A DNA stretch of 64,000 bases, taken from assembly GCA_027532905.1 (NCBI GenBank), contig JAPZUA010000001.1:975950-1039949 (forward strand), read 5' to 3'. Source of the DNA: Magnetospirillum sp. Lineage in GTDB: Bacteria > Pseudomonadota > Alphaproteobacteria > CACIAM-22H2. The position numbers and the translations under genes are program-made. Position 1 is the first letter of the stretch. Each line of letters opens with the position of its first letter. The notes under the pieces were generated by a model. That model searched no databases and was not told where the DNA came from. It saw only the letters and a program-made list of their open reading frames with translations. Positions 1 through 64,000 of this stretch are shown here, one piece after another.

Positions 1-138
1 CTGGCCGTTCTGCACGGTGGCGGCGTCGTAAGTGGAGGCGAGCAAGGCGAGATAGACCGGGAACGCGACGATGCACACGCCGACGAGCAGCACGACATGC
101 GGCACCACGCGGCCGACGAGGGTTTCGCGCTCGACCAT
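1..138 (-). CDS. ugpE: Glycerol-3-phosphate ABC transporter permease UgpE, N-terminal fragment
   Basis: Only the first 46 codons are in the window; the gene runs off the left edge. The visible part is a short basic/polar start followed by a first membrane segment containing AFPVYLALLAST, which matches the beginning of UgpE-type permeases. The start ATG overlaps the stop of the upstream ugpA gene by one base (TGATG), so the two are translationally coupled. UgpE is the second inner-membrane permease that, with UgpA and the ATPase UgpC, imports sn-glycerol-3-phosphate delivered by UgpB. UgpC would be expected just beyond the edge. Confidence 0.8.
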   Translation of the reverse strand, partial: MVERETLVGRVVPHVVLLVGVCIVAFPVYLALLASTYDAATVQNGQ

Positions 139-1019
139 CAGTACTGCACCCGGCGCTCGACGAATTTGAACTGCACGGCCGTGAGCGCGATCACGATCGC
201 CATCAGCACGACCGACTGGGCAGCCGAGCCGCCGAGATCGCTGCCGAGTTTGCCGTCGGCATAGACCTTGTAGACCATCGTCGTCGTGTTACCGGCAGGG
301 CCGCCGCTCGTGACCGAGTCGATGATGCCGAACGTGTCGAAGAACACGTAGACGATGTTGACCGTGAGCAGGAAGAAGGCCGTGGGCGATAGCAGCGGGA
401 AGATGATCGTCCAGAAGCGGCGCATCGGCCGCGCTCCGTCAATGGCGGCGGCCTCGATCACGCTCTTGGGGATCGCGGCGAGGCCGGCGAGGAAGAAGAG
501 GAAATTGTACGAGATCTGCTTCCACGTGGCGGCCAGCACCACGAGGATCATCGCGTGGTTGCCGTTCAAGAGCGGGTTCCAGTCGATGCCCCAGCTGCGC
601 AGCGCCTTGGCGAGCATGCCGAGCGACGGCTGGAACATGAAGAGCCACAGAACGCCTGCAACGGCCGGGGCCACCGCATAGGGCCAGATCAGCATCGTCT
701 TATAGATGGTGGCCCCTTTGATCTGCTTGTCGGCCATCACGGCGAGCAGAAGCCCGCTCGACAGCGACAGAAATGCGACCAGCACCGAGAACACGGCCGT
801 GGTGCCCATCGTGCGGTAATATTCGGGGTTGGCGGCGAGGATCGTGTAGTTCTCGAACCACACGAATTCGGTCGAAATGCCGAACGCGTCCTGCATTAGC
901 ATCGATTGCCAGACCGCCTGTACGGCCGGCACGTAGAAGAAGACGACGACGATCGCGAATTGCGGCAGCAGTAGCGAATAGGGCAGGACTTTGCCGCCGA
1001 ACAGCGCGCGTCGTTCCAT
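138..1019 (-). CDS. ugpA: Glycerol-3-phosphate ABC transporter permease UgpA
   Basis: Inner-membrane permease (293 aa) of the sn-glycerol-3-phosphate importer. It has about six hydrophobic segments (roughly residues 14-34, 75-95, 108-128, 158-180, 208-230 and 268-285) and the cytoplasmic EAA loop EAAAIDGA at residues 189-196, which docks to the ATPase. Length and the SGGPAGNTT segment near residue 238 are normal for UgpA. I chose the ATG giving MERRALFGG because the longer reading frame adds an Arg-rich stretch that translates the hairpin between ugpB and ugpA. The gene follows ugpB by 76 bases and overlaps ugpE by one base. Confidence 0.9.
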
Positions 1020-1050
1020 GCTGCGAAGTCTCCGTTTCCTTCGAAGAAAC

Positions 1051-1077
1051 GGGCCGGGTCCGCGAAGGACCCGGCCC
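1051..1077 (-). terminator. GC-rich hairpin between ugpB and ugpA
   Basis: A perfect 11-bp inverted repeat, GGGCCGGGTCC and GGACCCGGCCC, with a 5-base loop lies directly after ugpB. A second small hairpin (GTTTC/GAAAC arms, 1034-1050) follows it. There is no clean run of T after the large stem on the minus strand, so it is more likely a partial terminator or an RNA-stabilising hairpin. Such hairpins let the binding protein be made in excess over the permeases. The stem is seen directly; the function is inferred. Confidence 0.55.
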
Positions 1078-1095
1078 GCCCGTTTCAGACCGCGT

Positions 1096-2421
1096 TCAGC
1101 GCGTGACCGTGCGCTCGAACTGGCGCAGCGAGGCGTTGCCGCGCGCAACGGCCGCATCCATGGCCTGCTGGGCCGTCTTGGTGCCCTGCAGGGCCGCTTC
1201 GATTTCTTCCGACCAGATGTCGCGGATCTGGACGAGGTTGCCGAAGCGCAGACCCTTCGAGTTCTCGGTCGGCGCCTTGTTCGTGAGCGACTTCAGCGGC
1301 GTCTCGAGATAGGGGTTCGTGTTGTAGAAGCCCGACGCCTTGACCTTTTCGTAGGCCGCCGTCGTGATCGGCAGGTAGCCCGATTCGGTGTGCAGGCGCG
1401 CCTGGCGGTCGGTGTCCGACAGGAAGGCGAAGAACTTGGCAACGCCCTTGTACTCGTTGGCGTTCTTGCCGCCCATGACCCACAGCGAAGCGCCGCCGAG
1501 CGTCGAGTTCTGCGGCGCACCCGCCACGTCCGGATAGTACGGCATCGCGGCGTTGGCCCAGTCGAACTTGGCGTTCGCCTTGACGTTGCCGTAGAAGCCC
1601 GACGAGGTGATCATGATCGGGCATTCGCCCGACGTGAACGTGCCTTCGCCCGTGTTGGTGCGGCCGCCATAGACGTAGGTCTTGTCCTTGGCGAGTTCGG
1701 CCAGATTGGCGAAGTGGCGCACATGCGTGGGCGAGTTGATGCGGAACTCGGTGTCGAAACCGTCGATGCCGTTCGACTTGGTGCCGATCGGAATGTTGTG
1801 CCACACCGAGAACTGCTCGATGTTGACCCACGTGACCCACGCGGTCGAGAAGCCGCAATTGGGCGTGGCCGACGCCTTAAGCTTCTTGGCGGCTTCGAAC
1901 ACTTCGGGCCAAGTCTTGGGCGGCGCGTCCGGATTGAGGCCAGCCTTGCGGAAGGCGTCCTTGTTGTACCACATCACCGTCGACGACGAGTTGAACGGGA
2001 AGGACAGCATCTCGCCGCGCGCGGTGGAATAGTAGCCCGCGACCGCCGGCAGATAGGACGACGGATCGAAGCGTTCGCCCGCTTCCTTCATGAGATCGGC
2101 GACCGGCTTGATGGCGCCGCGGGCTGCCATCATCGTGGCCGTCCCCACTTCGAACACCTGCATGATGTGCGGCGCGTTGCCGGCGCGGAACGCGGCGATG
2201 CCGGCGTTCATCGTGTCGGGGTACGAACCTTTGTAGGACGCGACGACTTTGTATTCGCGCTGCGAGGCGTTGAATTCATCCGCAAGGCGGTTGACGACGT
2301 CGTTGTTCGCACCCGTCATCGCATGCCACCACTGGATCTCGACTTGCGCGAAGGCAGGTGCAGCGGCGGCGACCATCGCGGCGGCGGCCGTGGCGCAAAG
2401 CAGATTTCGACGAAAAATCAT
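1096..2421 (-). CDS. ugpB: Glycerol-3-phosphate ABC transporter substrate-binding protein UgpB
   Basis: Periplasmic receptor (441 aa) that captures sn-glycerol-3-phosphate and glycerophosphodiesters. A signal peptide spans residues 1-25 (basic MIFRRN, an Ala-rich core, AFA cleavage site), and the mature protein begins with the IQWWHAM strand typical of UgpB. Other family stretches are [35 protein letters not shown] and [12 protein letters not shown] near two thirds of the length. The start ATG is preceded by GGGAGAG at good spacing. It has its own upstream region with a PHO-box-like site, separate from glpK, and is followed by a strong hairpin before ugpA. Confidence 0.95.
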
Positions 2422-2480
2422 CAGGTCTCTCCCCTTTTTGTGACGCAAGGATTCGCCCGCACGAACGGGCTCCTGCGTCG

Positions 2481-2509
2481 TTTAAGCGTGCAGAATGTCT
2501 CGTGTGCAA
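2481..2509 (-). promoter_or_regulatory. Candidate sigma-70 promoter for ugpB
   Basis: On the minus strand TTGCAC (2509-2504) and CTTAAA (2486-2481) are separated by 17 bases, giving a weak sigma-70-like promoter about 60 bases before the ugpB start. A small hairpin (GCCCG/CGGGC arms, 2455-2470) would lie in the leader. A weak promoter of this kind would suit activation by PhoB from the adjacent site. No transcription start is known. Confidence 0.35.
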
Positions 2510-2516
2510 CGCTTTT

Positions 2517-2534
2517 GTGAAGCTTTTATGACAT
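2517..2534 (-). promoter_or_regulatory. PHO-box-like site upstream of ugpB
   Basis: The minus strand reads ATGTCATAAAAGCTTCAC. Compared with the classic PhoB double repeat CTGTCATAAAACTGTCAC it matches 14 of 18 positions, including the full A4 spacer and six of seven bases of the first half-site. In enterobacteria the ugp operon belongs to the Pho regulon, so the location before ugpB fits phosphate-starvation control. The second half-site is degenerate, so this is a candidate only. Confidence 0.4.
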
Positions 2535-2561
2535 AGCCCGATGGGCAAGAATAGTGCGCTC

Positions 2562-4082
2562 TTACCGGGTGGTTTTCCGACTGCCGGAATAGTCCGAACG
2601 CACGCGCGCGACCGCGTCTTGCCAGCCGCCATAGAGCTTGTCGCGCGCGGCCGCCGCCATTTTTGGCGTAAACAGCCGGTCGGCGCGGCGCAGCTTGGCG
2701 ATGTCGGCGGTCGAGCCATAGACGCCCGCCCCCAGCCCCGCCAACGCCGCCGCCCCCCAAGCGGTCGTCTCGGTCACGACGGGACGGTCGACCGCCACAC
2801 CGAGCTGGTCGGCCAAAAACTGCATGACCCAGTCGTTCGCCGCCATGCCGCCATCGACGCGCAGTGTCTTGATCGCGGCCTTGGGCCCGAGATCTTTCTG
2901 CATCGCCGCCATCAGATCGCGCGTTTGGTAAGCGGTCGATTCGAGGGCGGCGCGCACGATCTGCGCTTGCCCTGAATCGCGCGTAAGGCCGAGGATGGCT
3001 CCGCGCGCATCGGGGTCCCACCACGGCGCACCAAGGCCCGTGAAGGCCGGCACGAGATAGACGCCGCCATTGCCGTCGAGCTTGCGCGCGATCGCTTCGC
3101 TGTCGGCGGCGTTGGCGATGGCTTTGAGCCCGTCGCGCACCCATTGCACGACCGCACCCGAAATGAAGATCGAGCCTTCGAGCGCGTAGGCGGTTTTGCC
3201 GCCGAGCCTGTAGGCGACGGTGGACAAGAGGCGGTTTTTCGAACGCACGAATTTGTCGCCGGTGTTGAGCAGCACGAAACAACCCGTGCCGTAGGTGCTC
3301 TTGACCATGCCCGGCGAAAAACACGCTTGGCCGAACGCGGCCGCCTGCTGGTCGCCCGCGATGCCGCGAATGGGAATGGCCCCGCCGAAGAGCTTCGCGT
3401 CGGCAGCGCCGAAATCGTCGGCCGAATTTCGCACCTCCGGCAGCAGGCTTGCCGGGATCGCAAACGCCTTCAGCAATTCCGCGTCCCAGACTTGGCGCTT
3501 GATGTCGAACAGCATCGTGCGCGCGGCATTCGTGGCATCCGTCGCATGCACCTTGCCGCCCGTAAGGCGCCACAGCAAAAACGTGTCGATCGTGCCGAAC
3601 GCAAGCCGCCCGGCTTTGGCGGCAGCCCGCGCACCCGCCACATTGTCGAGCAGCCACGCGATTTTGGAGCCGGAGAAATACGCGTCGAACAAAAGGCCCG
3701 TGCGCTTGCCGAGTTCGGCGTCGCCGATCTTCGTGCGCATCGTGCGGCACCAATCGGCCGTGCGCCGATCCTGCCAGACGAGCGCTTTGTGGATGGGTTT
3801 GCCCGTCTCGCGATCCCACACGAGCGTGGTTTCGCGCTGGTTCGTGATGCCGATCGCGGTTACGTCGGCGGCTTTGGCCTTGGCGTTCGAAAGCGCGCGG
3901 CGCACGACCGACAAGGTTGCGGTCCAAATCTCCTCGCCGTCATGCTCGACCCAACCGGGGGAAGGGTAATATTGCTTGAGCTGGACTTGGGCGGACGCAA
4001 CGGGCGTGCCGTCGGTCGCAAACAGGATGGCGCGCGTCGAGGTGGTACCCTGGTCGATCGCAAGCAGATATTTGCCGGACAT
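2562..4082 (-). CDS. glpK: Glycerol kinase
   Basis: FGGY-family kinase (506 aa, normal length) that phosphorylates glycerol to glycerol-3-phosphate with ATP in the cytoplasm. The N-terminal phosphate-binding motif DQGTTSTRA is at residues 10-18. The glycerol-contacting NQRETT is at 81-86 and VWQDRR at 102-107, and the C-terminal domain carries GGMAANDW. It lies upstream of ugpBAE in the same direction with a 140-base gap, so glycerol and glycerol-3-phosphate use are grouped. No glycerol facilitator or glycerol-3-phosphate dehydrogenase is in the window. Confidence 0.95.
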
Positions 4083-4149
4083 GGAACTTGCCGCCGCTCC
4101 CCTCGTGCTTTTTTATCGTTGCCGATGGGGATTCGTACGGCAGGCCCGC

Positions 4150-5292
4150 CTATTGTTCAAGGGCCGCCCAATCGACGCCGGCGAGCCGGTCGGCATCGGC
4201 GGCCACGTTGTAGATCTGCGCACTCACGCGCACCCACAACGCGTTCTCGAACGCCATGATCGGCGCTTGCACGCGCGCAATGTCGTAGAGCTTGGTGAGC
4301 AAGGCGAGGGCGCGCTTCTCGTCGCACACGCCGCCGAGCGGCAGGCGGATTGCGGCAAGGTGTGCGCGCGCTTCCGGCGGCCCCAGAATCTCGGTGCCGA
4401 ACGACGCCGCCAAGCGGGCGGCCATCGCCGCACAAAGCGCATTGTTGTGCGCCCGGATCTGCGGCCAGCCGAAGCGTGTACCAAAGGCGAGCCCCTCCGG
4501 GATCGCGAGCCACGCGCCGACGTCGCGCGTGCCCGTCCAATCGAACTCGGCCGCGAGCCCCTGGTCGAGCCCGTGCGAGATCGTCGGCGGATGGACCCAT
4601 TTGCGATGGGCGGGCGCCACGCTCAGAAACGCCGCCCCCTTCGCGGCAAACAGCCATTTGTGGCAATTGCCGACATAGAAATCGGCATCGAGGGCGGCCA
4701 GATCGAGCGGCAATTGGCCCGGTGCATGGGCACCATCGACCAAGACCGGCACGCCCATCGCGCGCACGGCCGCCAAGATTTCGGCGACCGGCAGCACCAA
4801 AGCACTCGGCGAGGTGATGTGGTCGACGATCAGCAAACGCGTTTGCTTCGGCAATTGGGCCGCGATGTCGGCGGCTGTGGGCACGGCGCGGCCGAAATCG
4901 AGCCGCACATGCGTGGCACTCGCGCGCCTGCACACGTAATCGACCGTCTTGGCGACGGCGCGGTAGCCGTGATTGGTCGTGACGATGCAGTCGCCCGGCT
5001 GCAGATCGAGCGAACGCAGCACGGCGTTGGCCCCTTGCGTCGCGTTTTCGACGAGCACCAGACCGTCGGGATCGGCGTTCAGAAATGCCGCAAGAGCCGT
5101 GCGCGCGGCCGCAACCGCATCGGGCCACACGCGCCGCACAAAATGCGTGGGGTCGGCCTCCATGCGCCGGCGCCACGCTTCGGCGGCATCGCGCACAGCG
5201 ATGGGCGTGGCGCCGAACGAGCCGTGATTGAGTTGGGCGGTCGAAAAATCGAGCTGGAATTCCGCGCGGCAGGCGAGGCCGAACTCAGGCAT
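4150..5292 (-). CDS. PLP-dependent class V aminotransferase (isopenicillin-N-epimerase-like)
   Basis: Fold-type I PLP enzyme of the class V family (380 aa). It opens with LNHGSFGATP (residues 21-30), typical of the isopenicillin-N-epimerase/cysteine-desulfurase-like branch. The cofactor-binding DGAH is at 186-189 and the Schiff-base lysine is K212 in GNCHKWLFAAKG. The true substrate is not predictable: relatives include epimerases, desulfurases and lyases. I chose ATG 5292, which overlaps the peroxidase gene by 8 bases and gives the usual family length. It is the last gene of a run whose earlier members are a glutathione peroxidase and a sulfite-oxidase-like protein, hinting at sulfur or thiol metabolism. 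Confidence 0.8.
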   Translation of the reverse strand: MPEFGLACRAEFQLDFSTAQLNHGSFGATPIAVRDAAEAWRRRMEADPTHFVRRVWPDAVAAARTALAAFLNADPDGLVLVENATQGANAVLRSLDLQPGDCIVTTNHGYRAVAKTVDYVCRRASATHVRLDFGRAVPTAADIAAQLPKQTRLLIVDHITSPSALVLPVAEILAAVRAMGVPVLVDGAHAPGQLPLDLAALDADFYVGNCHKWLFAAKGAAFLSVAPAHRKWVHPPTISHGLDQGLAAEFDWTGTRDVGAWLAIPEGLAFGTRFGWPQIRAHNNALCAAMAARLAASFGTEILGPPEARAHLAAIRLPLGGVCDEKRALALLTKLYDIARVQAPIMAFENALWVRVSAQIYNVAADADRLAGVDWAALEQ

Positions 5293-5911
5293 TTGGTTTT
5301 GCGGCGAGGGCGGCTTCGACGGCCTTGCGGATTTCGGGACCCGTCGGCGACACGCGGCTCGGCCACGACGCGATCGGCTGCCCGTCGCGCCCGAACAGAT
5401 GCTTGAAGAAATTCCAGCGCGGATTGGCGCCCTCGCCCATCGACTGCGCGATCCATTTGTAGAGCGGATGCGCCTTCGGGCCGGCGACGACGTTTTTCTC
5501 CGCCATCGGGAACGACACATCGAAGCCTTCGCAGAAGGCTTTGATCTCGGCGTTGGTACCCGGCTCCTGGCGGCCGAAATCGTCGGACGGCACGCCGACC
5601 AGCACGAGGCCCTTGTCCTTGTAGAGGTCCCAAAGTTTTTCGAGCTCGGTGTATTGCGGGGTGTAGCCGCAGAACGACGCCGTGTTGACGACGAGCACGG
5701 GCTTGCCGCGATAGGCCGACAAAGGCAGCGCTGTACCCTCGATCGACGTGAATTCGAAATCGAAAACGGACATGCCGGTGTTCCTTGAGGGTGCGGCCGC
5801 AGCTTTGCCGATCAGCTTTTCGCCGTAGTAGGTGCCCATCGCGACCGCAAAGCCGAGGCCTGCAAACAGGCGGCGCGTGACCGGCAAAGGCGGGGTCGTG
5901 CGTTTAGCCAT
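5285..5911 (-). CDS. Glutathione peroxidase family protein, exported
   Basis: Thiol peroxidase of the glutathione peroxidase family (208 aa) that reduces peroxides using a cysteine in place of selenocysteine. The catalytic motif is NTASFCGYTPQY with C81; the conserved WNFFKHL is near residue 156. The N-terminus VTRRLFAGLGFAVAMG (11-26) has a twin-arginine-like pair and a hydrophobic stretch, so the protein is probably exported or membrane-anchored. ATG 5911 is preceded by GGAGGA on the minus strand. It overlaps the preceding sulfite-oxidase-like gene by 8 bases and the following aminotransferase by 8 bases, so the three are very likely co-translated. Confidence 0.85.
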   Translation of the reverse strand: MAKRTTPPLPVTRRLFAGLGFAVAMGTYYGEKLIGKAAAAPSRNTGMSVFDFEFTSIEGTALPLSAYRGKPVLVVNTASFCGYTPQYTELEKLWDLYKDKGLVLVGVPSDDFGRQEPGTNAEIKAFCEGFDVSFPMAEKNVVAGPKAHPLYKWIAQSMGEGANPRWNFFKHLFGRDGQPIASWPSRVSPTGPEIRKAVEAALAAKPNA

Positions 5912-6539
5912 AACGTTCCTCCGTCCACGGATCGCCGTGCATGTGGTAGCCGCGCTGCTCCCAGAAACCTGCGCGATCTTCGGCCACGAATTCGAGCTTC
6001 GCAAGCCACTTCGCACTCTTCCACAGATAGAGCTTCGGCAGAATCAGCCTTACCGGCCCGCCATGCGCGAGCGACAAGGGTGCGCCCTCCCAGGAATGGG
6101 CGAGCAGCACGTCGTCGTCGGCAAAGGCGGCAAGCGGCACGTTCGTCGTGTAGCCGTCGAACGAATGCTGGATCACGAAGCGCGCCTCAGGCTTGGGCCG
6201 CACAAGATCGAGCAGATCGTGCGTGGCGACCCCGCGCCAACGATTGTCGAAGCGCGACCACGCCGTCACGCAATGGATGTCGGACAGGAAGTCGGTCTGC
6301 TTCTGGCGCTGGAACGCCGCCCAATCCCATTTGAGCGGGGCTTCGACAAGGCCAAAAACCTCGAGCGACCAGTCTTCCGTCGAAACGCCGGGCTCCACGC
6401 CGATATCGAGCACGGGCCACGTATCCACGCGGCGCTGGCCGGGCGGCAGGCGCTCGGCAGGCGGCGCGGCAGCGCCGGTCAAAAGCCGGCCGTCGCGCGC
6501 CCATTTTTGCTTGGCGGCAATGAGTTTGTCGTCAGTCAT
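5904..6539 (-). CDS. Sulfite-oxidase-like molybdopterin oxidoreductase
   Basis: Short molybdopterin-domain protein (211 aa) of the sulfite-oxidase/MsrP superfamily. The cofactor-ligating cysteine is C90 in SDIHCVTAWSRFDNRW. Other family stretches are HGGPVRLILPKLYLWKSAKW and the C-terminal GYHMHGDPW. Unlike periplasmic MsrP it has no signal peptide, and it lacks the dimerisation and heme domains of true sulfite oxidases, so it is probably cytoplasmic with an unknown substrate. It is followed by an overlapping exported glutathione peroxidase, suggesting a shared role in oxidative or sulfur stress. The start ATG 6539 was chosen over an in-frame ATG 24 bases upstream. Confidence 0.85.
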   Translation of the reverse strand: MTDDKLIAAKQKWARDGRLLTGAAAPPAERLPPGQRRVDTWPVLDIGVEPGVSTEDWSLEVFGLVEAPLKWDWAAFQRQKQTDFLSDIHCVTAWSRFDNRWRGVATHDLLDLVRPKPEARFVIQHSFDGYTTNVPLAAFADDDVLLAHSWEGAPLSLAHGGPVRLILPKLYLWKSAKWLAKLEFVAEDRAGFWEQRGYHMHGDPWTEERYG

Positions 6540-6596
6540 GATGCCGAGATTATACGCCCGCAAACGGCGATTGGATCAAGGGACCGCCCCTGCCCG

Positions 6597-7382
6597 CTAA
6601 CGCCAGCGCAGCAGGCGTTTTTCGAGCTGGCCGAGGCCCGTGCCGATGGTAAGGCCCAGGATCGACAGGATGACCACACCCGCCAGCAGCTGGTCGGTCA
6701 GCATCAGATTGCCGGCCTGCAGCACGAAGGCGCCAATACCGTATTGCGCACCAATCATTTCGGCCGAGACGAGCAGGATGAGGGCGATCGAACTCGAAAT
6801 GCGGAAGCCCGCAAGGATGCCGGGCAAGGCACCCGGCAGCACGATCTTGCGCAGCACGTCGGCCGTGGGCAAGCCGAAGCTTTGGCCCATGCGAATGAGA
6901 TTGCGCGGGACGGCGTCGATGGCGGCATAGGTCGCGATGACCGTGGGGAAGAACACGCCGAGCGCGATCGTGGCGACCTTCGAAGCTTCGCCAATACCGA
7001 GCCACAGGATCAACAGCGGCAGCAGCGAGATTTTAGGGATCGGGAACAGCGCCGACACAAACGGCACGCCGATCGCCCGGCTCACCGACCAAATGCCCAT
7101 CGCGAAGCCTGCCGCAAGGCCCAGGAACGTGCCGAACCCCCAGCCGAACACGAGGCGGTAGGCGCTTTCCGACAGATGGCGCAGCAACAGCCCTTGCGTC
7201 CAGAGGTCGCCCAAAGCTTTTGCGACGGTGCTGGGCGGCGGCAGGAAGATCGGCGATACGAGGCCCGAACGCCCGGCATATTCCCAGACGGCGAGCAGCA
7301 CGGCGAAGGCGGCGAGCGACGCATAGCGCACGGGCTGCGGCGCAAAACCGATCCCTCGAAATTCAACCTGCCGCTCAGACAT
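6597..7382 (-). CDS. ABC transporter permease, NitT/TauT (SsuC) family
   Basis: Inner-membrane permease (261 aa) of a nitrate/sulfonate/taurine-type importer. It has six hydrophobic segments and the EAA-type loop around PRNLIRMGQSFGLPTADVLR. The family hallmark PLLILWLGIGEASKV lies mid-protein. The chosen ATG gives MSERQVEF and overlaps the ATPase gene by 8 bases. It belongs to a three-gene operon in the order binding protein, ATPase, permease. The substrate cannot be read from sequence; the adjacent sulfite-oxidase-like gene makes an organosulfur compound one guess. Confidence 0.88.
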   Translation of the reverse strand: MSERQVEFRGIGFAPQPVRYASLAAFAVLLAVWEYAGRSGLVSPIFLPPPSTVAKALGDLWTQGLLLRHLSESAYRLVFGWGFGTFLGLAAGFAMGIWSVSRAIGVPFVSALFPIPKISLLPLLILWLGIGEASKVATIALGVFFPTVIATYAAIDAVPRNLIRMGQSFGLPTADVLRKIVLPGALPGILAGFRISSSIALILLVSAEMIGAQYGIGAFVLQAGNLMLTDQLLAGVVILSILGLTIGTGLGQLEKRLLRWR

Positions 7383-8148
7383 CGGCGACCTCGCGCTCGG
7401 CAACGGCCGCTTCGTCGCGGATCAGATGCCACAGATGTTCGGCCCATTCGGCCATGCGGCGTGCAGCTTCCGGGCTGCCGCGCTGGGCTTGCGGCATGTC
7501 GAGGGCGACGATTTCCTTGATGCGGCCGGGCCGGCGCGACAGCACGCAAATGCGGTCGGCCAAGCGCAACGCTTCCTGCAGATTGTGCGTGACATAGACC
7601 GACGTGGTGCGCGACGCGAGCCAGAGTTTCAGAAAATCTTCCATCAGCAGATCGCGCGTCTGCGCATCGAGGGCCGACAGCGGCTCGTCGAGCAGCAATA
7701 CGGCCGGATCGACGCTGAGGGCGCGCGCGATGCCCACGCGTTGGCGCATGCCGCCCGACAATTGTTTGGGGAACGCGTCGCGGAATTCGGTCAAGCTCGT
7801 GCGCGCCAGCGCATTGGCGACGCGCGCCTCCGTCTCGGCTTTCGCGAGGCCGCGATGTTCGAGGGCGAGGGCGACATTGCCTGCGACCGTGCGCCAAGGC
7901 AGCAACGCAAAATCCTGGAACACGTAGGTAATGGGATTGAGCGAAGCAATCGGCGCTTCCCCGCGCAGCACGACGCGGCCCGAACTGGGTGCAAGCAAAC
8001 CGCCCATGATGCCGAGCAGCGTGGATTTGCCGCAGCCCGACGGGCCCAGCAAAGCCAAGCACTCGCCCGGCCGCACCGCAAGATCGATGCCCGCGAGAAC
8101 GTCCAACGCCCCGTAGCGATGGGCGATCCCTTCGCAGACCAGCTCCAC
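7375..8148 (-). CDS. ABC transporter ATP-binding protein, NitT/TauT family
   Basis: ATPase subunit (257 aa) energising the adjacent permease. Walker A is GPSGCGKST at residues 35-43, the Q-loop is VFQDFALLPW near 77, the signature LSGGMRQ is at 130-136, Walker B LLLDEP at 151-156, and the H-loop VTHNLQEAL near 186. These are typical of SsuB/TauB. It starts at GTG 8148, one base after the TAA stop of the binding-protein gene, so it is translationally coupled. It overlaps the permease by 8 bases. Confidence 0.93.
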   Translation of the reverse strand: MELVCEGIAHRYGALDVLAGIDLAVRPGECLALLGPSGCGKSTLLGIMGGLLAPSSGRVVLRGEAPIASLNPITYVFQDFALLPWRTVAGNVALALEHRGLAKAETEARVANALARTSLTEFRDAFPKQLSGGMRQRVGIARALSVDPAVLLLDEPLSALDAQTRDLLMEDFLKLWLASRTTSVYVTHNLQEALRLADRICVLSRRPGRIKEIVALDMPQAQRGSPEAARRMAEWAEHLWHLIRDEAAVAEREVADV

Positions 8149-8149
8149 C

Positions 8150-9196
8150 TTAGCTGCGCGGCACGTTCATGTGGCCGCGCACGAAGGAGAGGTCGATCAC
8201 GTCGCGCGCATTCACCTCGCGCGCGACGAGTCCCGCCTGCTGCCAGAACGCGACCTGGGCGTAGATGTCGCCCACGTCGAGGCGCCCTTGCGGATCGATA
8301 TAGGGCAGGCCCTGCGCCACCAGATTGGTCGGCTGCTGCACGGCGCGCGCAACGAGGCTCAAGGTTTCGGCGTAGTTGGTGCCGTAGATTTCCTTGCCGG
8401 CCGCGTCGCGCAGATTGAAGGCGGCATGGAAATCGGCGGCCCCGCGCACATAGCCCGCAATGAAACGTTCGACGACGTTGCGGCGCGTGTCGATGGCGCG
8501 CGGACTCGTGAACAAAGCGCCGAGCTGCCACGGCGTTTCGTCGCCGGCCCAGGCGAGGATCTTGCCCGAGCCGTCGGCCTCCAGCGCACGCGCAAGCGTG
8601 ACGGGGGCGAGGATGCCGTCGATCTGGCCGCCTTTGAACGCGGCCTGCATGTTGGGCAACGTTTGCAGCGGCACAAGCGTGACGCTGTTGATGTCGAAAT
8701 TGTACTTCTTGGCGATGAGGCCCAGCATGTAGTGGAAGGTCGAGCCCGTGGTGGTGATGCCGATGCGCTTGCCCGCATAGTCTTTGGCGCCGCGAAGCCC
8801 GCGCTCGTAGGCGGCGTTCGTCGCCATGAAAGCGGTCAGCGGGAAGCCCTTTTCGTCGCGCGCTTGCGAAGCGACGATCTTCAAGGCCCCACGCCCGGCG
8901 AGATTGTAGAACGCCGCCGTGAGGCCCGTGACGCCGAATTCGGCGTCGTTCGAGGTGACGGCCACCGGCACTTGCTGCGCGGCCGTGAAGTATTTGAGTT
9001 CGACGTCGAGCCCAAGCTCGCGCCAATAGCCGCGTTCGGCAGCGACAAAAACCGGCCCCGACGAGGACAGGCGCAAAACGCCGACCGAGGTCTTGGCGGG
9101 CGTCTGCGCGTGCACGATCGCGGGGGCGGCAAAGGTGGCACCAAGCCCGGCAAGGCCCAGCCCCGCAAGAGTCGTGCGACGCGAAATCGGGGACAT
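8150..9196 (-). CDS. ABC transporter substrate-binding protein, NitT/TauT (SsuA) family
   Basis: Periplasmic receptor (348 aa) of the NitT/TauT-type importer. It begins with a twin-arginine-like leader SRRTTLAGLG (residues 5-14) and a hydrophobic stretch ending at VHAQ. The mature protein has the NMT1/SsuA layout, with LSSSGPVFVAAERGYW early and the ligand-loop stretch GITTTGSTFHYMLGL. ATG 9196 is preceded by a strong GGAGGAAAC site on the minus strand. It is first in the operon, followed by the ATPase and permease. The ligand is not identifiable. Confidence 0.88.
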   Translation of the reverse strand: MSPISRRTTLAGLGLAGLGATFAAPAIVHAQTPAKTSVGVLRLSSSGPVFVAAERGYWRELGLDVELKYFTAAQQVPVAVTSNDAEFGVTGLTAAFYNLAGRGALKIVASQARDEKGFPLTAFMATNAAYERGLRGAKDYAGKRIGITTTGSTFHYMLGLIAKKYNFDINSVTLVPLQTLPNMQAAFKGGQIDGILAPVTLARALEADGSGKILAWAGDETPWQLGALFTSPRAIDTRRNVVERFIAGYVRGAADFHAAFNLRDAAGKEIYGTNYAETLSLVARAVQQPTNLVAQGLPYIDPQGRLDVGDIYAQVAFWQQAGLVAREVNARDVIDLSFVRGHMNVPRS

Positions 9197-9252
9197 GGCA
9201 GTTTCCTCCGGCAAACGACGATTTTGCTGCGGCATTGGCGACCGCTGTGGCG

Positions 9253-9283
9253 TCTATATGGCGAGCGCACGCAATTGTGTCAA
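9253..9283 (-). promoter_or_regulatory. Candidate promoter of the NitT/TauT-type transporter operon
   Basis: The minus strand has a consensus -35 TTGACA (9283-9278). A -10-like element follows: CATATA at 17 bases or TATAGA at 19 bases (9260-9253). The site sits about 60-85 bases before the binding-protein start, in the region shared with the divergent mscS-type gene. The -35 match is strong and the -10 ambiguous. Confidence 0.45.
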
Positions 9284-9392
9284 ACGATAGGCGGTCCGTC
9301 GCGCAGGGTGGAAGGTGCGGGGCTGGCGTTTTGGCTGCGAATCCGGCATCCAAGACGGCACCCCGCCTCCGCAATCTGCGTCAGGACCGCCG

Positions 9393-11543
9393 ATGAAACT
9401 GCTCGCCGCTTTGCTGTTCGCTCTTTGCGTTTTCGTGGCGCCGCCTGTTGCGCACGCGCAAGAAGCACCGTCGCCCGACGAAATCGAGAAGCTGATCGGC
9501 GCTCTCGAAAACGACGCGTCGCGCGCGGCACTCCTCGAACAGCTGAAGACACTCGTGCAGATCCAGCGCTCGGGCCAAGTGCCGGTCCTGGCGCCGACCG
9601 ATGCGCCCGTCGAGCAGATCGCGCGCGTGGCCAACACCTTTGCCGAGCAGCTCGCCGACCAGATCGAGGCGATCACGCAAGCGGTCGTGCAGGCGGCGGC
9701 GTTTGCGGGCGACGCGCCCAAGCTTGCGGCGTGGTTCGACGCCCAAATCGGCAGCGAAGCCTCGCGCGACCGGCTGTTCGAAATTCTCGGCAAGCTCGCG
9801 ATCGTGCTGGCGGCGGGCGCACTTGCCGAGCATCTCGTGTGGCGGGCCTTGGGCGTCGCCCGCCGTCGGCTTGAGGCGCGCGCGGTCGATGCGGGCTGGC
9901 GACGCGCATTTCCGATCGCGTTGAGCGGCCTCTTGGGCTTGTTGCCCATCGCGGCGTTTGCGGCCGTGGCGGTGGCCGTCCTCGGCGCGCTGCAGCCGTC
10001 GCGCACGGCAAGCCTTGTCGCGATCTCCTTCGTGAACGCCAACGTGATCGCGCGCGCGGTGGCGCTGGCCGCCGAAATCGCATTCGCGCCGCGCCATCCG
10101 GGTTTGCGCGCAGCCCCCCTCGGCGACGAAACCTCGGCCTATCTCTATTTGTGGGTCCGGCGCCTCACCAACATCGCCGTCTATTGGTATTTCGCGGCGC
10201 AAGCCGCCTTGCTGCTCGGCATGCCGGACGGGGCGCACAATTTCACGGTCAAGCTTTTGGGCGTGGTCGTCGCGATGATGGTGACGGCCATCGTACTGCA
10301 GAACCGCGTGGCGGTCGCCGAATCGCTCGCACGTGCTGCCACCGGCGAAGGCTGGCTCGTGCAGATGCGGGCGGGCTTCCTGGGCCAGGGCCTGTCGAAA
10401 TACTGGCATGTGGCGGCCCTCGCCTACATCGTGACGGCCCTGTTCGCCTGGCTGCTGCGGCCCGACGGCTTCGCCTTCATCCTGCAGGCAAGTGCTATCA
10501 CGCTGACCATCGGGGCGACTGCACGCGTGGCCGTGCTGCTGCTCGACTACGGGATCGCGCGCGTGTTCACGGTCGCCCCCGATCTGCGCGAGCGCTTCCC
10601 CGCCCTCGAAGCGCGCGCCAATCGCTACGTCAATGCCGGCCGGCGCCTGCTGCAATGGACGATCGGCGCGGTGGCCGTGCTCGCGATCGCGCAAGCCTGG
10701 GGCATTCGCACGCTCGAATATGCAGCCACACCGGCAGGCCAACGCGTGGCGGGCGGGCTGTTCTCGATCGCCTTTGCGGTCGTGCTCGCACTGGCGGCGT
10801 GGGAATTCGCCAATGCCGGGCTCGAACGCTATCTCGTGCGCAAAGGCGACGTCGAGAAGCCGACCGAGCGCACCTCGGCACGCGTGCGCACGCTTCTGCC
10901 GCTGTTGCGCCGTGCGTTGTTCGTGCTGCTGACCGTGTTCGTGACGCTCGTGACTCTCAACGAGATCGGCATCAACGTAACACCCTTGCTGGCGGGTGCG
11001 GGCGTGCTCGGCCTCGCCGTCGGCCTGGGTGCGCAAAACATGGTGCGCGATCTCATCACCGGCATTTCGATGATCCTCGAAGACGTGCTGGCGGTCGGCG
11101 ACGTGGTGCAGCTCGGCGACAAAGCCGGCACGGTCGAAGCGCTGGGCCTGCGCGCGATCAAATTGCGCTCGGCCGACGGCACCTTGCACACGATCCCGTT
11201 CGGCACCGTCACGATCATCTCGAACCAGACGAAAGACTTCGCGTTCGCAACGTTCGAGGCGGTCGTGGGCTACGATGCCGATATCGGCAAGGCGCGCGCC
11301 GCCATGCGCAAAGCGTTCGAGGTTTTGCAGGCCGAGCCCGAGATGGCGCCGCTGCTGCTCGGCGACTACGAAGATCTGGGGCTCGATGCGTATTCCGACA
11401 TCGGCCAGACGCTCAAAGCACGCGTGAAGACGTTGCCCGGCAAACAATGGCGCGTGCGCCGCGCCTTCAACGAAACGATCCGCGCCGAGTTCGCCGCCGT
11501 CGGCCTCAAGCTCGCCTGGGACAAGCAGGCCGCGACGGCTTAG
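9393..11543 (+). CDS. MscS-family mechanosensitive ion channel, large form with signal peptide
   Basis: Inner-membrane channel (716 aa) that should open under hypo-osmotic stress. It has a cleavable signal peptide (MKLLAALLFAL... ending VAHAQ), a periplasmic/coiled N-terminal part to about residue 140, and many membrane segments between roughly 145 and 525. The MscS core follows: the Gly/Ala-rich pore helix GAGVLGLAVGLGAQNMVRD near residue 535, then the beta domain with AVGDVVQLG and IPFGTVTIISN. The size resembles the multi-segment MscS relatives rather than E. coli MscS. ATG 9393 starts a proper signal peptide. Its stop overlaps the recX stop on the other strand. Confidence 0.9.
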   Translation: MKLLAALLFALCVFVAPPVAHAQEAPSPDEIEKLIGALENDASRAALLEQLKTLVQIQRSGQVPVLAPTDAPVEQIARVANTFAEQLADQIEAITQAVVQAAAFAGDAPKLAAWFDAQIGSEASRDRLFEILGKLAIVLAAGALAEHLVWRALGVARRRLEARAVDAGWRRAFPIALSGLLGLLPIAAFAAVAVAVLGALQPSRTASLVAISFVNANVIARAVALAAEIAFAPRHPGLRAAPLGDETSAYLYLWVRRLTNIAVYWYFAAQAALLLGMPDGAHNFTVKLLGVVVAMMVTAIVLQNRVAVAESLARAATGEGWLVQMRAGFLGQGLSKYWHVAALAYIVTALFAWLLRPDGFAFILQASAITLTIGATARVAVLLLDYGIARVFTVAPDLRERFPALEARANRYVNAGRRLLQWTIGAVAVLAIAQAWGIRTLEYAATPAGQRVAGGLFSIAFAVVLALAAWEFANAGLERYLVRKGDVEKPTERTSARVRTLLPLLRRALFVLLTVFVTLVTLNEIGINVTPLLAGAGVLGLAVGLGAQNMVRDLITGISMILEDVLAVGDVVQLGDKAGTVEALGLRAIKLRSADGTLHTIPFGTVTIISNQTKDFAFATFEAVVGYDADIGKARAAMRKAFEVLQAEPEMAPLLLGDYEDLGLDAYSDIGQTLKARVKTLPGKQWRVRRAFNETIRAEFAAVGLKLAWDKQAATA

Positions 11544-12106
11544 ACCTGCTCGAGCGCTTCCGGGTTGGGGGCGTCGAGCACCATACGCGCGAGCGTGCCG
11601 TCGAAGCCGGCACGCGCCATCGCCGCCATATGGCGCAGGCGCTGGTCTTTGCGCACCGCCGCATTCGTGCAGAACGGGCCGAGGCGCTTGCGTTTGGCGA
11701 ACAGGATCGCGGCCGTGCGGTCGGAGATGCCGGCCTCGTCGAGGGCGGCGAGCGCCTTGTCGACTTCTTCGCCATCCACGCCCTTGATCTTGAGGCGCTG
11801 CACGATCTGGCTGCGCGGCAGGCCGCGGCGCGCGAGGCTCAGCGCACGCCCTTCGGCGAACACGCTGTCGTCCACGAGTTTGCGCGCCAAGAGCTTGTCG
11901 ATGACGGCGGCGACGTCGGCAGCACCCTGCACCTTGTCGCCCACGCCCGCACGCGCCGCTCGCTCGACTTTGCGCATCAGCACGCGGCGCACGCCCTCGC
12001 TTGAGGCGGCGTAGCGCTCGAGATAGTGCAAAGCGGCCTTTTCGAGGCGCTCTTGGGTGGGCGGTTTGGGGGGTTGGCGGGGTTTCATCTGGCGCTGTTC
12101 TGCCAT
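11540..12106 (-). CDS. recX: Regulatory protein RecX
   Basis: RecX family protein (188 aa), which modulates RecA filament growth during recombination and SOS repair. It shows the repeated three-helix RecX pattern: a first unit around ALHYLERYAASSEGVRRVL, a central unit with ALSLARRGLPRSQIVQRLKI, and a final unit near FAKRKRLGPF. recA is not in the window. The gene is convergent with the MscS-type gene and the stop codons overlap by four bases. The next gene is divergent. Confidence 0.85.
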   Translation of the reverse strand: MAEQRQMKPRQPPKPPTQERLEKAALHYLERYAASSEGVRRVLMRKVERAARAGVGDKVQGAADVAAVIDKLLARKLVDDSVFAEGRALSLARRGLPRSQIVQRLKIKGVDGEEVDKALAALDEAGISDRTAAILFAKRKRLGPFCTNAAVRKDQRLRHMAAMARAGFDGTLARMVLDAPNPEALEQV

Positions 12107-12159
12107 GCGGCGGGAAACATTGCGAGGGATCTTGCTTTGCGCTTATGGTCCCGCCCGCC

Positions 12160-12960
12160 ATGCATGCTTTGCCGCCTCGCCCGCGTCGCTACGGTTCCGT
12201 GAATTGGTTGGGTCTTTGGACCCTGTCGATGCGCGAAATTCGTCGCTTCACCAAGGTCCATACCCAGACGATCGCCGCCCCCGTGGTGACGACGCTGCTG
12301 TTCCTTGCCGTGTTCGTGCTGGCGCTGGGGCCGCAGGTGAACGTTGCGGGCGGCATTTCGTTCGCCGAGTTTCTCGCCCCCGGCCTCATCATGATGGCGA
12401 TGACGCAGAACGCGTTCGCCAACACGTCTTCCTCGCTCGTGATCGCCAAGGTACAGGGCAACATCGTCGACTCGCTGATGCCGCCTTTGTCGCCGGGCGA
12501 ACTCGTGGTGGGATTTGCCGCCGGCGGCATCGTGCGCGGGCTCGTGGTCGGCCTCGTGGTCGCCGCGTGCCTGCTGCCCTTCGTGCCCTTGCATGTGCAT
12601 GCATGGGGCTGGATCCTGTTCAACGGCCTGATGGCCTCGGCCTTGCTGTCGCTGCTCGGCATCGCGGGCGGCGTATGGTCGGAGAAATTCGACCATATCG
12701 CGGCCGTGACCAACTTCGTGGTGACCCCGCTCGCGTTCCTGTCGGGCACCTTCTACACGGTCGATCGCCTGCCCGAGCCGTGGCATCTGCTCGCCCTCTT
12801 CAACCCGTTCTTCTACATGATCGACGGGTTCCGCTTCGGCTTCATCGGCCATGCCGATGCGCACCCGTGGACCGGAGCGGCCGTGCTGATCGGCGCGAAC
12901 GTCGCCTTGGCGGCCTTGTGCTACGGCATGTTCAAACGCGGCTACAAGCTGCGCAGCTGA
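12160..12960 (+). CDS. ABC-2 type transporter permease
   Basis: Membrane subunit (266 aa from this start) of an ABC-2 exporter. It has a short basic N-terminus, PVVTTLLFLAVFVLALG as first membrane segment, then five further segments with the family stretch FLSGTFYTVDRLPEPW and NPFFYMIDGFR near the C-terminus. This pattern matches the NodJ/YadH-like permeases. An ATG at 12145 would add five residues; neither start has a clear ribosome site. Its ATPase partner is not adjacent, so it is either encoded elsewhere or the pair is split. Substrate unknown. Confidence 0.82.
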   Translation: MHALPPRPRRYGSVNWLGLWTLSMREIRRFTKVHTQTIAAPVVTTLLFLAVFVLALGPQVNVAGGISFAEFLAPGLIMMAMTQNAFANTSSSLVIAKVQGNIVDSLMPPLSPGELVVGFAAGGIVRGLVVGLVVAACLLPFVPLHVHAWGWILFNGLMASALLSLLGIAGGVWSEKFDHIAAVTNFVVTPLAFLSGTFYTVDRLPEPWHLLALFNPFFYMIDGFRFGFIGHADAHPWTGAAVLIGANVALAALCYGMFKRGYKLRS

Positions 12961-12994
12961 CGCCTAACATCCTGATCTAAAACTGCGAATTCGC

Positions 12995-13022
12995 CCCCGA
13001 ATTGACAAAATCGGGGCTTTTC
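12995..13022 (+). terminator. Short terminator hairpin after the ABC-2 permease, overlapping the argD promoter
   Basis: CCCCGA (12995-13000) and TCGGGG (13011-13016) form a 6-bp stem with a 10-base loop, followed by CTTTTCC. It lies 35 bases after the permease stop. The loop contains the TTGACA used as the -35 of the candidate argD promoter, so terminator and promoter share sequence. Confidence 0.5.
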
Positions 13023-13030
13023 CGGATACT
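13002..13030 (+). promoter_or_regulatory. Candidate sigma-70 promoter of the argD-argF operon
   Basis: A consensus -35 TTGACA (13002-13007) and a -10-like GATACT (13025-13030) are spaced by 17 bases. Transcription would begin near 13037, giving a leader of about 48 bases before the argD GTG, which is itself preceded by AAGGAG. Confidence 0.55.
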
Positions 13031-13084
13031 CGGTTTTTTGCGGCCCCGCGATCTTGTCGCGCGGGCAAAAAGGAGTCGTTTGCC

Positions 13085-14293
13085 GTGAGCACTGATTTTC
13101 CCGCCGTGATGCCGACCTATGCGCGCGCCGAAGTGGGCTTCGAGCGCGGCGAAGGCCCGTATCTGTGGGGAACCGACGGCAAGCGATATCTCGATTTTGC
13201 GTGCGGCATCGCCGTGACGGGGCTCGGCCACGCGCACCCGCATCTCGTGGCGCAAGTTGGCGCACAGATGCACAAAGTGTGGCACACCTCGAACATCTTC
13301 CCGATCCCGCAGCAGCAGCGTCTGGCCGAACGGCTGGTGGCCGCGACCTTCGCCGACACGGTGTTTTTCACCAATTCGGGGGCCGAAGCCAACGAATGCG
13401 GCATCAAGCTTGTGCGCAAATACCACGCGCACCACGGCAACCCGCAGCGCTACCGCATCATCACGTTCGAAGGCGCTTTCCACGGCCGTACGCTCGCGAC
13501 GTTGGCCGCCGGCGGCCAGCAGAAATATCTCGACGGCTTCGGCCCCAAGGTCGACGGCTTCGACCAAGTGCCGTTCGGCGACCATGCCGCACTCGAAGCC
13601 GCGATCGGGCCTGCAACGGCCGGCATTCTCATCGAGCCGATCCAGGGCGAAGGCGGCATTCGCCCCGTGCCCGCGCAATGCCTCAAGGGCGTGCGCGAGC
13701 TGTGCGACCGCCATGGCCTGTTGCTGTTCTTCGACGAAATCCAGACCGGCATGGGCCGCTCGGGCAAGCTCTTCGCGCATGAATGGGCGGACGTGATGCC
13801 CGACGTGATGTCGGTCGCCAAAGCGCTCGGCAACGGCTTTCCCGTCGGCGCCTGCCTTGCGACCGCAAAGGCCGCCGCCGGCATGACGGCCGGCACGCAC
13901 GGCTCGACCTACGGCGGCAATCCGCTTGCAATGTCGGCCGGCAATGCCGTGCTCGACGTGATGCTGGCCGACGGTTTCCTCGCAAACGTCGAGCGCATTG
14001 CGGGCCATTTGAAGCAGCAATTGGCGGGCCTCGTGTCGCGCAATCCCGACATGTTCGAGGATGCGCGCGGCTCCGGCCTGCTGCTCGGCCTCAAATGCAA
14101 AGGCCCGAACCAGGACATGATCCTTGCCGTGCGCAAGCAAGGCCTGCTCACGGCCGGTGCCGGCGACAATGTGATGCGCATCCTCGCCCCGCTGATCGTG
14201 ACGGCCGAGCATGTCAGCGAAGCGGTCGAGAAGATCGACGCGGCCTGTGCGGATCTGCGCGCCAACGCCGCCGCCGCGCGCAAGGCCGGATAG
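13085..14293 (+). CDS. argD: Acetylornithine aminotransferase
   Basis: PLP enzyme (402 aa) that makes N-acetylornithine from N-acetylglutamate semialdehyde in arginine synthesis. It has the class III signatures [18 protein letters not shown] and the cofactor lysine in [14 protein letters not shown]. The substrate-pocket stretch [16 protein letters not shown] is near the N-terminus. It starts with GTG 13085 behind an AAGGAG site. argF follows 11 bases later, so the two form an operon. ArgD paralogs can also act in lysine synthesis; the argF partner favours arginine. Confidence 0.93.
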
Positions 14294-14304
14294 GAACAGC
14301 CCCC

Positions 14305-15237
14305 ATGACGATCGCCGCCCCGCGCCATTTCCTCGATCTCGACGTGCTCGAAACGGGCACGCTGCGCCGCATCCTCGATATGGGGGCCGCGTTCAAAGCC
14401 AAGCGCCCGCTCGGCGGCGATGCGAAGCCGCTTGCGGGCAAGACGCTAGCGATGATCTTCGAGAAACCGTCCACGCGCACGCGCGTGTCGTTCGAGGTCG
14501 GCATTCGCCAGCTCGGCGGCGAGGCGGTGATCCTGTCGCATCTCGACACGCAGCTCGGGCGCGGCGAGTCGATCGGCGACACCGCGCGCGTGCTGTCGCG
14601 CTATTGCGACGCGATCATGCTGCGCACCAATCGTGCGGACAATCTGGCCGAGCTCGTGCGCCATGCGACCGTGCCCGTCATCAACGGCCTCACCGATCTC
14701 TCGCATCCGTGCCAGGTGATGGCCGACGTGATGACCATCGAAGAGCGCAAGGGCGACATTGCGGGCAAAGTGGTGGCCTGGACCGGCGACGGCAACAATG
14801 TGGCCGCGTCGTGGATCCATGCGGCCAAGCGTTTTGCCTTCGAGCTGCGCCTTGCCTGCCCCGAGCCGCTGCGCCCGCATGCCGACGTGCTCGCCTGGGC
14901 CAAGCGCGAGGGTGCGCGCATCCAATTGCTGACCGATCCGGACGCCGCCGTGCGCGGGGCCGACGCGGTGGTGACCGACACCTGGGTGTCGATGGACCAG
15001 GAGGGTACGGCGCGCGACAATCGCGAGAAGCGCCACAATCTGCTTGCCCCCTATCGCGTGGACGAGCGTTTGATGGGGCTTGCCAAGCCGGACGCGATTT
15101 TCCTGCATTGCCTGCCCGCCCATCGCGGCGAGGAAGTGACCGCTGCCGTCATCGACGGGCCGCAATCGGCCGTGTGGGACGAGGCGGAAAATCGCCTGCA
15201 TGTGCAAAAGGGCATCCTCGCCTGGTGCATGGCGTAA
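14305..15237 (+). CDS. argF: Ornithine carbamoyltransferase
   Basis: Catalyses ornithine + carbamoyl phosphate to citrulline (310 aa). The carbamoyl-phosphate loop STRTR is at residues 56-60, followed by the conserved RTNRA, DLSHPCQ, and [11 protein letters not shown] close to the C-terminus, whose cysteine contacts ornithine. Length is normal. ATG 14305 lies 11 bases after argD. A LysE-type exporter gene converges on its 3' end. Confidence 0.96.
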
Positions 15238-15246
15238 GAGTCGCGT

Positions 15247-15888
15247 TCAAGCTTCGAGGGCCGCGCGCACCAGCGAATACGCGACCGTGCCCATGATCGC
15301 GGCCACGCTCAGATCGACGATGCGCCACGCGATCGGCTTTGCGAAAATCGGCCCGAGCAGCCTTGCTCCGTAGCCGAGGCCGGCGAACCACACGATCGAG
15401 ATCGCCGACGCACCGGCCGCAAAGGCCACGCGCGAAGCCATGTCGGCAAAACTGCTGGCAACCGTGCCCAGCAGCACCACCGTATCGAGATAGACATGCG
15501 GATTGAGCAAGGCGAGCGCCCACGACGCGGCGGCGGCGGCCGCGCGCGAGGCCACGCTTGCATCCGGTGCCGCAAGGCTCGAGCGGAAATCGAGCGCGCG
15601 GCGCAACGCGAACAGCGCATAGCAGACGAGAAACGCGGCCCCGCCCCAAAGCGCCACCTTGAGCAAGGCCGGCTGGGCGGCGAGCAGTGTGGCAAGGCCG
15701 AAGGCACCCGCGAGGATCAGCATCACGTCGCAGAAGGCCGCGATCGCGACGACGGTGCCGACATGCTGGCGGAGCAGCCCCTGGCGCAGAATGAACGCGT
15801 TCTGCGGCCCCGCCGCCAGGATGAGCCCCGCCGACAAGCCCAAGCCCTGCAAGGCGGCGGCTATCCATGACGCATTCGATTCCAACAT
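15247..15888 (-). CDS. LysE/ArgO-family amino-acid exporter
   Basis: Inner-membrane exporter (213 aa) with about six hydrophobic segments. The N-terminal GLSAGLILAAGPQNAFILRQ-type region (around residues 17-36) is the family signature. The mid-region contains LALLNPHVYLDTV, with the Asn-Pro pair conserved in LysE and ArgO, which export lysine and arginine. The gene converges with argF, so a role in relieving excess arginine is reasonable. The substrate is inferred, not shown. The 5' end lies 47 bases from the divergent hslO start. Confidence 0.85.
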   Translation of the reverse strand: MLESNASWIAAALQGLGLSAGLILAAGPQNAFILRQGLLRQHVGTVVAIAAFCDVMLILAGAFGLATLLAAQPALLKVALWGGAAFLVCYALFALRRALDFRSSLAAPDASVASRAAAAAASWALALLNPHVYLDTVVLLGTVASSFADMASRVAFAAGASAISIVWFAGLGYGARLLGPIFAKPIAWRIVDLSVAAIMGTVAYSLVRAALEA

Positions 15889-15935
15889 CGCATGGAAAGC
15901 TTTACCCGAATCCGCGACCGGGCCAAACTGCCGCA

Positions 15936-16895
15936 ATGAACATCGAAGAACTGCCCCGCGACGACATTGTGCTGCCGTTTCGCATCGTCCCCTTCGCCTT
16001 GCGGGGCCGCCTCGTGCGCCTCGGCGCCACGCTCGACACGATCCTGCATCGCCACGCCTATCCCAAGCTCGTGGCCCAGGCTTTGGCCGAAGCGCTGACG
16101 ATGGCGGCCGCCCTTGCCGCGACGCTCAAATACGACGGCGTGTTTTCGATCCAGACCAAGGGCGACGGGCCGGTCAAAATGCTGGTGGCGGACGTGACGT
16201 CCGACGGTGCGTTGCGCGGCTATGCGCAGTTCGACGCAGCACGCGTGGCCGAATTGGGCGACGGGCCCGTCTCGGTGCCGCGCCTGTTCGGGGCGGGATA
16301 TCTTGCGTTCACGGTCGACCAAGGGGCCGACATGGAGCGCTACCAAGGCATCGTCGAGATGACCGAACCCACCTTGGCCGAATGCGCGCACCATTATTTC
16401 CGCCAGTCCGAACAATTCGAAGCGGGCCTCAAAGTCGCGGTTGCGGGTACGCCCGACGCGGACGGCATCATGCGCTGGCGTGCGGGTGCCATCATGATCC
16501 AGCGCCTGCCGCCCGAAGACGCGCAAGGCTCGGCCGAAGGCGGCGACATCGATCCGCTGGCGGCCGCCAAGCGCGAAGACGAAGAAGATGGCTGGCGCCG
16601 TGCGATGATTTTGATGGGCTCGGCCAAAGCGCCGGAACTGGTCGATCCCGCCCTGCCGCCGTGGAAGCTCGTCGACCGGCTGTTCTTGGCCGAAGGGGTC
16701 GAGATTTACCGGCCGCTGGCCTTGGCGCATCGCTGCCGCTGTGATCCTGCGCGCATGCGCCAAGTGCTGCGCACGATCCCGCGCGCCGAGCTCGAGACGA
16801 TGCGCGAACCCGACGGGGCCGTGCACATCACCTGCGAGTTCTGCAACACCACGCAGCTCTACAGCGATCTCGACGCAGTCTACGCGCCGACATAG
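15936..16895 (+). CDS. hslO: Hsp33-type redox-regulated chaperone
   Basis: Cytosolic holdase (319 aa) activated when oxidation releases zinc from four C-terminal cysteines. The zinc cysteines are visible as CRC in HRCRCDPARM and as CEFC in the last 30 residues. The N-terminal domain contains IQTKGDGPVKMLVADVT. A short internal segment rich in Asp/Glu (PLAAAKREDEEDG) is an insert relative to E. coli Hsp33. ATG 15936 was preferred over an upstream in-frame ATG because it matches the family start. Location next to argF is common in alphaproteobacteria. Confidence 0.92.
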   Translation: MNIEELPRDDIVLPFRIVPFALRGRLVRLGATLDTILHRHAYPKLVAQALAEALTMAAALAATLKYDGVFSIQTKGDGPVKMLVADVTSDGALRGYAQFDAARVAELGDGPVSVPRLFGAGYLAFTVDQGADMERYQGIVEMTEPTLAECAHHYFRQSEQFEAGLKVAVAGTPDADGIMRWRAGAIMIQRLPPEDAQGSAEGGDIDPLAAAKREDEEDGWRRAMILMGSAKAPELVDPALPPWKLVDRLFLAEGVEIYRPLALAHRCRCDPARMRQVLRTIPRAELETMREPDGAVHITCEFCNTTQLYSDLDAVYAPT

Positions 16896-16942
16896 CAAAG
16901 CCACAATCGCAGCCCAGTTTCAGCGCCTCCGGGAGGAATGCC

Positions 16943-17551
16943 ATGACCGTCCATCGCCGCAATTTTTTGAAGCTCGCAGCTATCGGCGCCCCCGCTTTGG
17001 CGCTCGGCGCGTGCGCCGATGCGCCGCCGCTGCCGCAGTTTCCCACGCTCACCTACACGCACCTGCCGCGCATTGTGTTCGAGGCCGAGCGCCTGGAAAT
17101 CGCCAACGAGTACCAAGCCCCGCTGGCACCGCCGAACGTCGAACATCTGTTCGCCCAGCGTCCCGATGCGGTGCTGCAGCGCTGGGCCAACGACCGGCTG
17201 GCGGTGAGCGGGCGCGGCGAAAATCTCGTGCGCTTCGTGATCGGCGACGCGCGCGTGACCGAAACCGAATTGCCGCGCGAAACCGGCGTGCGCGCGACCT
17301 TCACCAATTTCCAGGCGCAGCGCTACGACGGCCGCATGCAGGCGACGATCGAAATCCGCCAGGTGCGCGGCAATTTCCGCGTCGGCGACGCCGCCGCCTC
17401 GGCGACGCGCTCGCGCTCGGTCGCAGAGAACATCTCGCTCAACGACCGCGAACGCGTCTGGTACGAAATGGTCGAGCAGATGATGGCCGACATCAACGCC
17501 GAACTCGACCGCCAAGTGCGCGCCAACCTGCCGCGCTTTCTGGCGATCTGA
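16943..17551 (+). CDS. Conserved lipoprotein of unknown function
   Basis: A 202-aa protein with an export signal that combines an RRNFLKL twin-arginine-like motif (residues 5-11) with a lipobox LALGAC, the acylated cysteine being C24. It is therefore predicted to be a lipoprotein. The mature part has no catalytic motif I recognise; it is rich in short strands and ends in a helical EMVEQMMADINAELDRQVR stretch. The start has an excellent GGGAGGAA site. It follows hslO by 47 bases and converges with argE. Confidence 0.75.
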   Translation: MTVHRRNFLKLAAIGAPALALGACADAPPLPQFPTLTYTHLPRIVFEAERLEIANEYQAPLAPPNVEHLFAQRPDAVLQRWANDRLAVSGRGENLVRFVIGDARVTETELPRETGVRATFTNFQAQRYDGRMQATIEIRQVRGNFRVGDAAASATRSRSVAENISLNDRERVWYEMVEQMMADINAELDRQVRANLPRFLAI

Positions 17552-17554
17552 ACG

Positions 17555-18733
17555 CTACGCCGGGCGACTGGCCCAGTCGGCGAGTTTGGCGATGAAGGCG
17601 TCGCACTGGGCGAGCTGGTCGCGCGTCGTGTATTCATCGGTCTTGTGCGCGACCGCAATGTCGCCGGGGCCGCAGATCACGGTCGAAATGCCTGCCGCCT
17701 GGAACTGGCCCGCTTCGGTGCCGAACGCGACCGTCTCGGTGCGGTTGGCCCCCGTCAGCGCCAATGCAAGCTTCGCGGCCGGGCCGTCGATCTCGGGCTT
17801 GAGGCTGGGAATTGCCGCATAGCGCGTCATCGAAACGCTGGCCTCTGGCGCTTCCTTTTTGATCGCGGCGTCGAGTTCGGCGATCTTCGCGGCTGCTTGC
17901 GCGTAGATCGCCTCGGGGTTCGCCCCCGGAAGCGCGCGGAATTCCCAAGTGAGCGCGCATTCGCGCGCCACGATATTGGCCGCCGTCCCGCCATGGATGA
18001 GGCCAATACCCAGCGTCGTCCAGGGCGGATCGAACGACACGCCGGGCACGGCATCGGCCAAGCCCTTGGCGCGCAGTTCGACCTGCAGCGAGTCGAGGAA
18101 GCCCAAGAACCGGCCCATATAGACGATGGCGTTGGCCCCCAGATGCGGCGCACTCGAATGCGCCTCACGGCCGACGATCGAAACGCGATTGACCCAGCTG
18201 CTCTTGTGGCCGACGACGACGCGCATCATCGTGGGCTCGCCGACGATGCAGAGGGCCGCTTGCGGCAATTCGCGCCCGAACAGTTCGATCGCATGGGGCG
18301 CGCCGAAACAGCCGATCTCTTCGTCGTAGGACAGACACAGATGGATGGGCCGTTGCAGCTTGGCGTGCACGAGGGCGGGAACGGCTGCAAGCGCGCAGGC
18401 GATGAAGCCTTTCATGTCCGACGAGCCGCGCCCGTAGAGGCGCCCGTCGCGCTCGATCAGCGCAAACGGATCGCTCGACCAAGGCTGGCCCTCGACCGGG
18501 ACAACGTCCGTGTGGCCCGACAGCACGGCCCCGCCAGCGACGGCAGGCCCGATCGTAGCCACAAGATTGGCCTTGGTGCCGTCCGCATTGGGCACAAGCC
18601 GGCTCACGACACCGAAGGATTCGAGATAGCGGCGCACGTCCTCGATGAGGGCGAGGTTCGAATCCGAACTCACGGTGCGATGCGCCACCAGCCGGGCGAG
18701 CATCGCGGTGCTGGAAACGGCAGAAGGCGTCAT
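17555..18733 (-). CDS. argE: Acetylornithine deacetylase
   Basis: Zinc-dependent M20 amidohydrolase (392 aa) that releases ornithine from N-acetylornithine. Metal ligands and catalytic residues are visible: H74 and D76 in SGHTDVVPV, D106 in GRGSSDMKG, and the general base E138 with E139 in SYDEEIGC. The dimerisation domain follows with GREAHSSAPHLGANA. The start ATG 18733 has AAAGGA upstream and lies 11 bases from folE. With argD and argF nearby this gives a linear, deacetylating arginine pathway. M20 members are often misnamed; the length and motifs fit ArgE well. Confidence 0.88.
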   Translation of the reverse strand: MTPSAVSSTAMLARLVAHRTVSSDSNLALIEDVRRYLESFGVVSRLVPNADGTKANLVATIGPAVAGGAVLSGHTDVVPVEGQPWSSDPFALIERDGRLYGRGSSDMKGFIACALAAVPALVHAKLQRPIHLCLSYDEEIGCFGAPHAIELFGRELPQAALCIVGEPTMMRVVVGHKSSWVNRVSIVGREAHSSAPHLGANAIVYMGRFLGFLDSLQVELRAKGLADAVPGVSFDPPWTTLGIGLIHGGTAANIVARECALTWEFRALPGANPEAIYAQAAAKIAELDAAIKKEAPEASVSMTRYAAIPSLKPEIDGPAAKLALALTGANRTETVAFGTEAGQFQAAGISTVICGPGDIAVAHKTDEYTTRDQLAQCDAFIAKLADWASRPA

Positions 18734-18744
18734 CGGCAGTCCTT

Positions 18745-19362
18745 TCAGCCCGTGCGCAGCGGCGGATTGCCGACGATGGCAAGGAACTCGCGGCGCGTGG
18801 CTTCGTTGTCGCGGAAAGCGCCGAGCATGCGCGAGGTCACCATCGTGACGCCGGATTTGTGCACGCCGCGCGTGGTCATGCATTGGTGCTGGGCGCGCAC
18901 GATGACGGCAACGCCGCGCGGCTGCAGCACTTCTTCGATCGAGTTGGCGATCTGGGCCGTGAGGCGCTCCTGGATCTGCATGCGCTTGGCGAACACGTCG
19001 ATCACGCGCGCGAGCTTGGAGATGCCGACCACGCGGCTGTTCGGCAGGTATGCGACATCGACCGTGCCGAGAATCGCGGCGAGATGGTGCTCGCAGAAGC
19101 TCTCGAAGCGCACGTCGCGCAACACGACCATCTCGTCGTAGCCTTCGGCCTCTTCGAACGTACGCTTCAAGAGTTCGACCGGATCTTCGCCGTAGCCCTG
19201 GAACCATTCTTCGTAGGCGCGCACCACGCGCTTGGGCGTGTCGCGCAGGCCCTCGCGCTCGGGATTTTCGCCGGCCCATTCGAGCAGCGTACGAACGGCC
19301 GCTTCGGCGGCGGCGCGGTCGGGACGAACATGGGCGGAAGGTCGCTTCAGCGGCTGAGTCAT
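18745..19362 (-). CDS. folE: GTP cyclohydrolase I
   Basis: Converts GTP to dihydroneopterin triphosphate, the first step of folate synthesis (205 aa). Zinc ligands are C90 and H93 in SFCEHH and C161 in [11 protein letters not shown]. The substrate-binding stretch [12 protein letters not shown] is at about 124-135. Length is normal for the bacterial type IA enzyme. It lies between apaG upstream and argE downstream on the same strand, with small gaps. Confidence 0.95.
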
Positions 19363-19409
19363 GGGTCTTCTTTTTTAGGGGGGAAGATCGGGATCAGTTC
19401 AGACGGCAG

Positions 19410-19802
19410 TCAGTTCAGACGGCCGGGCCGGTCGGGCTGGTCGAGCGAGAAAGCCGGGATCGCGATCTCGAAGGTTTCGCCAGCGTCGGTTTCCATCTGG
19501 TAGCTCCCGACCATGAAGCCGGACGGCGTCGGCAGCGGCGTGCCGGAGCTGTATTCGAAAGCTTCGCCCGGCTTCAGCACCGGCTGTTCGCCGACTACGC
19601 CGGGGCCTTTGACGTCTTTGCGGCGGCCTTGCGCGTCGGTGATGCGCCAATGACGCGCGCGCAACTGCACCGTCGCCTTGCTGCCGTTTTCGATGCGGAC
19701 ATGGTAGGCCCACACGAAATGGCCGTCGTTCGGCGACGATTGCTCGTCGAGATAAACCGGTTCGACGGTCACTTTGATGCCGCGCGTGGTTTCGCTGTAC
19801 AT
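19410..19802 (-). CDS. apaG: ApaG protein (Co2+/Mg2+ efflux-associated domain)
   Basis: Single-domain ApaG protein (130 aa) with an immunoglobulin/fibronectin-like beta fold. Typical stretches are FVWAYHVRIEN, RHWRITDAQGR, GVVGEQPVLKPGE and the C-terminal GSYQM near residue 103. In enterobacteria it is linked to ApaH and cobalt/magnesium tolerance; the biochemical role is unsettled. ATG 19802 gives the standard length. It lies between metZ and folE on the minus strand. Confidence 0.9.
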   Translation of the reverse strand: MYSETTRGIKVTVEPVYLDEQSSPNDGHFVWAYHVRIENGSKATVQLRARHWRITDAQGRRKDVKGPGVVGEQPVLKPGEAFEYSSGTPLPTPSGFMVGSYQMETDAGETFEIAIPAFSLDQPDRPGRLN

Positions 19803-19896
19803 CGCTTCCAGGCCCGTGTTTCGTTTTGAGTGAGACAGGCAACGAAACTGCAATATAGGCCTCAGGCGGGGCCGCGACCAGCGCGCCGGCAGCAAA

Positions 19897-21141
19897 TCAG
19901 CGTTTTTTCGTGCCCTTCGAAGCTTTTGCGGCGGCCGCCAAGCCCTTGGCAAGATCGGCCAGCAGATCGGCCGGGTCTTCGATGCCGACCGACAGGCGCA
20001 GACTGCCGGGCCCGATGCGCAGGCGCGCCTTTTCGTCCGCCGGCAGGCGCTGATGCGTGGTCGTGGCCGGATGGCAGATCAGGCTCTTGGCGTCGCCGAG
20101 ATTGTTCGAAATCTTGATGAGGCGCAGCGCATCGAGGAACGCGAAGGCCGCCTTCTTGCCGCCTTTGAGGTCGAACGCCACGAGCGGCCCGCCGCCCGCC
20201 ATCTGGCGCTTGGCGAGCGCGTATTGCGGGTGCGATTTGTGGCCCGGATAGAGCACACGCGCGACCGGGGCGGCCTTCGCCAAAAAATCGGCGACCGCTG
20301 CGGCGTTGGCCCCTTGGGCGGCAACGCGCAAGGGCAAGGTTTCGAGGCCCTTCAGCAGCACCCAGGCATTGAAGGCCGACAGGGTCGGGCCGGTATGGCG
20401 CAGGAACGGTACGAGCGTGCCGTCGATCCAACCCTGGCGCCCAAGCACAGCCCCGCCCAGAACGCGGCCCTGGCCGTCGATATGTTTGGTCGCCGAATAG
20501 ACGACGACGTCGGCGCCCAGTTCGAGCGGCTTCTGCAGCATCGGGGTCGCGAACACGTTGTCGACGACGACGCAGGCCCCGGCGCGCTTGGCGAGCTTGG
20601 CGACGGCGCGCAGATCGACGAGATCGAGCATCGGGTTCGACGGCGTTTCGAGGAACACGACGTCCGTCTTGACCGACAGCGCCTTGCGCCACGCGTCGAG
20701 ATCGGCGCCGTCGACAAGCACGCTTTCAATGCCCCAGCGCGGCAAGAGTTCCGTCACGATGTAGTGGCACGAGCCGAACAAAGCGCGCGCCGAGACGATG
20801 CGCATGCCGGCCTTGAGCTGGCAGGCAAGGGCTGCGAACACGGCGGCCATGCCGCTAGCCGTCCCCTTGCAGGCCTCGGCCCCTTCGAGGGCGGCAAGGC
20901 GCGCTTCGAACATCGCCACGGTCGGGTTGCCGAAGCGCGAATAGACGAAGCGCGCATCTTCAGGAGCCGTGGGTGTCGCAAAGGCGCGCTCGGCCTCGGC
21001 AGCCGAGCCGTAGACGAAGCCCGAGGTGAGGAACAATGCTTCGCTCGTCTCCGACCATTGCGAGCGTTCGCCGCCGCCATGCACCACAGCCGTGCGCGCA
21101 CGCCACGCCGGATCGCTCGCAAATTCGTTTTTCTTCGCCAT
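19897..21141 (-). CDS. metZ: O-succinylhomoserine sulfhydrylase
   Basis: Cys/Met-metabolism PLP enzyme (414 aa) making homocysteine directly from O-succinylhomoserine and sulfide. The cofactor lysine is K219 in YSATKHIDGQGR. FATPTAPEDARFVYSRFGNP and VDNVFATP (193-200) are family motifs. MetB and MetY relatives share the fold; the MetZ assignment rests on length, close motif match and the SAM-II riboswitch upstream, which in alphaproteobacteria typically precedes metZ, metA or metX. The transcript carries promoter, aptamer and terminator in order before the ATG. Confidence 0.92.
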   Translation of the reverse strand: MAKKNEFASDPAWRARTAVVHGGGERSQWSETSEALFLTSGFVYGSAAEAERAFATPTAPEDARFVYSRFGNPTVAMFEARLAALEGAEACKGTASGMAAVFAALACQLKAGMRIVSARALFGSCHYIVTELLPRWGIESVLVDGADLDAWRKALSVKTDVVFLETPSNPMLDLVDLRAVAKLAKRAGACVVVDNVFATPMLQKPLELGADVVVYSATKHIDGQGRVLGGAVLGRQGWIDGTLVPFLRHTGPTLSAFNAWVLLKGLETLPLRVAAQGANAAAVADFLAKAAPVARVLYPGHKSHPQYALAKRQMAGGGPLVAFDLKGGKKAAFAFLDALRLIKISNNLGDAKSLICHPATTTHQRLPADEKARLRIGPGSLRLSVGIEDPADLLADLAKGLAAAAKASKGTKKR

Positions 21142-21157
21142 CTTTGTCCGCCCTCGA

Positions 21158-21188
21158 AAACAAAAGCCCCGACCTTTGGATCGGGGCT
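21158..21188 (-). terminator. Rho-independent terminator in the metZ leader
   Basis: AGCCCCGA (21188-21181 on the minus strand) pairs with TCGGGGCT (21172-21165) around an 8-base loop and is followed by a T-rich tail. It sits between the SAM-II aptamer and the metZ start, so metZ transcription must read through it. This implies that the riboswitch here can act by attenuation. GGTCGG in the 3' arm can alternatively pair with CCGACC inside the aptamer. Confidence 0.75.
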
Positions 21189-21222
21189 GTCCGGCGGCAC
21201 GAAAGTGCTTTCGAAGCGCTCC

Positions 21223-21284
21223 GACCTTTTAGCGGATTTTTTAACGTGGTCCGCAAGCCGGTCGGCTCAAATCGCCACGAGAGA
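21223..21284 (-). ncRNA. SAM-II riboswitch aptamer (S-adenosylmethionine)
   Basis: The minus strand matches the SAM-II class: CGTGG (21279-21275) pairs with CCACG (21249-21245) to form P1. The loop carries GATTTGAGCCGACCGGCTTG, and the 3' tail TTAAAAAATCCGCTAAAAGG supplies the AAATC that forms the pseudoknot with GATTT, plus the conserved GCTAAAA. SAM-II aptamers bind S-adenosylmethionine and repress methionine-synthesis genes. A terminator and metZ follow immediately, and a promoter ends just before it. Confidence 0.9.
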
Positions 21285-21289
21285 CGTAG

Positions 21290-21318
21290 AATTAGACGAC
21301 CCCGCCCCCGCTTGTCAA
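21290..21318 (-). promoter_or_regulatory. Promoter of the SAM-II/metZ transcript
   Basis: The minus strand has a perfect -35 TTGACA (21318-21313), a 17-base spacer and CTAATT (21295-21290) as -10. The predicted start point is about 21284, exactly at the 5' edge of the SAM-II aptamer, which supports the assignment. Confidence 0.65.
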
Positions 21319-21383
21319 GAAACGCCGCCGCCTCTTGAGATTAGTACCCGGACAGGCTAGAAAATCAGCCGCCGCTTTGCGAT

Positions 21384-21457
21384 GCGGGTGTAGCTCAATG
21401 GTAGAGCCGGAGCTTCCCAAGCTCAAGACGAGGGTTCGATTCCCTTCACCCGCTCCA
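21384..21457 (+). tRNA. tRNA-Gly (anticodon CCC)
   Basis: A full cloverleaf is visible: acceptor GCGGGTG pairs with CACCCGC, the D arm is GCTC...GAGC, the anticodon loop is TTCCCAA (anticodon CCC, reading GGG), and the T arm contains GGTTCGATTCC. The 3' CCA is encoded. The first base pair of the anticodon stem is a mismatch, but all else is standard. It lies on the plus strand between the divergent metZ leader and the end of terC. Confidence 0.93.
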
Positions 21458-21465
21458 GCGCGCGC

Positions 21466-22464
21466 CTACGCGGCACGCGCCGCATCGCCCTTCGTCTTCC
21501 AAAGGCTGAATAGAATGCCGGACGCCAGGATCGCGACGGTGATGCCGAGGCCCCAGGCCGGCGGGAACTTCTCCCAGCCCAAGCCCCAGGCAACGAAGAT
21601 CTTCGAGCCGATGAAGATCAGCAGGATCGCGAGGGCGTATTTTAGATAGTGGAAGCGATGGACCATCGCCGCGAGCGCGAAATAGAGCGCGCGCAAGCCC
21701 AGGATCGCGAAGATGTTCGACGTGTAGACGATGAACGGGTCCGTCGTGATCAGGAAGATCGCGGGCACCGAATCGACCGCGAAAATCACGTCGGCGATTT
21801 CGATCAAGATCAGCGCCAGAAAGAGCGGCGTCATGAAACGCGCAAGCTTGCCCGAGCCCGCCGGCGCTTTGGGGTCGGGAAGCTGCACGAAGAACTTCTC
21901 GCCGTGCAGCTGCTCGGTCACGTTGAAGCGCCGCTTGAGCCAGAGCAAAGCCGGATTGTTCGCAATGTCGGGCTGCTGGTCGCCCATATAGAGCATCTTC
22001 ACGCCCGTGAAGACGAGGAAGAGGGCGAAAATGTAGAGCACCCACGAAAAATTCTCGACGATGGGCGCACCGATGCCGATCATGATCGCGCGCAGCACGA
22101 TCACGCCGAGAATGCCCCAGAACAGCACGCGGTGCTGGTAGAGGCGCGGGATCGCGAAGTAGCCGAAGATCATCGCGATGACGAAGACATTGTCCATCGC
22201 CAGCGTCTTCTCGATCGCGAAACCCGTCAGGTATTCGACGCCGGACTGGGGCCCGAGATACCACCACACCCAGGCGCCAAACAGCAGGCCGAGGCTGATA
22301 TAGCCGGCCGACAGGATAAGGCTCTCCTTCGCCTCGATTTCGCGGTTCTCCTTGTGCAGAACGCCGAGATCGAGCGTGAGCAAAGCTGCGACGATGCCCA
22401 TGAAGGCAAGCCACATCCAAGCGGGTTTGCCGAGCCATTCGGCAGACAGGAAAGCGAATTCCAT
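21466..22464 (-). CDS. TerC/Alx family membrane protein
   Basis: Inner-membrane protein (332 aa) of the TerC family, linked to manganese export and metalation of exported proteins in studied relatives. It has seven to nine membrane segments and the acidic membrane motifs of the family: GFAIEKTLAMDNVFV near residue 77 and LILIEIADVIFAVDSVPA in the second half, whose Asp/Glu residues are the likely metal ligands. ATG 22464 has an AAGGATCT site just upstream. The leader contains nested inverted repeats that could be a structured regulatory RNA. Confidence 0.9.
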   Translation of the reverse strand: MEFAFLSAEWLGKPAWMWLAFMGIVAALLTLDLGVLHKENREIEAKESLILSAGYISLGLLFGAWVWWYLGPQSGVEYLTGFAIEKTLAMDNVFVIAMIFGYFAIPRLYQHRVLFWGILGVIVLRAIMIGIGAPIVENFSWVLYIFALFLVFTGVKMLYMGDQQPDIANNPALLWLKRRFNVTEQLHGEKFFVQLPDPKAPAGSGKLARFMTPLFLALILIEIADVIFAVDSVPAIFLITTDPFIVYTSNIFAILGLRALYFALAAMVHRFHYLKYALAILLIFIGSKIFVAWGLGWEKFPPAWGLGITVAILASGILFSLWKTKGDAARAA

Positions 22465-22535
22465 CGGGAGATCCTTCGAATATCGGCACGCGCATCGGGA
22501 GCGATCCGACATCGCGTTCGCGCCGACAGCGCACG

Positions 22536-22675
22536 CCAGAGGGGCCCGGATCAAGGGTTGCGTTCCATATGGGCAGCCGAACCGGCTTTTCAAGGCTCGT
22601 TTTTCGCGCGTCCCCGCTTGAAAAGGCGCATGCCCCGTCCCTATCTCGCTTTCGTCAGGGTCCGGGCCCCTCTGG
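22536..22675. repeat. Nested inverted repeats between terC and the DUF4112 gene
   Basis: A perfect 15-bp inverted repeat (CCAGAGGGGCCCGGA at 22536-22550 and its complement at 22661-22675) encloses 110 bases. Inside lies a perfect 9-bp repeat, CTTTTCAAG (22586-22594) and CTTGAAAAG (22617-22625), plus smaller complementary pairs (AGCCG/CGGCT, CCCT/AGGG, GGGCA/TGCCC). On the minus strand this would fold as a closed multi-branch RNA about 70 bases before the terC ATG. It can fold in either strand's transcript, so the direction is undecided. The primary sequence lacks the GGGGAGUAGC and CAUAC elements of the yybP-ykoY manganese riboswitch. Confidence 0.6.
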
Positions 22676-22754
22676 TCGCTCACTTCGGCGCGACGATGTC
22701 GGACTCTTCCATCTCAGGCGGGCAAAAAGCGCCCGTCTCCCTTGGGAGAAGATC

Positions 22755-23165
22755 GTGACGCATTCCGCCACAGTCGAAATCGACGGCGAGATTCTGCCGC
22801 CGCCGCGCAAACCGGGCTGCAGCCCCGACATCGACGCCGCGCGCGACCGGCTCGAAGCGCTCGCGCGCACGCTCGACAGCGCCGTGCGCATTCCAGGCAC
22901 GTCGATCCGCATCGGTGCGGACGCGGCCCTCAATCTGATCCCCGGCCTCGGCACGCTCGCGGCCAAGGGTCTTTCGGGCTATCTGATCTGGGAGGCGCGC
23001 CGCCTCGGCGTGCCGACGCGCACGCTGCTGCGCATGGCGGGCAATGTCGGCCTCGACGCGGCGATCAGCGCCATTCCCGTGCTGGGCTGGTTCGGCGACG
23101 TGTTTTGGCGCGCCAACGCGCGCAACATCGCCCTGCTGCGCGACCATCTCGACGCGCAAGCGTGA
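22755..23165 (+). CDS. DUF4112 family membrane-associated protein
   Basis: Small protein (136 aa) with the DUF4112 pattern: SAVRIPGTSIRIGADAALNL, then IPGLGTLAAKGLSGYLIW, and a C-terminal PVLGWFGDVFWRANARNI. Two to three moderately hydrophobic helices suggest membrane association. The function is unknown. It starts at GTG 22755 behind GGGAGAAG. A small hairpin (CGGGC/GCCCG, 22719-22735) precedes the start. It is divergent from terC and shares with it the inverted-repeat region. Confidence 0.8.
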   Translation: MTHSATVEIDGEILPPPRKPGCSPDIDAARDRLEALARTLDSAVRIPGTSIRIGADAALNLIPGLGTLAAKGLSGYLIWEARRLGVPTRTLLRMAGNVGLDAAISAIPVLGWFGDVFWRANARNIALLRDHLDAQA

Positions 23166-23180
23166 GGGCCGAGGCGCCCT

Positions 23181-23963
23181 TCAGTATCCGTCGTCGAGTT
23201 CGGCGCGCAGTTCCTCGAAGCTCGGCACCAAGCCGGTGGCGGCGGCCATTTTGGCGCGGTCGGCATCTTCGAGAACTTCGACCGATTTGAGCCACGCATC
23301 GAGCATCAGGCGCGCCTGGGCCGGCCCCACGATGTCGGTCGAGGCCGGCTTGCCGGTGCGCACCACGACGTTGGCCGACAGGCTGATCTGGCCCGAGCGC
23401 ATGTTGAGAATGCTGACCATGTGGTTGAGCCGCGCGTCGAAATGTCGGAAGGCGGCGGGCAGGCGCACGGCGAATTGCCACCAGATCGGCTGCGCCAAAC
23501 GGTAGAACCGGTCCCAATCGACGCCGCCGTCGCCCGCACATTTTTTGGCAAGATCTTCGGCCTCGTGCACCAGGGCCTGTTCGAGTTCCTCGCCCAGAAT
23601 GAGGCGCGCGAAATGCCGCACACCGTGATGCACGGTGCGCGGTATCTTGTCTTCGGCGAGCAGCTCGCTGAGCGGCCGGAACAGGATGCGTCCGAATGGG
23701 TCTTTACGCAGATGCCGCGCCCAGCGCCCTTCGAGCTCCTTGCCGATACCCGCGAGCGCCACGCGCGCGATCTTGGCGATGAGACCGTTGTTGATCATCT
23801 CGGCCATCGCGGCATTGAGATCGCCGACCTGCAGCGGCTCGGTCTTGTCCGCCTGCCGCGCCTGCACGGTTTCGATGAAACCGCACAGAATCTCGACTGC
23901 GAGAATCTCGAGTTTTTTCTGCTCTTCCGATCCTGCGCCCGAAACGGAATCTCCGTCGGCCAT
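23181..23963 (-). CDS. Conserved hypothetical protein
   Basis: A 260-aa soluble, mostly helical protein that I do not recognise. There is no signal peptide or membrane segment. It is rich in Ala, Leu and charged residues. A notable stretch is DPFGRILFRPLSELL near residue 88, followed by HHGVRHFARLILGEELEQAL; a beta-like segment SGQISLSANVVVRTGK lies near 190. ATG 23963 is the only good start near the frame opening. It converges with the DUF4112 gene and is followed upstream by the OGT-like gene on the same strand, with no sign of an operon. Confidence 0.7.
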   Translation of the reverse strand: MADGDSVSGAGSEEQKKLEILAVEILCGFIETVQARQADKTEPLQVGDLNAAMAEMINNGLIAKIARVALAGIGKELEGRWARHLRKDPFGRILFRPLSELLAEDKIPRTVHHGVRHFARLILGEELEQALVHEAEDLAKKCAGDGGVDWDRFYRLAQPIWWQFAVRLPAAFRHFDARLNHMVSILNMRSGQISLSANVVVRTGKPASTDIVGPAQARLMLDAWLKSVEVLEDADRAKMAAATGLVPSFEELRAELDDGY

Positions 23964-24039
23964 TGCGGATCTCCTTCTATAAGGGAAGATTATGCCGCTG
24001 TCGGGTCACGTCAAGGGATACCGCAATGCAACATCGAAA

Positions 24040-25716
24040 TTATGCGCGCGGCGTTGCACACCAGCGCCGCCACAAAGCGCGATAAAGCCGTTCATAATCC
24101 CGCGCGTGGCGTTGCAGATTGCAAAGTGCGGAGGCCGCCACGCGCGCGCGCAACGCCGGTCGATCCTGGTGCGGTGCAGCAACTGCAAGCCGCGCGGCAA
24201 GTGCTGCAAAACCGGCCGCGTCGTCGGCCGCCCAATCCGCAGCGCCGATGCGCGCCAAAAGCGCTGCCGTCCAGCGCGCCATGATCGTTTGGCCGCGCAA
24301 GGCCACGATCGGAACGCCCATCCACAGCGATTCGAAGCTGGTGGTGGCCCCGTTGAACGGCGTGGTGTCGAGGGCGAGATCGATGCGCTGGTAGAAGCGC
24401 AGATGCTCGACCAGCCCCAGATTGCCGCGCTCGAACACGACGCGTTCCGGGGCAACGCCGAGGCTCTCGAACCGCGCGCGGAAATTCGCGACCGTTTCGG
24501 GGTCGTCGTAGCGCTGCGACGATTTGAGGCGCAGCTGCGAATCCGGCACGGCGCGCAACGCCGCCGCCCACAATGCGAAGGTGCGTTTGGAAAATTTCGA
24601 CGGATGGTTGGCCGAACCGAACGTGACGAAACCGTTGGCGATGCAAGGTGGGGGCAACGGCTCGGGGGCGATCGTCAGATGCGGATGCACGAACATGGCG
24701 CGCGTGCGCAAAGGCCGCTCGGTCAAGCGGTCGTCCGCACCGCCCGCCATCGCGGGATCGAGCACGATGCCGTCGAAGACGTCCGTGCCCGTCGTGCTCG
24801 AATCGTAGATCGAGAGCTGCACGGGTGCCGGCCGGTGGAGTGCCACGCCGAGGCGGTTCTCGTCGAAATGGGCGGCACTCAATACCAGAATGTCGATGCG
24901 GTCGGCGCGCATGCGCGTCGCGACTTGCGCATCCGACATGCCACGCGTCGATACCCAACCGTCGGCGAGCGCTTGGAAGCGCTTGGTGATCGCATCGTCG
25001 GCGCGCGTTTCGGAATAGGCGAAGACCTCGAAACGCGTGCGATCGCGATAGGCAAACAACGCCTCCAGCGGGCGGGCAACCGAATGGTAACGGAAATCCG
25101 ACGACACATAGCCCACGCGCAAACGCCGCTCGGGATCGGGCACGTTGTCGTGCGGCAACGGCGGCTGCGCGGGCGCAAGGGCAGAAGCACGCTGGCGATT
25201 GACCGCAAGTATCGCGTCGGGATCGCTGGCGTCGTTGTAGGCCATCGCGAGAAGCTGGGCTTTGAGGGCGCCGTCGCGCTCGGCATCGCTTGCCTGCGCC
25301 GCCGCTTGCGCAAATGCCGCAGCCGCCCGCGCGGGCTCGGCCAATCCCAGCAAAGCATGGCCGAGCTCGTAGCGGATGCGCGGCGAATTCGGCACGCTCT
25401 GCGCGCACAGGAGCCCGAGATTGACCGCAAGCTGGAAGCGGTTCGTGGCGCGCAGCACGTGGCCCAGGGCCACCATCAGATTGAGATTGGCCGGATCGTC
25501 GCGCAAGGCCGCGTTCAGCATGTGGGCCGCCCGCTCGCCCTGCCCCGCCTCGCACAGCGCCAGCGCATAGTCGCACAAGCACGCGACGTCGCGCGGGCGC
25601 AGGCGCAACGCGCGCTCGAACAGTGCGAGCGACAGCGCGCTGTCGCCCGACTGCCGGGCCGCGACGGCCGCCGCCAGCAGAACTTCGAAATTTTCCTGCG
25701 CTTCGTCCGACGCCAT
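24040..25716 (-). CDS. TPR-containing OGT/SPINDLY-like glycosyltransferase
   Basis: Predicted glycosyltransferase family 41 protein (558 aa), the family of O-GlcNAc transferase and SPINDLY. Residues 1-150 contain tetratricopeptide-like helices (ALFERALRLRPRDV, GHVLRATNRFQLAV, LGHALLGLAEPARAAAAFAQ). The catalytic half starts near 195 with RLRVGYVSSDFRYHSV. Family motifs follow: VFDGIVLDP, TFGSANHPSKFS, LRLKS and DTTPFNGATTSFESLWMGVP. It may sugar-modify a protein such as flagellin or an envelope component. It ends 6 bases after corA in the same direction. Target and sugar donor are unknown. Confidence 0.82.
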   Translation of the reverse strand: MASDEAQENFEVLLAAAVAARQSGDSALSLALFERALRLRPRDVACLCDYALALCEAGQGERAAHMLNAALRDDPANLNLMVALGHVLRATNRFQLAVNLGLLCAQSVPNSPRIRYELGHALLGLAEPARAAAAFAQAAAQASDAERDGALKAQLLAMAYNDASDPDAILAVNRQRASALAPAQPPLPHDNVPDPERRLRVGYVSSDFRYHSVARPLEALFAYRDRTRFEVFAYSETRADDAITKRFQALADGWVSTRGMSDAQVATRMRADRIDILVLSAAHFDENRLGVALHRPAPVQLSIYDSSTTGTDVFDGIVLDPAMAGGADDRLTERPLRTRAMFVHPHLTIAPEPLPPPCIANGFVTFGSANHPSKFSKRTFALWAAALRAVPDSQLRLKSSQRYDDPETVANFRARFESLGVAPERVVFERGNLGLVEHLRFYQRIDLALDTTPFNGATTSFESLWMGVPIVALRGQTIMARWTAALLARIGAADWAADDAAGFAALAARLAVAAPHQDRPALRARVAASALCNLQRHARDYERLYRALWRRWCATPRA

Positions 25717-25721
25717 GAAGC

Positions 25722-26726
25722 CTAGAGCCAATCGGCCTTTCGGAACCGGTAATAGAGATAGCCGCACACCGCGATGATCGTGCCGAGCACGACGAAATAG
25801 CCGTATTCGGTTTCGAGCTCTGGCATGTTCTTGAAGTTCATGCCGTAGATGCCCGCGATCGCGGTCGGCACGGCGAGAATGGCGGCCCACCCCGCGAGCT
25901 TTTTGGTGACGTCGTTCTGGCTCGCTGCCGACAGCATCATCGCCGCGTCGAAGGCCGAGGCCAAAGCCTCGCGCAGATTGTCGATCGATTCGTTGACCTG
26001 CAGCACATGGTCGTAGACGTCGTGGTAGTAGGGCCGCATCTCCGCATCGATGACGGGCAGGCTGTAGCGCTCGAGCCTTGCGCAGACTTCGAGCATCGGC
26101 GACACCGAGCGGCGGAAGCCCAAAAGCTCGCGGCGCAGCTGGTAGAGCCGGTTGACTTCGTCCGACGTGAAGGTCTTGGCGAGAACGTGGCTCTCGATCT
26201 CGGCCACTTCTTCGGCGATCGTGTCGATCACAGGGAAGAAATTGTCGGCCACGAAATCCATCACGGCATAGAGCACATAGCCGGCCCCGCGCGCGAACAT
26301 CTGGGTTTCGCGCTCGCAGCGCGTGCGTACCTCGCCGTACGAGGTGGACGGGCCGTGGCGCACCGCGATCACGTAGCCGCAGCCCGCGAAGATGTGCGTT
26401 TCGCCGAACACGATCGCGTTGTCTTTGATCTGGGCGGTGCGCAAGACCATGAACAGCGCGTCGCCGTAGATATCGACCTTCGGGCGCTGGTGGGTGCGGT
26501 TGGCGTCTTCGACTGCGAGCGGATGGAGGCCGAAACGCTGCTGCACGTGTGCGAGCAATTCCTCGGACGGCTCGTGCAGGCCGATCCACACGAAATCGCC
26601 GGCATCGAGACGGTCGAGGGAAGCCTCGTCGAGCGGCAGATCGCGTTGCTTGATGCCGCCGCGATAGAGGGCACTCGCCACCACCATCGGCGTTCCGTAT
26701 TCGGTTTTGAGATCGGAAAACGGCAT
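25722..26726 (-). CDS. corA: CorA-family divalent metal ion transporter (first copy)
   Basis: Magnesium/cobalt channel (334 aa) with a large cytoplasmic N-terminal domain and two C-terminal membrane helices. The ion-selectivity GMN is at residues 295-297 in YGMNFKNMPELE, and the protein ends with a basic RFRKADWL tail. The domain contains FVWIGLHEPSEELL near residue 50. ATG 26726 yields MPFSDLKTEYG and the standard length. A second, clearly different CorA is at 37695-38687. Confidence 0.92.
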   Translation of the reverse strand: MPFSDLKTEYGTPMVVASALYRGGIKQRDLPLDEASLDRLDAGDFVWIGLHEPSEELLAHVQQRFGLHPLAVEDANRTHQRPKVDIYGDALFMVLRTAQIKDNAIVFGETHIFAGCGYVIAVRHGPSTSYGEVRTRCERETQMFARGAGYVLYAVMDFVADNFFPVIDTIAEEVAEIESHVLAKTFTSDEVNRLYQLRRELLGFRRSVSPMLEVCARLERYSLPVIDAEMRPYYHDVYDHVLQVNESIDNLREALASAFDAAMMLSAASQNDVTKKLAGWAAILAVPTAIAGIYGMNFKNMPELETEYGYFVVLGTIIAVCGYLYYRFRKADWL

Positions 26727-26807
26727 GACAGTCCCCGCCCGGCGCGATTGCTTCGCGCGCACTCTAGGCCATCTCCCGCGCAAACGGGAGGGGGCGTGCG
26801 GCAACGG

Positions 26808-26836
26808 TCGACAGGCACGAAAACGCAAGGTATAAG
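26808..26836 (+). promoter_or_regulatory. Candidate promoter of the 26906-30879 transporter/dioxygenase operon
   Basis: TCGACA (26808-26813) and TATAAG (26831-26836) are 17 bases apart, giving a good sigma-70-like promoter. Transcription would start near 26843. The palindrome TTCGCGAA (26846-26853) lies right at the start and could be an operator. The binding-protein ATG is about 60 bases downstream with GGGGAGGA before it. Confidence 0.5.
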
Positions 26837-26905
26837 TGTGACGTTTTCGCGAACGAGCCACCGGAAAATCCGGGGAGGTCGCGATATTTCAGGGGAGGAA
26901 TGCAG

Positions 26906-28273
26906 ATGAAGCGCAGTGTCGCTTTTGCCGTGTTGGCTGGTTTCGTGGCTGCCGCCATGCCCGCCTCGGCGCAGGAAAAACTCGAAGTTTGGTGGGTCAA
27001 AGGCTTCTACAAGGCCGAAGACGACGCGCTGTTCGAAGCCATTCGCAAATTCGAAGGCCGCACCGGCGTCAAAGTCGAGCTGTCGCAATACGCCATTCAG
27101 GACATGATCCCGAAGACGGTGGCCGCACTCGAAGCGCGCACGGTGCCCGACGTCGCGTATGCCGACGTCTACGACTTCCAGGTCACCAGCAAATGGGCTT
27201 TCGAAGGCCGGCTTGAAGACCTGTCGAGCGTGATGCGCCCGCTGCTGCCGAAGTTCGCGCCCAATACGGCCGAATCGACGCTGCTGTGGAACGACGTGGC
27301 CAAGAACCGCGCCTACTACGCATTCCCGCTCAAGCAGCAGACGATGCACATCCAGTACTGGAAGGATCTGCTCGAACAGTCCGGCTTCAAGGAAAGCGAT
27401 ATTCCGAAGAACTGGGCCGAGTATTGGAGCTTCTGGTGCGACAAGGTGCAGCCGGGCTTCCGGCGCGCCTCGGGCACGCGCGGCTTCGCCATCGGCCAGC
27501 CGATGGGCGTCGATTCCAGCGACTCGTTCTACTCGTTCTTGACGTTCATGGACGCCCACGGCGTCAAACTCGTGGACGACGAGGGCAAGCTGCTGGTCGA
27601 CCAGCCCGCCGTGCGCACGGGCCTTATCGCCGCCCTGAAGGACTACACGGACGTCTATTCGCGCAATTGCACGCCGCCGTCGGCGACGGCCTGGAAGGAT
27701 CCCGACAACAACGTCGCCTTCCACAACAAGACGACCGTGATGACCCACAACGCGACGATTTCGATCGCCGCGAAATGGCTCGACGACATGAACAACCCAG
27801 CTCTGACGGCCGAGCAGCGCGCCGAAGCCAAGGCGAACTACGAAAACCGCATCGCCACGGCCGGCTTCCCCAACCGTCCCAACGGCCAGCCGATGGTCTA
27901 TCGCGCTGCCATCAAGACGGGCGTGGTGTTCTCCGAGGCGCGCAACAAGAACCGCGCCAAGGAATTCGTCGCCTTCCTGCTGCAGGAAGAAAACCTGTCG
28001 CCGTACGTCGAGGGCGCGCTTGGCCGCTGGTTCCCGGTCACCAAGGAAGGCCAGCAAAGCGCCTTCTGGAACGCCGACCCGCATCGCCGGGCCGTGCGCG
28101 ACCAGTTCGCCAACGGCACCGTGACTTTCGAGTTCACCAAGAACTGGAAATTCACGATCCTCAACAACGAAAACGTCTGGGCCAAGGCCATGAACCGCGT
28201 GGTCAACGAGCGCGTGCCGGTCGAACGCGCCGTGGACGAAATGATCGCCCGCATCAAGCAAGTCGCGGGCTAA
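26906..28273 (+). CDS. Sugar-type ABC transporter substrate-binding protein
   Basis: Periplasmic solute-binding protein of the carbohydrate (CUT1) family (455 aa). The signal peptide ends at ASA|QEK around residue 23. The mature start KLEVWWVKGFY is typical, as are FPLKQQTMHIQYWKDLLEQ and GRWFPVTKEG late in the protein. I chose the ATG at 26906 rather than 26900 because it lies nine bases after GGGGAGGA. It heads an operon with two permeases and a dioxygenase. A long GC hairpin separates it from the first permease. No ATPase gene is adjacent. The ligand is unknown. Confidence 0.88.
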   Translation: MKRSVAFAVLAGFVAAAMPASAQEKLEVWWVKGFYKAEDDALFEAIRKFEGRTGVKVELSQYAIQDMIPKTVAALEARTVPDVAYADVYDFQVTSKWAFEGRLEDLSSVMRPLLPKFAPNTAESTLLWNDVAKNRAYYAFPLKQQTMHIQYWKDLLEQSGFKESDIPKNWAEYWSFWCDKVQPGFRRASGTRGFAIGQPMGVDSSDSFYSFLTFMDAHGVKLVDDEGKLLVDQPAVRTGLIAALKDYTDVYSRNCTPPSATAWKDPDNNVAFHNKTTVMTHNATISIAAKWLDDMNNPALTAEQRAEAKANYENRIATAGFPNRPNGQPMVYRAAIKTGVVFSEARNKNRAKEFVAFLLQEENLSPYVEGALGRWFPVTKEGQQSAFWNADPHRRAVRDQFANGTVTFEFTKNWKFTILNNENVWAKAMNRVVNERVPVERAVDEMIARIKQVAG

Positions 28274-28284
28274 GGCCAAACGAA

Positions 28285-28319
28285 GCCGGCGGCCGCCCGA
28301 TTTAGGGGCGGCCGCCGGT
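28285..28319 (+). terminator. Strong GC hairpin between binding-protein and permease genes
   Basis: CCGGCGGCCGCCC (28286-28298) and its exact complement (28306-28318) form a 13-bp stem with a 7-base loop. It lies 12 bases after the binding-protein stop and is not followed by a T tract. It resembles the hairpin between ugpB and ugpA in this window, consistent with partial termination or protection of the upstream mRNA so that the binding protein is made in excess. Confidence 0.55.
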
Positions 28320-28355
28320 CCTCTTGCCGCGCATTCGTAATCGAGGCCGCCGGAC

Positions 28356-29234
28356 ATGTCGCAAGCCGCAAGCGCCGATCTCTCCGCCTTTCCAGCTGCG
28401 GCCCCTGCCGCTGGCCGCATGTCGAGCTGGCAGAATTGGGGCACGCTTCTGGTCCTGCCCTATCTGGCGGTGTTCTTCGTCTTCGTGCTCTACCCGGTCG
28501 GCTACGGGCTGTGGCTCGGCAACGACATGCAAAGCTATCGCGAGCTTTTTGCCGACGACATCTTCTGGCGATCCGTCGTCAACACGATCATTTTCATCGG
28601 CGTCGGCGTGAATCTGAAGCTGGCGATCGCGCTCCTGCTGTCGGGCTTTTTCGCGGTGCCGCGCTGGTGGATCCGCGTACTGGGGCTGCTGTTCATATTG
28701 CCCTGGGCTGTGCCTTCGATCCCGACAATTCTGTCGTTTCGGTTCATGCTGAACCCCGAATGGGGCGTCATCAACCAAGTCTACTACAACCTCACATTCC
28801 TCGACGGGCCCAATTGGCTCAACAACCCGGTCCTCGGCCTGACGATGTCGATCGTCGTGCATATCTGGAAGTCGCTGCCCTTCTGGACGCTGATCCTGCT
28901 CGCGGGCCGCCTCGCGATCTCCAAGGAGATGTACGAAGCCGCCGCTATCGACGGCGCCTCGGCCTTGCAGAAATTCCGCTTCATCACCTGGCCCTCCATG
29001 CGCCAGCTCTATTTGACCTGCACGATCCTGTCGATGTTCTTCACCCTGGGCGATTTCAACAGCGTCTATCTGCTGACAGGCGGCGGGCCCGCCGACTTGA
29101 CGCACGTGCTGGCCACACTCGGCATTCGCTACATCCGGCTCGACCAGGTCGATCTGGCGATGGCGTCGATCATCTGCGCGCTCCCGCTGATGGCGCCGCT
29201 GATGGTGTTCATGATGCGCCGTCTGTCGAAATAG
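28356..29234 (+). CDS. Carbohydrate-type ABC transporter permease (MalF/UgpA-like)
   Basis: Inner-membrane permease (292 aa) with an extra N-terminal cytoplasmic tail of about 25 residues and six membrane segments. The EAA loop [16 protein letters not shown] is near residue 196, and LTGGGPADLTHVLAT near 240 is characteristic of the MalF-like partner. It works with the next permease and the upstream binding protein. The ATPase subunit must come from elsewhere in the genome, as can happen with shared MsmK/UgpC-type ATPases. Confidence 0.9.
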   Translation: MSQAASADLSAFPAAAPAAGRMSSWQNWGTLLVLPYLAVFFVFVLYPVGYGLWLGNDMQSYRELFADDIFWRSVVNTIIFIGVGVNLKLAIALLLSGFFAVPRWWIRVLGLLFILPWAVPSIPTILSFRFMLNPEWGVINQVYYNLTFLDGPNWLNNPVLGLTMSIVVHIWKSLPFWTLILLAGRLAISKEMYEAAAIDGASALQKFRFITWPSMRQLYLTCTILSMFFTLGDFNSVYLLTGGGPADLTHVLATLGIRYIRLDQVDLAMASIICALPLMAPLMVFMMRRLSK

Positions 29235-29245
29235 GAACGCTTGCG

Positions 29246-30082
29246 ATGCGCAATTTCTTCACCGAAGCCCGCCTGCTTTTGGTCGGTATCCCGGTCTTTC
29301 TGTGGACCATGATTCCGCTCTACCATCTGACGCTGTTTGCCATTTCGCCAAAGGACACGGCATTCAAGGGCAAGCTGTGGCCCGACGATCCGACGCTTCG
29401 GAACTTCGAGATGGTGATTCAGCAGAAGCACTACTATCTCAACAATTTCTGGCATCAGATGTGGAACTCGCTGGTGATCGCACTCGCCGTCGGCTTCATC
29501 ACGCTGTTCGTGGCGACGGCGGCGGCGTTCGCGATCAGCCGCCTGCGCGTGCGCGGCGGCCGGCTCATCATGAACCTCGCCTTGCTCACCTATTTCGTGC
29601 CGGCCGCGTTCCTCGCCTTGCCGATGTACAAGGCGATGGCCGTCTACGGTCTTCTCAACACGCAATGGGCGCTGATCTTCGCGATGGTCGCGATCGCCAC
29701 ACCCTATGCGATCTGGGTGCTCAAACAGGCCGGCGACAAGCTGCCGATCGAACTCGACGAGGCCGCGATCATCGACGGGGCGACCGCACCGCAGCTGTTC
29801 CGCTTCATCTTCCTGCCGCTGATGGCGCCCTCGATGGTCGCGGTTGGAACCTACGCGCTGCTGCTCGCGTGGAACGAATATCTCTACGCGTTCCTGCTGC
29901 TGTCGCGCGACGTCGACACGACATTGGCCGTGGCGCTGGGCGCGTTCCTGTCGGCCGACGATTCGCCGTGGGAACTGCTGATGACGGCGGGCCTCATCTA
30001 CGCGCTGCCGCCCGCCGCCATCTACTACGCGTTCCGCCGCTACATGGCGGCCGATCTTACCTCGGGCTCCGTCAAAAGCTGA
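29246..30082 (+). CDS. Carbohydrate-type ABC transporter permease (MalG/UgpE-like)
   Basis: Second inner-membrane permease (278 aa). Six membrane segments and the EAA loop DEAAIIDGATAPQLFRFIFL near residue 170 are visible. SPKDTAFKGKLWPDDPT after the first segment is typical of MalG-like permeases, whose first periplasmic loop places them beside the binding protein. It starts 11 bases after the first permease. Its TGA stop overlaps the ATG of the dioxygenase gene (TGATG), which ties that enzyme to transport of the same compound. Confidence 0.9.
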   Translation: MRNFFTEARLLLVGIPVFLWTMIPLYHLTLFAISPKDTAFKGKLWPDDPTLRNFEMVIQQKHYYLNNFWHQMWNSLVIALAVGFITLFVATAAAFAISRLRVRGGRLIMNLALLTYFVPAAFLALPMYKAMAVYGLLNTQWALIFAMVAIATPYAIWVLKQAGDKLPIELDEAAIIDGATAPQLFRFIFLPLMAPSMVAVGTYALLLAWNEYLYAFLLLSRDVDTTLAVALGAFLSADDSPWELLMTAGLIYALPPAAIYYAFRRYMAADLTSGSVKS

Positions 30083-30879
30083 TGCTGACCGCGGACGAAA
30101 TCGCCGCCTATGCGGACCAAGGTTTCGTCGTGCCCGCGATGCGCCTCGACGCGGCGCGCGTCGAAGCGTTGCGCGGCACGCTCGACCGGCTCATCGCGGC
30201 CAATCCGCATATAAGGCCCGAGCGGCTTGTGAGCGCGCATATCGAGGGCGAAAACGCCGAGGGCGTCAAAGGCTCGGCCGATTTCCTCGATCTCGCGCGC
30301 GATCCCGCGATCGTGGCTGCGGTTTCCCAATTGATCGGCGCGGACGTGATTCTGTGGGGCTGCCAGATTTTCTGCAAACCCGGCGGCGACGGCATGGAAG
30401 TGCCATGGCACCAGGACGGGCATTACTGGCCGATCCGCCCCCTGGCGACCTGCACCGTGTGGATCGCACTGGATCCCTCGAATGTGGCCAACGGCTGCCT
30501 GCGCCTGATCCCGGGCTCGCATCGCGACAAGACGCTGCTGCCCCACATGACCGAAGCGCGCAGCGACGTGGTGCTGACCCAGCGCGCCGACGATGCGGGC
30601 TTCGATGCGTCAACGGCCGTCGATATCGAACTCGAGCCGGGGCAGATGTCGCTGCACGACGTCTATGCGATCCACGGTTCGAACCCGAACCGCTCGCCCC
30701 AGCGGCGCGCCGGTGTCGCGATCCGCTACATGCCGGCAACGTCTTTGTTCGCGCGCGACCTCATCAAGACGAGTGCGGCGAGCGGCTACAAGGTCGATTT
30801 CTCCACGCGGCCCATTTGGCTCGTCGCGGGCCAGGACCGCACGGGCCAAAACGATTTTCGCGTCGGCCACAAAAACTAG
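30082..30879 (+). CDS. Phytanoyl-CoA dioxygenase (PhyH) family protein
   Basis: Predicted Fe(II)/2-oxoglutarate-dependent dioxygenase (265 aa). The iron ligands are H110 and D112 in PWHQDGHYW and H198 in AIHGSNPNRSPQRRAG, with a nearby Arg (208 or 209) for 2-oxoglutarate. Bacterial PhyH proteins hydroxylate small molecules such as ectoine, phosphonates, betaines or natural products. The overlap with the permease stop (TGATG) indicates that the imported compound, or a product of it, is the substrate. The gene ends at a CTAG shared with the convergent RraA-like gene. Confidence 0.85.
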   Translation: MLTADEIAAYADQGFVVPAMRLDAARVEALRGTLDRLIAANPHIRPERLVSAHIEGENAEGVKGSADFLDLARDPAIVAAVSQLIGADVILWGCQIFCKPGGDGMEVPWHQDGHYWPIRPLATCTVWIALDPSNVANGCLRLIPGSHRDKTLLPHMTEARSDVVLTQRADDAGFDASTAVDIELEPGQMSLHDVYAIHGSNPNRSPQRRAGVAIRYMPATSLFARDLIKTSAASGYKVDFSTRPIWLVAGQDRTGQNDFRVGHKN

Positions 30880-31526
30880 AATTTGCCGTATTTGAGATAG
30901 GCTGCCTGCGGATCCATGCCGGCGAGGATAGCGCTGCGCACGGCGTTTTCCGTTCCGACGACTTCTTCGGTGCGCGCCACAGCCGCCTCGGCGATGGCTT
31001 GCGGGACAATGACAGCCCCGTCGGCGTCGGCCAGCACATAGTCGCCGGTCGCGACCGTGACGGCGCCGATCGTGACGGGGGCGCCGAACGCATCCGGGAT
31101 CCAGCGCGCACCAATATCGGCCGGCGTGGCAAAGCTGCAGAACACCGGAAAGCCGATTTCGACGACCATGTCGACGTCGCGGGTACCGCCGTCGACGAGA
31201 TAGCCAAGCACGCCTTTGCGCTTGAGGGCGGCCGCCGACAATTCGCCCATCAATGCGATTTCGTGCGTGTGCGGCTGGCAAACCACGACATGGCCTGCGG
31301 GCGCTTTGGACAGAAGCCCTGTCCAAGCGAGCAGCGTGTCGTGCGCGGTTTTGGTGCGGTCGATATGGCCGCTCACGGTCCAGACGGGCCCTGCGAGCCG
31401 CATGCCGGGGGCAAGCGCGCGGATTGCGGGCGGCAGCACGCAGCGGTCGTGCGCCATCGTGCGCAGCACATCGTGCACGGCCGAACTGTAGCAACGGCCC
31501 AGCCTTTGGCTCAACGTGTCGGTCAT
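30876..31526 (-). CDS. RraA-fold protein (HMG/CHA aldolase or RraA-like)
   Basis: Member of the RraA/DmpK-like superfamily (216 aa). The hallmark GYLVDGGTRDVDM has D112, R116 and D117 at the positions that bind metal and substrate in HMG/CHA aldolases. The upstream KGVLG and HEIALMGELSAAAL stretches also fit. In catabolic clusters such proteins are usually class II pyruvate aldolases or oxaloacetate decarboxylases rather than RNase E inhibitors. It is convergent with the dioxygenase gene and divergent from crcB. Confidence 0.8.
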   Translation of the reverse strand: MTDTLSQRLGRCYSSAVHDVLRTMAHDRCVLPPAIRALAPGMRLAGPVWTVSGHIDRTKTAHDTLLAWTGLLSKAPAGHVVVCQPHTHEIALMGELSAAALKRKGVLGYLVDGGTRDVDMVVEIGFPVFCSFATPADIGARWIPDAFGAPVTIGAVTVATGDYVLADADGAVIVPQAIAEAAVARTEEVVGTENAVRSAILAGMDPQAAYLKYGKF

Positions 31527-31617
31527 GACGGTCTCCCGGAAAAATGCGAACGCTTGTCAGACTCTTGCCATCAAGATAAACCCGAGCGAGACATTCTGGC
31601 AAAGGCGACGCACGCCC

Positions 31618-32016
31618 GTGACGCAGAGTTTTGCGCTGTATTTATGGATCGCACTCGGCAGTGCGGTGGGCGGTGTTGCGCGCCACGCGGCGTCGGCCGC
31701 AATTCTTGCTGTCGCCGATCCGCAGGGTCTTCCGTGGTGGACGATTCTGGTCAACGTCACCGGCAGTTTCGCGATCGGTTTCGTGGCGGCCGCGACTGCG
31801 CCGTCGGGTCTGTGGCCGCAGAGCGACAATCTGCGCATTTTTCTGACCGTCGGCGTGTTGGGCGGCTACACGACCTTCTCGGCCTTCTCGCTGCAAACGC
31901 TCGAGCTTGCGCGCCAGGGCGAGATCGGGCTTGCCGGGCTCAACGTGGCGCTGTCGGTCGGGCTGTGCCTTGTCGCGGTGGCGGCCGGGCAATATGCCGC
32001 GCGCCTGTTCGAATAG
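31618..32016 (+). CDS. crcB: Fluoride exporter CrcB/FluC
   Basis: Small four-helix membrane protein (132 aa) forming a dual-topology fluoride channel. Signature stretches are GSAVGGVARH (14-23 region), LVNVTGSFAIGF, and GVLGGYTTFSAFSLQ with the conserved Thr-Phe-Ser segment. GTG 31618 gives the normal length; an earlier in-frame start would add an unrelated 34-residue polar leader. I looked for a fluoride riboswitch upstream and saw none. It seems functionally unrelated to the catabolic genes that surround it. Confidence 0.9.
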   Translation: MTQSFALYLWIALGSAVGGVARHAASAAILAVADPQGLPWWTILVNVTGSFAIGFVAAATAPSGLWPQSDNLRIFLTVGVLGGYTTFSAFSLQTLELARQGEIGLAGLNVALSVGLCLVAVAAGQYAARLFE

Positions 32017-32037
32017 CGCGCCCTAGGAGACGAAAAC

Positions 32038-33657
32038 GTGGCGGCAGAAAACGAACTTGGGCATTTCGACTATATCGTCGTGGGTGCAGGCTCGGCGGGC
32101 TGCGTGCTCGCCAACCGCCTGTCGGCCGATCCTGCCAACCGCGTGCTGCTGCTCGAAGCGGGCGGCCAGGACGACTATCTGTGGATCCATATTCCGGTGG
32201 GCTATCTCTACACGCACGGCAATCCGCGCGTCGATTGGTGCTTCAAGACCGAGAACGAGCCGGGCCTCGGAGGGCGCGCGCTCGGCTATCCGCGCGGCAA
32301 GGTGCTCGGCGGCTGCACGGCCATCAACGGCATGATCTATATGCGCGGCCAAGCCGCCGACTACGACCATTGGCGCCAGTTGGGCCTCAACGGTTGGGGC
32401 TGGGACGATGTGCTGCCCTATTTCAAACGCTCGGAAGACAATGTGCGCTTGCGCGACGACGCGCTGCACGGCACGGGCGGCGAAGTGCGCGTCGAGGAGA
32501 TGCGCCTCTCCTGGGAAATTCTCGACGCGTTCCGCGACGCGGCCGCCCAAACCGGCATTCCGAAGATCGAGGATTTCAACGGCGGCGACAATTTCGGCTG
32601 CGCCTATTTCCAGGTGAATCAGAACAAAGGCGTGCGCTGGACTTCGGCCAAAGGCTTCCTGCGCCCGGCGATGAAGCGGCCGAATTTGCGCGTGCTCACG
32701 CATGCGACCGCCCACGGCCTTATCCTCGAGGACGGGCGCGTGGCGGGCGTGCGCGTTTCCCACGGCGGCAAAATCCGCGACGCGCGCGCGGCACGCGAAA
32801 CGGTGCTGGCAGCAGGGGCCATCGGCTCGCCGCAGCTGCTGCAAGTGTCGGGCATTGGCGATCCCGCCGAGCTCGCCAAACACGGCATTGCCGTGCGCCA
32901 TGCAAGCACGGACGTCGGCGCCAATCTGCAGGACCATCTGCAGATCCGCTGCGCCTACAAGGTCCACGGCACCAAGACGATGAACGAGCGCGCGAACTCG
33001 CTGTTCGGCAAGGCCGCGATGGCGCTCGAATACGCGCTGTTCCGGCGCGGGCCTTTGACGATGGCGCCCTCGCAGCTCGGTGCGTTCGCAAAATCCGGAC
33101 CCGACAAAGCCACCGCCGATCTCGAATACCATGTGCAGCCTTTGAGCCTCGACCGTTTCGGCGAACCGCTGCACGCTTTCCCGGCTTTCACGGCGTCGGT
33201 GTGCAATCTGCGCCCGACGAGCCGCGGCCATGTGCGCCTCAAATCGGCAGACCCCACGGCAGCCCCGGCGATCCAGCCCAACTATCTTTCGACCGACGAA
33301 GACAAGCGTATTGCAGCCGAAGCTATTCGCCTCACACGGCGCATCGTGGCGGCCCCGGCGCTGCAGCGCTTCCGACCCGAAGAGTTCCGTCCCGGTCCCG
33401 AGGCCGCCAGCGAAAGCGAACTCGTGGCGGCGGCGGGCCGCATCGGCACCACGATCTTCCACCCCGTAGGCACATGCCGCATGGGGGCGGACGCCAACGC
33501 CGTCGTCGATGCGCGGCTGCGTTTGAACGGGCTCGCAGGGCTTCGCGTTGCCGACGCATCGGTGATGCCGAGCATCACGTCCGGCAACACCAACGCCCCC
33601 ACGATCATGATCGCGGAAAAAGCCGCCGCGATGATCCTCGAAGATTCGCGCGCGTGA
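32038..33657 (+). CDS. GMC-family FAD-dependent oxidoreductase (choline/alcohol dehydrogenase-like)
   Basis: Flavin-dependent alcohol oxidase/dehydrogenase (539 aa). The FAD dinucleotide motif GAGSAG is at residues 16-21 in DYIVVGAGSAGCVLANRL. GMC signature 1 is around KVLGGCTAINGMIYMRGQ and signature 2 around AAGAIGSPQLLQVSGIG. The catalytic His is H475 in HPVGTCRMG, and the second active-site position is in GNTNAPT (N517). It starts at GTG 32038 behind TAGGAGA. Homologs act on choline, aliphatic alcohols or sugars; the substrate here is open. Confidence 0.9.
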   Translation: MAAENELGHFDYIVVGAGSAGCVLANRLSADPANRVLLLEAGGQDDYLWIHIPVGYLYTHGNPRVDWCFKTENEPGLGGRALGYPRGKVLGGCTAINGMIYMRGQAADYDHWRQLGLNGWGWDDVLPYFKRSEDNVRLRDDALHGTGGEVRVEEMRLSWEILDAFRDAAAQTGIPKIEDFNGGDNFGCAYFQVNQNKGVRWTSAKGFLRPAMKRPNLRVLTHATAHGLILEDGRVAGVRVSHGGKIRDARAARETVLAAGAIGSPQLLQVSGIGDPAELAKHGIAVRHASTDVGANLQDHLQIRCAYKVHGTKTMNERANSLFGKAAMALEYALFRRGPLTMAPSQLGAFAKSGPDKATADLEYHVQPLSLDRFGEPLHAFPAFTASVCNLRPTSRGHVRLKSADPTAAPAIQPNYLSTDEDKRIAAEAIRLTRRIVAAPALQRFRPEEFRPGPEAASESELVAAAGRIGTTIFHPVGTCRMGADANAVVDARLRLNGLAGLRVADASVMPSITSGNTNAPTIMIAEKAAAMILEDSRA

Positions 33658-33728
33658 CGCACAAGCCGGCGGGTTGACAGGCTCGCGCGCGCATGCGTCG
33701 ATAAGCACAACGGGTTGGGGGGAACATC

Positions 33729-34901
33729 ATGTCGGCAAACCGTATCCGCGCGCGCATCGGGCGACGCCTGCGCTTGGGCTTCGTGGGCGGCAGCAGCTCG
33801 GCCATGATCGGGCCTGTGCACCGGCTTGCGGCACGGCTCGACGATTTCTACGAGCCCGTCGCGGCCGCCCTATCGTCCGACCCGCAGCGCGGGCTTGCCG
33901 AAGGTAGCGCGCTTGGCATCCCGCGCGTCTATCCGGATTTTGCGGCCCTCATCGCAGGCGAAGCGGGCCGCAGCGACAAACCCGACGCGATCGCCATCGC
34001 AACACCCAACGATCTGCATCGCGAGCAGGCCTGCGCCGCACTTGAAGCGGGCTATCCGGTGATTTGCGACAAGCCGCTGGCCAACAATCTCGCCGACGCG
34101 CGCGCGATCCAAGACGCCGTGCGCCGCACCGGCCTGCCCTTCGTGTTGCTGCACAATTATTCGGGCTATCCGATGGTGCGCGAGGCGCGTGCGGCCGTTG
34201 CGGCGGGCGAGCTTGGCAAGCTGCATCTCGCCCGCGTGAGCTATCTGCAAGGCAGCCTCGGCCAGTATGTCGAGGCGGATTTCGACAATCTCAATCCGCG
34301 CCTCAAATGGCGCCTCGATCCGGTGCGCGGCGGCAGCCATGTGATGGCCGATATCGGCACGCATGCGCATCAGTTGCTCGTGTACATCAGCGGCCGACGC
34401 GTCGAGGCCGTGCAGGCGGAGGTGGGGGCTTCGTTCGAAGCGCGCATCGCCGACGATACGGCAAGTGCGCTTTTGCGCCTCGAAGGCGGGCTGCGCGCAA
34501 GCTTCCTTGCGAGCAAAGCCGCGACGGGAGCCGAAAACGCGATTTCGATCGAGCTCTACGGCGACAAAGGCGGGCTTGCCTGGGAGCACAGCACGCCCAA
34601 CGCGCTCAAAATCATGCGCCCGCAAGCCGCGTTCGAGACGCGCACACGCGGCCTTGCAAGCCTGCATCCGCTGGCCCAGCGGGCCACACGCATTTCGGCC
34701 GGGCACCACGAGGGCTTCTTCGAAGCGTTCGCCAATCTGATGTCGGACTTCGCCGACATTCTGGCCGCACGCCTGCAAGGCCAAGCGCCCGATCCGTTGG
34801 CGCTGCACATTCCGGGCATCGAAGACGGCGTTGCCGGGGCTGCCTTCGTCGAAGCGTGCGTGGCCTCGAGCCGCAGCGGCACGTGGCACAATTGCGAATG
34901 A
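33729..34901 (+). CDS. Gfo/Idh/MocA-family NAD(P)-dependent oxidoreductase
   Basis: Predicted sugar or cyclitol dehydrogenase (390 aa). The Rossmann motif is in RLGFVGGSSSAMIGPVHR near the N-terminus. The catalytic-lysine motif of the family (usually EKP) appears as CDKPLANNLADAR. The C-terminal beta-sheet domain contains GGSHVMADIGTHAHQLL with the expected His residues. It follows the GMC gene by 71 bases and precedes the ThDP enzyme by 46, so a shared transcript is likely. Substrate not predictable. Confidence 0.88.
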   Translation: MSANRIRARIGRRLRLGFVGGSSSAMIGPVHRLAARLDDFYEPVAAALSSDPQRGLAEGSALGIPRVYPDFAALIAGEAGRSDKPDAIAIATPNDLHREQACAALEAGYPVICDKPLANNLADARAIQDAVRRTGLPFVLLHNYSGYPMVREARAAVAAGELGKLHLARVSYLQGSLGQYVEADFDNLNPRLKWRLDPVRGGSHVMADIGTHAHQLLVYISGRRVEAVQAEVGASFEARIADDTASALLRLEGGLRASFLASKAATGAENAISIELYGDKGGLAWEHSTPNALKIMRPQAAFETRTRGLASLHPLAQRATRISAGHHEGFFEAFANLMSDFADILAARLQGQAPDPLALHIPGIEDGVAGAAFVEACVASSRSGTWHNCE

Positions 34902-34947
34902 CGCAAGCACTTCGATACGTTCGCTTGCTTCAAGGAGAACAGCCGAC

Positions 34948-36639
34948 ATGAACAATCCGAACGGAGCGGAAGCTTTCGTCAAACTCCTATCCGCCCACAA
35001 AGTCGAGCATGTGTTCGGCCTGTGCGGCGACACGAGCCTGCCGCTCTACGACGCGCTCGCGCGCCTCGGCGGGCCGGGCGGCCACGGGATTGCGCACATC
35101 CTGACGCGCGACGAACGCTCGGCCGGCTACATGGCCGACACCTATGCGCGTCTCACCGGCAAGGTCGGCGTGTGCGAAGGCCCGTCGGGCGGCGGCGCCA
35201 CCTACATTCTGCCGGCGGTGGCCGAAGCCAACGAATCCTCGATCCCGCTGCTCGCAGTCACAACCGACATTTCGGTTTCCTCGCGCGGGCGCTACGTGCT
35301 GACCGAACTCGACCAGGCTGCCCTGTTCAAGCCCGTGTCCAAATGGAACAAGGTCATCGACAGGGCGGGCGAAATTCCGGCCACGGTGCGTCGCGCGTTT
35401 CGCGAAGCCACAAGCGGCCGGCCTGGGGCCGTACATCTGGGCCTGCCCTACGACGTGCAAAAAGACCCCGTCGATGCCGCCGATGTTTGGGGCGAACCAA
35501 TCAACGCATCGGCGCCGTCGCATCGCGTGGCACCCGACGATGAAGCGATCGCGGCGGCCGTTGCGGCCCTCGCCAAAGCCAAACGCCCGGTCATCGTGGT
35601 CGGCGGCGGCGTCGTACTCGCGCATGCGGAAGCAGCCCTTGCGCGCGTGGCCGAAGCCCTCGGCGCCCCCGTGCTGACGACGATCTCGGGCCAAGGCTCG
35701 ATTGCCGACAGCCATCCTTTGTCGGCCGGCGTGGTCGGCTCGAATGGCGGGACGATGCCGACGCGCGATCTCGTGGCTGACGCCGATCTCGTGCTGTTCG
35801 TGGGCTGCCGCGCGGGCTCGGTCACGACCGAGCGCTGGCGCTTTCCGGCGGCGGGCACGCCCATCGTGCATATCGATGTCGATCCGGCCGTAATCGGGGC
35901 CATCTATGCGACGGCGGCAGGCGTGGTTGGCGATGCGCGCCTTGCCCTCGACAAGTTGGCCGATGCGCTGGGTGCCAAACGCAGCGGCGGCGATGCGGCC
36001 AAGCGTGTCGCCGCCGCGCGTGCGGCACGCGATGCGGCGTTCCTCGAGCTTGCAAACTCGAACGCAACGCCGATCCGGCCCGAACGGCTGGTGCACACGA
36101 TGGCCCAGTTGCTGCCCGAGGATGCCGTGATCGTCGCCGATCCGGGCACGCCGTGCCCGTATTTCTCGGCCTTCTACCCGAAGCGCCGCACCGGGCGCTG
36201 GTTCGTGACCAACCGCGCGCACGGCGCTCTCGGCTATTCGCTGCCGGCGGTCGTCGGGGCTGCGGTTGCGCGCCCGGCCAGCAAATGCGTGGCCGTGATG
36301 GGCGACGGCAGTTTCGGCTTTGCCTGCGGCGAGATGGAAACGATCGTGCGGCTCGGCCTGCCGATCACGCTCGTGGTCGTTTCCAACGCGGTCTATGGCT
36401 GGATCAAAGCCGGACAGAAGACCGGTTATGGCGGCCGCTATTTCTCGGTCGATTTCAACCGCACCGACCATGCGGCCGTGGCTTCCGCGTTCGGCGTTAA
36501 AAGCTGGCGCGTGGAAGATCCCGCCGATCTCAAGGGCGCGCTCAAAGCCGCGTTCGAACATCCGGGCCCGACCTTGGTCGATGTGCTGTGCCAGCCATTG
36601 CACGAAGCCAAGGCGCCCGTCAGCGAATGGGTGGCCTGA
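34948..36639 (+). CDS. Thiamine-diphosphate-dependent enzyme (acetolactate synthase-like)
   Basis: ThDP enzyme (563 aa) with the three domains of the acetolactate-synthase/decarboxylase superfamily. The cofactor-activating Glu is E56 in RDERSAGYMADTYAR. The central domain starts near 200 (KRPVIVVGGGVVL). The ThDP/Mg motif is GDGS at 452-455, ending with the Asn of VSNAVYGW near 480. It probably decarboxylates or ligates a 2-oxo acid derived from the pathway. Start ATG 34948 has AAGGAG upstream. One base separates its stop from the next gene. Confidence 0.88.
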   Translation: MNNPNGAEAFVKLLSAHKVEHVFGLCGDTSLPLYDALARLGGPGGHGIAHILTRDERSAGYMADTYARLTGKVGVCEGPSGGGATYILPAVAEANESSIPLLAVTTDISVSSRGRYVLTELDQAALFKPVSKWNKVIDRAGEIPATVRRAFREATSGRPGAVHLGLPYDVQKDPVDAADVWGEPINASAPSHRVAPDDEAIAAAVAALAKAKRPVIVVGGGVVLAHAEAALARVAEALGAPVLTTISGQGSIADSHPLSAGVVGSNGGTMPTRDLVADADLVLFVGCRAGSVTTERWRFPAAGTPIVHIDVDPAVIGAIYATAAGVVGDARLALDKLADALGAKRSGGDAAKRVAAARAARDAAFLELANSNATPIRPERLVHTMAQLLPEDAVIVADPGTPCPYFSAFYPKRRTGRWFVTNRAHGALGYSLPAVVGAAVARPASKCVAVMGDGSFGFACGEMETIVRLGLPITLVVVSNAVYGWIKAGQKTGYGGRYFSVDFNRTDHAAVASAFGVKSWRVEDPADLKGALKAAFEHPGPTLVDVLCQPLHEAKAPVSEWVA

Positions 36640-36640
36640 C

Positions 36641-37693
36641 ATGCCTGCACCTGGCAAAACCGACATCGAAATTGCCCCTGACCGGCTGCGCAGTTTCGCG
36701 CGCGCACTCGTTGCGGCTGCGGGCTCCGATGCGGCAGAGGCGGCGTGCGTCGCTGACAATCTCGTCGAGGCCAATCTCACCGGCCACGATTCGCACGGTG
36801 TCGGCATGCTGCCGATCTATTTGGATGCGGTGAAACGCGGCAAGCTCGCACTCGGTGCCACGCCCAAAATCGTCAGCGAAACCTTGGCAACCCTGGTCGT
36901 CGACGGCCAGCAAGGCTACGGCCAAACGATCATGCGTGCGGCAACCGACTTATTGTGCACCAAAGCCAAGATTGCGGGGGCAGCAGTGCTCGCCTTGCGC
37001 AACACCTACCATATCGGCCGCGTCGGTGCCTGGGCCGAGCAAGCGGCGGCACACGGGCTTGCGTCGTTCTTCGTGGTCGATGTGGCGGGCGTGGACGCCA
37101 AGGTCGCACCGTTCGGCGGCATTGGTGGCCGGCTCGGCACCAATCCGATTTGTTTGGGCCTGCCCGTACCGGGCTTCCCGCCCATCGTCGCCGACATGGC
37201 GACGAGCCGCATTGCGGTCGGCAAGGTCCGCGTGGCGTTCAACAAAGGGGTGCCGGTCGCACCGGGCATCCTGATCGACCACGAAGGCAAACCCACGACC
37301 GATCCCGCGACGATGTACACGCAGCCTTCGGGCGCTTTGCTTGCGATGGCCGAGCACAAAGGCTACGCGCTCTCGGCGCTCATCGAACTTTTTGCGGGCG
37401 CACTCGGCGGCGGCGGCACCATCGCGACGTGGCAGCCCAGCGAAACGCGCATCATCAACAATGCGATCGCGGTCGCGATCGATCCGGCCGCGTTGGGCAC
37501 CGCCGAGACGGTTGCAGCCGAAGCGCAAAAGCTCGAAGCTTGGCTCAAATCCGGCCAAAGCGACGTGATGCTGCCCGGCGAGCCCGAGCGGCGCGCGCGC
37601 GCCAAACGTGCCGCATCGATCCCGATCGACGCCGGGAACTGGGGCCAACTCGTCGAACTCGCCAAAAGCCTTGGGGTGGCGGTGCCCGCCTAG
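36641..37693 (+). CDS. Malate/L-lactate dehydrogenase (Ldh2) family oxidoreductase
   Basis: NAD(P)-dependent 2-hydroxyacid or imine dehydrogenase (350 aa) of the Ldh2/MDG2 family, which has its own non-Rossmann fold. The family motif HDSHGVGM is at residues 49-56 and the catalytic His region is RNTYHIGRVGAWAE near 118. PFGGIGGRLGTNPI binds the cofactor. Relatives reduce 2-oxo acids, delta-1-piperideine-2-carboxylate or ureidoglycolate. It starts one base after the ThDP enzyme stop, so both are co-translated and probably act in succession. Confidence 0.9.
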   Translation: MPAPGKTDIEIAPDRLRSFARALVAAAGSDAAEAACVADNLVEANLTGHDSHGVGMLPIYLDAVKRGKLALGATPKIVSETLATLVVDGQQGYGQTIMRAATDLLCTKAKIAGAAVLALRNTYHIGRVGAWAEQAAAHGLASFFVVDVAGVDAKVAPFGGIGGRLGTNPICLGLPVPGFPPIVADMATSRIAVGKVRVAFNKGVPVAPGILIDHEGKPTTDPATMYTQPSGALLAMAEHKGYALSALIELFAGALGGGGTIATWQPSETRIINNAIAVAIDPAALGTAETVAAEAQKLEAWLKSGQSDVMLPGEPERRARAKRAASIPIDAGNWGQLVELAKSLGVAVPA

Positions 37694-37694
37694 C

Positions 37695-38687
37695 TCAGAA
37701 CCAGCCGCGTTTCTTGAAATAGAGATAGGGCAGGATGGCCGAGGCGATCATGAAACCGATCGCCATCGGATAGCCGAAGCTCCAATCGAGCTCGGGCATG
37801 GATTTGAAGTTCATGCCGTAGACCGTGCCGACGAGCGTGGGCGGCATCAGCACGACCGAGACGACCGAGAACAGTTTGATAATGCGGTTCTGCTCGATAT
37901 TGATAAGGCCCAGCGTGGCGTCGAGCAGGAAGTTCACTTTGCGGCTGTCGAAATCCGCGTGTTCCATGAGCGAGGTCAAGTCGCGGTTCAGCGACTTGAA
38001 GCGCGCATGCATGTCTTTCGACTGTTTTTTGGTTTCGCCCTCGGCCGAGGCGTCGAGGAAGCGGACAACGCGCTGCAGGCCCAGCATGCTCTCGCGCGCG
38101 GTCGAGCACAGATCTTCGATGCGGCCAAGCTCGCGCAGCACGTCCTGCATCGAGCGTTCTTGGGCCGCTTGCGCCGTCGGGCGCGCGGGATTCGCGAAAA
38201 TCGTGCGCGAGATGCCGTCGAGGTCGGAGCCGGCTTTTTCCAGAATGTCGGCGATGCGGTCGACGAAAGAATCCATCAGGCCGATCATCGCCTCTTCGCC
38301 GTTCGCACAGCTGCCCGGCAGGCGCAAAAGGCGCGTGGCAAACTGCGTGACCGGGCGCGGGTCGTGGTAGCGGACGGTCACGAGGCAGCGATTGGTCAGC
38401 ACGAAGGTGAAGGCGTCGGCCGTCGGGTTCGGATCGTCGGCGCGCGCCAGGATCGTCGCCGTCATGTAAAGCGCGCCGTTTTCCGAATAGAGCCGCGCCG
38501 ACGGTTCGATCTCGAGCATTTCGGCATGGGTCGGGATCGCGAGATTGAACGCCGCATCGACGCGCGCGCGATCCTCCGGGGTCGGCGAATAGAGATCGAT
38601 CCACAACGCCGCCGTAGGTACGGGATCGGTCGCACCGATTTCGCGTTTGACGATCGTGCCGTCCTGGGGGAGATACGCAAAAATCAT
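37695..38687 (-). CDS. CorA-family divalent metal ion transporter (second copy)
   Basis: Second CorA-type channel (330 aa), only distantly similar to the copy at 25722-26726. It has the GMN triplet at residues 291-293 in YGMNFKSMPELDW, an aromatic/basic tail YFKKRGWF, and a cytoplasmic domain starting MIFAYLPQDG. This N-terminal type is common among alphaproteobacterial magnesium transporters. Its 3' end abuts the Ldh2 gene (one base apart, convergent). Its 5' end faces the gcrA promoter region. Confidence 0.92.
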   Translation of the reverse strand: MIFAYLPQDGTIVKREIGATDPVPTAALWIDLYSPTPEDRARVDAAFNLAIPTHAEMLEIEPSARLYSENGALYMTATILARADDPNPTADAFTFVLTNRCLVTVRYHDPRPVTQFATRLLRLPGSCANGEEAMIGLMDSFVDRIADILEKAGSDLDGISRTIFANPARPTAQAAQERSMQDVLRELGRIEDLCSTARESMLGLQRVVRFLDASAEGETKKQSKDMHARFKSLNRDLTSLMEHADFDSRKVNFLLDATLGLINIEQNRIIKLFSVVSVVLMPPTLVGTVYGMNFKSMPELDWSFGYPMAIGFMIASAILPYLYFKKRGWF

Positions 38688-38753
38688 GGCCGCTCAATTT
38701 CATACTTTGCGCCCGCGTGCAATCGCAGCGCGGCCGAATCAAGATATAGCGAG

Positions 38754-38762
38754 TTACCCACA
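38754..38762 (+). promoter_or_regulatory. DnaA-box-like site upstream of gcrA
   Basis: TTACCCACA differs at one base from the DnaA consensus TTATCCACA. It lies about 20 bases upstream of the -35 of the candidate gcrA promoter, in the usual position of an activator. It partly overlaps the first ACAA-N4-TTGT repeat. Confidence 0.35.
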
Positions 38763-38816
38763 ACCTATTGTGTCTGGACCTTGACTTGGGCGACTCGATT
38801 GCTCACAATATGTTGT
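38760..38816. promoter_or_regulatory. Paired ACAA-N4-TTGT inverted repeats at the gcrA promoter
   Basis: ACAACCTATTGT (38760-38771) and ACAATATGTTGT (38805-38816) share the same ACAA-N4-TTGT half-site layout and lie 45 bases apart. The first is upstream of the -35 and the second overlaps the -10 of the candidate gcrA promoter. This looks like a pair of operators for a dimeric regulator. The regulator is unknown. Confidence 0.4.
38781..38809 (+). promoter_or_regulatory. Candidate gcrA promoter with a GANTC site in the spacer
   Basis: TTGACT (38781-38786) and CACAAT (38804-38809) are 17 bases apart. The spacer contains GACTC (38792-38796), a CcrM methylation site, and another GANTC (GAATC) is at 38736-38740. 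GcrA itself binds methylated GANTC sites near sigma-70 promoters, so this arrangement suggests methylation-dependent autoregulation. Confidence 0.5.
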
Positions 38817-38829
38817 ATTGCAAGTGGAG

Positions 38830-38838
38830 TTATCCACA
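38830..38838 (+). promoter_or_regulatory. Perfect DnaA box in the gcrA leader
   Basis: TTATCCACA is an exact match to the strong DnaA consensus. It lies 21 bases downstream of the candidate -10 and 48 bases before the gcrA ATG. In Caulobacter DnaA activates gcrA; the downstream position here could equally repress, or serve a second promoter. Confidence 0.5.
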
Positions 38839-38886
38839 ACAGCTATGTCGAGCCGGAAAACCGGCAGTAAATCAAGGGGATGCGCA

Positions 38887-39372
38887 ATGGATTGGACGCC
38901 AGAGCAAATTTCAGACCTGACCCGCCTGTGGGGCGAAGGTCTGACGACGGCTGAAATCGGCAAGCGCCTAGGCATTTCCAAGAATGCGGTTGTAGGCAAG
39001 GCCCATCGCCTGCATCTGCCCGCACGCCCGTCGCCGATCAAGCGCACGGGTCCGCGCCCGGCGGTCTACCGCCCTGCAACGCCGCGCCAGCCCGCCGCCC
39101 CGCGCGCACCCCAAGCGCCGCGCGAACCGCGCGCGCCCTCGCAATCCGCGCAGACGAGTGCGGCCGCCTTGCGCGCCCTTGCCAACCAGCCTTCGGCCAA
39201 GCGCATGCCGATGATGGCGCTGTCCGCAAGCACCTGCCGCTGGCCGATCGGCGATCCGGGCGACACCGAATTCCATTTCTGCGGCGAGCGCTCGCTCGAC
39301 GGCAAGCCCTACTGCTCGGCGCATGCCTCGATCGCCTACGTCAAGATGAAGCCGCGGACCGAAGCCGCCTGA
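38887..39372 (+). CDS. gcrA: Cell-cycle transcription regulator GcrA
   Basis: Alphaproteobacterial regulator (161 aa) that binds sigma-70 RNA polymerase and methylated GANTC sites to set S-phase gene expression. The N-terminal DNA-binding domain is unmistakable: [15 protein letters not shown], then [12 protein letters not shown] and [13 protein letters not shown] Pro/Ala/Arg-rich linker spans about 50-95. The C-terminal sigma-interacting domain contains [17 protein letters not shown] and [11 protein letters not shown] 38887 follows AAGGGGATG. Its promoter region carries GANTC, DnaA and inverted-repeat sites. Confidence 0.96.
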
Positions 39373-39401
39373 GAGGGCGGCCTTCGCCTGCCAAAAGGCC
39401 C

Positions 39402-40901
39402 ATGGCTGAACCCGCACTGCTGATCGGCAAAGGCGAGGACGCGGCCTTGCTGCGTCTTGCCATGGCCAACCGCCATGGGCTCATCGCCGGTGCGACCGGG
39501 ACCGGCAAGACCGTGACCTTGCGCGTGATGGCCGAGCTTTTGTCGCAAGCCGGCGTGCCGGTCTTCATGGCCGACATCAAAGGCGATCTCTCCGGCCTTG
39601 CGCGCGCAGGCGAGGCCAACGAAAAATTCGCGGCACGCGCGGCCGAACTCGGTGCCGCGGATTTCGAGTTCGCGCCGAGCCCCGTGCTGTTCTGGGATGT
39701 GTTCGGCGAGGCGGGCCATCCCTTGCGCGCCACGATCTCCGAAATGGGGCCGCTGATGCTGGCGCGTCTGCTCGATCTCAACGAGATCCAGACCGGCGTG
39801 CTCAACATCGTGTTCAAAGTCGCCGACGACGAGGGGCTGCTTCTCGTCGACCTCAAAGATCTGCGCGCGCTGCTGGCACACGTGTCGCAGAACGCGGCCA
39901 ACTACGCGGCCAAATACGGCAACGTGTCGCCGGCCTCGGTGGGAGCGATCCAGCGCGGGCTGCTCGCCCTTGAGACGCAAGGCGGCGACAAATTCTTCGG
40001 CGAGCCCGCCGTTGCGATCGGCGATCTGCTCAGCGTCGATGCCAAAGGCCGCGGGCTCATTTCAATCCTGGCCGCCGACCGTTTGATGCAGCGCCCGCTG
40101 CTCTACGCCACGTTCCTGCTGTGGCTGCTGTCGGAGCTCTACGAAAACCTGCCCGAAGCGGGCGATCTTGCGAAGCCCAAGCTCGCCTTCTTTTTCGACG
40201 AAGCGCACCTGCTGTTCGCCGACGCGCCCAAGGCGCTCATCGAACGTATCGAACTCGTGGTGCGGCTCATCCGCTCCAAAGGGGTCGGCGTCTATTTCTG
40301 CACGCAGAATGCGCTCGACCTGCCCGACAACGTGCTGGGCCAGCTCGGCAACCGCGTGCAGCACGGGCTTCGCGCCTTCAGCCCGCGCGACCAGAAGACC
40401 TTGCGCGCGACGGCCGAAACCTTCCGCGCGCGCCCCGGTCTCGACACCGCCAAAGCGCTGCAGGAGCTCAGTGTGGGCGAAGCGATCGTCTCGCTGCTCG
40501 ACGAAAAGGGCTCGCCCGTGCCGGCCATGCGCGCGCGCATCTGCCCGCCGCGCTCGCGGCTGGTGCCTTTATCGGATGACGAGCGTCGCGCGCACAACGA
40601 CCGCAGTGCCCTGTTCGGCAAATACGAAGACGCGACAGACCGCGTTTCGGCCTACGAGCAGATCGCCCAGGCCAAAGAAGCCCAGGCCAAACCTACCGGC
40701 AGCATCGGCGAGGCGCTGGGCAGCATTCTGGGCGGCGGAACGCGGTCGGGATCGGGGCCGGGTGCGGGCCGCGGGCGGCCGCAGAAATCGGTTGGCGAAC
40801 AGGTTGCAGGCGCTATTGTGCGCTCGGTTGCAAGCTCAGTCGGCCGTCAGATCGGGACTGCAATCGTGCGCGGCGTGCTGGGCTCGATCCTGAAACGATG
40901 A
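39402..40901 (+). CDS. HerA-like ATPase (DUF853 family)
   Basis: Cytosolic P-loop ATPase (499 aa) of the HerA/FtsK-type DUF853 family. Walker A is GATGTGKT at residues 30-37; Walker B is in [12 protein letters not shown] near residue 264; [20 protein letters not shown] provides sensor/arginine regions. The C-terminus is Gly/Ser-rich then ends in [20 protein letters not shown]. The family is widespread but lacks a defined role; DNA processing is assumed from HerA. It starts 29 bases after gcrA and overlaps the next gene by four bases (ATGA). Confidence 0.88.
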
Positions 40902-41431
40902 AACGCATTCTTCCGATGTTCGCGATGGCAGCCTTGCTGGCTGTCGGGGCGTTTGCGTTTGCGCAAACGCCGCTGCAAGGCGCTGTCGTGCGCGTCGGGC
41001 CCGACAATATGCCGACTTGTGCCGACGCGGACGTCGCGTGCGCGGTGGCACGCTTCTATGCCTGTGCAGCCGCCCAAGACGCAGCCTTTTGCGCGCAACT
41101 TGGCTTTGCCGAAATTCCGAAGCTTGTCGAAACGCCGCAGCCGGTCGAGTTCGTGATCGAGCGCATGAGTACCATCGAGGCCAAGGACGTCACGGACGAC
41201 CTCAAGCATTTGCCGTGGTTCCGCCCCGGCTTTCTGCTGGTCGAAGCCCAGGCGCGCCGCTGCCCCGCCAATGGCAGCTGCGAGGGCGAGGAATGGGATG
41301 ATTGGCAGATCTATATTCGCCGCGACGAGACGACGGCCCAGATCGTCTATTGGCGCGGCGACAGCGAGCCCGACCAACCGCCGGAAATTCCGGAGAGTTT
41401 CAGGGCCCCCGCCCCCGCGACAGCCGAATAG
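40898..41431 (+). CDS. Small secreted protein of unknown function
   Basis: A 177-aa protein with a signal peptide ([20 protein letters not shown], cleavage near AFAQ). The mature part has six cysteines, two in [19 protein letters not shown] and one in the following FCAQLG, then CPANGSC, suggesting disulfides in the periplasm. The C-terminal half has strand-like stretches ([20 protein letters not shown]). It overlaps the HerA-like gene by four bases (ATGA), so it is translationally coupled. I recognise no family. Confidence 0.72.
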
Positions 41432-41534
41432 AAGCAGCCGAATAAAAGCGGCATTTTGCAGAGGCTTGGCGTAAGTTTGCCGGATCGGCCGGGTCCGCTC
41501 TGTTGCCCGGCGGCCACAGTTCCGAGGTTCCATC

Positions 41535-41624
41535 GTGACCGACCCGAATAAGAGCGCCAAGGGCGCGTTGTGCTTGTGTCGAACGGCTGCTTTCGGCGGC
41601 CTCGCCGGGGGAGCGCTTTCGTGA
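41535..41624 (+). CDS. Possible 29-aa leader peptide coupled to the sigma-factor gene
   Basis: A GTG-initiated frame of 29 codons (starting MTDPNKSAKGALCLCR) whose TGA overlaps the sigma-factor GTG (GTGA). A weak GAGG lies about 8 bases before it. The overlap geometry suggests translational coupling. It is too short for codon evidence and unlike NepR, the anti-sigma adaptor found beside ecfG. It could be chance. Confidence 0.25.
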   Translation: MTDPNKSAKGALCLCRTAAFGGLAGGALS

Positions 41625-42157
41625 ACGACGAAACGCTCAACCAGCTGCGCGCCGAAATGGTCGAATTGCTGCCCCGGCTGCGGCGCTTTGCGCGCGGCCT
41701 CGCCGGGGCGCCCGACCAGGCCGACGATCTGGTGCAGTCCGCGTGCGAACGCGCCCTTGCCCGGATCGACCAGTACCAGCCGGGCACACGGCTCGACAGC
41801 TGGATGTTCCGCATCGTCCAGACGATCTATCTGGACGATCGACGCGCGGTCAAGGTGCGCACCGGCGAAGGCCGGATCGACGCAAGCTTGGTCGAAGACG
41901 AACTTGCTTTCGACGGCGGACGCGGCCTGGAAGCGCACATGACCTACGAAGCGGTGCGCGCCGCGATCGCCCAACTGCCCGAGGAGCAACGCGTGGTGCT
42001 GACGTTCGTGTGCATCGAAGGCCAGAGCTACAAGGAAGCCGCAGCGTCGCTGGGGATTCCGATCGGCACGGTAATGAGCCGCCTCGCCCGCGCGCGGGCG
42101 GCCCTTGCCAAGCGCATGGGCGAAAGCGGTGCCTCGCTTGCCGCCCCTGCCGAATAG
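41621..42157 (+). CDS. ECF-type RNA polymerase sigma factor
   Basis: Extracytoplasmic-function sigma factor (178 aa). Region 2 covers residues 18-80 (FARGLAGAPDQADDLVQSAC, LDSWMFRIVQTIYLDDRR), region 4 covers about 108-163 (LPEEQRVVLTFVCIEGQSY, then the helix-turn-helix GIPIGTVMSRLARAR). Start GTG 41621 is preceded by GGGAGCG. A putative anti-sigma gene follows after 21 bases, which is the usual ECF arrangement. No promoter of the GGAAC type is visible upstream. Confidence 0.92.
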   Translation: MNDETLNQLRAEMVELLPRLRRFARGLAGAPDQADDLVQSACERALARIDQYQPGTRLDSWMFRIVQTIYLDDRRAVKVRTGEGRIDASLVEDELAFDGGRGLEAHMTYEAVRAAIAQLPEEQRVVLTFVCIEGQSYKEAAASLGIPIGTVMSRLARARAALAKRMGESGASLAAPAE

Positions 42158-42178
42158 AAGAGAAGGAAGACCGCCGCC

Positions 42179-43243
42179 ATGAACCAACCCCGTTTCGACG
42201 ACGAAAGTCTGATGCGCTATGCCGACGGCACGGCCGCGTCCGACGAAGTGTCGGCGATCGAAGCGGCCCTGCCGGGCGACGCTTCTTTGGTGCGGCGCGT
42301 GGCCATGTTCCGCCAGACTGCGGCTTTGGCGCACGCCGCCATGAACGAAGTGCTGCTCGAGCCCGTACCGCAGCGCCTCATCGACACGGTGCTGCGCGCA
42401 CCCGCCGCACAAAAAGCGGCGATCGACGATGAAACGCTGATGGCCTATGCCGACGGTGCGCTCGATGCCGCAGCGGCCGCACGCGTGGCAGCGCGTGCTG
42501 CGGGCGACCGCGACACCGCCGCGCGCATCGCAATGTTCCGCCAAACCGGGGCGATGGCGCGCGCAGCCTTCGCCCCCGTGCTCGACGAACCCGTTCCCGC
42601 ACGCCTCGTGGCCGCGATCCAAAAGGCGCAAACACCCTCAAACGTCGTGGCCTTCGCAGCGAAACCCGCCCTGCGCTCGAAAACGCGCACCTGGGCGGGC
42701 GCTGTGATCGCAGCCTCGCTGCTGCTGTTCGTGGGGCTGGGTGCAGGTGGCGTTTTCACGGGCCGGCTCGACCCGGTGCTCGGCGGCATCCAGTTCGCCT
42801 CGAGCGACCGCTGGCTCGAAAACGTCGCGGGTTTCTATACGGTCGCCGAAGCCACGCAAGCCAGCGAAGGCCGCCTACTTGTCGATTTCACGGCCGCCGA
42901 CGTGCCCGAACTCGGCAAATGGTTCGGCGCCAAGCTCAACCGCAATCTCGCTATTCCCGACCTGGCCGCCCACGGCTTCGAACTGCAGGGCGGGCGCATG
43001 GTCATCGTCGGCGGCAGGCCCGCAGCCCAGCTCATCTACACCAACAGCGCCAACGAGATGGTGGGCCTCGTGATCGCCTTCTCGCAGTTCAGCGAACGCG
43101 GGGCACGCAACGAAGCGCGCCAGGGCGTCAATCTCGTGCACTGGCATCGCGGCGGCTACGGCTACGCCTTCGCCGGCCGCATCGCCCCCGACCGCCTCAA
43201 GATGCTCGCCGACCAGGCCTGGACCGATCTCGAAGCGATTTGA
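42179..43243 (+). CDS. Anti-sigma factor with tandemly duplicated N-terminal domain
   Basis: Membrane-anchored regulator (354 aa) for the adjacent ECF sigma factor. Two cytoplasmic repeats precede one membrane helix (about 173-192). Repeat 1 has DDESLMRYADG (7-17), VAMFRQTAALAHAA (41-54) and EPVPQRLI (61-68). Repeat 2 has DDETLMAYADG (83-93), IAMFRQTGAMARAA (117-130) and EPVPARLV (137-144). The offset is exactly 76 residues throughout. No zinc-binding HxxxCxxC motif is present. The C-terminal 160 residues form a periplasmic domain, presumably the sensor. Confidence 0.85.
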   Translation: MNQPRFDDESLMRYADGTAASDEVSAIEAALPGDASLVRRVAMFRQTAALAHAAMNEVLLEPVPQRLIDTVLRAPAAQKAAIDDETLMAYADGALDAAAAARVAARAAGDRDTAARIAMFRQTGAMARAAFAPVLDEPVPARLVAAIQKAQTPSNVVAFAAKPALRSKTRTWAGAVIAASLLLFVGLGAGGVFTGRLDPVLGGIQFASSDRWLENVAGFYTVAEATQASEGRLLVDFTAADVPELGKWFGAKLNRNLAIPDLAAHGFELQGGRMVIVGGRPAAQLIYTNSANEMVGLVIAFSQFSERGARNEARQGVNLVHWHRGGYGYAFAGRIAPDRLKMLADQAWTDLEAI

Positions 43244-43388
43244 CGGCATCGAGCGGCTCGCCGGAGTTTTCCGTACGCGCTATGGGCGCAAACGGATTTG
43301 AAGCCGTGCCCAAGGGGCCGACTTGAAGCAACTGCGGATTTCGCTAATACTGGCGAGAACAACAACCGCAAACAGAGAGTCCCCCCTC

Positions 43389-44474
43389 ATGAAACGTCGC
43401 CATCTTCTGGCCGGTGTCGCCGCCGCTTCGAGTGCCGGTCTTGCCGCCCCCGCGTTGTCGCAGAACCGCATCGAATGGCGCATGGTCACGCTGTGGCCGC
43501 GCAATTTGCCCGGTCCCGGCGTTGCTGCGCAAAAGGTCGCCGACCGCATCGGCCTTGTCTCGGGCGGCCGCATTTCGGTGCGTCTGTTCTCGGCGGGCGA
43601 AGTTGTGCCGGCCCCGGGTGCCTTCGACGCAGTCGCGGCGGGCACGGCCGATCTCTACCACGGCGTGCCGTCCTTCTGGATTTCGAAATCGCCGGGCATC
43701 GGTTTCTTCGGCTCGTTTCCGTTCGGCATGACCGCCTTCGAACAGCAAGGCTGGATGATGCATGGCGGCGGCCAGGCGCTGTACGACGAAATCTACGGGC
43801 GCTTCGGCGTGAAGCCGTTCATCTGCGGCAATTCGGGTCCGCAATGGCTGGGCTGGTTCCGGCGCGAACTGCGCTCGATCGACGATTTCCGCGGCCTGCG
43901 TTTCCGCACGGCGGGCCTGGGCGGCGAAATGTTCCGGCGCGCCGGCGCTTCCGTCGTCTCGCTGCCGGCGGGCGAAATCTTCGCCGCCTTGCAGTCGGGC
44001 GCCATCGATGCGGCCGAATTCATCGGGCCGTTCTCGGACGGGCCGCTCGGCCTGCATCAGGTCGCCAAAAACTACTACTATCCGGGCGTCCAGGAACCCT
44101 CCTCGGCCGAGGAAATCGGCATCAATATGGGCAAGTGGAACGCGTTGCCTGCCGATCTCAAACAGGCCGTGCAGTTCGCCTGCCAATCGGTCGCCGAGGA
44201 AATCACCACCGAATACGACGTGCGCCATCCGGTGGCGCTCGCGGGCCTGATCGCCAACAACCAGGTCGTGCCGCGCGAAGCGCCGCGCGACCTGCTGATC
44301 GCCTTCGGCAATTCGGCGGGCGAAATGATGGCCGAGTTCCGCGCCCACAGCGATCCGCTGGTCAAGCGCATCGCGGACAGCTACGCCGAATTCCGCGTGC
44401 GCTCGCAGAACTATATGCTGCAATCCTATGCGGGCAATTTCAACGCCCGCGCCCTGCCGATCCGCTGGGGCTGA
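43389..44474 (+). CDS. TRAP transporter substrate-binding protein (DctP/TakP-like)
   Basis: Periplasmic receptor (361 aa) of a TRAP transporter. The leader RRHLLAGVAAASSAGLAA (residues 3-20) has a twin-arginine-like start and ends at ALSQ. Family motifs include GGRISVRLFSAGEVVPAPGA, GVPSFWISKSPGIGFF and the carboxylate-binding Arg in LRFRTAGLGGE. The closest described type is TakP, which binds 2-oxo acids; the ligand here is inferred only. ATG 43389 was chosen to give a proper signal peptide. The small and large permeases follow. Confidence 0.88.
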   Translation: MKRRHLLAGVAAASSAGLAAPALSQNRIEWRMVTLWPRNLPGPGVAAQKVADRIGLVSGGRISVRLFSAGEVVPAPGAFDAVAAGTADLYHGVPSFWISKSPGIGFFGSFPFGMTAFEQQGWMMHGGGQALYDEIYGRFGVKPFICGNSGPQWLGWFRRELRSIDDFRGLRFRTAGLGGEMFRRAGASVVSLPAGEIFAALQSGAIDAAEFIGPFSDGPLGLHQVAKNYYYPGVQEPSSAEEIGINMGKWNALPADLKQAVQFACQSVAEEITTEYDVRHPVALAGLIANNQVVPREAPRDLLIAFGNSAGEMMAEFRAHSDPLVKRIADSYAEFRVRSQNYMLQSYAGNFNARALPIRWG

Positions 44475-44532
44475 TGCCGGGCGGCGGCTGCGGCGGCGCG
44501 CAAGCGTCGGACGCAGCCGCCGATCCGCCGCG

Positions 44533-45087
44533 ATGAAAACGCTGCTCAAACTCGCCGATCTGATCGACGAAGCCAGCGACCGGCTTGGCCGTCTCGTGAT
44601 GTGGGCCGCCGGGTTGCTGGTGCTAGTCCAGTTTTCGGTCGTCGTGCTTCGTTATGCCTACGGATCCAGTTTCATCTGGATGCAGGAAGGCGTCGTCTAT
44701 CTGCATGCCGCTTTGTTCATGCTCGCGATCGGCTACGCGTATCTGCACGACGGCCATGTTCGCGTCGACGTGCTCTATGCGGAATGGAGCCCGCGCGCCA
44801 AAGCGCTCGCCGATCTTCTCGGCATAACCATCGCCGTGCTGCCTTTCTGCGCGCTGGTAATCTGGGCGTGCTGGTCGTACGTGTCGATTTCCTGGCGCTT
44901 GCGCGAAGGGCCGATGTCGGTCGGCGGCCTGCCGTTTCTATTTGTGCTGAAGTCGCTGATCCCGGCGATGGCCGTGCTGCTGGGGCTGCAGGCGGTGGCC
45001 ATCGGCCTGCGCGCGACGGCCGTGCTGACCGGCCACGCGACAACCCATTTTCCGCGCAAGGCCGCCGGCGGCGGCCACGGCGGCTAG
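44533..45087 (+). CDS. TRAP transporter small permease (DctQ)
   Basis: Four-helix inner-membrane subunit (184 aa). Helices lie at about 21-42, 55-76, 93-116 and 133-160. The family stretch SSFIWMQEGVVYLHAALFML and the following HDGHVRVDVLY are visible. The C-terminal tail is Gly/His-rich (KAAGGGHGG). It starts 58 bases after the binding protein and ends 12 bases before the large permease. Confidence 0.9.
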   Translation: MKTLLKLADLIDEASDRLGRLVMWAAGLLVLVQFSVVVLRYAYGSSFIWMQEGVVYLHAALFMLAIGYAYLHDGHVRVDVLYAEWSPRAKALADLLGITIAVLPFCALVIWACWSYVSISWRLREGPMSVGGLPFLFVLKSLIPAMAVLLGLQAVAIGLRATAVLTGHATTHFPRKAAGGGHGG

Positions 45088-45099
45088 GAAAGATCGACA

Positions 45100-46668
45100 A
45101 TGGCTTTGGGCGGCGTGCTCGATCTCCTGATGTTCCTTTCGTTGTGCCTGTTGATCCTGACGGGCGTGCCGGTCGTGTTCATTTTGACCGGCTGCGCGGT
45201 TGTGTTCGGCGCCGTCGGCTGGGCGCTCGGCGCGTTCGATCCGTTCCTACTGGGTGCTTTGGCGCAGCGCATTTTCGGCACCATGACCAGCGAAGTGCTG
45301 ATTGCAATTCCCCTGTTCGTGTTCATGGGAATCATGCTCGAGAAGTCCAAGATCGCCGAGGAACTGCTCGAGGCAATGGGGCGACTCTTCGGCAGCGTGC
45401 GCGGCGGCCTTGCGATTTCGGTCAGCATCGTGGGCGCGTTGCTCGCCGCATCGACCGGGATCGTGGGCGCCACTGTCGTCACGATGGGACTGATGGCGCT
45501 GCCCGCGATGCTGCGTCGCGGCTACGACCCCGCTTTCGCCTGCGGCACAATCTGCGCGGCGGGCACGCTGGGGCAGATCATCCCGCCGTCGACCGTAATG
45601 GTCATTCTGGGCGAGGTTCTGTCGGCCGCCTACCAGCAGGCCCAGCTTGCCCAAGGCAAATTCATGCTGGAAACCGTGAGCGTGGGCCAGCTCTTCGCGG
45701 GCTCGATGGTCCCGGGGCTTTTGCTGGTGGCGCTTTACATCGCCTACCAGCTCGCATTCGCCTGGCTCAAACCCGGCGTCGCACCGCCAATCCCGCGCGA
45801 AGAAGCCGGCACGGTCGGCGCGCGCGACATCGGCAATGCGCTCGTTCCGCCCATCGTTCTGATCGTCGCCGTGCTGGGCTCGATCCTGGGCGGAATCGCG
45901 ACGCCGACCGAAGCAGCTGCGGTCGGCGCAGTGGGCGCCACGTTGCTTGCGGGCCTTCGGCTCGACGCGCACGGACCTGGGCGCGTGGCGATCTATGTCG
46001 GTTTTGCCTGCGCCGTCGGGCTTGTCGTGCTCGGATCGAATTTCGACATGCGGCTGGGTCGCCAAGCGGCACCGCTCGGCGACCGCGTCGCGATCTGGAT
46101 TGCGGGCGCATTTGCGCTTGGGCTCGCGGTGGGGATCGCCGCCGCCGCGTGGCGCTGCTTTGGAACCGGCGTGCTGGCGGGCGTGTCGCGCGCCACCATG
46201 TCGATCACGGCCATGATTTTCGCCACGCTGATCGGCGCCACGCTTTTTGCGCTGGTCTTTCGCGGCCTCGGCGGCGACGAGATGGTGCGCGACTTCCTGG
46301 CCGACATGCCCGGCGGCAAGTACGGTGCCATCGCCCTGGTGATGGGCGTCATCTTTGCGATGGGGTTCTTTCTCGACTTCGTCGAGATCACGATCATCGT
46401 TATCCCGATCGTCGGGCCGATCCTTTTGCAGATGGATATCGATCCGATATGGCTGGGCGTCATGATCGCGGTCAATCTGCAGACGAGCTTTCTCACGCCG
46501 CCGTTCGGATTTTCGCTGTTCTATCTGCGCGGCGTAGCACCCGCGAGCGTGCGCACATCCGACATCTACCGCGGCATCGTGCCGTTCGTGATTCTGCAGC
46601 TGATCGGGCTCGGCCTCGTCGTCGCGTTCCCGGCATTGGCAACGTGGCTGCCCGAAAAACTCTTCTGA
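45100..46668 (+). CDS. TRAP transporter large permease (DctM), with an internal insert
   Basis: Inner-membrane Na+-coupled transport subunit (522 aa), longer than the usual 425-450. Motifs include FVFMGIMLEKSKIAEELLEA, AASTGIVGATVVTMGLMALP, QIIPPSTVMVILGE and FLTPPFGFSLFYLRGVAP. After ATPTEAAAVGAVGA (about residue 270) there is an insert of roughly 75 residues with two extra hydrophobic stretches, before the conserved SITAMIFATLIGATLF. It would add a membrane hairpin. Reading frame is intact, so the insert looks native. Confidence 0.9.
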   Translation: MALGGVLDLLMFLSLCLLILTGVPVVFILTGCAVVFGAVGWALGAFDPFLLGALAQRIFGTMTSEVLIAIPLFVFMGIMLEKSKIAEELLEAMGRLFGSVRGGLAISVSIVGALLAASTGIVGATVVTMGLMALPAMLRRGYDPAFACGTICAAGTLGQIIPPSTVMVILGEVLSAAYQQAQLAQGKFMLETVSVGQLFAGSMVPGLLLVALYIAYQLAFAWLKPGVAPPIPREEAGTVGARDIGNALVPPIVLIVAVLGSILGGIATPTEAAAVGAVGATLLAGLRLDAHGPGRVAIYVGFACAVGLVVLGSNFDMRLGRQAAPLGDRVAIWIAGAFALGLAVGIAAAAWRCFGTGVLAGVSRATMSITAMIFATLIGATLFALVFRGLGGDEMVRDFLADMPGGKYGAIALVMGVIFAMGFFLDFVEITIIVIPIVGPILLQMDIDPIWLGVMIAVNLQTSFLTPPFGFSLFYLRGVAPASVRTSDIYRGIVPFVILQLIGLGLVVAFPALATWLPEKLF

Positions 46669-46702
46669 TCTTCTCGCGCGCCTCTCGGCAAACACCCAAA
46701 CG

Positions 46703-48163
46703 TCAGCGCTGGCCGAGCAAGGGGTCGGTGAAGGTCGCGTAGGCGTGGAAGAAACGGTAGATGTTGGCGACGTAGGTCACCGTCTCGTCGCCCACGCTCT
46801 GCTGCACGATGCGCTCCACATTGCCGAACCAGCGATTGGGATCGAGGCCTTGCGTGCGCGCACGCGCGCGCAGGCGCTGGATGCGGTTGGGGCCTGCATT
46901 GTAGGCGGCGATCGCGAAAAGGATGCGCTGCGAAGGCTCGATTTCGGGATCGTTGAAATAGCGGTCGCGGATGCGCGCCATATAGGCAATGCCCGCGGCC
47001 ACGTTGGTCTCTTCCTCGCCGACATCGGGAAACCCGATCTCGGCCGCCGTCGGCGCCATCAATTGCATGATGCCGATGGCGCCGACGGGACTGCGTGCCT
47101 GCTGGTCGAGCCGCGACTCCTGGAAACCTTGGGCGGCCATCAGCATCCAGTCAAAGCCGTGCGTGTCGGCATGGTTGCGGAAATAGGACGACAGCCGCTC
47201 GAGCTTGGCGCGCTCGTCGCCCCCGAGCGGGTTGGAGAGGCTGCGCACGCTTTGGAAATACTGGCTCAAGAGCTGCGCGTCGTTCGCCGGTTTGGCTTTC
47301 TGGCGCTTTGCGAAAAACGCGTCGGCGGCACCGCGCAGCGCTTTGTCTTGTGGCCGGAAGCCCCAGGCGATGGCCCCGCCGCGCGCGATCTTCACGTTCG
47401 TCGTCGCGATGTTCGGCAGCACGCGCGTCCACAGGGCGGCCAGATGGGAGTCGACGACTGTGATGTCGAAAATGCCGGCCGAGACCATCTCGAGCTTGTC
47501 TTCGTCGGCGAGCACAGGATCGAGCGGAACGAGTTTGATCGGCGCGCGGCCCTCGGCGACGAAACGACGGTTGAGGGCCTGCAGATGCTCGTAGTAGCTC
47601 GTGGCAACGCGCACCGACAGCTGGCGACCGGACAGATCTTCCAGCGTGCGCGGCACGTTGGAGCCGTTGCGCGCGACGATCACCTCGTCGATGTTGCGCA
47701 AATAGGGCCGCGAGAAACCGATCTCAGCACTGCGCGTCGGCGTGACCGTCATGCCCGAGGCGATCACGTCGCCGCGCCCAGCGAGCAGACCCGGGATCAG
47801 ATCCTCGAACGCGAGCGGGACGAACAGCACGCGGATCTGCGGCTGGCCGCGTTTGCGCTCGCGGTTGAGGAAGCGCGCGAATTCGTGCGCGAGCTCGGCT
47901 TCGAAGCCGCGCACCTCGCCGCGCACAAGTTGGAAATCCGTGCGTGTCGGCGCGACCAGCACGCGCAGCATGCCGCGCTTGCGGATCTCGGCAAGGTCGC
48001 CCGTGTAGCGCGCATCGGAGAGGTCGAGCAGCTCCGAGCCGTCGGGCAGTTCGTCCTCGAGGTCGGCATCCGGCTTTTGCGCGAATGCAGCACCGACGGG
48101 TGCGAGCAGCACGACGAGTGCGGCCAACAGAATGCGGCAGAAGGGGGCGAGAGATTGTGGCAT
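46703..48163 (-). CDS. MltF-like periplasmic lytic transglycosylase with solute-binding domain
   Basis: Two-domain murein hydrolase (486 aa). After a signal peptide (ending AAFAQ near residue 28) comes a type 3 solute-binding-like domain (about 55-295; DFQLVRGEVRGFEAELAHEF). The C-terminal Slt domain has the catalytic Glu near residue 350 in QGFQESRLDQQ, followed by GAIGIMQLMAPTA and AYNAGPNRI. It cleaves peptidoglycan glycan strands with anhydro-sugar formation. Same layout as E. coli MltF, but without a visible lipobox. It follows the glycerophosphodiesterase gene by 10 bases. Confidence 0.88.
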   Translation of the reverse strand: MPQSLAPFCRILLAALVVLLAPVGAAFAQKPDADLEDELPDGSELLDLSDARYTGDLAEIRKRGMLRVLVAPTRTDFQLVRGEVRGFEAELAHEFARFLNRERKRGQPQIRVLFVPLAFEDLIPGLLAGRGDVIASGMTVTPTRSAEIGFSRPYLRNIDEVIVARNGSNVPRTLEDLSGRQLSVRVATSYYEHLQALNRRFVAEGRAPIKLVPLDPVLADEDKLEMVSAGIFDITVVDSHLAALWTRVLPNIATTNVKIARGGAIAWGFRPQDKALRGAADAFFAKRQKAKPANDAQLLSQYFQSVRSLSNPLGGDERAKLERLSSYFRNHADTHGFDWMLMAAQGFQESRLDQQARSPVGAIGIMQLMAPTAAEIGFPDVGEEETNVAAGIAYMARIRDRYFNDPEIEPSQRILFAIAAYNAGPNRIQRLRARARTQGLDPNRWFGNVERIVQQSVGDETVTYVANIYRFFHAYATFTDPLLGQR

Positions 48164-48173
48164 GGTGCGGCTT

Positions 48174-48905
48174 CTATCCCACCAGCGCGTGTGCAATGTC
48201 CGCCGGGCGGTCGGTGATGATGCTGTCCACCCCCCAGGCGACAAGTTCGCGCGCGCGCGCAGGCTCGTTGACGGTCCATACCAGCGCCTTGAATCCGGCT
48301 TCCTTGACGTCGCGCACGAGCTGGCGCGTGAGATGCTTCCAGCCCGGATGGATGGCGACGCAAGCCAACGCTTCGGCCTCGCTGCGCCAGCTGCGGCCGA
48401 GTTCTTCGGCAAGATAGCCGCGCGGCAACGAGGGGGCCGCTGCTTTAGCGGCTTCAAGCGACTGGCGCTTGAAGCTCGACACGATGGGTGTGGGCCCGCG
48501 CCATTTCGCAAGCACAAGCGCGCAAGCACGCTCGGCCGTTTCGGCTTCGCGGCCCGGGCAAGGTTTGATCTCGATGTTGAAGCCCATGCCGAGGTTTGCC
48601 ATCAGCGCCATGGCTTCTTCGAACGTGGGGATGGTTTCGCCCTTGAAGGCGGGTCCGAACCAAGCGCCCGCATCGAGCTTTTTGATTTCTGCAAGCGTGG
48701 CTTCCGCGACGGGGCCTTTGCCGTTGCTCGTGCGCTCGAGCGTTTCGTCGTGCATCAGCACGACCGCGTTGTCCTTGGTGAGTTTGGCGTCGAACTCGAT
48801 CCAGCTCGCACCTTCTTCATGCGCGCGGCGAATGGCGACGAGCGTATTTTCGGGCGCGTTGGCTTTGGCACCACGATGGCCGACGATGCGGGGCGGGTTG
48901 GGCAT
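48174..48905 (-). CDS. ugpQ: Glycerophosphodiester phosphodiesterase (UgpQ-like, cytoplasmic)
   Basis: GDPD-family enzyme (243 aa) that hydrolyses glycerophosphodiesters to glycerol-3-phosphate and an alcohol. The active-site motifs are GHRGAKANAPENT at the N-terminus and HDETLERTSNGKG near residue 52; FNIEIKPCP supplies further metal ligands. No signal peptide, so it resembles cytosolic UgpQ rather than periplasmic GlpQ. ATG 48905 has AAGGAGCG upstream. It is away from the ugp genes at the left end, but its product would feed the same pool. It follows the pnp terminator. Confidence 0.85.
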   Translation of the reverse strand: MPNPPRIVGHRGAKANAPENTLVAIRRAHEEGASWIEFDAKLTKDNAVVLMHDETLERTSNGKGPVAEATLAEIKKLDAGAWFGPAFKGETIPTFEEAMALMANLGMGFNIEIKPCPGREAETAERACALVLAKWRGPTPIVSSFKRQSLEAAKAAAPSLPRGYLAEELGRSWRSEAEALACVAIHPGWKHLTRQLVRDVKEAGFKALVWTVNEPARARELVAWGVDSIITDRPADIAHALVG

Positions 48906-48930
48906 CGCAAACGCTCCTTGAAGGGTCAAA

Positions 48931-48971
48931 AGAAAACCCCCGCCGGAGCGGCTGCTCCAGCGGGGGCTTGT
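48931..48971 (-). terminator. Rho-independent terminator after pnp
   Basis: On the minus strand a GC-rich stem of CCCCCGC and GCGGGGG outer arms (48937-48966 overall) with inner GGAGC/GCTCC pairing is followed by TTTTCTTTT. It lies between the pnp stop and the ugpQ start and ends the rbfA-truB-rpsO-pnp transcript. Confidence 0.85.
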
Positions 48972-48998
48972 TGGTTCAAACCGAACGCATGCCCGAGA

Positions 48999-51134
48999 CT
49001 ACTCGGCCGACGGAGTCGGCTTCTTGTCGAACTGGTCGGAGATGTCGGCACCAGTCGCCTGATCGACGCGGCGCATCGACAGCTTGACCTTGCCGCGATC
49101 GTCGAAGCCGATTAGCTTGACCTTGACCGCATCACCGACCTTGACGACGTCGCCGGTCTTTTCGACGCGGCGCGGGGCAAGTTCGGAGATGTGGACGAGG
49201 CCGTCCTTCGAGCCCATGAAGTTCACGAAGGCGCCGAAATCCATGATCTTGACGACCTTGCCGGTGTAGATGGCCCCCATCTCGGGTTCCGACACGATGC
49301 CCTTGATCCAGTCGATCGCCTTCTTGGCGTTTTCTTCCGAGACCGAAGCGACCTTGATCGTGCCGTCGTCTTCGATGTCGATTTTGCAGCCCGTCTGTTC
49401 GACGATCTCGCGGATGACCTTGCCGCCGGTGCCGATGACTTCGCGGATTTTGTCCTTCGGCACCTGGAACGTCGTGATGCGCGGCGCGTTCTTCGAGACT
49501 TCCTGGCGCGGGTCGTTGAGACCCTTGGCCATTTCGCCCAGAATATGCAGGCGCCCGTCCTTAGCCTGACCAAGGGCGATCTTCATGATGTTCTCGTCGA
49601 TCGAGGTGATCTTCAAGTCCATCTGGAGGGCGGTGACGCCCTTTTCCGTACCGGCCACTTTGAAGTCCATGTCGCCGAGATGGTCTTCGTCGCCGAGGAT
49701 GTCGGAGAGAACCGCAAACGCGCGGTCTTCCTTGATGAGACCCATCGCGATGCCGGCAACCGGACGCGGCAGCGGGACGCCCGCATCCATCATGGCAAGC
49801 GAAGTGCCGCACACGGTCGCCATCGACGACGAACCGTTCGACTCGGTGATCTCCGACACGACGCGAATCGTGTAGGGGAACTTGTCCTTGGGCGGCAGCA
49901 GCGGACGGATGGCGCGCCAAGCGAGCTTGCCGTGGCCGATTTCACGCCGGCCGGGCGAGCCCATGCGCTTGGCTTCGCCGACCGAGTAGGGCGGGAAATT
50001 ATAGTGCAGCATGAAGTGCTCGCGATATTCGCCTTCGAGCGCGTCGATGATCTGCTCGTCGTCGCCGGTACCCAGCGTGGCCACGACCAGCGCTTGGGTT
50101 TCGCCGCGCGTGAACAGGGCCGAGCCGTGCGTGCGCGGCAGGAAGCCCACTTCCGTCACGATCGGGCGCACCGTCTTGGTGTCGCGGCCGTCGATGCGAC
50201 GGCCGGTATCCAAGATGTTATCGCGCACGACCTTGGCTTCGAGTTCCTCGAACAGGCCGCCGAACACGGCGGCTTCTTCCGGAATTTCCTTCACGGTCGC
50301 AAGCGCTGCGGCCTTGACGGCGGCAACCTTGTCGCGACGCGCGAACTTGACCGGCTCGGCATAGGCCTTGCCGAGATCGGCCGCAAACGCCGCGATCTTG
50401 GTTTTGACGGATGCGGCAACCGGCGAAGCTTGCGTGAGCGGCCAGGGATCCTTGGCGGCCGTTTCGGCGAGCGAGATGATGAGATCGATCACCGGCTGGA
50501 ACGCGCGATGGCCGAACATCACGGCGCCGAGCATCGTTTCTTCCGACAATTCCTTGGCCTGCGATTCGACCATCAGCACGCCGTCCTTGGTGCCGGCCAC
50601 GACGAGTTCGAGATCGCTCGCCGCAAGATCGGTCTGCAGCGGATTGAGGCGGAATTCGCCGTTATAGACGCCGACGCGCGCAGCCCCGATCGGGCCCATG
50701 AACGGAATGCCCGAGATCGTGAGGGCCGCCGAGCAGCCGACCATCGCGACGATGTCGGGATCGTTCTCGAGATCGTGGCTCAGCACGGTCGCGATGACCT
50801 GCACTTCGTTGCGGAAGCCCTCGGGGAACAGCGGACGCACCGGACGGTCGATCAGGCGCGAAACCAGCGTTTCCTTTTCCGTCGGGCGACCTTCGCGCTT
50901 GAAGAAGCCGCCGGGGATCTTGCCGGCTGCGAAGGTCTTTTCCTGGTAGTGGACGGTCAGCGGGAAGAAATCTTGGCCGGGCTTGGCCGACTTCGCGCCC
51001 ACGACCGTGCACAGCACAACCGTGTCGCCGTAGGTGGCCATCACGGCCCCGTCGGCCTGGCGGGCGATCTTGCCGGTTTCGAGGACGAGCTTGCGCCCGC
51101 CCCACATCATTTCCTTGCGAACGACGTCGAACAT
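48999..51134 (-). CDS. pnp: Polyribonucleotide nucleotidyltransferase (PNPase)
   Basis: 3'-5' phosphorolytic exoribonuclease (711 aa) of the RNA-decay machinery. Two RNase PH domains (about 1-210 and 310-540) flank a helical linker. [14 protein letters not shown] and [14 protein letters not shown] are family stretches, and the phosphate site is in [14 protein letters not shown] domain ([15 protein letters not shown] near 565) and an S1 domain ([13 protein letters not shown] near 625) follow. ATG 51134 gives the standard length. It follows rpsO with a terminator and a leader hairpin between. Confidence 0.97.
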
Positions 51135-51174
51135 GGAATTACTCTCTTTCTTTCTGCCGCGTACGGACCCGCCG

Positions 51175-51196
51175 GCGCGCATCCCGTGATGCGCGC
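51175..51196 (-). promoter_or_regulatory. Hairpin in the pnp leader
   Basis: GCGCGCATC (51175-51183) and GATGCGCGC (51188-51196) form a perfect 9-bp stem with a 4-base loop, about 40 bases before the pnp ATG. In E. coli a leader stem-loop cleaved by RNase III lets PNPase repress its own synthesis; this hairpin is in the equivalent place. The function here is inferred. Confidence 0.4.
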
Positions 51197-51329
51197 GACG
51201 TGGCGACGGTTGCGAAAGCCCGGATGGCCCTCGCCCCAACCGGCGCCGCCCCTGTCAATTGGGACGTCGAATATGGGTTGCGCGGCGTCGTACGACGGAC
51301 CGCCGCGCGGGGTGTGTGGCTGGAATCGG

Positions 51330-51384
51330 AAAAAAGCGCGCGCCGCATCTGCCCCGGCTTCGGGTAGAGATGCCGCGCGCGCTT
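51330..51384 (-). terminator. Terminator between rpsO and pnp
   Basis: On the minus strand two long arms (AAGCGCGCGCGGCATCT, and AGATGCGGCGCGCGCTT) pair over about 15 bp around a 17-base loop and are followed by TTTTTT. It ends 30 bases after the rpsO stop. Read-through or an internal promoter must supply pnp. Confidence 0.75.
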
Positions 51385-51413
51385 CGGTCGGTGGAAGGTC
51401 AAGCAGTCCGCTT

Positions 51414-51683
51414 TTAGCGACGCAGATCGAGGCGCCCGATCAGCGTCTCGTAGCGCTTCTTGTCTTTCGACTTCAGATAATCGAGCAGCGAACGGCGCTT
51501 GCCGACCATCATCAAAAGACCGCGACGCGAATGGAAGTCCTTCTTGTGCGTCGTCAGATGTTCGGCGAGTTCCTTGATGCGCTCCGAGAGGAGGGCAACT
51601 TGGACTTCCGGCGAACCCGTATCGCCCTTTTGGACGGCATAGGCTTCGACGATTTCGGTCTTGCGTGCGGCGTTCATCGACAT
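51414..51683 (-). CDS. rpsO: Small ribosomal subunit protein uS15
   Basis: Ribosomal protein S15 (89 aa, standard length), which binds 16S rRNA early in 30S assembly. The family pattern is complete: [33 protein letters not shown] and [20 protein letters not shown] 51683 is preceded by AAGGAGAG. Gene order rbfA-truB-rpsO-pnp is the classical one. Confidence 0.97.
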
Positions 51684-51700
51684 CGGTCTCTCCTTGGACC

Positions 51701-52609
51701 CTAGAGGTTGAAGACACGCGTGGGGCGCAAAGTCGCACCGTCGGACGCTGCAAGTGCGACCAGCTTGCCGTCGCAAAAGACGACAAGCACGGGCGCCTCG
51801 AGCGGGGATGGTTCCACGCGGGGGTCTCGCAAAGCCTGGCCCCTTCGAAGGGCGGCGGCTTGTTCCACGGTCACGGCCAGAGCCGGGATGTCGTCCAGCA
51901 CGGTCTCAACCGGGGCGAGGACCCCAAAGCGGGCGGGACTATGCCCAAAACCCTCCAGTTTTTCCAGGGAAATCGAGGCATCGAGGCGAAATCGGCCGAC
52001 GGCCGTACGCCGCAATTCCGTCACATGCGCGCACGTGCCAAGCGCCAATGCGAGGTCGCGGCCGAGGCTGCGCACATACATGCCCTTGCCGCTGGCGACC
52101 CGGAAGCGAGCGGTATCGGCATCCGGGGCCCCCAGATATTCAAGCTTGTGGATCAAGACCTTGCGCGATTCCATCGCAACGTCTTCGCCGGCCCTTGCGC
52201 GCGCATAGGCGCGTTCGCCGTCGATCTTGATGGCCGAATAGACCGGCGGGGTCTGGTCGATTTGGCCGACAAATCGCTCCAGAACGCCCGCAATCTGGGT
52301 GTCCGTCGGGCGAATATCGGAGGTCGCCACGACCGCCCCTTCGCGGTCGTCGGTCGCCGTCGCCTCGCCCCAACGCACGGCAAATTCGTATTCTTTGTCG
52401 CCGTCCACGAGATAGGGCAGCGTCTTGGTGGCCTCGCCGAATGCCATCGGCAACACACCCGTGGCCAGCGGATCGAGCGTGCCGGCATGCCCACCTTTGG
52501 CCGCGTTGAACACGCGCCGCACGCGGCCGAGCGCTTGGGTCGAAGACAGGCCGAGCGGTTTGTCGAGCAAGACCCAGCCGTCGATCTTGTCGCGCTTGGT
52601 GCTGCTCAC
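51701..52609 (-). CDS. truB: tRNA pseudouridine-55 synthase
   Basis: Converts uridine 55 of the tRNA T-loop to pseudouridine (302 aa). The catalytic Asp lies in [16 protein letters not shown] near residue 46. [12 protein letters not shown] is near the N-terminus and the C-terminal domain contains [14 protein letters not shown]. It starts at GTG 52609, overlapping the rbfA TGA by four bases (GTGA), so it is coupled to rbfA. rpsO follows 17 bases downstream. Confidence 0.96.
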
Positions 52610-53049
52610 GCTTTTTTCTTGGCCGCCCGCTTGCGCGCCGGTTTTTCCGGCGGCGGCGGCGATATGTCGGCAGCGACCTTGGGATCGCGCAAGGCGCGGT
52701 CGATGCGCTCGGCATAGTCGAACGACGTATCGCGCTGGAAATGCCATTCGGGCGCCATGCGCAGATCCACACGCCGTGCGATCTCGCCGCGGATATAGGC
52801 GCGTGCCCGTCCGAGGGCCGCAATGGTGGGCTCCGCACCCACGCTGCCGAGCGTGGTCACGAAGGCGGTTGCGTGTTTGAGATCGGGGGCCACACGCACC
52901 TCGCCGATCGTGATGTTGAGCGTGTCCTGCAGATCGGGATCGCGGAAATGCCCGTCGCGCAGCACCTCGATAAGGGCGCGGCGCAAAGCTTCGCCCACGC
53001 GCAATTGGCGCTGCGATGCCCCTTCACTCGAATGTCCGTCGCGTTTCAT
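52606..53049 (-). CDS. rbfA: Ribosome-binding factor A
   Basis: 30S maturation factor (147 aa) with the KH-type fold. Typical parts are RVGEALRRALIEVLRDGHF, the DLKHATAFVTTLG strand region and the C-terminal APEWHFQRDTSFDYAERID. A Pro then Lys-rich tail (KRAAKKKA) follows. In most bacteria rbfA lies directly behind infB; here the sequence upstream is a low-GC stretch with an unrelated gene, so the operon has been broken. Confidence 0.95.
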   Translation of the reverse strand: MKRDGHSSEGASQRQLRVGEALRRALIEVLRDGHFRDPDLQDTLNITIGEVRVAPDLKHATAFVTTLGSVGAEPTIAALGRARAYIRGEIARRVDLRMAPEWHFQRDTSFDYAERIDRALRDPKVAADISPPPPEKPARKRAAKKKA

Positions 53050-53191
53050 GGCCGCCCTTTTAGCCCAAATGCGCGCAAGCGCAAAGCGGTCGGGCGGCGA
53101 CCTGAGAACTCTGCACTTCGCCTGCCTCAGAACGATAGGATCAAAGAACAGCTTTGGAGCTGCCGACCGGAATGCATTTCAACGCCGAGCA

Positions 53192-53779
53192 TCAATGTCG
53201 CTGAGCGGGCTTCCGCGCACGATCCAACGCTGCGATCAAAGGGTCCACAGGAGGCTCTGGGACCTCCGACTCCAGTTTGCTGACCGCTTGATGAATGTTT
53301 TGGTCAAGTCGACTGTGGCATCTGAATTCGTTTAGGTTGTCTCGCGCTACCAAGATAACGTTCGAGACGGCAGACAATGGTATTGGGCCAATATTGCAAG
53401 CTTCTATCCCGTGTATAAACTCACCATATGTACTTCCTGGCTCATCCCACTTAGCGCGTGCGCTTCTCGCATCCCAAAAAGTGTCTGCTAGATTATCTCT
53501 ATCGACATCAAGCAGGGCTACAACTCGAACGGCTTGGTGCCTGCCAAAAAATCCAAGAGCCTGAGAAAACCGATGTGGACGGTACCGAGCTGTCGATCCA
53601 AAGTCGAAGAGACTAATGCCTCCGTTTCGGCCGCAGAATGAGCTTCGAAAGTTTGGGCATACGCCTGGACGGATTTGATTGTTCTGTAAAATTTCAGCCA
53701 ATCTATCGCTGCCGGTCGCGTGCCAAAGGTGGCCACGCAGCTTCGCCCAAAGAGAGTCTGGAATTCCGGGATGCAACAT
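53192..53779 (-). CDS. Orphan protein, possibly ADP-ribosyltransferase-fold; low-GC gene
   Basis: A 195-aa protein that I cannot assign with certainty. It opens with HLWHATGSDRLAEILQNNQI (residues 17-36), resembling the first His/Arg strand-helix of ADP-ribosyltransferase-like proteins such as DarT. GGISLFDFG (53-61) sits where their Ser/aromatic strand would be, and YGEFIHGIEACNIGPIPLSA (119-138) offers candidate catalytic Glu residues E120 and E126 before a hydrophobic strand. The gene is about 50% G+C in samples against about 70% around it, has no good ribosome site and no partner antitoxin beside it. Probably acquired horizontally. Alternatives include a phosphotransferase-like or unrelated fold. 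Confidence 0.6.
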   Translation of the reverse strand: MLHPGIPDSLWAKLRGHLWHATGSDRLAEILQNNQIRPGVCPNFRSSFCGRNGGISLFDFGSTARYRPHRFSQALGFFGRHQAVRVVALLDVDRDNLADTFWDARSARAKWDEPGSTYGEFIHGIEACNIGPIPLSAVSNVILVARDNLNEFRCHSRLDQNIHQAVSKLESEVPEPPVDPLIAALDRARKPAQRH

Positions 53780-53805
53780 CTCGACAGTTCTTTCAGGAGC
53801 CCTTT

Positions 53806-54786
53806 CTACCGCCGCACGTCGACGACGACGCGGCCTTGGATTTGGCCCGCGACGATGGCCTCGGCGAGCTTCGGCAGATCCTCGAGCCCGCAGATGGAAA
53901 GCCCTTCGCCGGGCAGGCCGTCGGGCAGCAGCGCCGCCAATTTGCGCCACGCAGCTTCGCGCTCAGGCAGCGGGCACAACACAGAGTCGATGCCGATCAG
54001 TTTGACGCCGCGCAGGATGAACGGCATCACCGTCGTCGGCAGATCGGCCGAACCCGCAAGACCGCAGGCGGCAACGGCGGCACGGCGTGCGCAGCCGGCG
54101 AGCACGCTCGCAAGCGTCGTTCCGCCGACCGAATCGATCGCCCCGCCCCAGCGCTCGGTCAAAAGCGGCTTCGAGGGGGCGGCCAGTTCGGCGCGATCGA
54201 CGATGCTTGCCGCACCAAGGCTGCGCAAATAAGGCTCGAGCTGGCGGCGGCCGGTGGAGGCGGCAACCTTGTGGCCGAGCTTGGCGAGCAAGGCGACCGC
54301 GACCGAGCCCACGCCGCCCGCCGCTCCGGTCACCAGAATTTCGCGGTCGCGGCGCAGGCCTGCGGCTTCGAGTGCATGCACCGCCATCATCGCGGTGAGG
54401 CCGGCCGTGCCCATGCCCATCGCCCATTTTTCGTCCGTACCGGCCGGCAATTTCACCAGCCAGGCCGCTTGCGCGCGCGCTTTTTGCGCCATGCCGCCCC
54501 AGTAGTTTTCGCCGACACCCCAACCGGTCAGGATCACGCGGTCGCCCGGTTTGAACGCGGCATGGGCCGAGCTTTCGACCGTGCCAGCCCAATCCACGCC
54601 CGGCACCATCGGGAAGCTGCGCACGATCTTGCCCTTGTCGGCGATCGCGAGCCCGTCTTTGTAGTTGAGCGAGGAGTAGGCGACGGCAACCGTGACCTCG
54701 CCCTCGGGCAACGACGCCTCGTCGAGCGATTTGACCGACGCTGCGACCTTGCCATCCAGTTTGTCGAGCACGAGTGCGCGAAACAT
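53806..54786 (-). CDS. acuI: Acrylyl-CoA reductase (AcuI/YhdH family)
   Basis: NADPH-dependent medium-chain reductase (326 aa) of the YhdH/AcuI branch. AcuI reduces acryloyl-CoA to propionyl-CoA and protects cells from acrylate. SSLNYKDGLAIADKGKIV, PMVPGVDWAGTV and the cofactor loop LVTGAAGGVGSVAVALLAKL (about residues 150-170) are diagnostic. No zinc ligands, as in the family. It is followed by the low-GC orphan and is divergent from the cyclase gene. Activity on other quinone/enoyl substrates is possible. Confidence 0.87.
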   Translation of the reverse strand: MFRALVLDKLDGKVAASVKSLDEASLPEGEVTVAVAYSSLNYKDGLAIADKGKIVRSFPMVPGVDWAGTVESSAHAAFKPGDRVILTGWGVGENYWGGMAQKARAQAAWLVKLPAGTDEKWAMGMGTAGLTAMMAVHALEAAGLRRDREILVTGAAGGVGSVAVALLAKLGHKVAASTGRRQLEPYLRSLGAASIVDRAELAAPSKPLLTERWGGAIDSVGGTTLASVLAGCARRAAVAACGLAGSADLPTTVMPFILRGVKLIGIDSVLCPLPEREAAWRKLAALLPDGLPGEGLSICGLEDLPKLAEAIVAGQIQGRVVVDVRR

Positions 54787-54890
54787 CGAAACCCCTCCGG
54801 TTCGGCGGTAAACTCGGGCGCTTAAGCATTTTCGTCAAGCCTTGAGTGGCCGCCCTTGAGTAGCTGTCTGCCGCACGGCATCCTTGCCCC

Positions 54891-56003
54891 ATGGATCGCA
54901 TTTCCGACTGGCTGGTCGCCGAGGGGCCGCATGTGGCGGACATGGGCGCGTTGCTGAGCGGCCTCGCCGAGCGGCTGCTGGCGGGTGGGGTTCCCGTGGC
55001 GCGCATGGCGGCCATGATTGAAACGCTGCATCCGCGCTTCATCGGCGCCATGCGCGTTTGGGAGCCGGACGGCGACGTGCGACTGCGCCGCTTGACGTTC
55101 GACGATCCGCGGGTCGTTGCCGCACCCAAACGCTTCACGATCGACGAATTGCAGGAAACCGGCGACTGGGTCGAGTTCAAGCTCGACGATCCGCGTATCG
55201 ACGACTACGACCTGCTGCCGCAGCTCGCACAGGAAGGCCACACGCATTACTTACTGATGCCGCTCAAATTCCGCGAAGGCCCGCTGCAGGGCCTGTCGTT
55301 TTCGACCAAACAGCCGGGCGGCTTCACGGGCGCGCAAAGCCGCGCGATCCGCAGCCTGCAGCCGAGCCTTTCCCTGACCGCCAACGTGATCGCCACCCAC
55401 ACGATGTGGCGCGAGGTGCTGAAGGCCTATGTCGGCGAAGTGCCGGGCGACTTGATCCTGCAAGGGGCGATAAGGCGCGCCGACGTGCGCCGCGTGGAAG
55501 CCGCTTTGATCATGACCGACATGCGCGGCTTCACGCGGCTTGCCAATGCGAGCACGCCCGAAGCGACGGTTGCCACCCTCAACGCCTATCTCGACGATGT
55601 GGTGCCCGCGATCGCGGCGGCGGGCGGCGAGATTCTCAAATTCATCGGCGACGGCGTGCTGGCGACGGTCCCTTTCGACACGACGGCGAATGCCGCGGCC
55701 GCGTGCGCGGCGGCGCTGGCGGCTGCACAGGCGATCCGCCACGCGGCCTCCAATGTCGGCACTGCGCTGCATGTGGGCGAGGTTGCGTTCGGCAATATCG
55801 GGGCGGGCGACCGGCTCGATTTCACGATCATCGGGCGCGACGTCAATCTGCTCGCGCGCATCGAAAAAATCTGCGGCGAATTCCACGAAGACATCGTGAT
55901 GTCGCAGGCTTTTGCCGCTTTGTGCGGTGCGCCCACGCGCCTCGTCACGCACTTCACGCCTAAAGGCTTCGACGGCGAAGTAGCCGTGTTTGCGCCGGCC
56001 TGA
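54891..56003 (+). CDS. Class III adenylate/guanylate cyclase
   Basis: Nucleotide cyclase (370 aa) with an N-terminal regulatory region of about 195 residues and a C-terminal class III catalytic domain. Metal-binding D210 is in TDMRGF and D254 in FIGDGVLA; the transition-state Asn/Arg region is GRDVNLLARIEK. The N-terminal part looks like a compact sensor (GAF-like size) without membrane segments, so it is cytosolic. The product, cAMP or cGMP, cannot be settled by eye. It is divergent from acuI with a 104-base gap. Confidence 0.88.
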   Translation: MDRISDWLVAEGPHVADMGALLSGLAERLLAGGVPVARMAAMIETLHPRFIGAMRVWEPDGDVRLRRLTFDDPRVVAAPKRFTIDELQETGDWVEFKLDDPRIDDYDLLPQLAQEGHTHYLLMPLKFREGPLQGLSFSTKQPGGFTGAQSRAIRSLQPSLSLTANVIATHTMWREVLKAYVGEVPGDLILQGAIRRADVRRVEAALIMTDMRGFTRLANASTPEATVATLNAYLDDVVPAIAAAGGEILKFIGDGVLATVPFDTTANAAAACAAALAAAQAIRHAASNVGTALHVGEVAFGNIGAGDRLDFTIIGRDVNLLARIEKICGEFHEDIVMSQAFAALCGAPTRLVTHFTPKGFDGEVAVFAPA

Positions 56004-56023
56004 ACTGCCCGACTTGGCCGCCG

Positions 56024-56051
56024 CAAAAATTCAGGCACTGAAGAATTTTTG
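56024..56051 (+). terminator. AT-rich hairpin after the cyclase gene
   Basis: CAAAAATTC (56024-56032) and GAATTTTTG (56043-56051) form a perfect 9-bp stem with a 10-base loop, 20 bases after the cyclase stop. The stem is unusually AT-rich for this genome and the 3' arm ends in a T run, so weak termination is possible. Confidence 0.35.
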
Positions 56052-56162
56052 TCGATATGCACTTAGCGCTATCGCCGAAGCGCGTCGGCGCACTAATGTA
56101 GTACGCATAAGATAAAGCGCCGGACAGAAAACCGCGCGCGCAACGTTGGAGGAACGCCGCGA

Positions 56163-57428
56163 ATGGCGAACGCACTGGGCCATCTGATCGTCAGCGGCCG
56201 TTGGGACGACAATGTCGCGATCGTCGACGTGGCGGCAGCTTTGCGCGCCGAAAACGACGGCACGCCCAATGCCGTGCTCGCACGGCCGCGCGCCACGCCC
56301 GACGTCGATACCGACGGCGACGGCAAGCCCGACGCCAAAGCAAGCGGCCAGCCCGTGTCGATCGCGGTCGACGCGCAGAGCCGTTTTGCCTATGTCGTCA
56401 ACCATTCGGGGGGCGCGACGCCGGCGGGTGCGGCCGGCTATCAGCATGGCCATCCTGGCCTCGTTGGGGTTGTCGATCTCAAAGCCGCGCGCGACAAGGC
56501 AAACGACGGCACGCTGGGGGCGATCGCGGAATTCGTGCCGACCGGCCGCACCGGCCCCGTCGGCTGCGCGATCACGCCCGACGGGCGCACGCTGCTCGTC
56601 AATTGCGGCGAAGCCGAAGGCAGCGAAGACGGCGGCGACGAGATCACGGCGATCGACGTCGCCACGCGCAAGGTCGTGCGGCGCATCCCGCTGGCCGAAA
56701 TGCCGGGCCATCCGGCCCCAGGCCCCAGCAAACACGACAGCCCGCATCCGAGCTTCGGGCGCTATCCCAATCCCACGGGTCTCGGCATCTCGGCCTTGCA
56801 GGGCGGGCTCGTATTCGTCGCCAATGGCGGCTTCAGCGATGTGTCGGTGCTGTCGCTCGAGGCGGCCATGGCAGGCGAAAAGCGTCCCGAGATTGGCCGC
56901 GTCGCGATCGAAACTGGACCTTTTGGCCTTGCCGTCAGCCCGGACGGACGGCTGGTCGCGGTTGCGGCGCGCGAAAGCATGTCGCATGCCTACGAGGGAC
57001 GTACGGTCTCGATCATCGACGTCGCGCGTGCTGCCGCCGGCGGCAAGGACGCGGAGGTCGCACGCGTGCGCGTGGGCAGCGACGATCCCAACGAAGCTAC
57101 GCGCCCGTTCGCCGTCGCGTTTGCGCCCGACGGCAAGCGCGTCGTCGCGACGTGCTTTCGTTCCAACACGATTTCGCTGATCGACGTCGACGACGCGATC
57201 GCGGGCCGCTCGGCCGAAACGCTGCGGCTCTATCCGCGCACGCCGACGGGTGCGCTCGCGCGTCCGCGCGGCATTGCCATCGCAGGCGGGCGCTATGCCT
57301 GCGTGATCGGCGGCGCCAAAGCGGGTCCAGGCAGCAGCCTTGTTTGGTTCCTCGATCTCGAAAGCGGAAAAATCGTTTCGTGCACGACCGGCGTGGGCAA
57401 CGAGAGCTACATGCTGGCTGCATTCTAA
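56163..57428 (+). CDS. YVTN-type beta-propeller protein
   Basis: Protein of 421 aa built of repeated blades of about 45-60 residues (for example GPVGCAITPDGRTLLVNCG, GPFGLAVSPDGRLVAVAARE and RPFAVAFAPDGKRVVATCF), typical of YVTN/lactonase-like seven-bladed propellers. A calcium-loop-like segment DVDTDGDGKPDAK is at about residues 47-59. No signal peptide is visible at this start, unlike many relatives. It lies 53 bases before a TctCBA transporter and may be co-expressed; a role in processing or sensing its substrate is only a guess. Confidence 0.75.
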   Translation: MANALGHLIVSGRWDDNVAIVDVAAALRAENDGTPNAVLARPRATPDVDTDGDGKPDAKASGQPVSIAVDAQSRFAYVVNHSGGATPAGAAGYQHGHPGLVGVVDLKAARDKANDGTLGAIAEFVPTGRTGPVGCAITPDGRTLLVNCGEAEGSEDGGDEITAIDVATRKVVRRIPLAEMPGHPAPGPSKHDSPHPSFGRYPNPTGLGISALQGGLVFVANGGFSDVSVLSLEAAMAGEKRPEIGRVAIETGPFGLAVSPDGRLVAVAARESMSHAYEGRTVSIIDVARAAAGGKDAEVARVRVGSDDPNEATRPFAVAFAPDGKRVVATCFRSNTISLIDVDDAIAGRSAETLRLYPRTPTGALARPRGIAIAGGRYACVIGGAKAGPGSSLVWFLDLESGKIVSCTTGVGNESYMLAAF

Positions 57429-57481
57429 CGCCGGAAAAACGGCCCAACGCCGAAAAAAGTAGGCCAAAAAGGGAGAAAACC

Positions 57482-58453
57482 ATGATGCCGACCCGCCGTT
57501 CCTTGCTGAAGACCGCCGCCGCATTGCCGCTGGCGACGGGCAGTTTCGCAGCCTTCGCGCAGACACCGTGGGTGCCCACGCGCGAGGTCGAGTTCGTCGT
57601 ACCCTTCGCCGTCGGCGGCGGGGCCGATCTGCTCGCGCGCATCGTCCACAAGATCATCCAGGACGAAAAGCTGGTGCCTGTGCCGATCGCTCTCAACAAC
57701 CGTCCGGGCGGCGGCGGGGCCACGGGGCTCGGCTACGTGACCGCGCGCAAGATCGGCGATCCGCACACGATCATCCTGGTCAACGGCACGACGCAGATCA
57801 CGCCGATCCTGAACCCGGCCGCCAAGACGCTGTCCGAAGTGCGTCCGGTCATGAACGTGATGCTCGACGACTTCCTGCTGTTCGTTCGCGGCGATGCACC
57901 CTGGAAGACGGCCGCCGAATTCGTCGCCGACGCGAAGACGAAACCGGCCAAGAGCCTCGCCTTCGCGACCGGCGGCACCACCGACATCATGGCGATCACG
58001 GTCTTCGCCAAGGCGTCGGGTGCGGAATACAACGCGCTCAACTTCAACAGCGGCGGCGAAGCGCTGACCCAGCTGCTCGGCGGGCACGTGCAAGCCTGCA
58101 TGGGCAATCCGCTCGAGTTCATGGGCCATCTGCAGTCGAAGGCCGTGCGCGCCCTCGGCGTGTTCCGCGACAACCGGTTCGCGGCCCTGCCCGACGTGCC
58201 GACCATGAAAGAGCAGGGTATCGCCGCCCCCAATTTCCAAATGTGGCGCGGCATGGCTGTGCCGCGCGGCACGGCCGACGCGCCGTCGCTCTACTGGGAG
58301 GGCGTGTTCGCCAAGGTCGTCGCCACGCCGGCCTTCAAGGCCTACATCGCCGAGAACATCGCGTCCGAAGCGCCGATTCCGGGTGCGGCGTTCGCGAGGT
58401 TCCTGGCCGACCAGGAGAAGCTCTATCGCGACCTTCTCGGCAAGCCGGCCTGA
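57482..58453 (+). CDS. tctC: Tripartite tricarboxylate transporter receptor TctC (Bug family)
   Basis: Periplasmic receptor (323 aa) of the Bug/TctC family. The leader PTRRSLLKTAAALPLATGS carries a twin-arginine-like pair and ends at AFAQ. The core motif VPFAVGGGADLLARIV near residue 38 and NRPGGGGATGL near 75 are diagnostic, as is FATGGTTDI for the ligand site. Ligands in the family include citrate, aromatic acids and glutamate; none can be chosen here. It heads tctC-tctB-tctA. Confidence 0.9.
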   Translation: MMPTRRSLLKTAAALPLATGSFAAFAQTPWVPTREVEFVVPFAVGGGADLLARIVHKIIQDEKLVPVPIALNNRPGGGGATGLGYVTARKIGDPHTIILVNGTTQITPILNPAAKTLSEVRPVMNVMLDDFLLFVRGDAPWKTAAEFVADAKTKPAKSLAFATGGTTDIMAITVFAKASGAEYNALNFNSGGEALTQLLGGHVQACMGNPLEFMGHLQSKAVRALGVFRDNRFAALPDVPTMKEQGIAAPNFQMWRGMAVPRGTADAPSLYWEGVFAKVVATPAFKAYIAENIASEAPIPGAAFARFLADQEKLYRDLLGKPA

Positions 58454-58457
58454 CGCG

Positions 58458-58916
58458 ATGGACCTGTTGCGCGCGAAGGGCGGCGAAATTGCCCTGAGTC
58501 TGTTCTTCGTCGCAACGGGCGCGTTCTGGATCGCCGTTGCGGCAGGAATGCCGTTGTGGGACGGGTTCGCGCCCGCGACGGGACTCCTGCCGCTGGTATT
58601 CGGCGCCCTGCTCATAATCCTTGCCGTCGCGGCGACGCTCGTCGACGTCGTCTGGGCGTCGTCCGCAACGCCGGACCGCGCTCCGGTCGGGCGTGCGCTG
58701 ATGGTTCTGCTCGCGGTCGCGGCCGGGGTGGCCGGCATCGAGACGGCCGGGTTCTTCGCGTCGATGTTCGTAACGATGCTGTTCTTGTTCCGCGTCGCCG
58801 AAAAACGGCCGATGCTTTCGTCGCTGCTTGCTTCGGCGGGCACGGCACTCTTCCTCACGCTTGTTTTCCGCACGTGGCTCGGCGTGCCGCTCCCTGCCGG
58901 ACCTTGGGGGTTCTAG
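58458..58916 (+). CDS. tctB: Tripartite tricarboxylate transporter small subunit TctB
   Basis: Small inner-membrane subunit (152 aa) with four hydrophobic helices. FFVATGAFWIAVAAGMPLWD and FAPATGLLPLVFGALLII are typical of TctB; the C-terminus TWLGVPLPAGPWG is a strong family signature. It begins four bases after tctC and ends two bases before tctA, so the three are one operon. Confidence 0.88.
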   Translation: MDLLRAKGGEIALSLFFVATGAFWIAVAAGMPLWDGFAPATGLLPLVFGALLIILAVAATLVDVVWASSATPDRAPVGRALMVLLAVAAGVAGIETAGFFASMFVTMLFLFRVAEKRPMLSSLLASAGTALFLTLVFRTWLGVPLPAGPWGF

Positions 58917-58918
58917 AA

Positions 58919-60400
58919 ATGTCGGTCGTCTACGATCTGGCAGCGGGCTTCGCGGGTGCGTTGACGCCTTGGAATCTGCTTATGTGTTTTGCGGGCGTCT
59001 TTGCGGGCCAGATCGTCGGCGCGTTGCCCGGCATCGGGCCGGCGGCGGCGATCGCGTTGCTGCTGCCGCTCACTTTCGGCGCCGATCCGACGTCGGCCAT
59101 CATCCTTTTCGCGGGCATCTATTACGGTGCCCAATATGGCGGCACGCTTACCTCCGTGCTGATCAGCGTGCCGGGCGAACCGTCGAGCGTGATGACCAGC
59201 ATCGACGGCTACCAGATGGCGCTGCAGGGCCGCGCCGGGGCCGCCCTTGGCATTGCGGCGATCGGCTCGTTCATCGCCGGCACGCTCTCCACGATCGGGC
59301 TGATGCTGCTGGCTCCGCCGATGGCCAAGGCCGCCCTCGCCTTCGGCCCGCCCGAGTATTTTGCACTCGTCGTACTCGGCCTCACCGCCCTTGCCGCTGT
59401 CGGCGGCTCGGTGCTCAAAGGCCTCACGACCGGCATGTTCGGGCTGCTGATCAGCACGATCGGCATCGACCAGCAGACGGGCGTTGCACGCTTCGCGTTC
59501 GACCAGATCTGGCTGCTCGACGGTGTGGGCTTCATCGTGCTGTCGGTGGCCCTGTTCGGCGTCGGCGAAGTGCTTTCGAGTGCGGGCATGGCGACACCGC
59601 GCCCGATCACGACGGTCAAGAATCTGCTGCCGTCGCGCGCCGAATGGAAACAGAGCCGCATGCCCATTCTGCGCGGCTCGGTGATCGGCTTCTTCGTCGG
59701 CGTGCTGCCCGCCACGGGTGCGACGATCGCGTCGTTCCTTGCCTATATCGTCGAAAAGAAAGTTGCCAAAGACCCCTCGCGCTTTGGCAAAGGGGCGATC
59801 GAAGGCGTGGCAGGTCCCGAATCTTCGAACAATGCCGCTGCCGCCGGTGCAATGGTGCCGATGCTGGCCTTGGGTGTGCCCGGCTCGGGCACCACAGCGA
59901 TCATCCTTGGCGCCCTCATCATGTTTGGCGTGCGTCCCGGACCGGAGCTGTTCGACAAAAACGCCGCACTCGTGTGGACGGTGATTGCCAGCATGTATAT
60001 CGGCAACGTGATCCTGCTGGTCATGAACCTGCCGCTCGCGGGTCTGTTTGCACAGCTGCTGCGCGTACCCTATTCGTGGCTCTATCCGCCGATCCTCGCC
60101 TTGTGCGTCGCGGGCGTCTATTCGCAGGCGAATTCGATCGAAGACGTGTGGATGCTGATCGGCTTCGGCGCGCTCGGCTGGGCCATGATGCGCTACGACT
60201 GGCCGGCCGCCCCGATGATCCTGGGCCTCGTGCTGGGCACGATCTTCGAGAACGCATTGCGCCAGTCGATGACACTGTCGCACGGCAGTGCGGCGATCTT
60301 CTTCACGCGGCCGATCTCGGCCGTGCTGCTCGCTTGTGCGGCGGCCGCCGTGCTCGCCCCGTTCGTCTACAAGCTCGCGACGTCGCGCCGAACAGCCTGA
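58919..60400 (+). CDS. tctA: Tripartite tricarboxylate transporter large subunit TctA
   Basis: Main transport subunit (493 aa) with about twelve membrane helices. The duplicated family signature is clear: GALPGIGPAAAIALLLPLTF near residue 36 and GVPGSGTTAIILGALIMFGV near 320. YYGAQYGGTLTSVLISVPGE and GPESSNNAAAAGAMVPML are further hallmarks. It uses an ion gradient to import the ligand delivered by TctC. Confidence 0.94.
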   Translation: MSVVYDLAAGFAGALTPWNLLMCFAGVFAGQIVGALPGIGPAAAIALLLPLTFGADPTSAIILFAGIYYGAQYGGTLTSVLISVPGEPSSVMTSIDGYQMALQGRAGAALGIAAIGSFIAGTLSTIGLMLLAPPMAKAALAFGPPEYFALVVLGLTALAAVGGSVLKGLTTGMFGLLISTIGIDQQTGVARFAFDQIWLLDGVGFIVLSVALFGVGEVLSSAGMATPRPITTVKNLLPSRAEWKQSRMPILRGSVIGFFVGVLPATGATIASFLAYIVEKKVAKDPSRFGKGAIEGVAGPESSNNAAAAGAMVPMLALGVPGSGTTAIILGALIMFGVRPGPELFDKNAALVWTVIASMYIGNVILLVMNLPLAGLFAQLLRVPYSWLYPPILALCVAGVYSQANSIEDVWMLIGFGALGWAMMRYDWPAAPMILGLVLGTIFENALRQSMTLSHGSAAIFFTRPISAVLLACAAAAVLAPFVYKLATSRRTA

Positions 60401-60415
60401 CGGGCGCGCGGCCGT

Positions 60416-62122
60416 CTATGCCAACCGCCGGTCGGCGACGTTCCAGAACTGCGTGTGGAACGCGCGCAAGGACGGGCGATGGCCGATGCTGACGATCGCC
60501 GCGTCCGGCAGGCTGCGGTCCAGCAGTTCGTAGATGTGCGCTTCGTTGGCGTCGTCCATCGCGGCGGTCGCTTCGTCGAGAAACAGGAAATCGGGTTTCG
60601 CCAACAGCGCGCGCGCGACGGCCAGGCGCTGCTGTTCGCCGGGCGAAAGTGTCTGCCCCCAATTCGCGGATTCGTCGAGGCGTGCACCTAGGGCCGAAAG
60701 ACGCACCGCATCGAGTGTCGCGCGCAACGTTGCGTCGTCCGCACCGCCATTGTGCGGATAGAGCAAGGCTTCGCGCAGCGTGCCGATCGGCATGTAGGGT
60801 TTCTGCGGCAAGAACAGCGGCCGTGCCGCCTTCGGCAACAGCACGGCTCCGCGCCCGAACGGCCAGATGCCCGACAGCACGCGAAACAGCGTGCTCTTGC
60901 CGCTGCCGGACTCGCCCGTCAGCAGGATGCGCGCACCCGGTGCGATCGCCACCCCGGCAGCGGCGATCAGCACGCGCCCGTCGGGCAAGGCGACATCCAC
61001 GCCTTCGAGGCGCAAATGGCCGTCTTGCGAAGCACCATGCACGAGCGGTGCGACCCGCTCCGCCTGTTCGGCGGCGGCCACGGCCGCTTCGAAATCGAGC
61101 AGCCGGTCGACAACGGCCTTCCAGTCGGCCAATTGCGAATAGGCTTGCACGAAGAAGGACAAGGCACCCTGCACCTGGCCGAAGGCCGAAGCCGTCTGCA
61201 TGAGGCCGCCCAATTGCATCGAGCCCGAGAAATAGCGCGGTGCCGCGACGATGAACGGAAACACGATCGCGATTTGCGCGAACAGGCTCGTGAAGAGATT
61301 GAGCTTGAGGCCCGCCCACATGAGATCGCGCCAATTGGCCACGACGGCGGCAAAGCGGGCGAGGAAATCGCGCCGCTCGCGCGCCTCGCCGCCGTAGAGG
61401 GCGACCTGTTCGGCGTTTTCGCGCAGGCGCATGAGGCCGTAGCGGAAGTCGGCTTCCACGCGCTGCTGGGCGTAGTTCAGCGGCACGAGCGGCTTGCCCA
61501 CTTTGTGGGTAAGCCACGTGCCGACGACCGAATAGACGAGCGCGAACCACACCATGTAGCCCGGTATCGAGATCTCGCGGCCGAACAGCGTGAAGCCGTA
61601 GTCGCCCGAGAGCCCCCACAAGATGCCGAGAAACGCGACCAGCGTGAGCACTGAATTGACGAGTTGCACGAACAGCCCGAGCGTGGTGGCGACGAACAGC
61701 CGCACGTCTTCGGCGATGCGCTGGTCGGGATTGTCGGTGTCGGCGCCTGTCAGCTGGAATCGGTAGTAGACGCGCGCTCTGAGCCAGCCGTCGATGTAGC
61801 GCTTGGTGAGCCAGTTGCGCCAGCGTATCTGCAGCCACAGGCTGAAATAGCGCGTGGCGACGAAATTGCCGATGAAGAGGGCGGCAAGCCAGCCGAACAC
61901 GGCGAACTGCGCCCAGAAGGTGGCTTCGTCGCGCTCCTGCAGCGCGTTGTAGAAATCGTTGTTCCAGCTGTTGAACAGCACTTCGAGATAGACCCCGCCG
62001 ATCGTGAGGCCCATCACCGCACCGAACAGCAGGCAGGCCGGCAGCCGGTCTTCGGAGACCCAATAGGGGCGCGTGAGGCGCCACAGCCGTGCCGCAAATC
62101 CCGCCGGTTTTTCGCCCGTCAT
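60416..62122 (-). CDS. ABC transporter with fused membrane and ATPase domains (YddA/SbmA-like)
   Basis: Half-size ABC exporter/importer (568 aa) of the ABC_membrane_2 group that includes YddA, BacA-like and peroxisomal transporters. The membrane domain (about 1-330) has SWNNDFYNALQERDEATFW and FRYGLMRLRENAEQVALYGG, both diagnostic. The ATPase domain has Walker A GESGSGKST near residue 402, signature LSPGEQQRLAVARALL and Walker B FLFLDEATAAMDD. Relatives move peptides, fatty acids or vitamin B12. It is convergent with tctA. Confidence 0.9.
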   Translation of the reverse strand: MTGEKPAGFAARLWRLTRPYWVSEDRLPACLLFGAVMGLTIGGVYLEVLFNSWNNDFYNALQERDEATFWAQFAVFGWLAALFIGNFVATRYFSLWLQIRWRNWLTKRYIDGWLRARVYYRFQLTGADTDNPDQRIAEDVRLFVATTLGLFVQLVNSVLTLVAFLGILWGLSGDYGFTLFGREISIPGYMVWFALVYSVVGTWLTHKVGKPLVPLNYAQQRVEADFRYGLMRLRENAEQVALYGGEARERRDFLARFAAVVANWRDLMWAGLKLNLFTSLFAQIAIVFPFIVAAPRYFSGSMQLGGLMQTASAFGQVQGALSFFVQAYSQLADWKAVVDRLLDFEAAVAAAEQAERVAPLVHGASQDGHLRLEGVDVALPDGRVLIAAAGVAIAPGARILLTGESGSGKSTLFRVLSGIWPFGRGAVLLPKAARPLFLPQKPYMPIGTLREALLYPHNGGADDATLRATLDAVRLSALGARLDESANWGQTLSPGEQQRLAVARALLAKPDFLFLDEATAAMDDANEAHIYELLDRSLPDAAIVSIGHRPSLRAFHTQFWNVADRRLA

Positions 62123-62147
62123 GTTCGGCTGTCCTCGGTGGTTCGTG

Positions 62148-62618
62148 TCAGACCGCGCGTTCGAGCGGGTCTTCGAAGGAATTTTCGCTCGGGTCTTCAA
62201 AGCGCTGAAGGCGTGCGGCCGCAAGCCTTGCGAAGCGCAGCGTAAGGGCGCGCCGCCGCGCCGCAGCGAGCGGCGCGCAGATCTGGAGCGGCCGCCGCAC
62301 GACACCGTCGAACGCGTCGGCGACGATGAGGCCCGCCGTTTCCGGGATCAGACGGTCGGGAAAATCGACCGGCACCGCGAACGCAAACGCGTCGCACCAT
62401 TCGAGATATTCGGGCCATTTGCCGTCCGACTGAAAATCGGCGGCCGACGATTTGATTTCGACGATCGCGAAGTGCCCGTTGTCGTCCAATGCGAGAATAT
62501 CGGCGCGCCGCCCGCTCGCAAGCCCCGCCTCGGCAATGCCGACATAGCCGAGATTGCGCAGGAGCCTGAGCGTGCCGCGCCGAACCTGGCGCGCGACAAG
62601 ATCGTCGCGCGGCTTCAC
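62148..62618 (-). CDS. mmcB: MmcB-family putative endonuclease
   Basis: Small PD-(D/E)xK-fold protein (156 aa) of the MmcB family, a DNA-repair protein studied in Caulobacter. The catalytic layout is visible: D40 in GRRADILAL and E54-x-K56 in FAIVEIKSSAADF, with the family stretch WPEYLEWCDAFAFAVP. It starts at GTG 62618 and overlaps the upstream gene's TGA by four bases (GTGA), so the two are translationally coupled. Confidence 0.87.
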   Translation of the reverse strand: MKPRDDLVARQVRRGTLRLLRNLGYVGIAEAGLASGRRADILALDDNGHFAIVEIKSSAADFQSDGKWPEYLEWCDAFAFAVPVDFPDRLIPETAGLIVADAFDGVVRRPLQICAPLAAARRRALTLRFARLAAARLQRFEDPSENSFEDPLERAV

Positions 62619-64000
62619 ATGAAACCGGCTTGGCGCATCAGCACGAAAAGATCGCGCTGAGCGCGCGCTTTTTCGGCCGGATCGGCGATGTCGGCCACCA
62701 CCTCGCCCTCGAAATTGGGCCGCTTCAGCATACCCACGATGATGGCGCGCGCGAGATTAGAGGCCTTGCCCGGCGGCAGCGAGGTGGGCAGGCACATCTT
62801 CATCAGCATCATCGTGCGCATGCGCAACGGGCGCGCCGGATCGTCGATCTTTTCGAGGATGCGTTCGGTCTTCACGAAATGCACGAGCAGATCGTCGAGG
62901 CGCGTGCAGATGCGCTCGACATGTTCGGGCGGCAGGGGCGAGCTGCGGATTTCGCCCCACACTTGCGTGATACCGGCCATCTTCTCGTTGGGCGGCACGC
63001 GCGCTTTGACGATGTCGGAAATCGATTCGACGTTGACGAGCACGTCTTCGATGAGGCCGAAGGTTTCGTCCGGATAGAGGCGGCCCGTCGCCGTCTGCGT
63101 GAGGGCGATCAAGAAGCGCGTCTTGCGCAGCGGATTGAGCATGATCATCGCGATCCACGCTGCCGCCGCCCGGTAGCCCGCCGCGCCGCCGCGATTGAGG
63201 ATGCGCATCTTGCGCTGCACGAGCGCATCCACCAGATCGCTGCCGCCGATCGGCGGGGCCGCGTCCGGCATCAGCCGGTCGAGGATCTGGCGGAAGGTCG
63301 GAATTTCCTGTTCGGGGTCGCTGCGCACGAGCGGGTTCGCACCGCTAAGCTGGATGCGCACGCGCTCGATCAGCACTTGGCTGCAGCCGGGCAAGCGTCC
63401 GGCCTGCACGAGGCGGGCGATCTGCACGATGCTGTCGTCGGTACCACCGTCGGCAGAAGCCGGTGCGACGCCGGGTGGCGGGGCTTGCCATTGGCCAAGG
63501 GCAACGTCGAGCAGCTTGTTGACGGCGGCGGCAAGGCTCGGCTGGTCGCCGAGCAGTTCCTGGATCACGCTTGCGGTGCCCAAAATGTCGGCGACAAAAT
63601 CGTCAAGCCGGCGCGCGGCCACGTCGTCCTGGCTGTCGTTGATCCAGTAGAGCAGGCGCTCGAGCTTGCCGAGATAGTTGCGGATTTCGATGAGTTCGCG
63701 GCTGACGGCCACGCGGAACAGAAAATCGGCATTGGCCGCACTGTCGCCGGAACCGGCGACGATTTTTGCAACCGTCGCGTCGAGCCCGAGCTGCTTGATC
63801 GACGGCAGCTGCAGGGTTTCGACGTCTTTGGTGCGCTTGCCGATCTCGGTCGCAAAACCGTAGAGCGCGTCGCGGCGCTGGGCGACCGTTGCCCCGCCGC
63901 CCGAACCTTCGGCCTGCAGCGTTGCGACCTGGTTGAGCGCGCTGCCGACCAGCGCGTCCTGGTCCTGCAGGCGCTTGTATTCGCGGTAATTGTGCAGCAC
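62615..64000 (-). CDS. Unknown large helical protein, cut by the right edge
   Basis: At least 461 codons; the frame reaches the window edge, where a GTG sits exactly at the last bases, so the true start is probably beyond. I do not recognise a family. The sequence is soluble, mostly helical and rich in Ala, Leu, Asp and Arg. There is a glycine/alanine linker GSGGGATVAQRRD near the visible start and a Pro/Ala-rich linker QAPPPGVAPASADGGTD about 170 residues in. ICTRLDDLLVHFVKTERIL and MRTMMLMKMCLP are near the C-terminus. It overlaps mmcB by four bases. Confidence 0.65.
   Translation of the reverse strand: MLHNYREYKRLQDQDALVGSALNQVATLQAEGSGGGATVAQRRDALYGFATEIGKRTKDVETLQLPSIKQLGLDATVAKIVAGSGDSAANADFLFRVAVSRELIEIRNYLGKLERLLYWINDSQDDVAARRLDDFVADILGTASVIQELLGDQPSLAAAVNKLLDVALGQWQAPPPGVAPASADGGTDDSIVQIARLVQAGRLPGCSQVLIERVRIQLSGANPLVRSDPEQEIPTFRQILDRLMPDAAPPIGGSDLVDALVQRKMRILNRGGAAGYRAAAAWIAMIMLNPLRKTRFLIALTQTATGRLYPDETFGLIEDVLVNVESISDIVKARVPPNEKMAGITQVWGEIRSSPLPPEHVERICTRLDDLLVHFVKTERILEKIDDPARPLRMRTMMLMKMCLPTSLPPGKASNLARAIIVGMLKRPNFEGEVVADIADPAEKARAQRDLFVLMRQAGFM

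Follow-up and report, generated by a model that had tools for sequence, protein, structure and literature searches.

The upstream region of gcrA in the window, by which we mean the whole 64-kb stretch of DNA that was analysed, is probably a sigma-70 promoter that carries an operator for NrdR, the (d)ATP-sensing repressor of ribonucleotide reductase (RNR) genes. The gene runs from 38887 to 39372 on the forward strand, with its ATG start at 38887 and a match to PF07750 of 132.9 bits. A promoter scan of 38650-38950 returned a single promoter-like match (1 against a shuffle mean of 0.3), TTGACT-N17-CACAAT at 38781-38809 on the forward strand, which agrees with the -35/-10 pair proposed in the first-pass annotation. 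Its -35 element occupies 38781-38786 and its -10 element 38804-38809. All other sites named in that annotation were likewise found in place by direct reading of the sequence. The predicted NrdR box B (TCACAATATGTTGTAT, 38803-38818, forward strand) spans the predicted -10 and thus overlaps the predicted RNA polymerase site, and it encloses the second of two ACAA-N4-TTGT repeats (ACAATATGTTGT, 38805-38816). The predicted box C (CCACAACAGCTATGTC, 38834-38849, forward strand) lies 31 bp from B and overlaps the DnaA box TTATCCACA (38830-38838, forward strand). Upstream of the promoter stands site A, an NrdR-like box (CCACAACCTATTGTGT, 38758-38773, forward strand, score 15.6) built around the first repeat (ACAACCTATTGT, 38760-38771), and 21 bp from A there is a possible further box Z (AATCAAGATATAGCGA, 38737-38752, forward strand, score 12.1). 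The two repeats had been ascribed at first pass to an additional, unknown repressor. Judged from the sequence, that repressor is most likely NrdR.

NrdR binds two 16-bp palindromic boxes joined by a linker of 15-16 bp, which places the box centres 31-32 bp apart (PMC12176259, PMC12051234). Linkers of 24-27 bp are bound better or worse depending on the protein (PMC12176259, PMC12051234), and a single box is not bound by the published NrdRs, two being needed (PMC12051234). Like the RNR operators of E. coli (nrdAB, nrdHIEF, nrdDG) and S. coelicolor (nrdRJ, nrdAB), the gcrA region carries two CWA-N4-TWG palindromes at 31-32 bp over a promoter. Unlike them it precedes a cell-cycle regulator, has an extra site A upstream and, in the clade of the window, a degenerate box C. 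Box B (CAATATGTTG) fits the NrdR core CWA-N4-TWG, has an AT-rich centre and scores 19.6 against a matrix made only of six E. coli NrdR boxes and their reverse complements. With this E. coli-only matrix it is the top-scoring single box of the window, and the 14-mer CAATATGTTGTATT (38806-38819) is common to it and the E. coli nrdDG oligo. For the B/C pair the score is 23.4, while the best pair of the window away from the gcrA promoter reaches 5.7. One point against NrdR is box C itself. In the clade of the window its left arm is intact, but its right arm is without the key G and the box scores 3.8 alone, whereas two boxes are required by the published proteins.

The same type of box is found at the RNR genes of this genome. 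We scanned 464 kb, made up of the window and 20 further stretches, two of which were chosen for their RNR loci; this is 11% of the genome, so that further NrdR targets may exist. The gcrA pair ranked first, followed by a pair 32 bp apart at the long RNR gene (21.1), the gcrA region in another register (18.2), an unassigned pair (15.3) and nrdJ (14.7). Of the six single boxes that score at least 13, five are found at gcrA or ahead of RNR genes. Exact matches to CACWATATNWWGT occur at two places in the genome, at gcrA and at C1:551607, the latter directly before an open frame that looks like an adenosylcobalamin-type (class II) RNR, nrdJ, and matches PF02867; the box there is CCACAATATCTTGTGG. 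With one mismatch allowed the same string had 11 matches and its reversed control 10, so that the number by itself is uninformative. One of these one-mismatch sites (CACAACATCTTGT, C4:155096-155108; L134, L198) stands just before a gene that looks DsbA-like and is followed by smc. We considered ccrM as the owner of this site and rejected it, as ccrM lies at C4:192233, and no NrdR pair was found at ccrM of this genome (9.7). A strong NrdR-like box with a weak partner 31 bp away was also seen at C1:1505853-1505899 (ATTCAAGATATAGGAC, 15.0).

Among the genomes of the genus, related boxes precede the long RNR gene in nine of nine read, and nrdJ in eight of the nine with an upstream region read, the exception being G009. 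In the window genome the upstream region of the long RNR gene (C6:77260-77391, L169) holds several NrdR-like boxes, including the 32-bp pair, and farther upstream most of the genus has box-like strings spaced by about 19 bp. Over 41 RNR upstream regions from relatives and other members of the class the best pair ranged from -6.5 to 29.6, and among these the nrdJ upstreams of several members from outside the genus held no pair. At two class I RNR upstreams (L181 in G005:C10, L182 in G009:C85) a stretch resembling a cobalamin riboswitch was noticed by eye just downstream of the NrdR-like pair. DnaA-like GGATAA strings lie close to the NrdR box in four nrdJ upstreams (L142, L148, L146, L157), so nrdJ and gcrA may share control by DnaA plus NrdR. 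For comparison we scored dnaA in 30 genomes selected by the strength of their gcrA pairs. One was dropped for its short upstream region; none of the other 29 reached 15, and the average was -1.5. The regulator itself is encoded by an intact-looking nrdR gene at C2:1153264 (TIGR00244, 186.4 bits). Its translation, counted by hand, keeps D15, R17, R26-29 and R37, which are DNA-contact residues in S. coelicolor NrdR (PMC9110341), and has Q rather than R at position 12.

The first-pass annotation had looked to conserved site spacing for support, and in an alignment of 11 gcrA upstream regions of the genus the 31-bp distance between B and C is kept in ten. Conservation in this alignment is highest at the repeat sites and the DnaA box: the column mean is 0.91 for site A, 0.93 for box B and 0.99 for the DnaA box, against 0.60 for the -35/-10 spacer, 0.59 for the upstream stretch 38700-38735 and 0.70 for the -35 stretch, where the alignment is shifted. 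The conserved islands are TTACCCACAA-N4-TTGT (site A), TTGAC, CACWATRTGTTGT (box B), TTATCCACAA followed by CTA (the DnaA box together with box C) and the stretch preceding the start codon. By eye, TTGAC keeps a position 23-25 bp ahead of the start of box B in the sequences of the genus and the family. Box Z is conserved in only part of the genus (0.65). Box B is kept in ten of the 11 members, with a variant TTTTCCACA in G006, and is degenerate in G004, which has no B/C pair (2.1, P 0.32). In this genome (L011), which retains site A and the DnaA box, box B reads CAGTATGTGG and stands 33 bp from box C. The right half of box C is CTAT in the clade of the window (G000, G002, G003) and CTAG in most of the genus, namely in seven members that have box B (G001, G005-G010) and in G004 without it.

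The pair extends well beyond the genus. GcrA was found in 98 of 153 genomes drawn from the class, and in eight of nine further family members the best pair stands at 31 bp. A pair at 31-32 bp with P < 0.01 against 400 shuffles is present in 73 of 115 gcrA upstream regions (10/11 in the genus, 9/9 in the rest of the family and 54/95 in other members of the class). The lowest possible P was reached by 61 of the 115 at 31-32 bp and by 10 to 28 at seven other spacings. These off-phase spacings score high too because one strong box lifts every pair, and therefore we rely on a test that is conditioned on the best box. When each family contributes a single gcrA upstream (77 upstreams, 50 of them with a box of at least 9, the background leaving out 30-33 bp), partner boxes occupy 18 of 192 positions at 31-32 bp compared to 28 of 3937 elsewhere (Fisher 4e-13). 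A larger, redundant set of 184 upstreams, many of them from Acetobacteraceae and one a repeat (L111), includes 138 with a box of at least 9. Here partner boxes of at least 6 were found at 47 of 260 positions at 31 bp, 18 of 260 at 32 bp and 10 of 258 at 33 bp; every other distance between 17 and 62 bp gave 0 to 6.

The gcrA region also stands out within longer loci. In 51 of 63 named loci of at least 7 kb it holds the best 31-32 bp pair of the locus, where length alone predicts 2.6%; at six other spacings it was best in 25 to 38 of the same loci. Ten of these 63 come from the genus or family of the window and repeat genomes that carry a G handle, while the per-family set is without repeats. 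At the loci of Acidocella and similar members the second box covers the start codon (CCACAATATGGAGTGG), so that part of the match is owed to the codons themselves.

The pair is patchy at the level of the class. P is at least 0.05 in 36 of the 115 upstream regions, and 41 of the 95 class members outside the family miss P < 0.01. The link is thus lacking in many families, even though nrdR was found in 77 of the 80 genomes examined for it (79 from other families of the class, and G012). In the three that lack nrdR the pairs have P from 0.04 to 0.13, none below 0.01; this is in line with a role of NrdR, though three are too few for proof. On a quick tree of 54 GcrA proteins, 35 of them with the pair, presence and absence require at least nine changes; when the labels were shuffled 200 times, the mean was 15.8 and the lowest value 10. 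Being below all shuffles, this number indicates a pair that is passed on by descent but in a patchy manner; the tree does not separate gains from losses. Several entries were set aside: L186-L188 (G014, G018, G020), where the start was not found by motif, and L097 and L031, where the gene start is missing; G021 is represented by L190. L009, with 48 bp of upstream sequence, was left out of the pair scoring and of the best-box and per-family tests. Also left out were the below-cut-off matches of G023 and G108, second GcrA-like matches, and G024 with its two GcrA fragments.

Which other factors could account for these sites? The alternative that survives best is a different dyad-binding repressor with a CACAA-N4-TTGTG site at A, and perhaps at B, in the genus. 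Site A indeed keeps its arms in 11 of 11 members while its four central bases vary (CCTA, TCTA, CCCC, GCCC, TCGC), and it has no central AT. Its distance to B is 44-47 bp, counted by eye and variable between species, which is unsuited to NrdR and outside the published spacings; A-B was therefore rejected as an NrdR pair. However, the TTACCCACAA-N4-TTGTG string recurs in the nrdJ promoter of the window genome, and B and C fit NrdR without any further protein. We therefore regard a second repressor of this kind as unlikely.

Less probable still is an autoregulation of gcrA by its own product. In Caulobacter, GcrA acts at CcrM-methylated GANTC promoters. The first-pass annotation had suggested that gcrA may be tied to methylation, with DnaA and an unknown repressor acting in addition, an arrangement that could coexist with control by NrdR. 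The genome does encode GcrA and a CcrM-like methyltransferase, and one GANTC (GACTC, 38792-38796) lies within the promoter spacer, another (GAATC, 38736-38740) upstream. However, GANTC occurs at chance level: it is found in 7 of the 11 upstream regions of the genus, where 4.7 would be expected, and in 30 of the 77 families, where 28.2 would be, and its position shifts between species. Thus, GANTC was rejected as a conserved element and the proposed tie to methylation is unsupported by conservation. In terms of sequence, the region is without the conserved GANTC of a GcrA/CcrM-dependent promoter, and both copies are probably incidental.

The proposed link of gcrA to DnaA is supported. All 11 genus members hold a TTWWCCACA string, ten of them as the exact box TTATCCACA, and so do 12 of the 77 families, where 0.26 would be expected. 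The near-perfect box at 38754-38762 (TTACCCACA, one mismatch to TTATCCACA) was confirmed as a string in all 11 members, but it is fused to the left arm of the inverted repeat in site A, and its reading as a DnaA site is therefore doubtful. That DnaA alone, through sites of the type TTATCCACAA, explains the conservation, with the repeats as by-products of DnaA boxes that contain CCACAA, is the least probable of the three alternatives: no block is better conserved than the DnaA box, and gcrA is activated by DnaA in Caulobacter (PMC3193534, PMC8203912), but box B is conserved as a dyad without a DnaA box, four members of genus g7 (G016, G019, G021, G022) keep the 31-bp pair without TTAT before box C, and the 31-32 bp peak recurs among families of which few have a DnaA-like box. 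Chance can be rejected as the origin of the repeats. The 4.26-Mb genome contains only 21 copies of ACAA-N4-TTGT, against 44 of the reversed control pattern, and two of the 21 sit 45 bp apart, both before gcrA and with conserved arms.

If NrdR acts at gcrA, it would do so with a familiar geometry: box B lies on the predicted -10 and box C 31 bp downstream, about three helical turns, as at RNR promoters. NrdR loaded with dATP would then repress gcrA together with the RNR genes at high dATP. Replication forks would deplete dATP, NrdR would let go, and gcrA and RNR would be released jointly, so that GcrA would be made during DNA replication. The direction of the effect and the response to nucleotides are taken here from NrdR elsewhere. 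Since the DnaA box overlaps box C, DnaA could activate gcrA while keeping NrdR off C. We put forward more tentatively, as an idea that may well turn out wrong, that NrdR serves as a dNTP checkpoint across much of the Alphaproteobacteria, with GcrA rising only while forks consume dATP, and that the composite site in the lineage of the window makes binding of DnaA and NrdR mutually exclusive.

NrdR has been described as an RNR-specific repressor (PMC9110341). As gcrA is not an RNR operon, it is an unusual target rather than a different operator. DnaA and NrdR sites within one promoter are also a feature of E. coli nrdAB, where DnaA is among the further regulators of nrdA (PMC12176259) and DnaA boxes have been described (PMC8203912); the promoter described here differs in that it precedes gcrA and in the overlap of its DnaA box with an NrdR box. 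An NrdR box at a gene outside nucleotide reduction has a precedent in topA of P. aeruginosa, a proposed target with one box that was doubted in PMC12051234, while gcrA has a spaced pair in many families. The gcrA promoter of Caulobacter crescentus has one DnaA box and is activated by DnaA (PMC3193534); we saw no report of its control by NrdR. In the available parts of the literature on NrdR together with gcrA, Caulobacter, CtrA or an alphaproteobacterial RNR regulon we found no control of gcrA by NrdR, PMC12186491, PMC5343134, PMC2500167 and PMC10483419 included, and papers that name both draw no link between them in those parts. As far as the main text of PMC5343134 was available, gcrA is not among its NrdR targets.

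If gcrA is under a conserved NrdR operator, the master cell-cycle circuit would take the dATP level as one of its inputs, and this would account for the way in which the synthesis of GcrA might keep step with ongoing replication. Many Alphaproteobacteria would then tie this master cell-cycle gene directly to the supply of dNTPs. In Caulobacter, excess dNTPs delay entry into S phase and lengthen G1, independently of CtrA and with unchanged DnaA levels (PMC12186491), and a link between NrdR and gcrA turns this delay into a testable question; GcrA is absent from the main text of that paper as far as it was available. Deletion of nrdR in Caulobacter gave 10% more spreading in soft agar, which was read as a longer swarmer phase (PMC12186491), and simple derepression of gcrA would not predict this. 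Within our set, the GcrA nearest to that of Caulobacter (63% identity) is that of G083, whose gcrA has a weaker pair (17.8, P 0.0025). The genome of the window also encodes a second protein with a GcrA-like domain (C2:152780-153034, L002; 39.9 bits), in an open frame of 253 amino acids.
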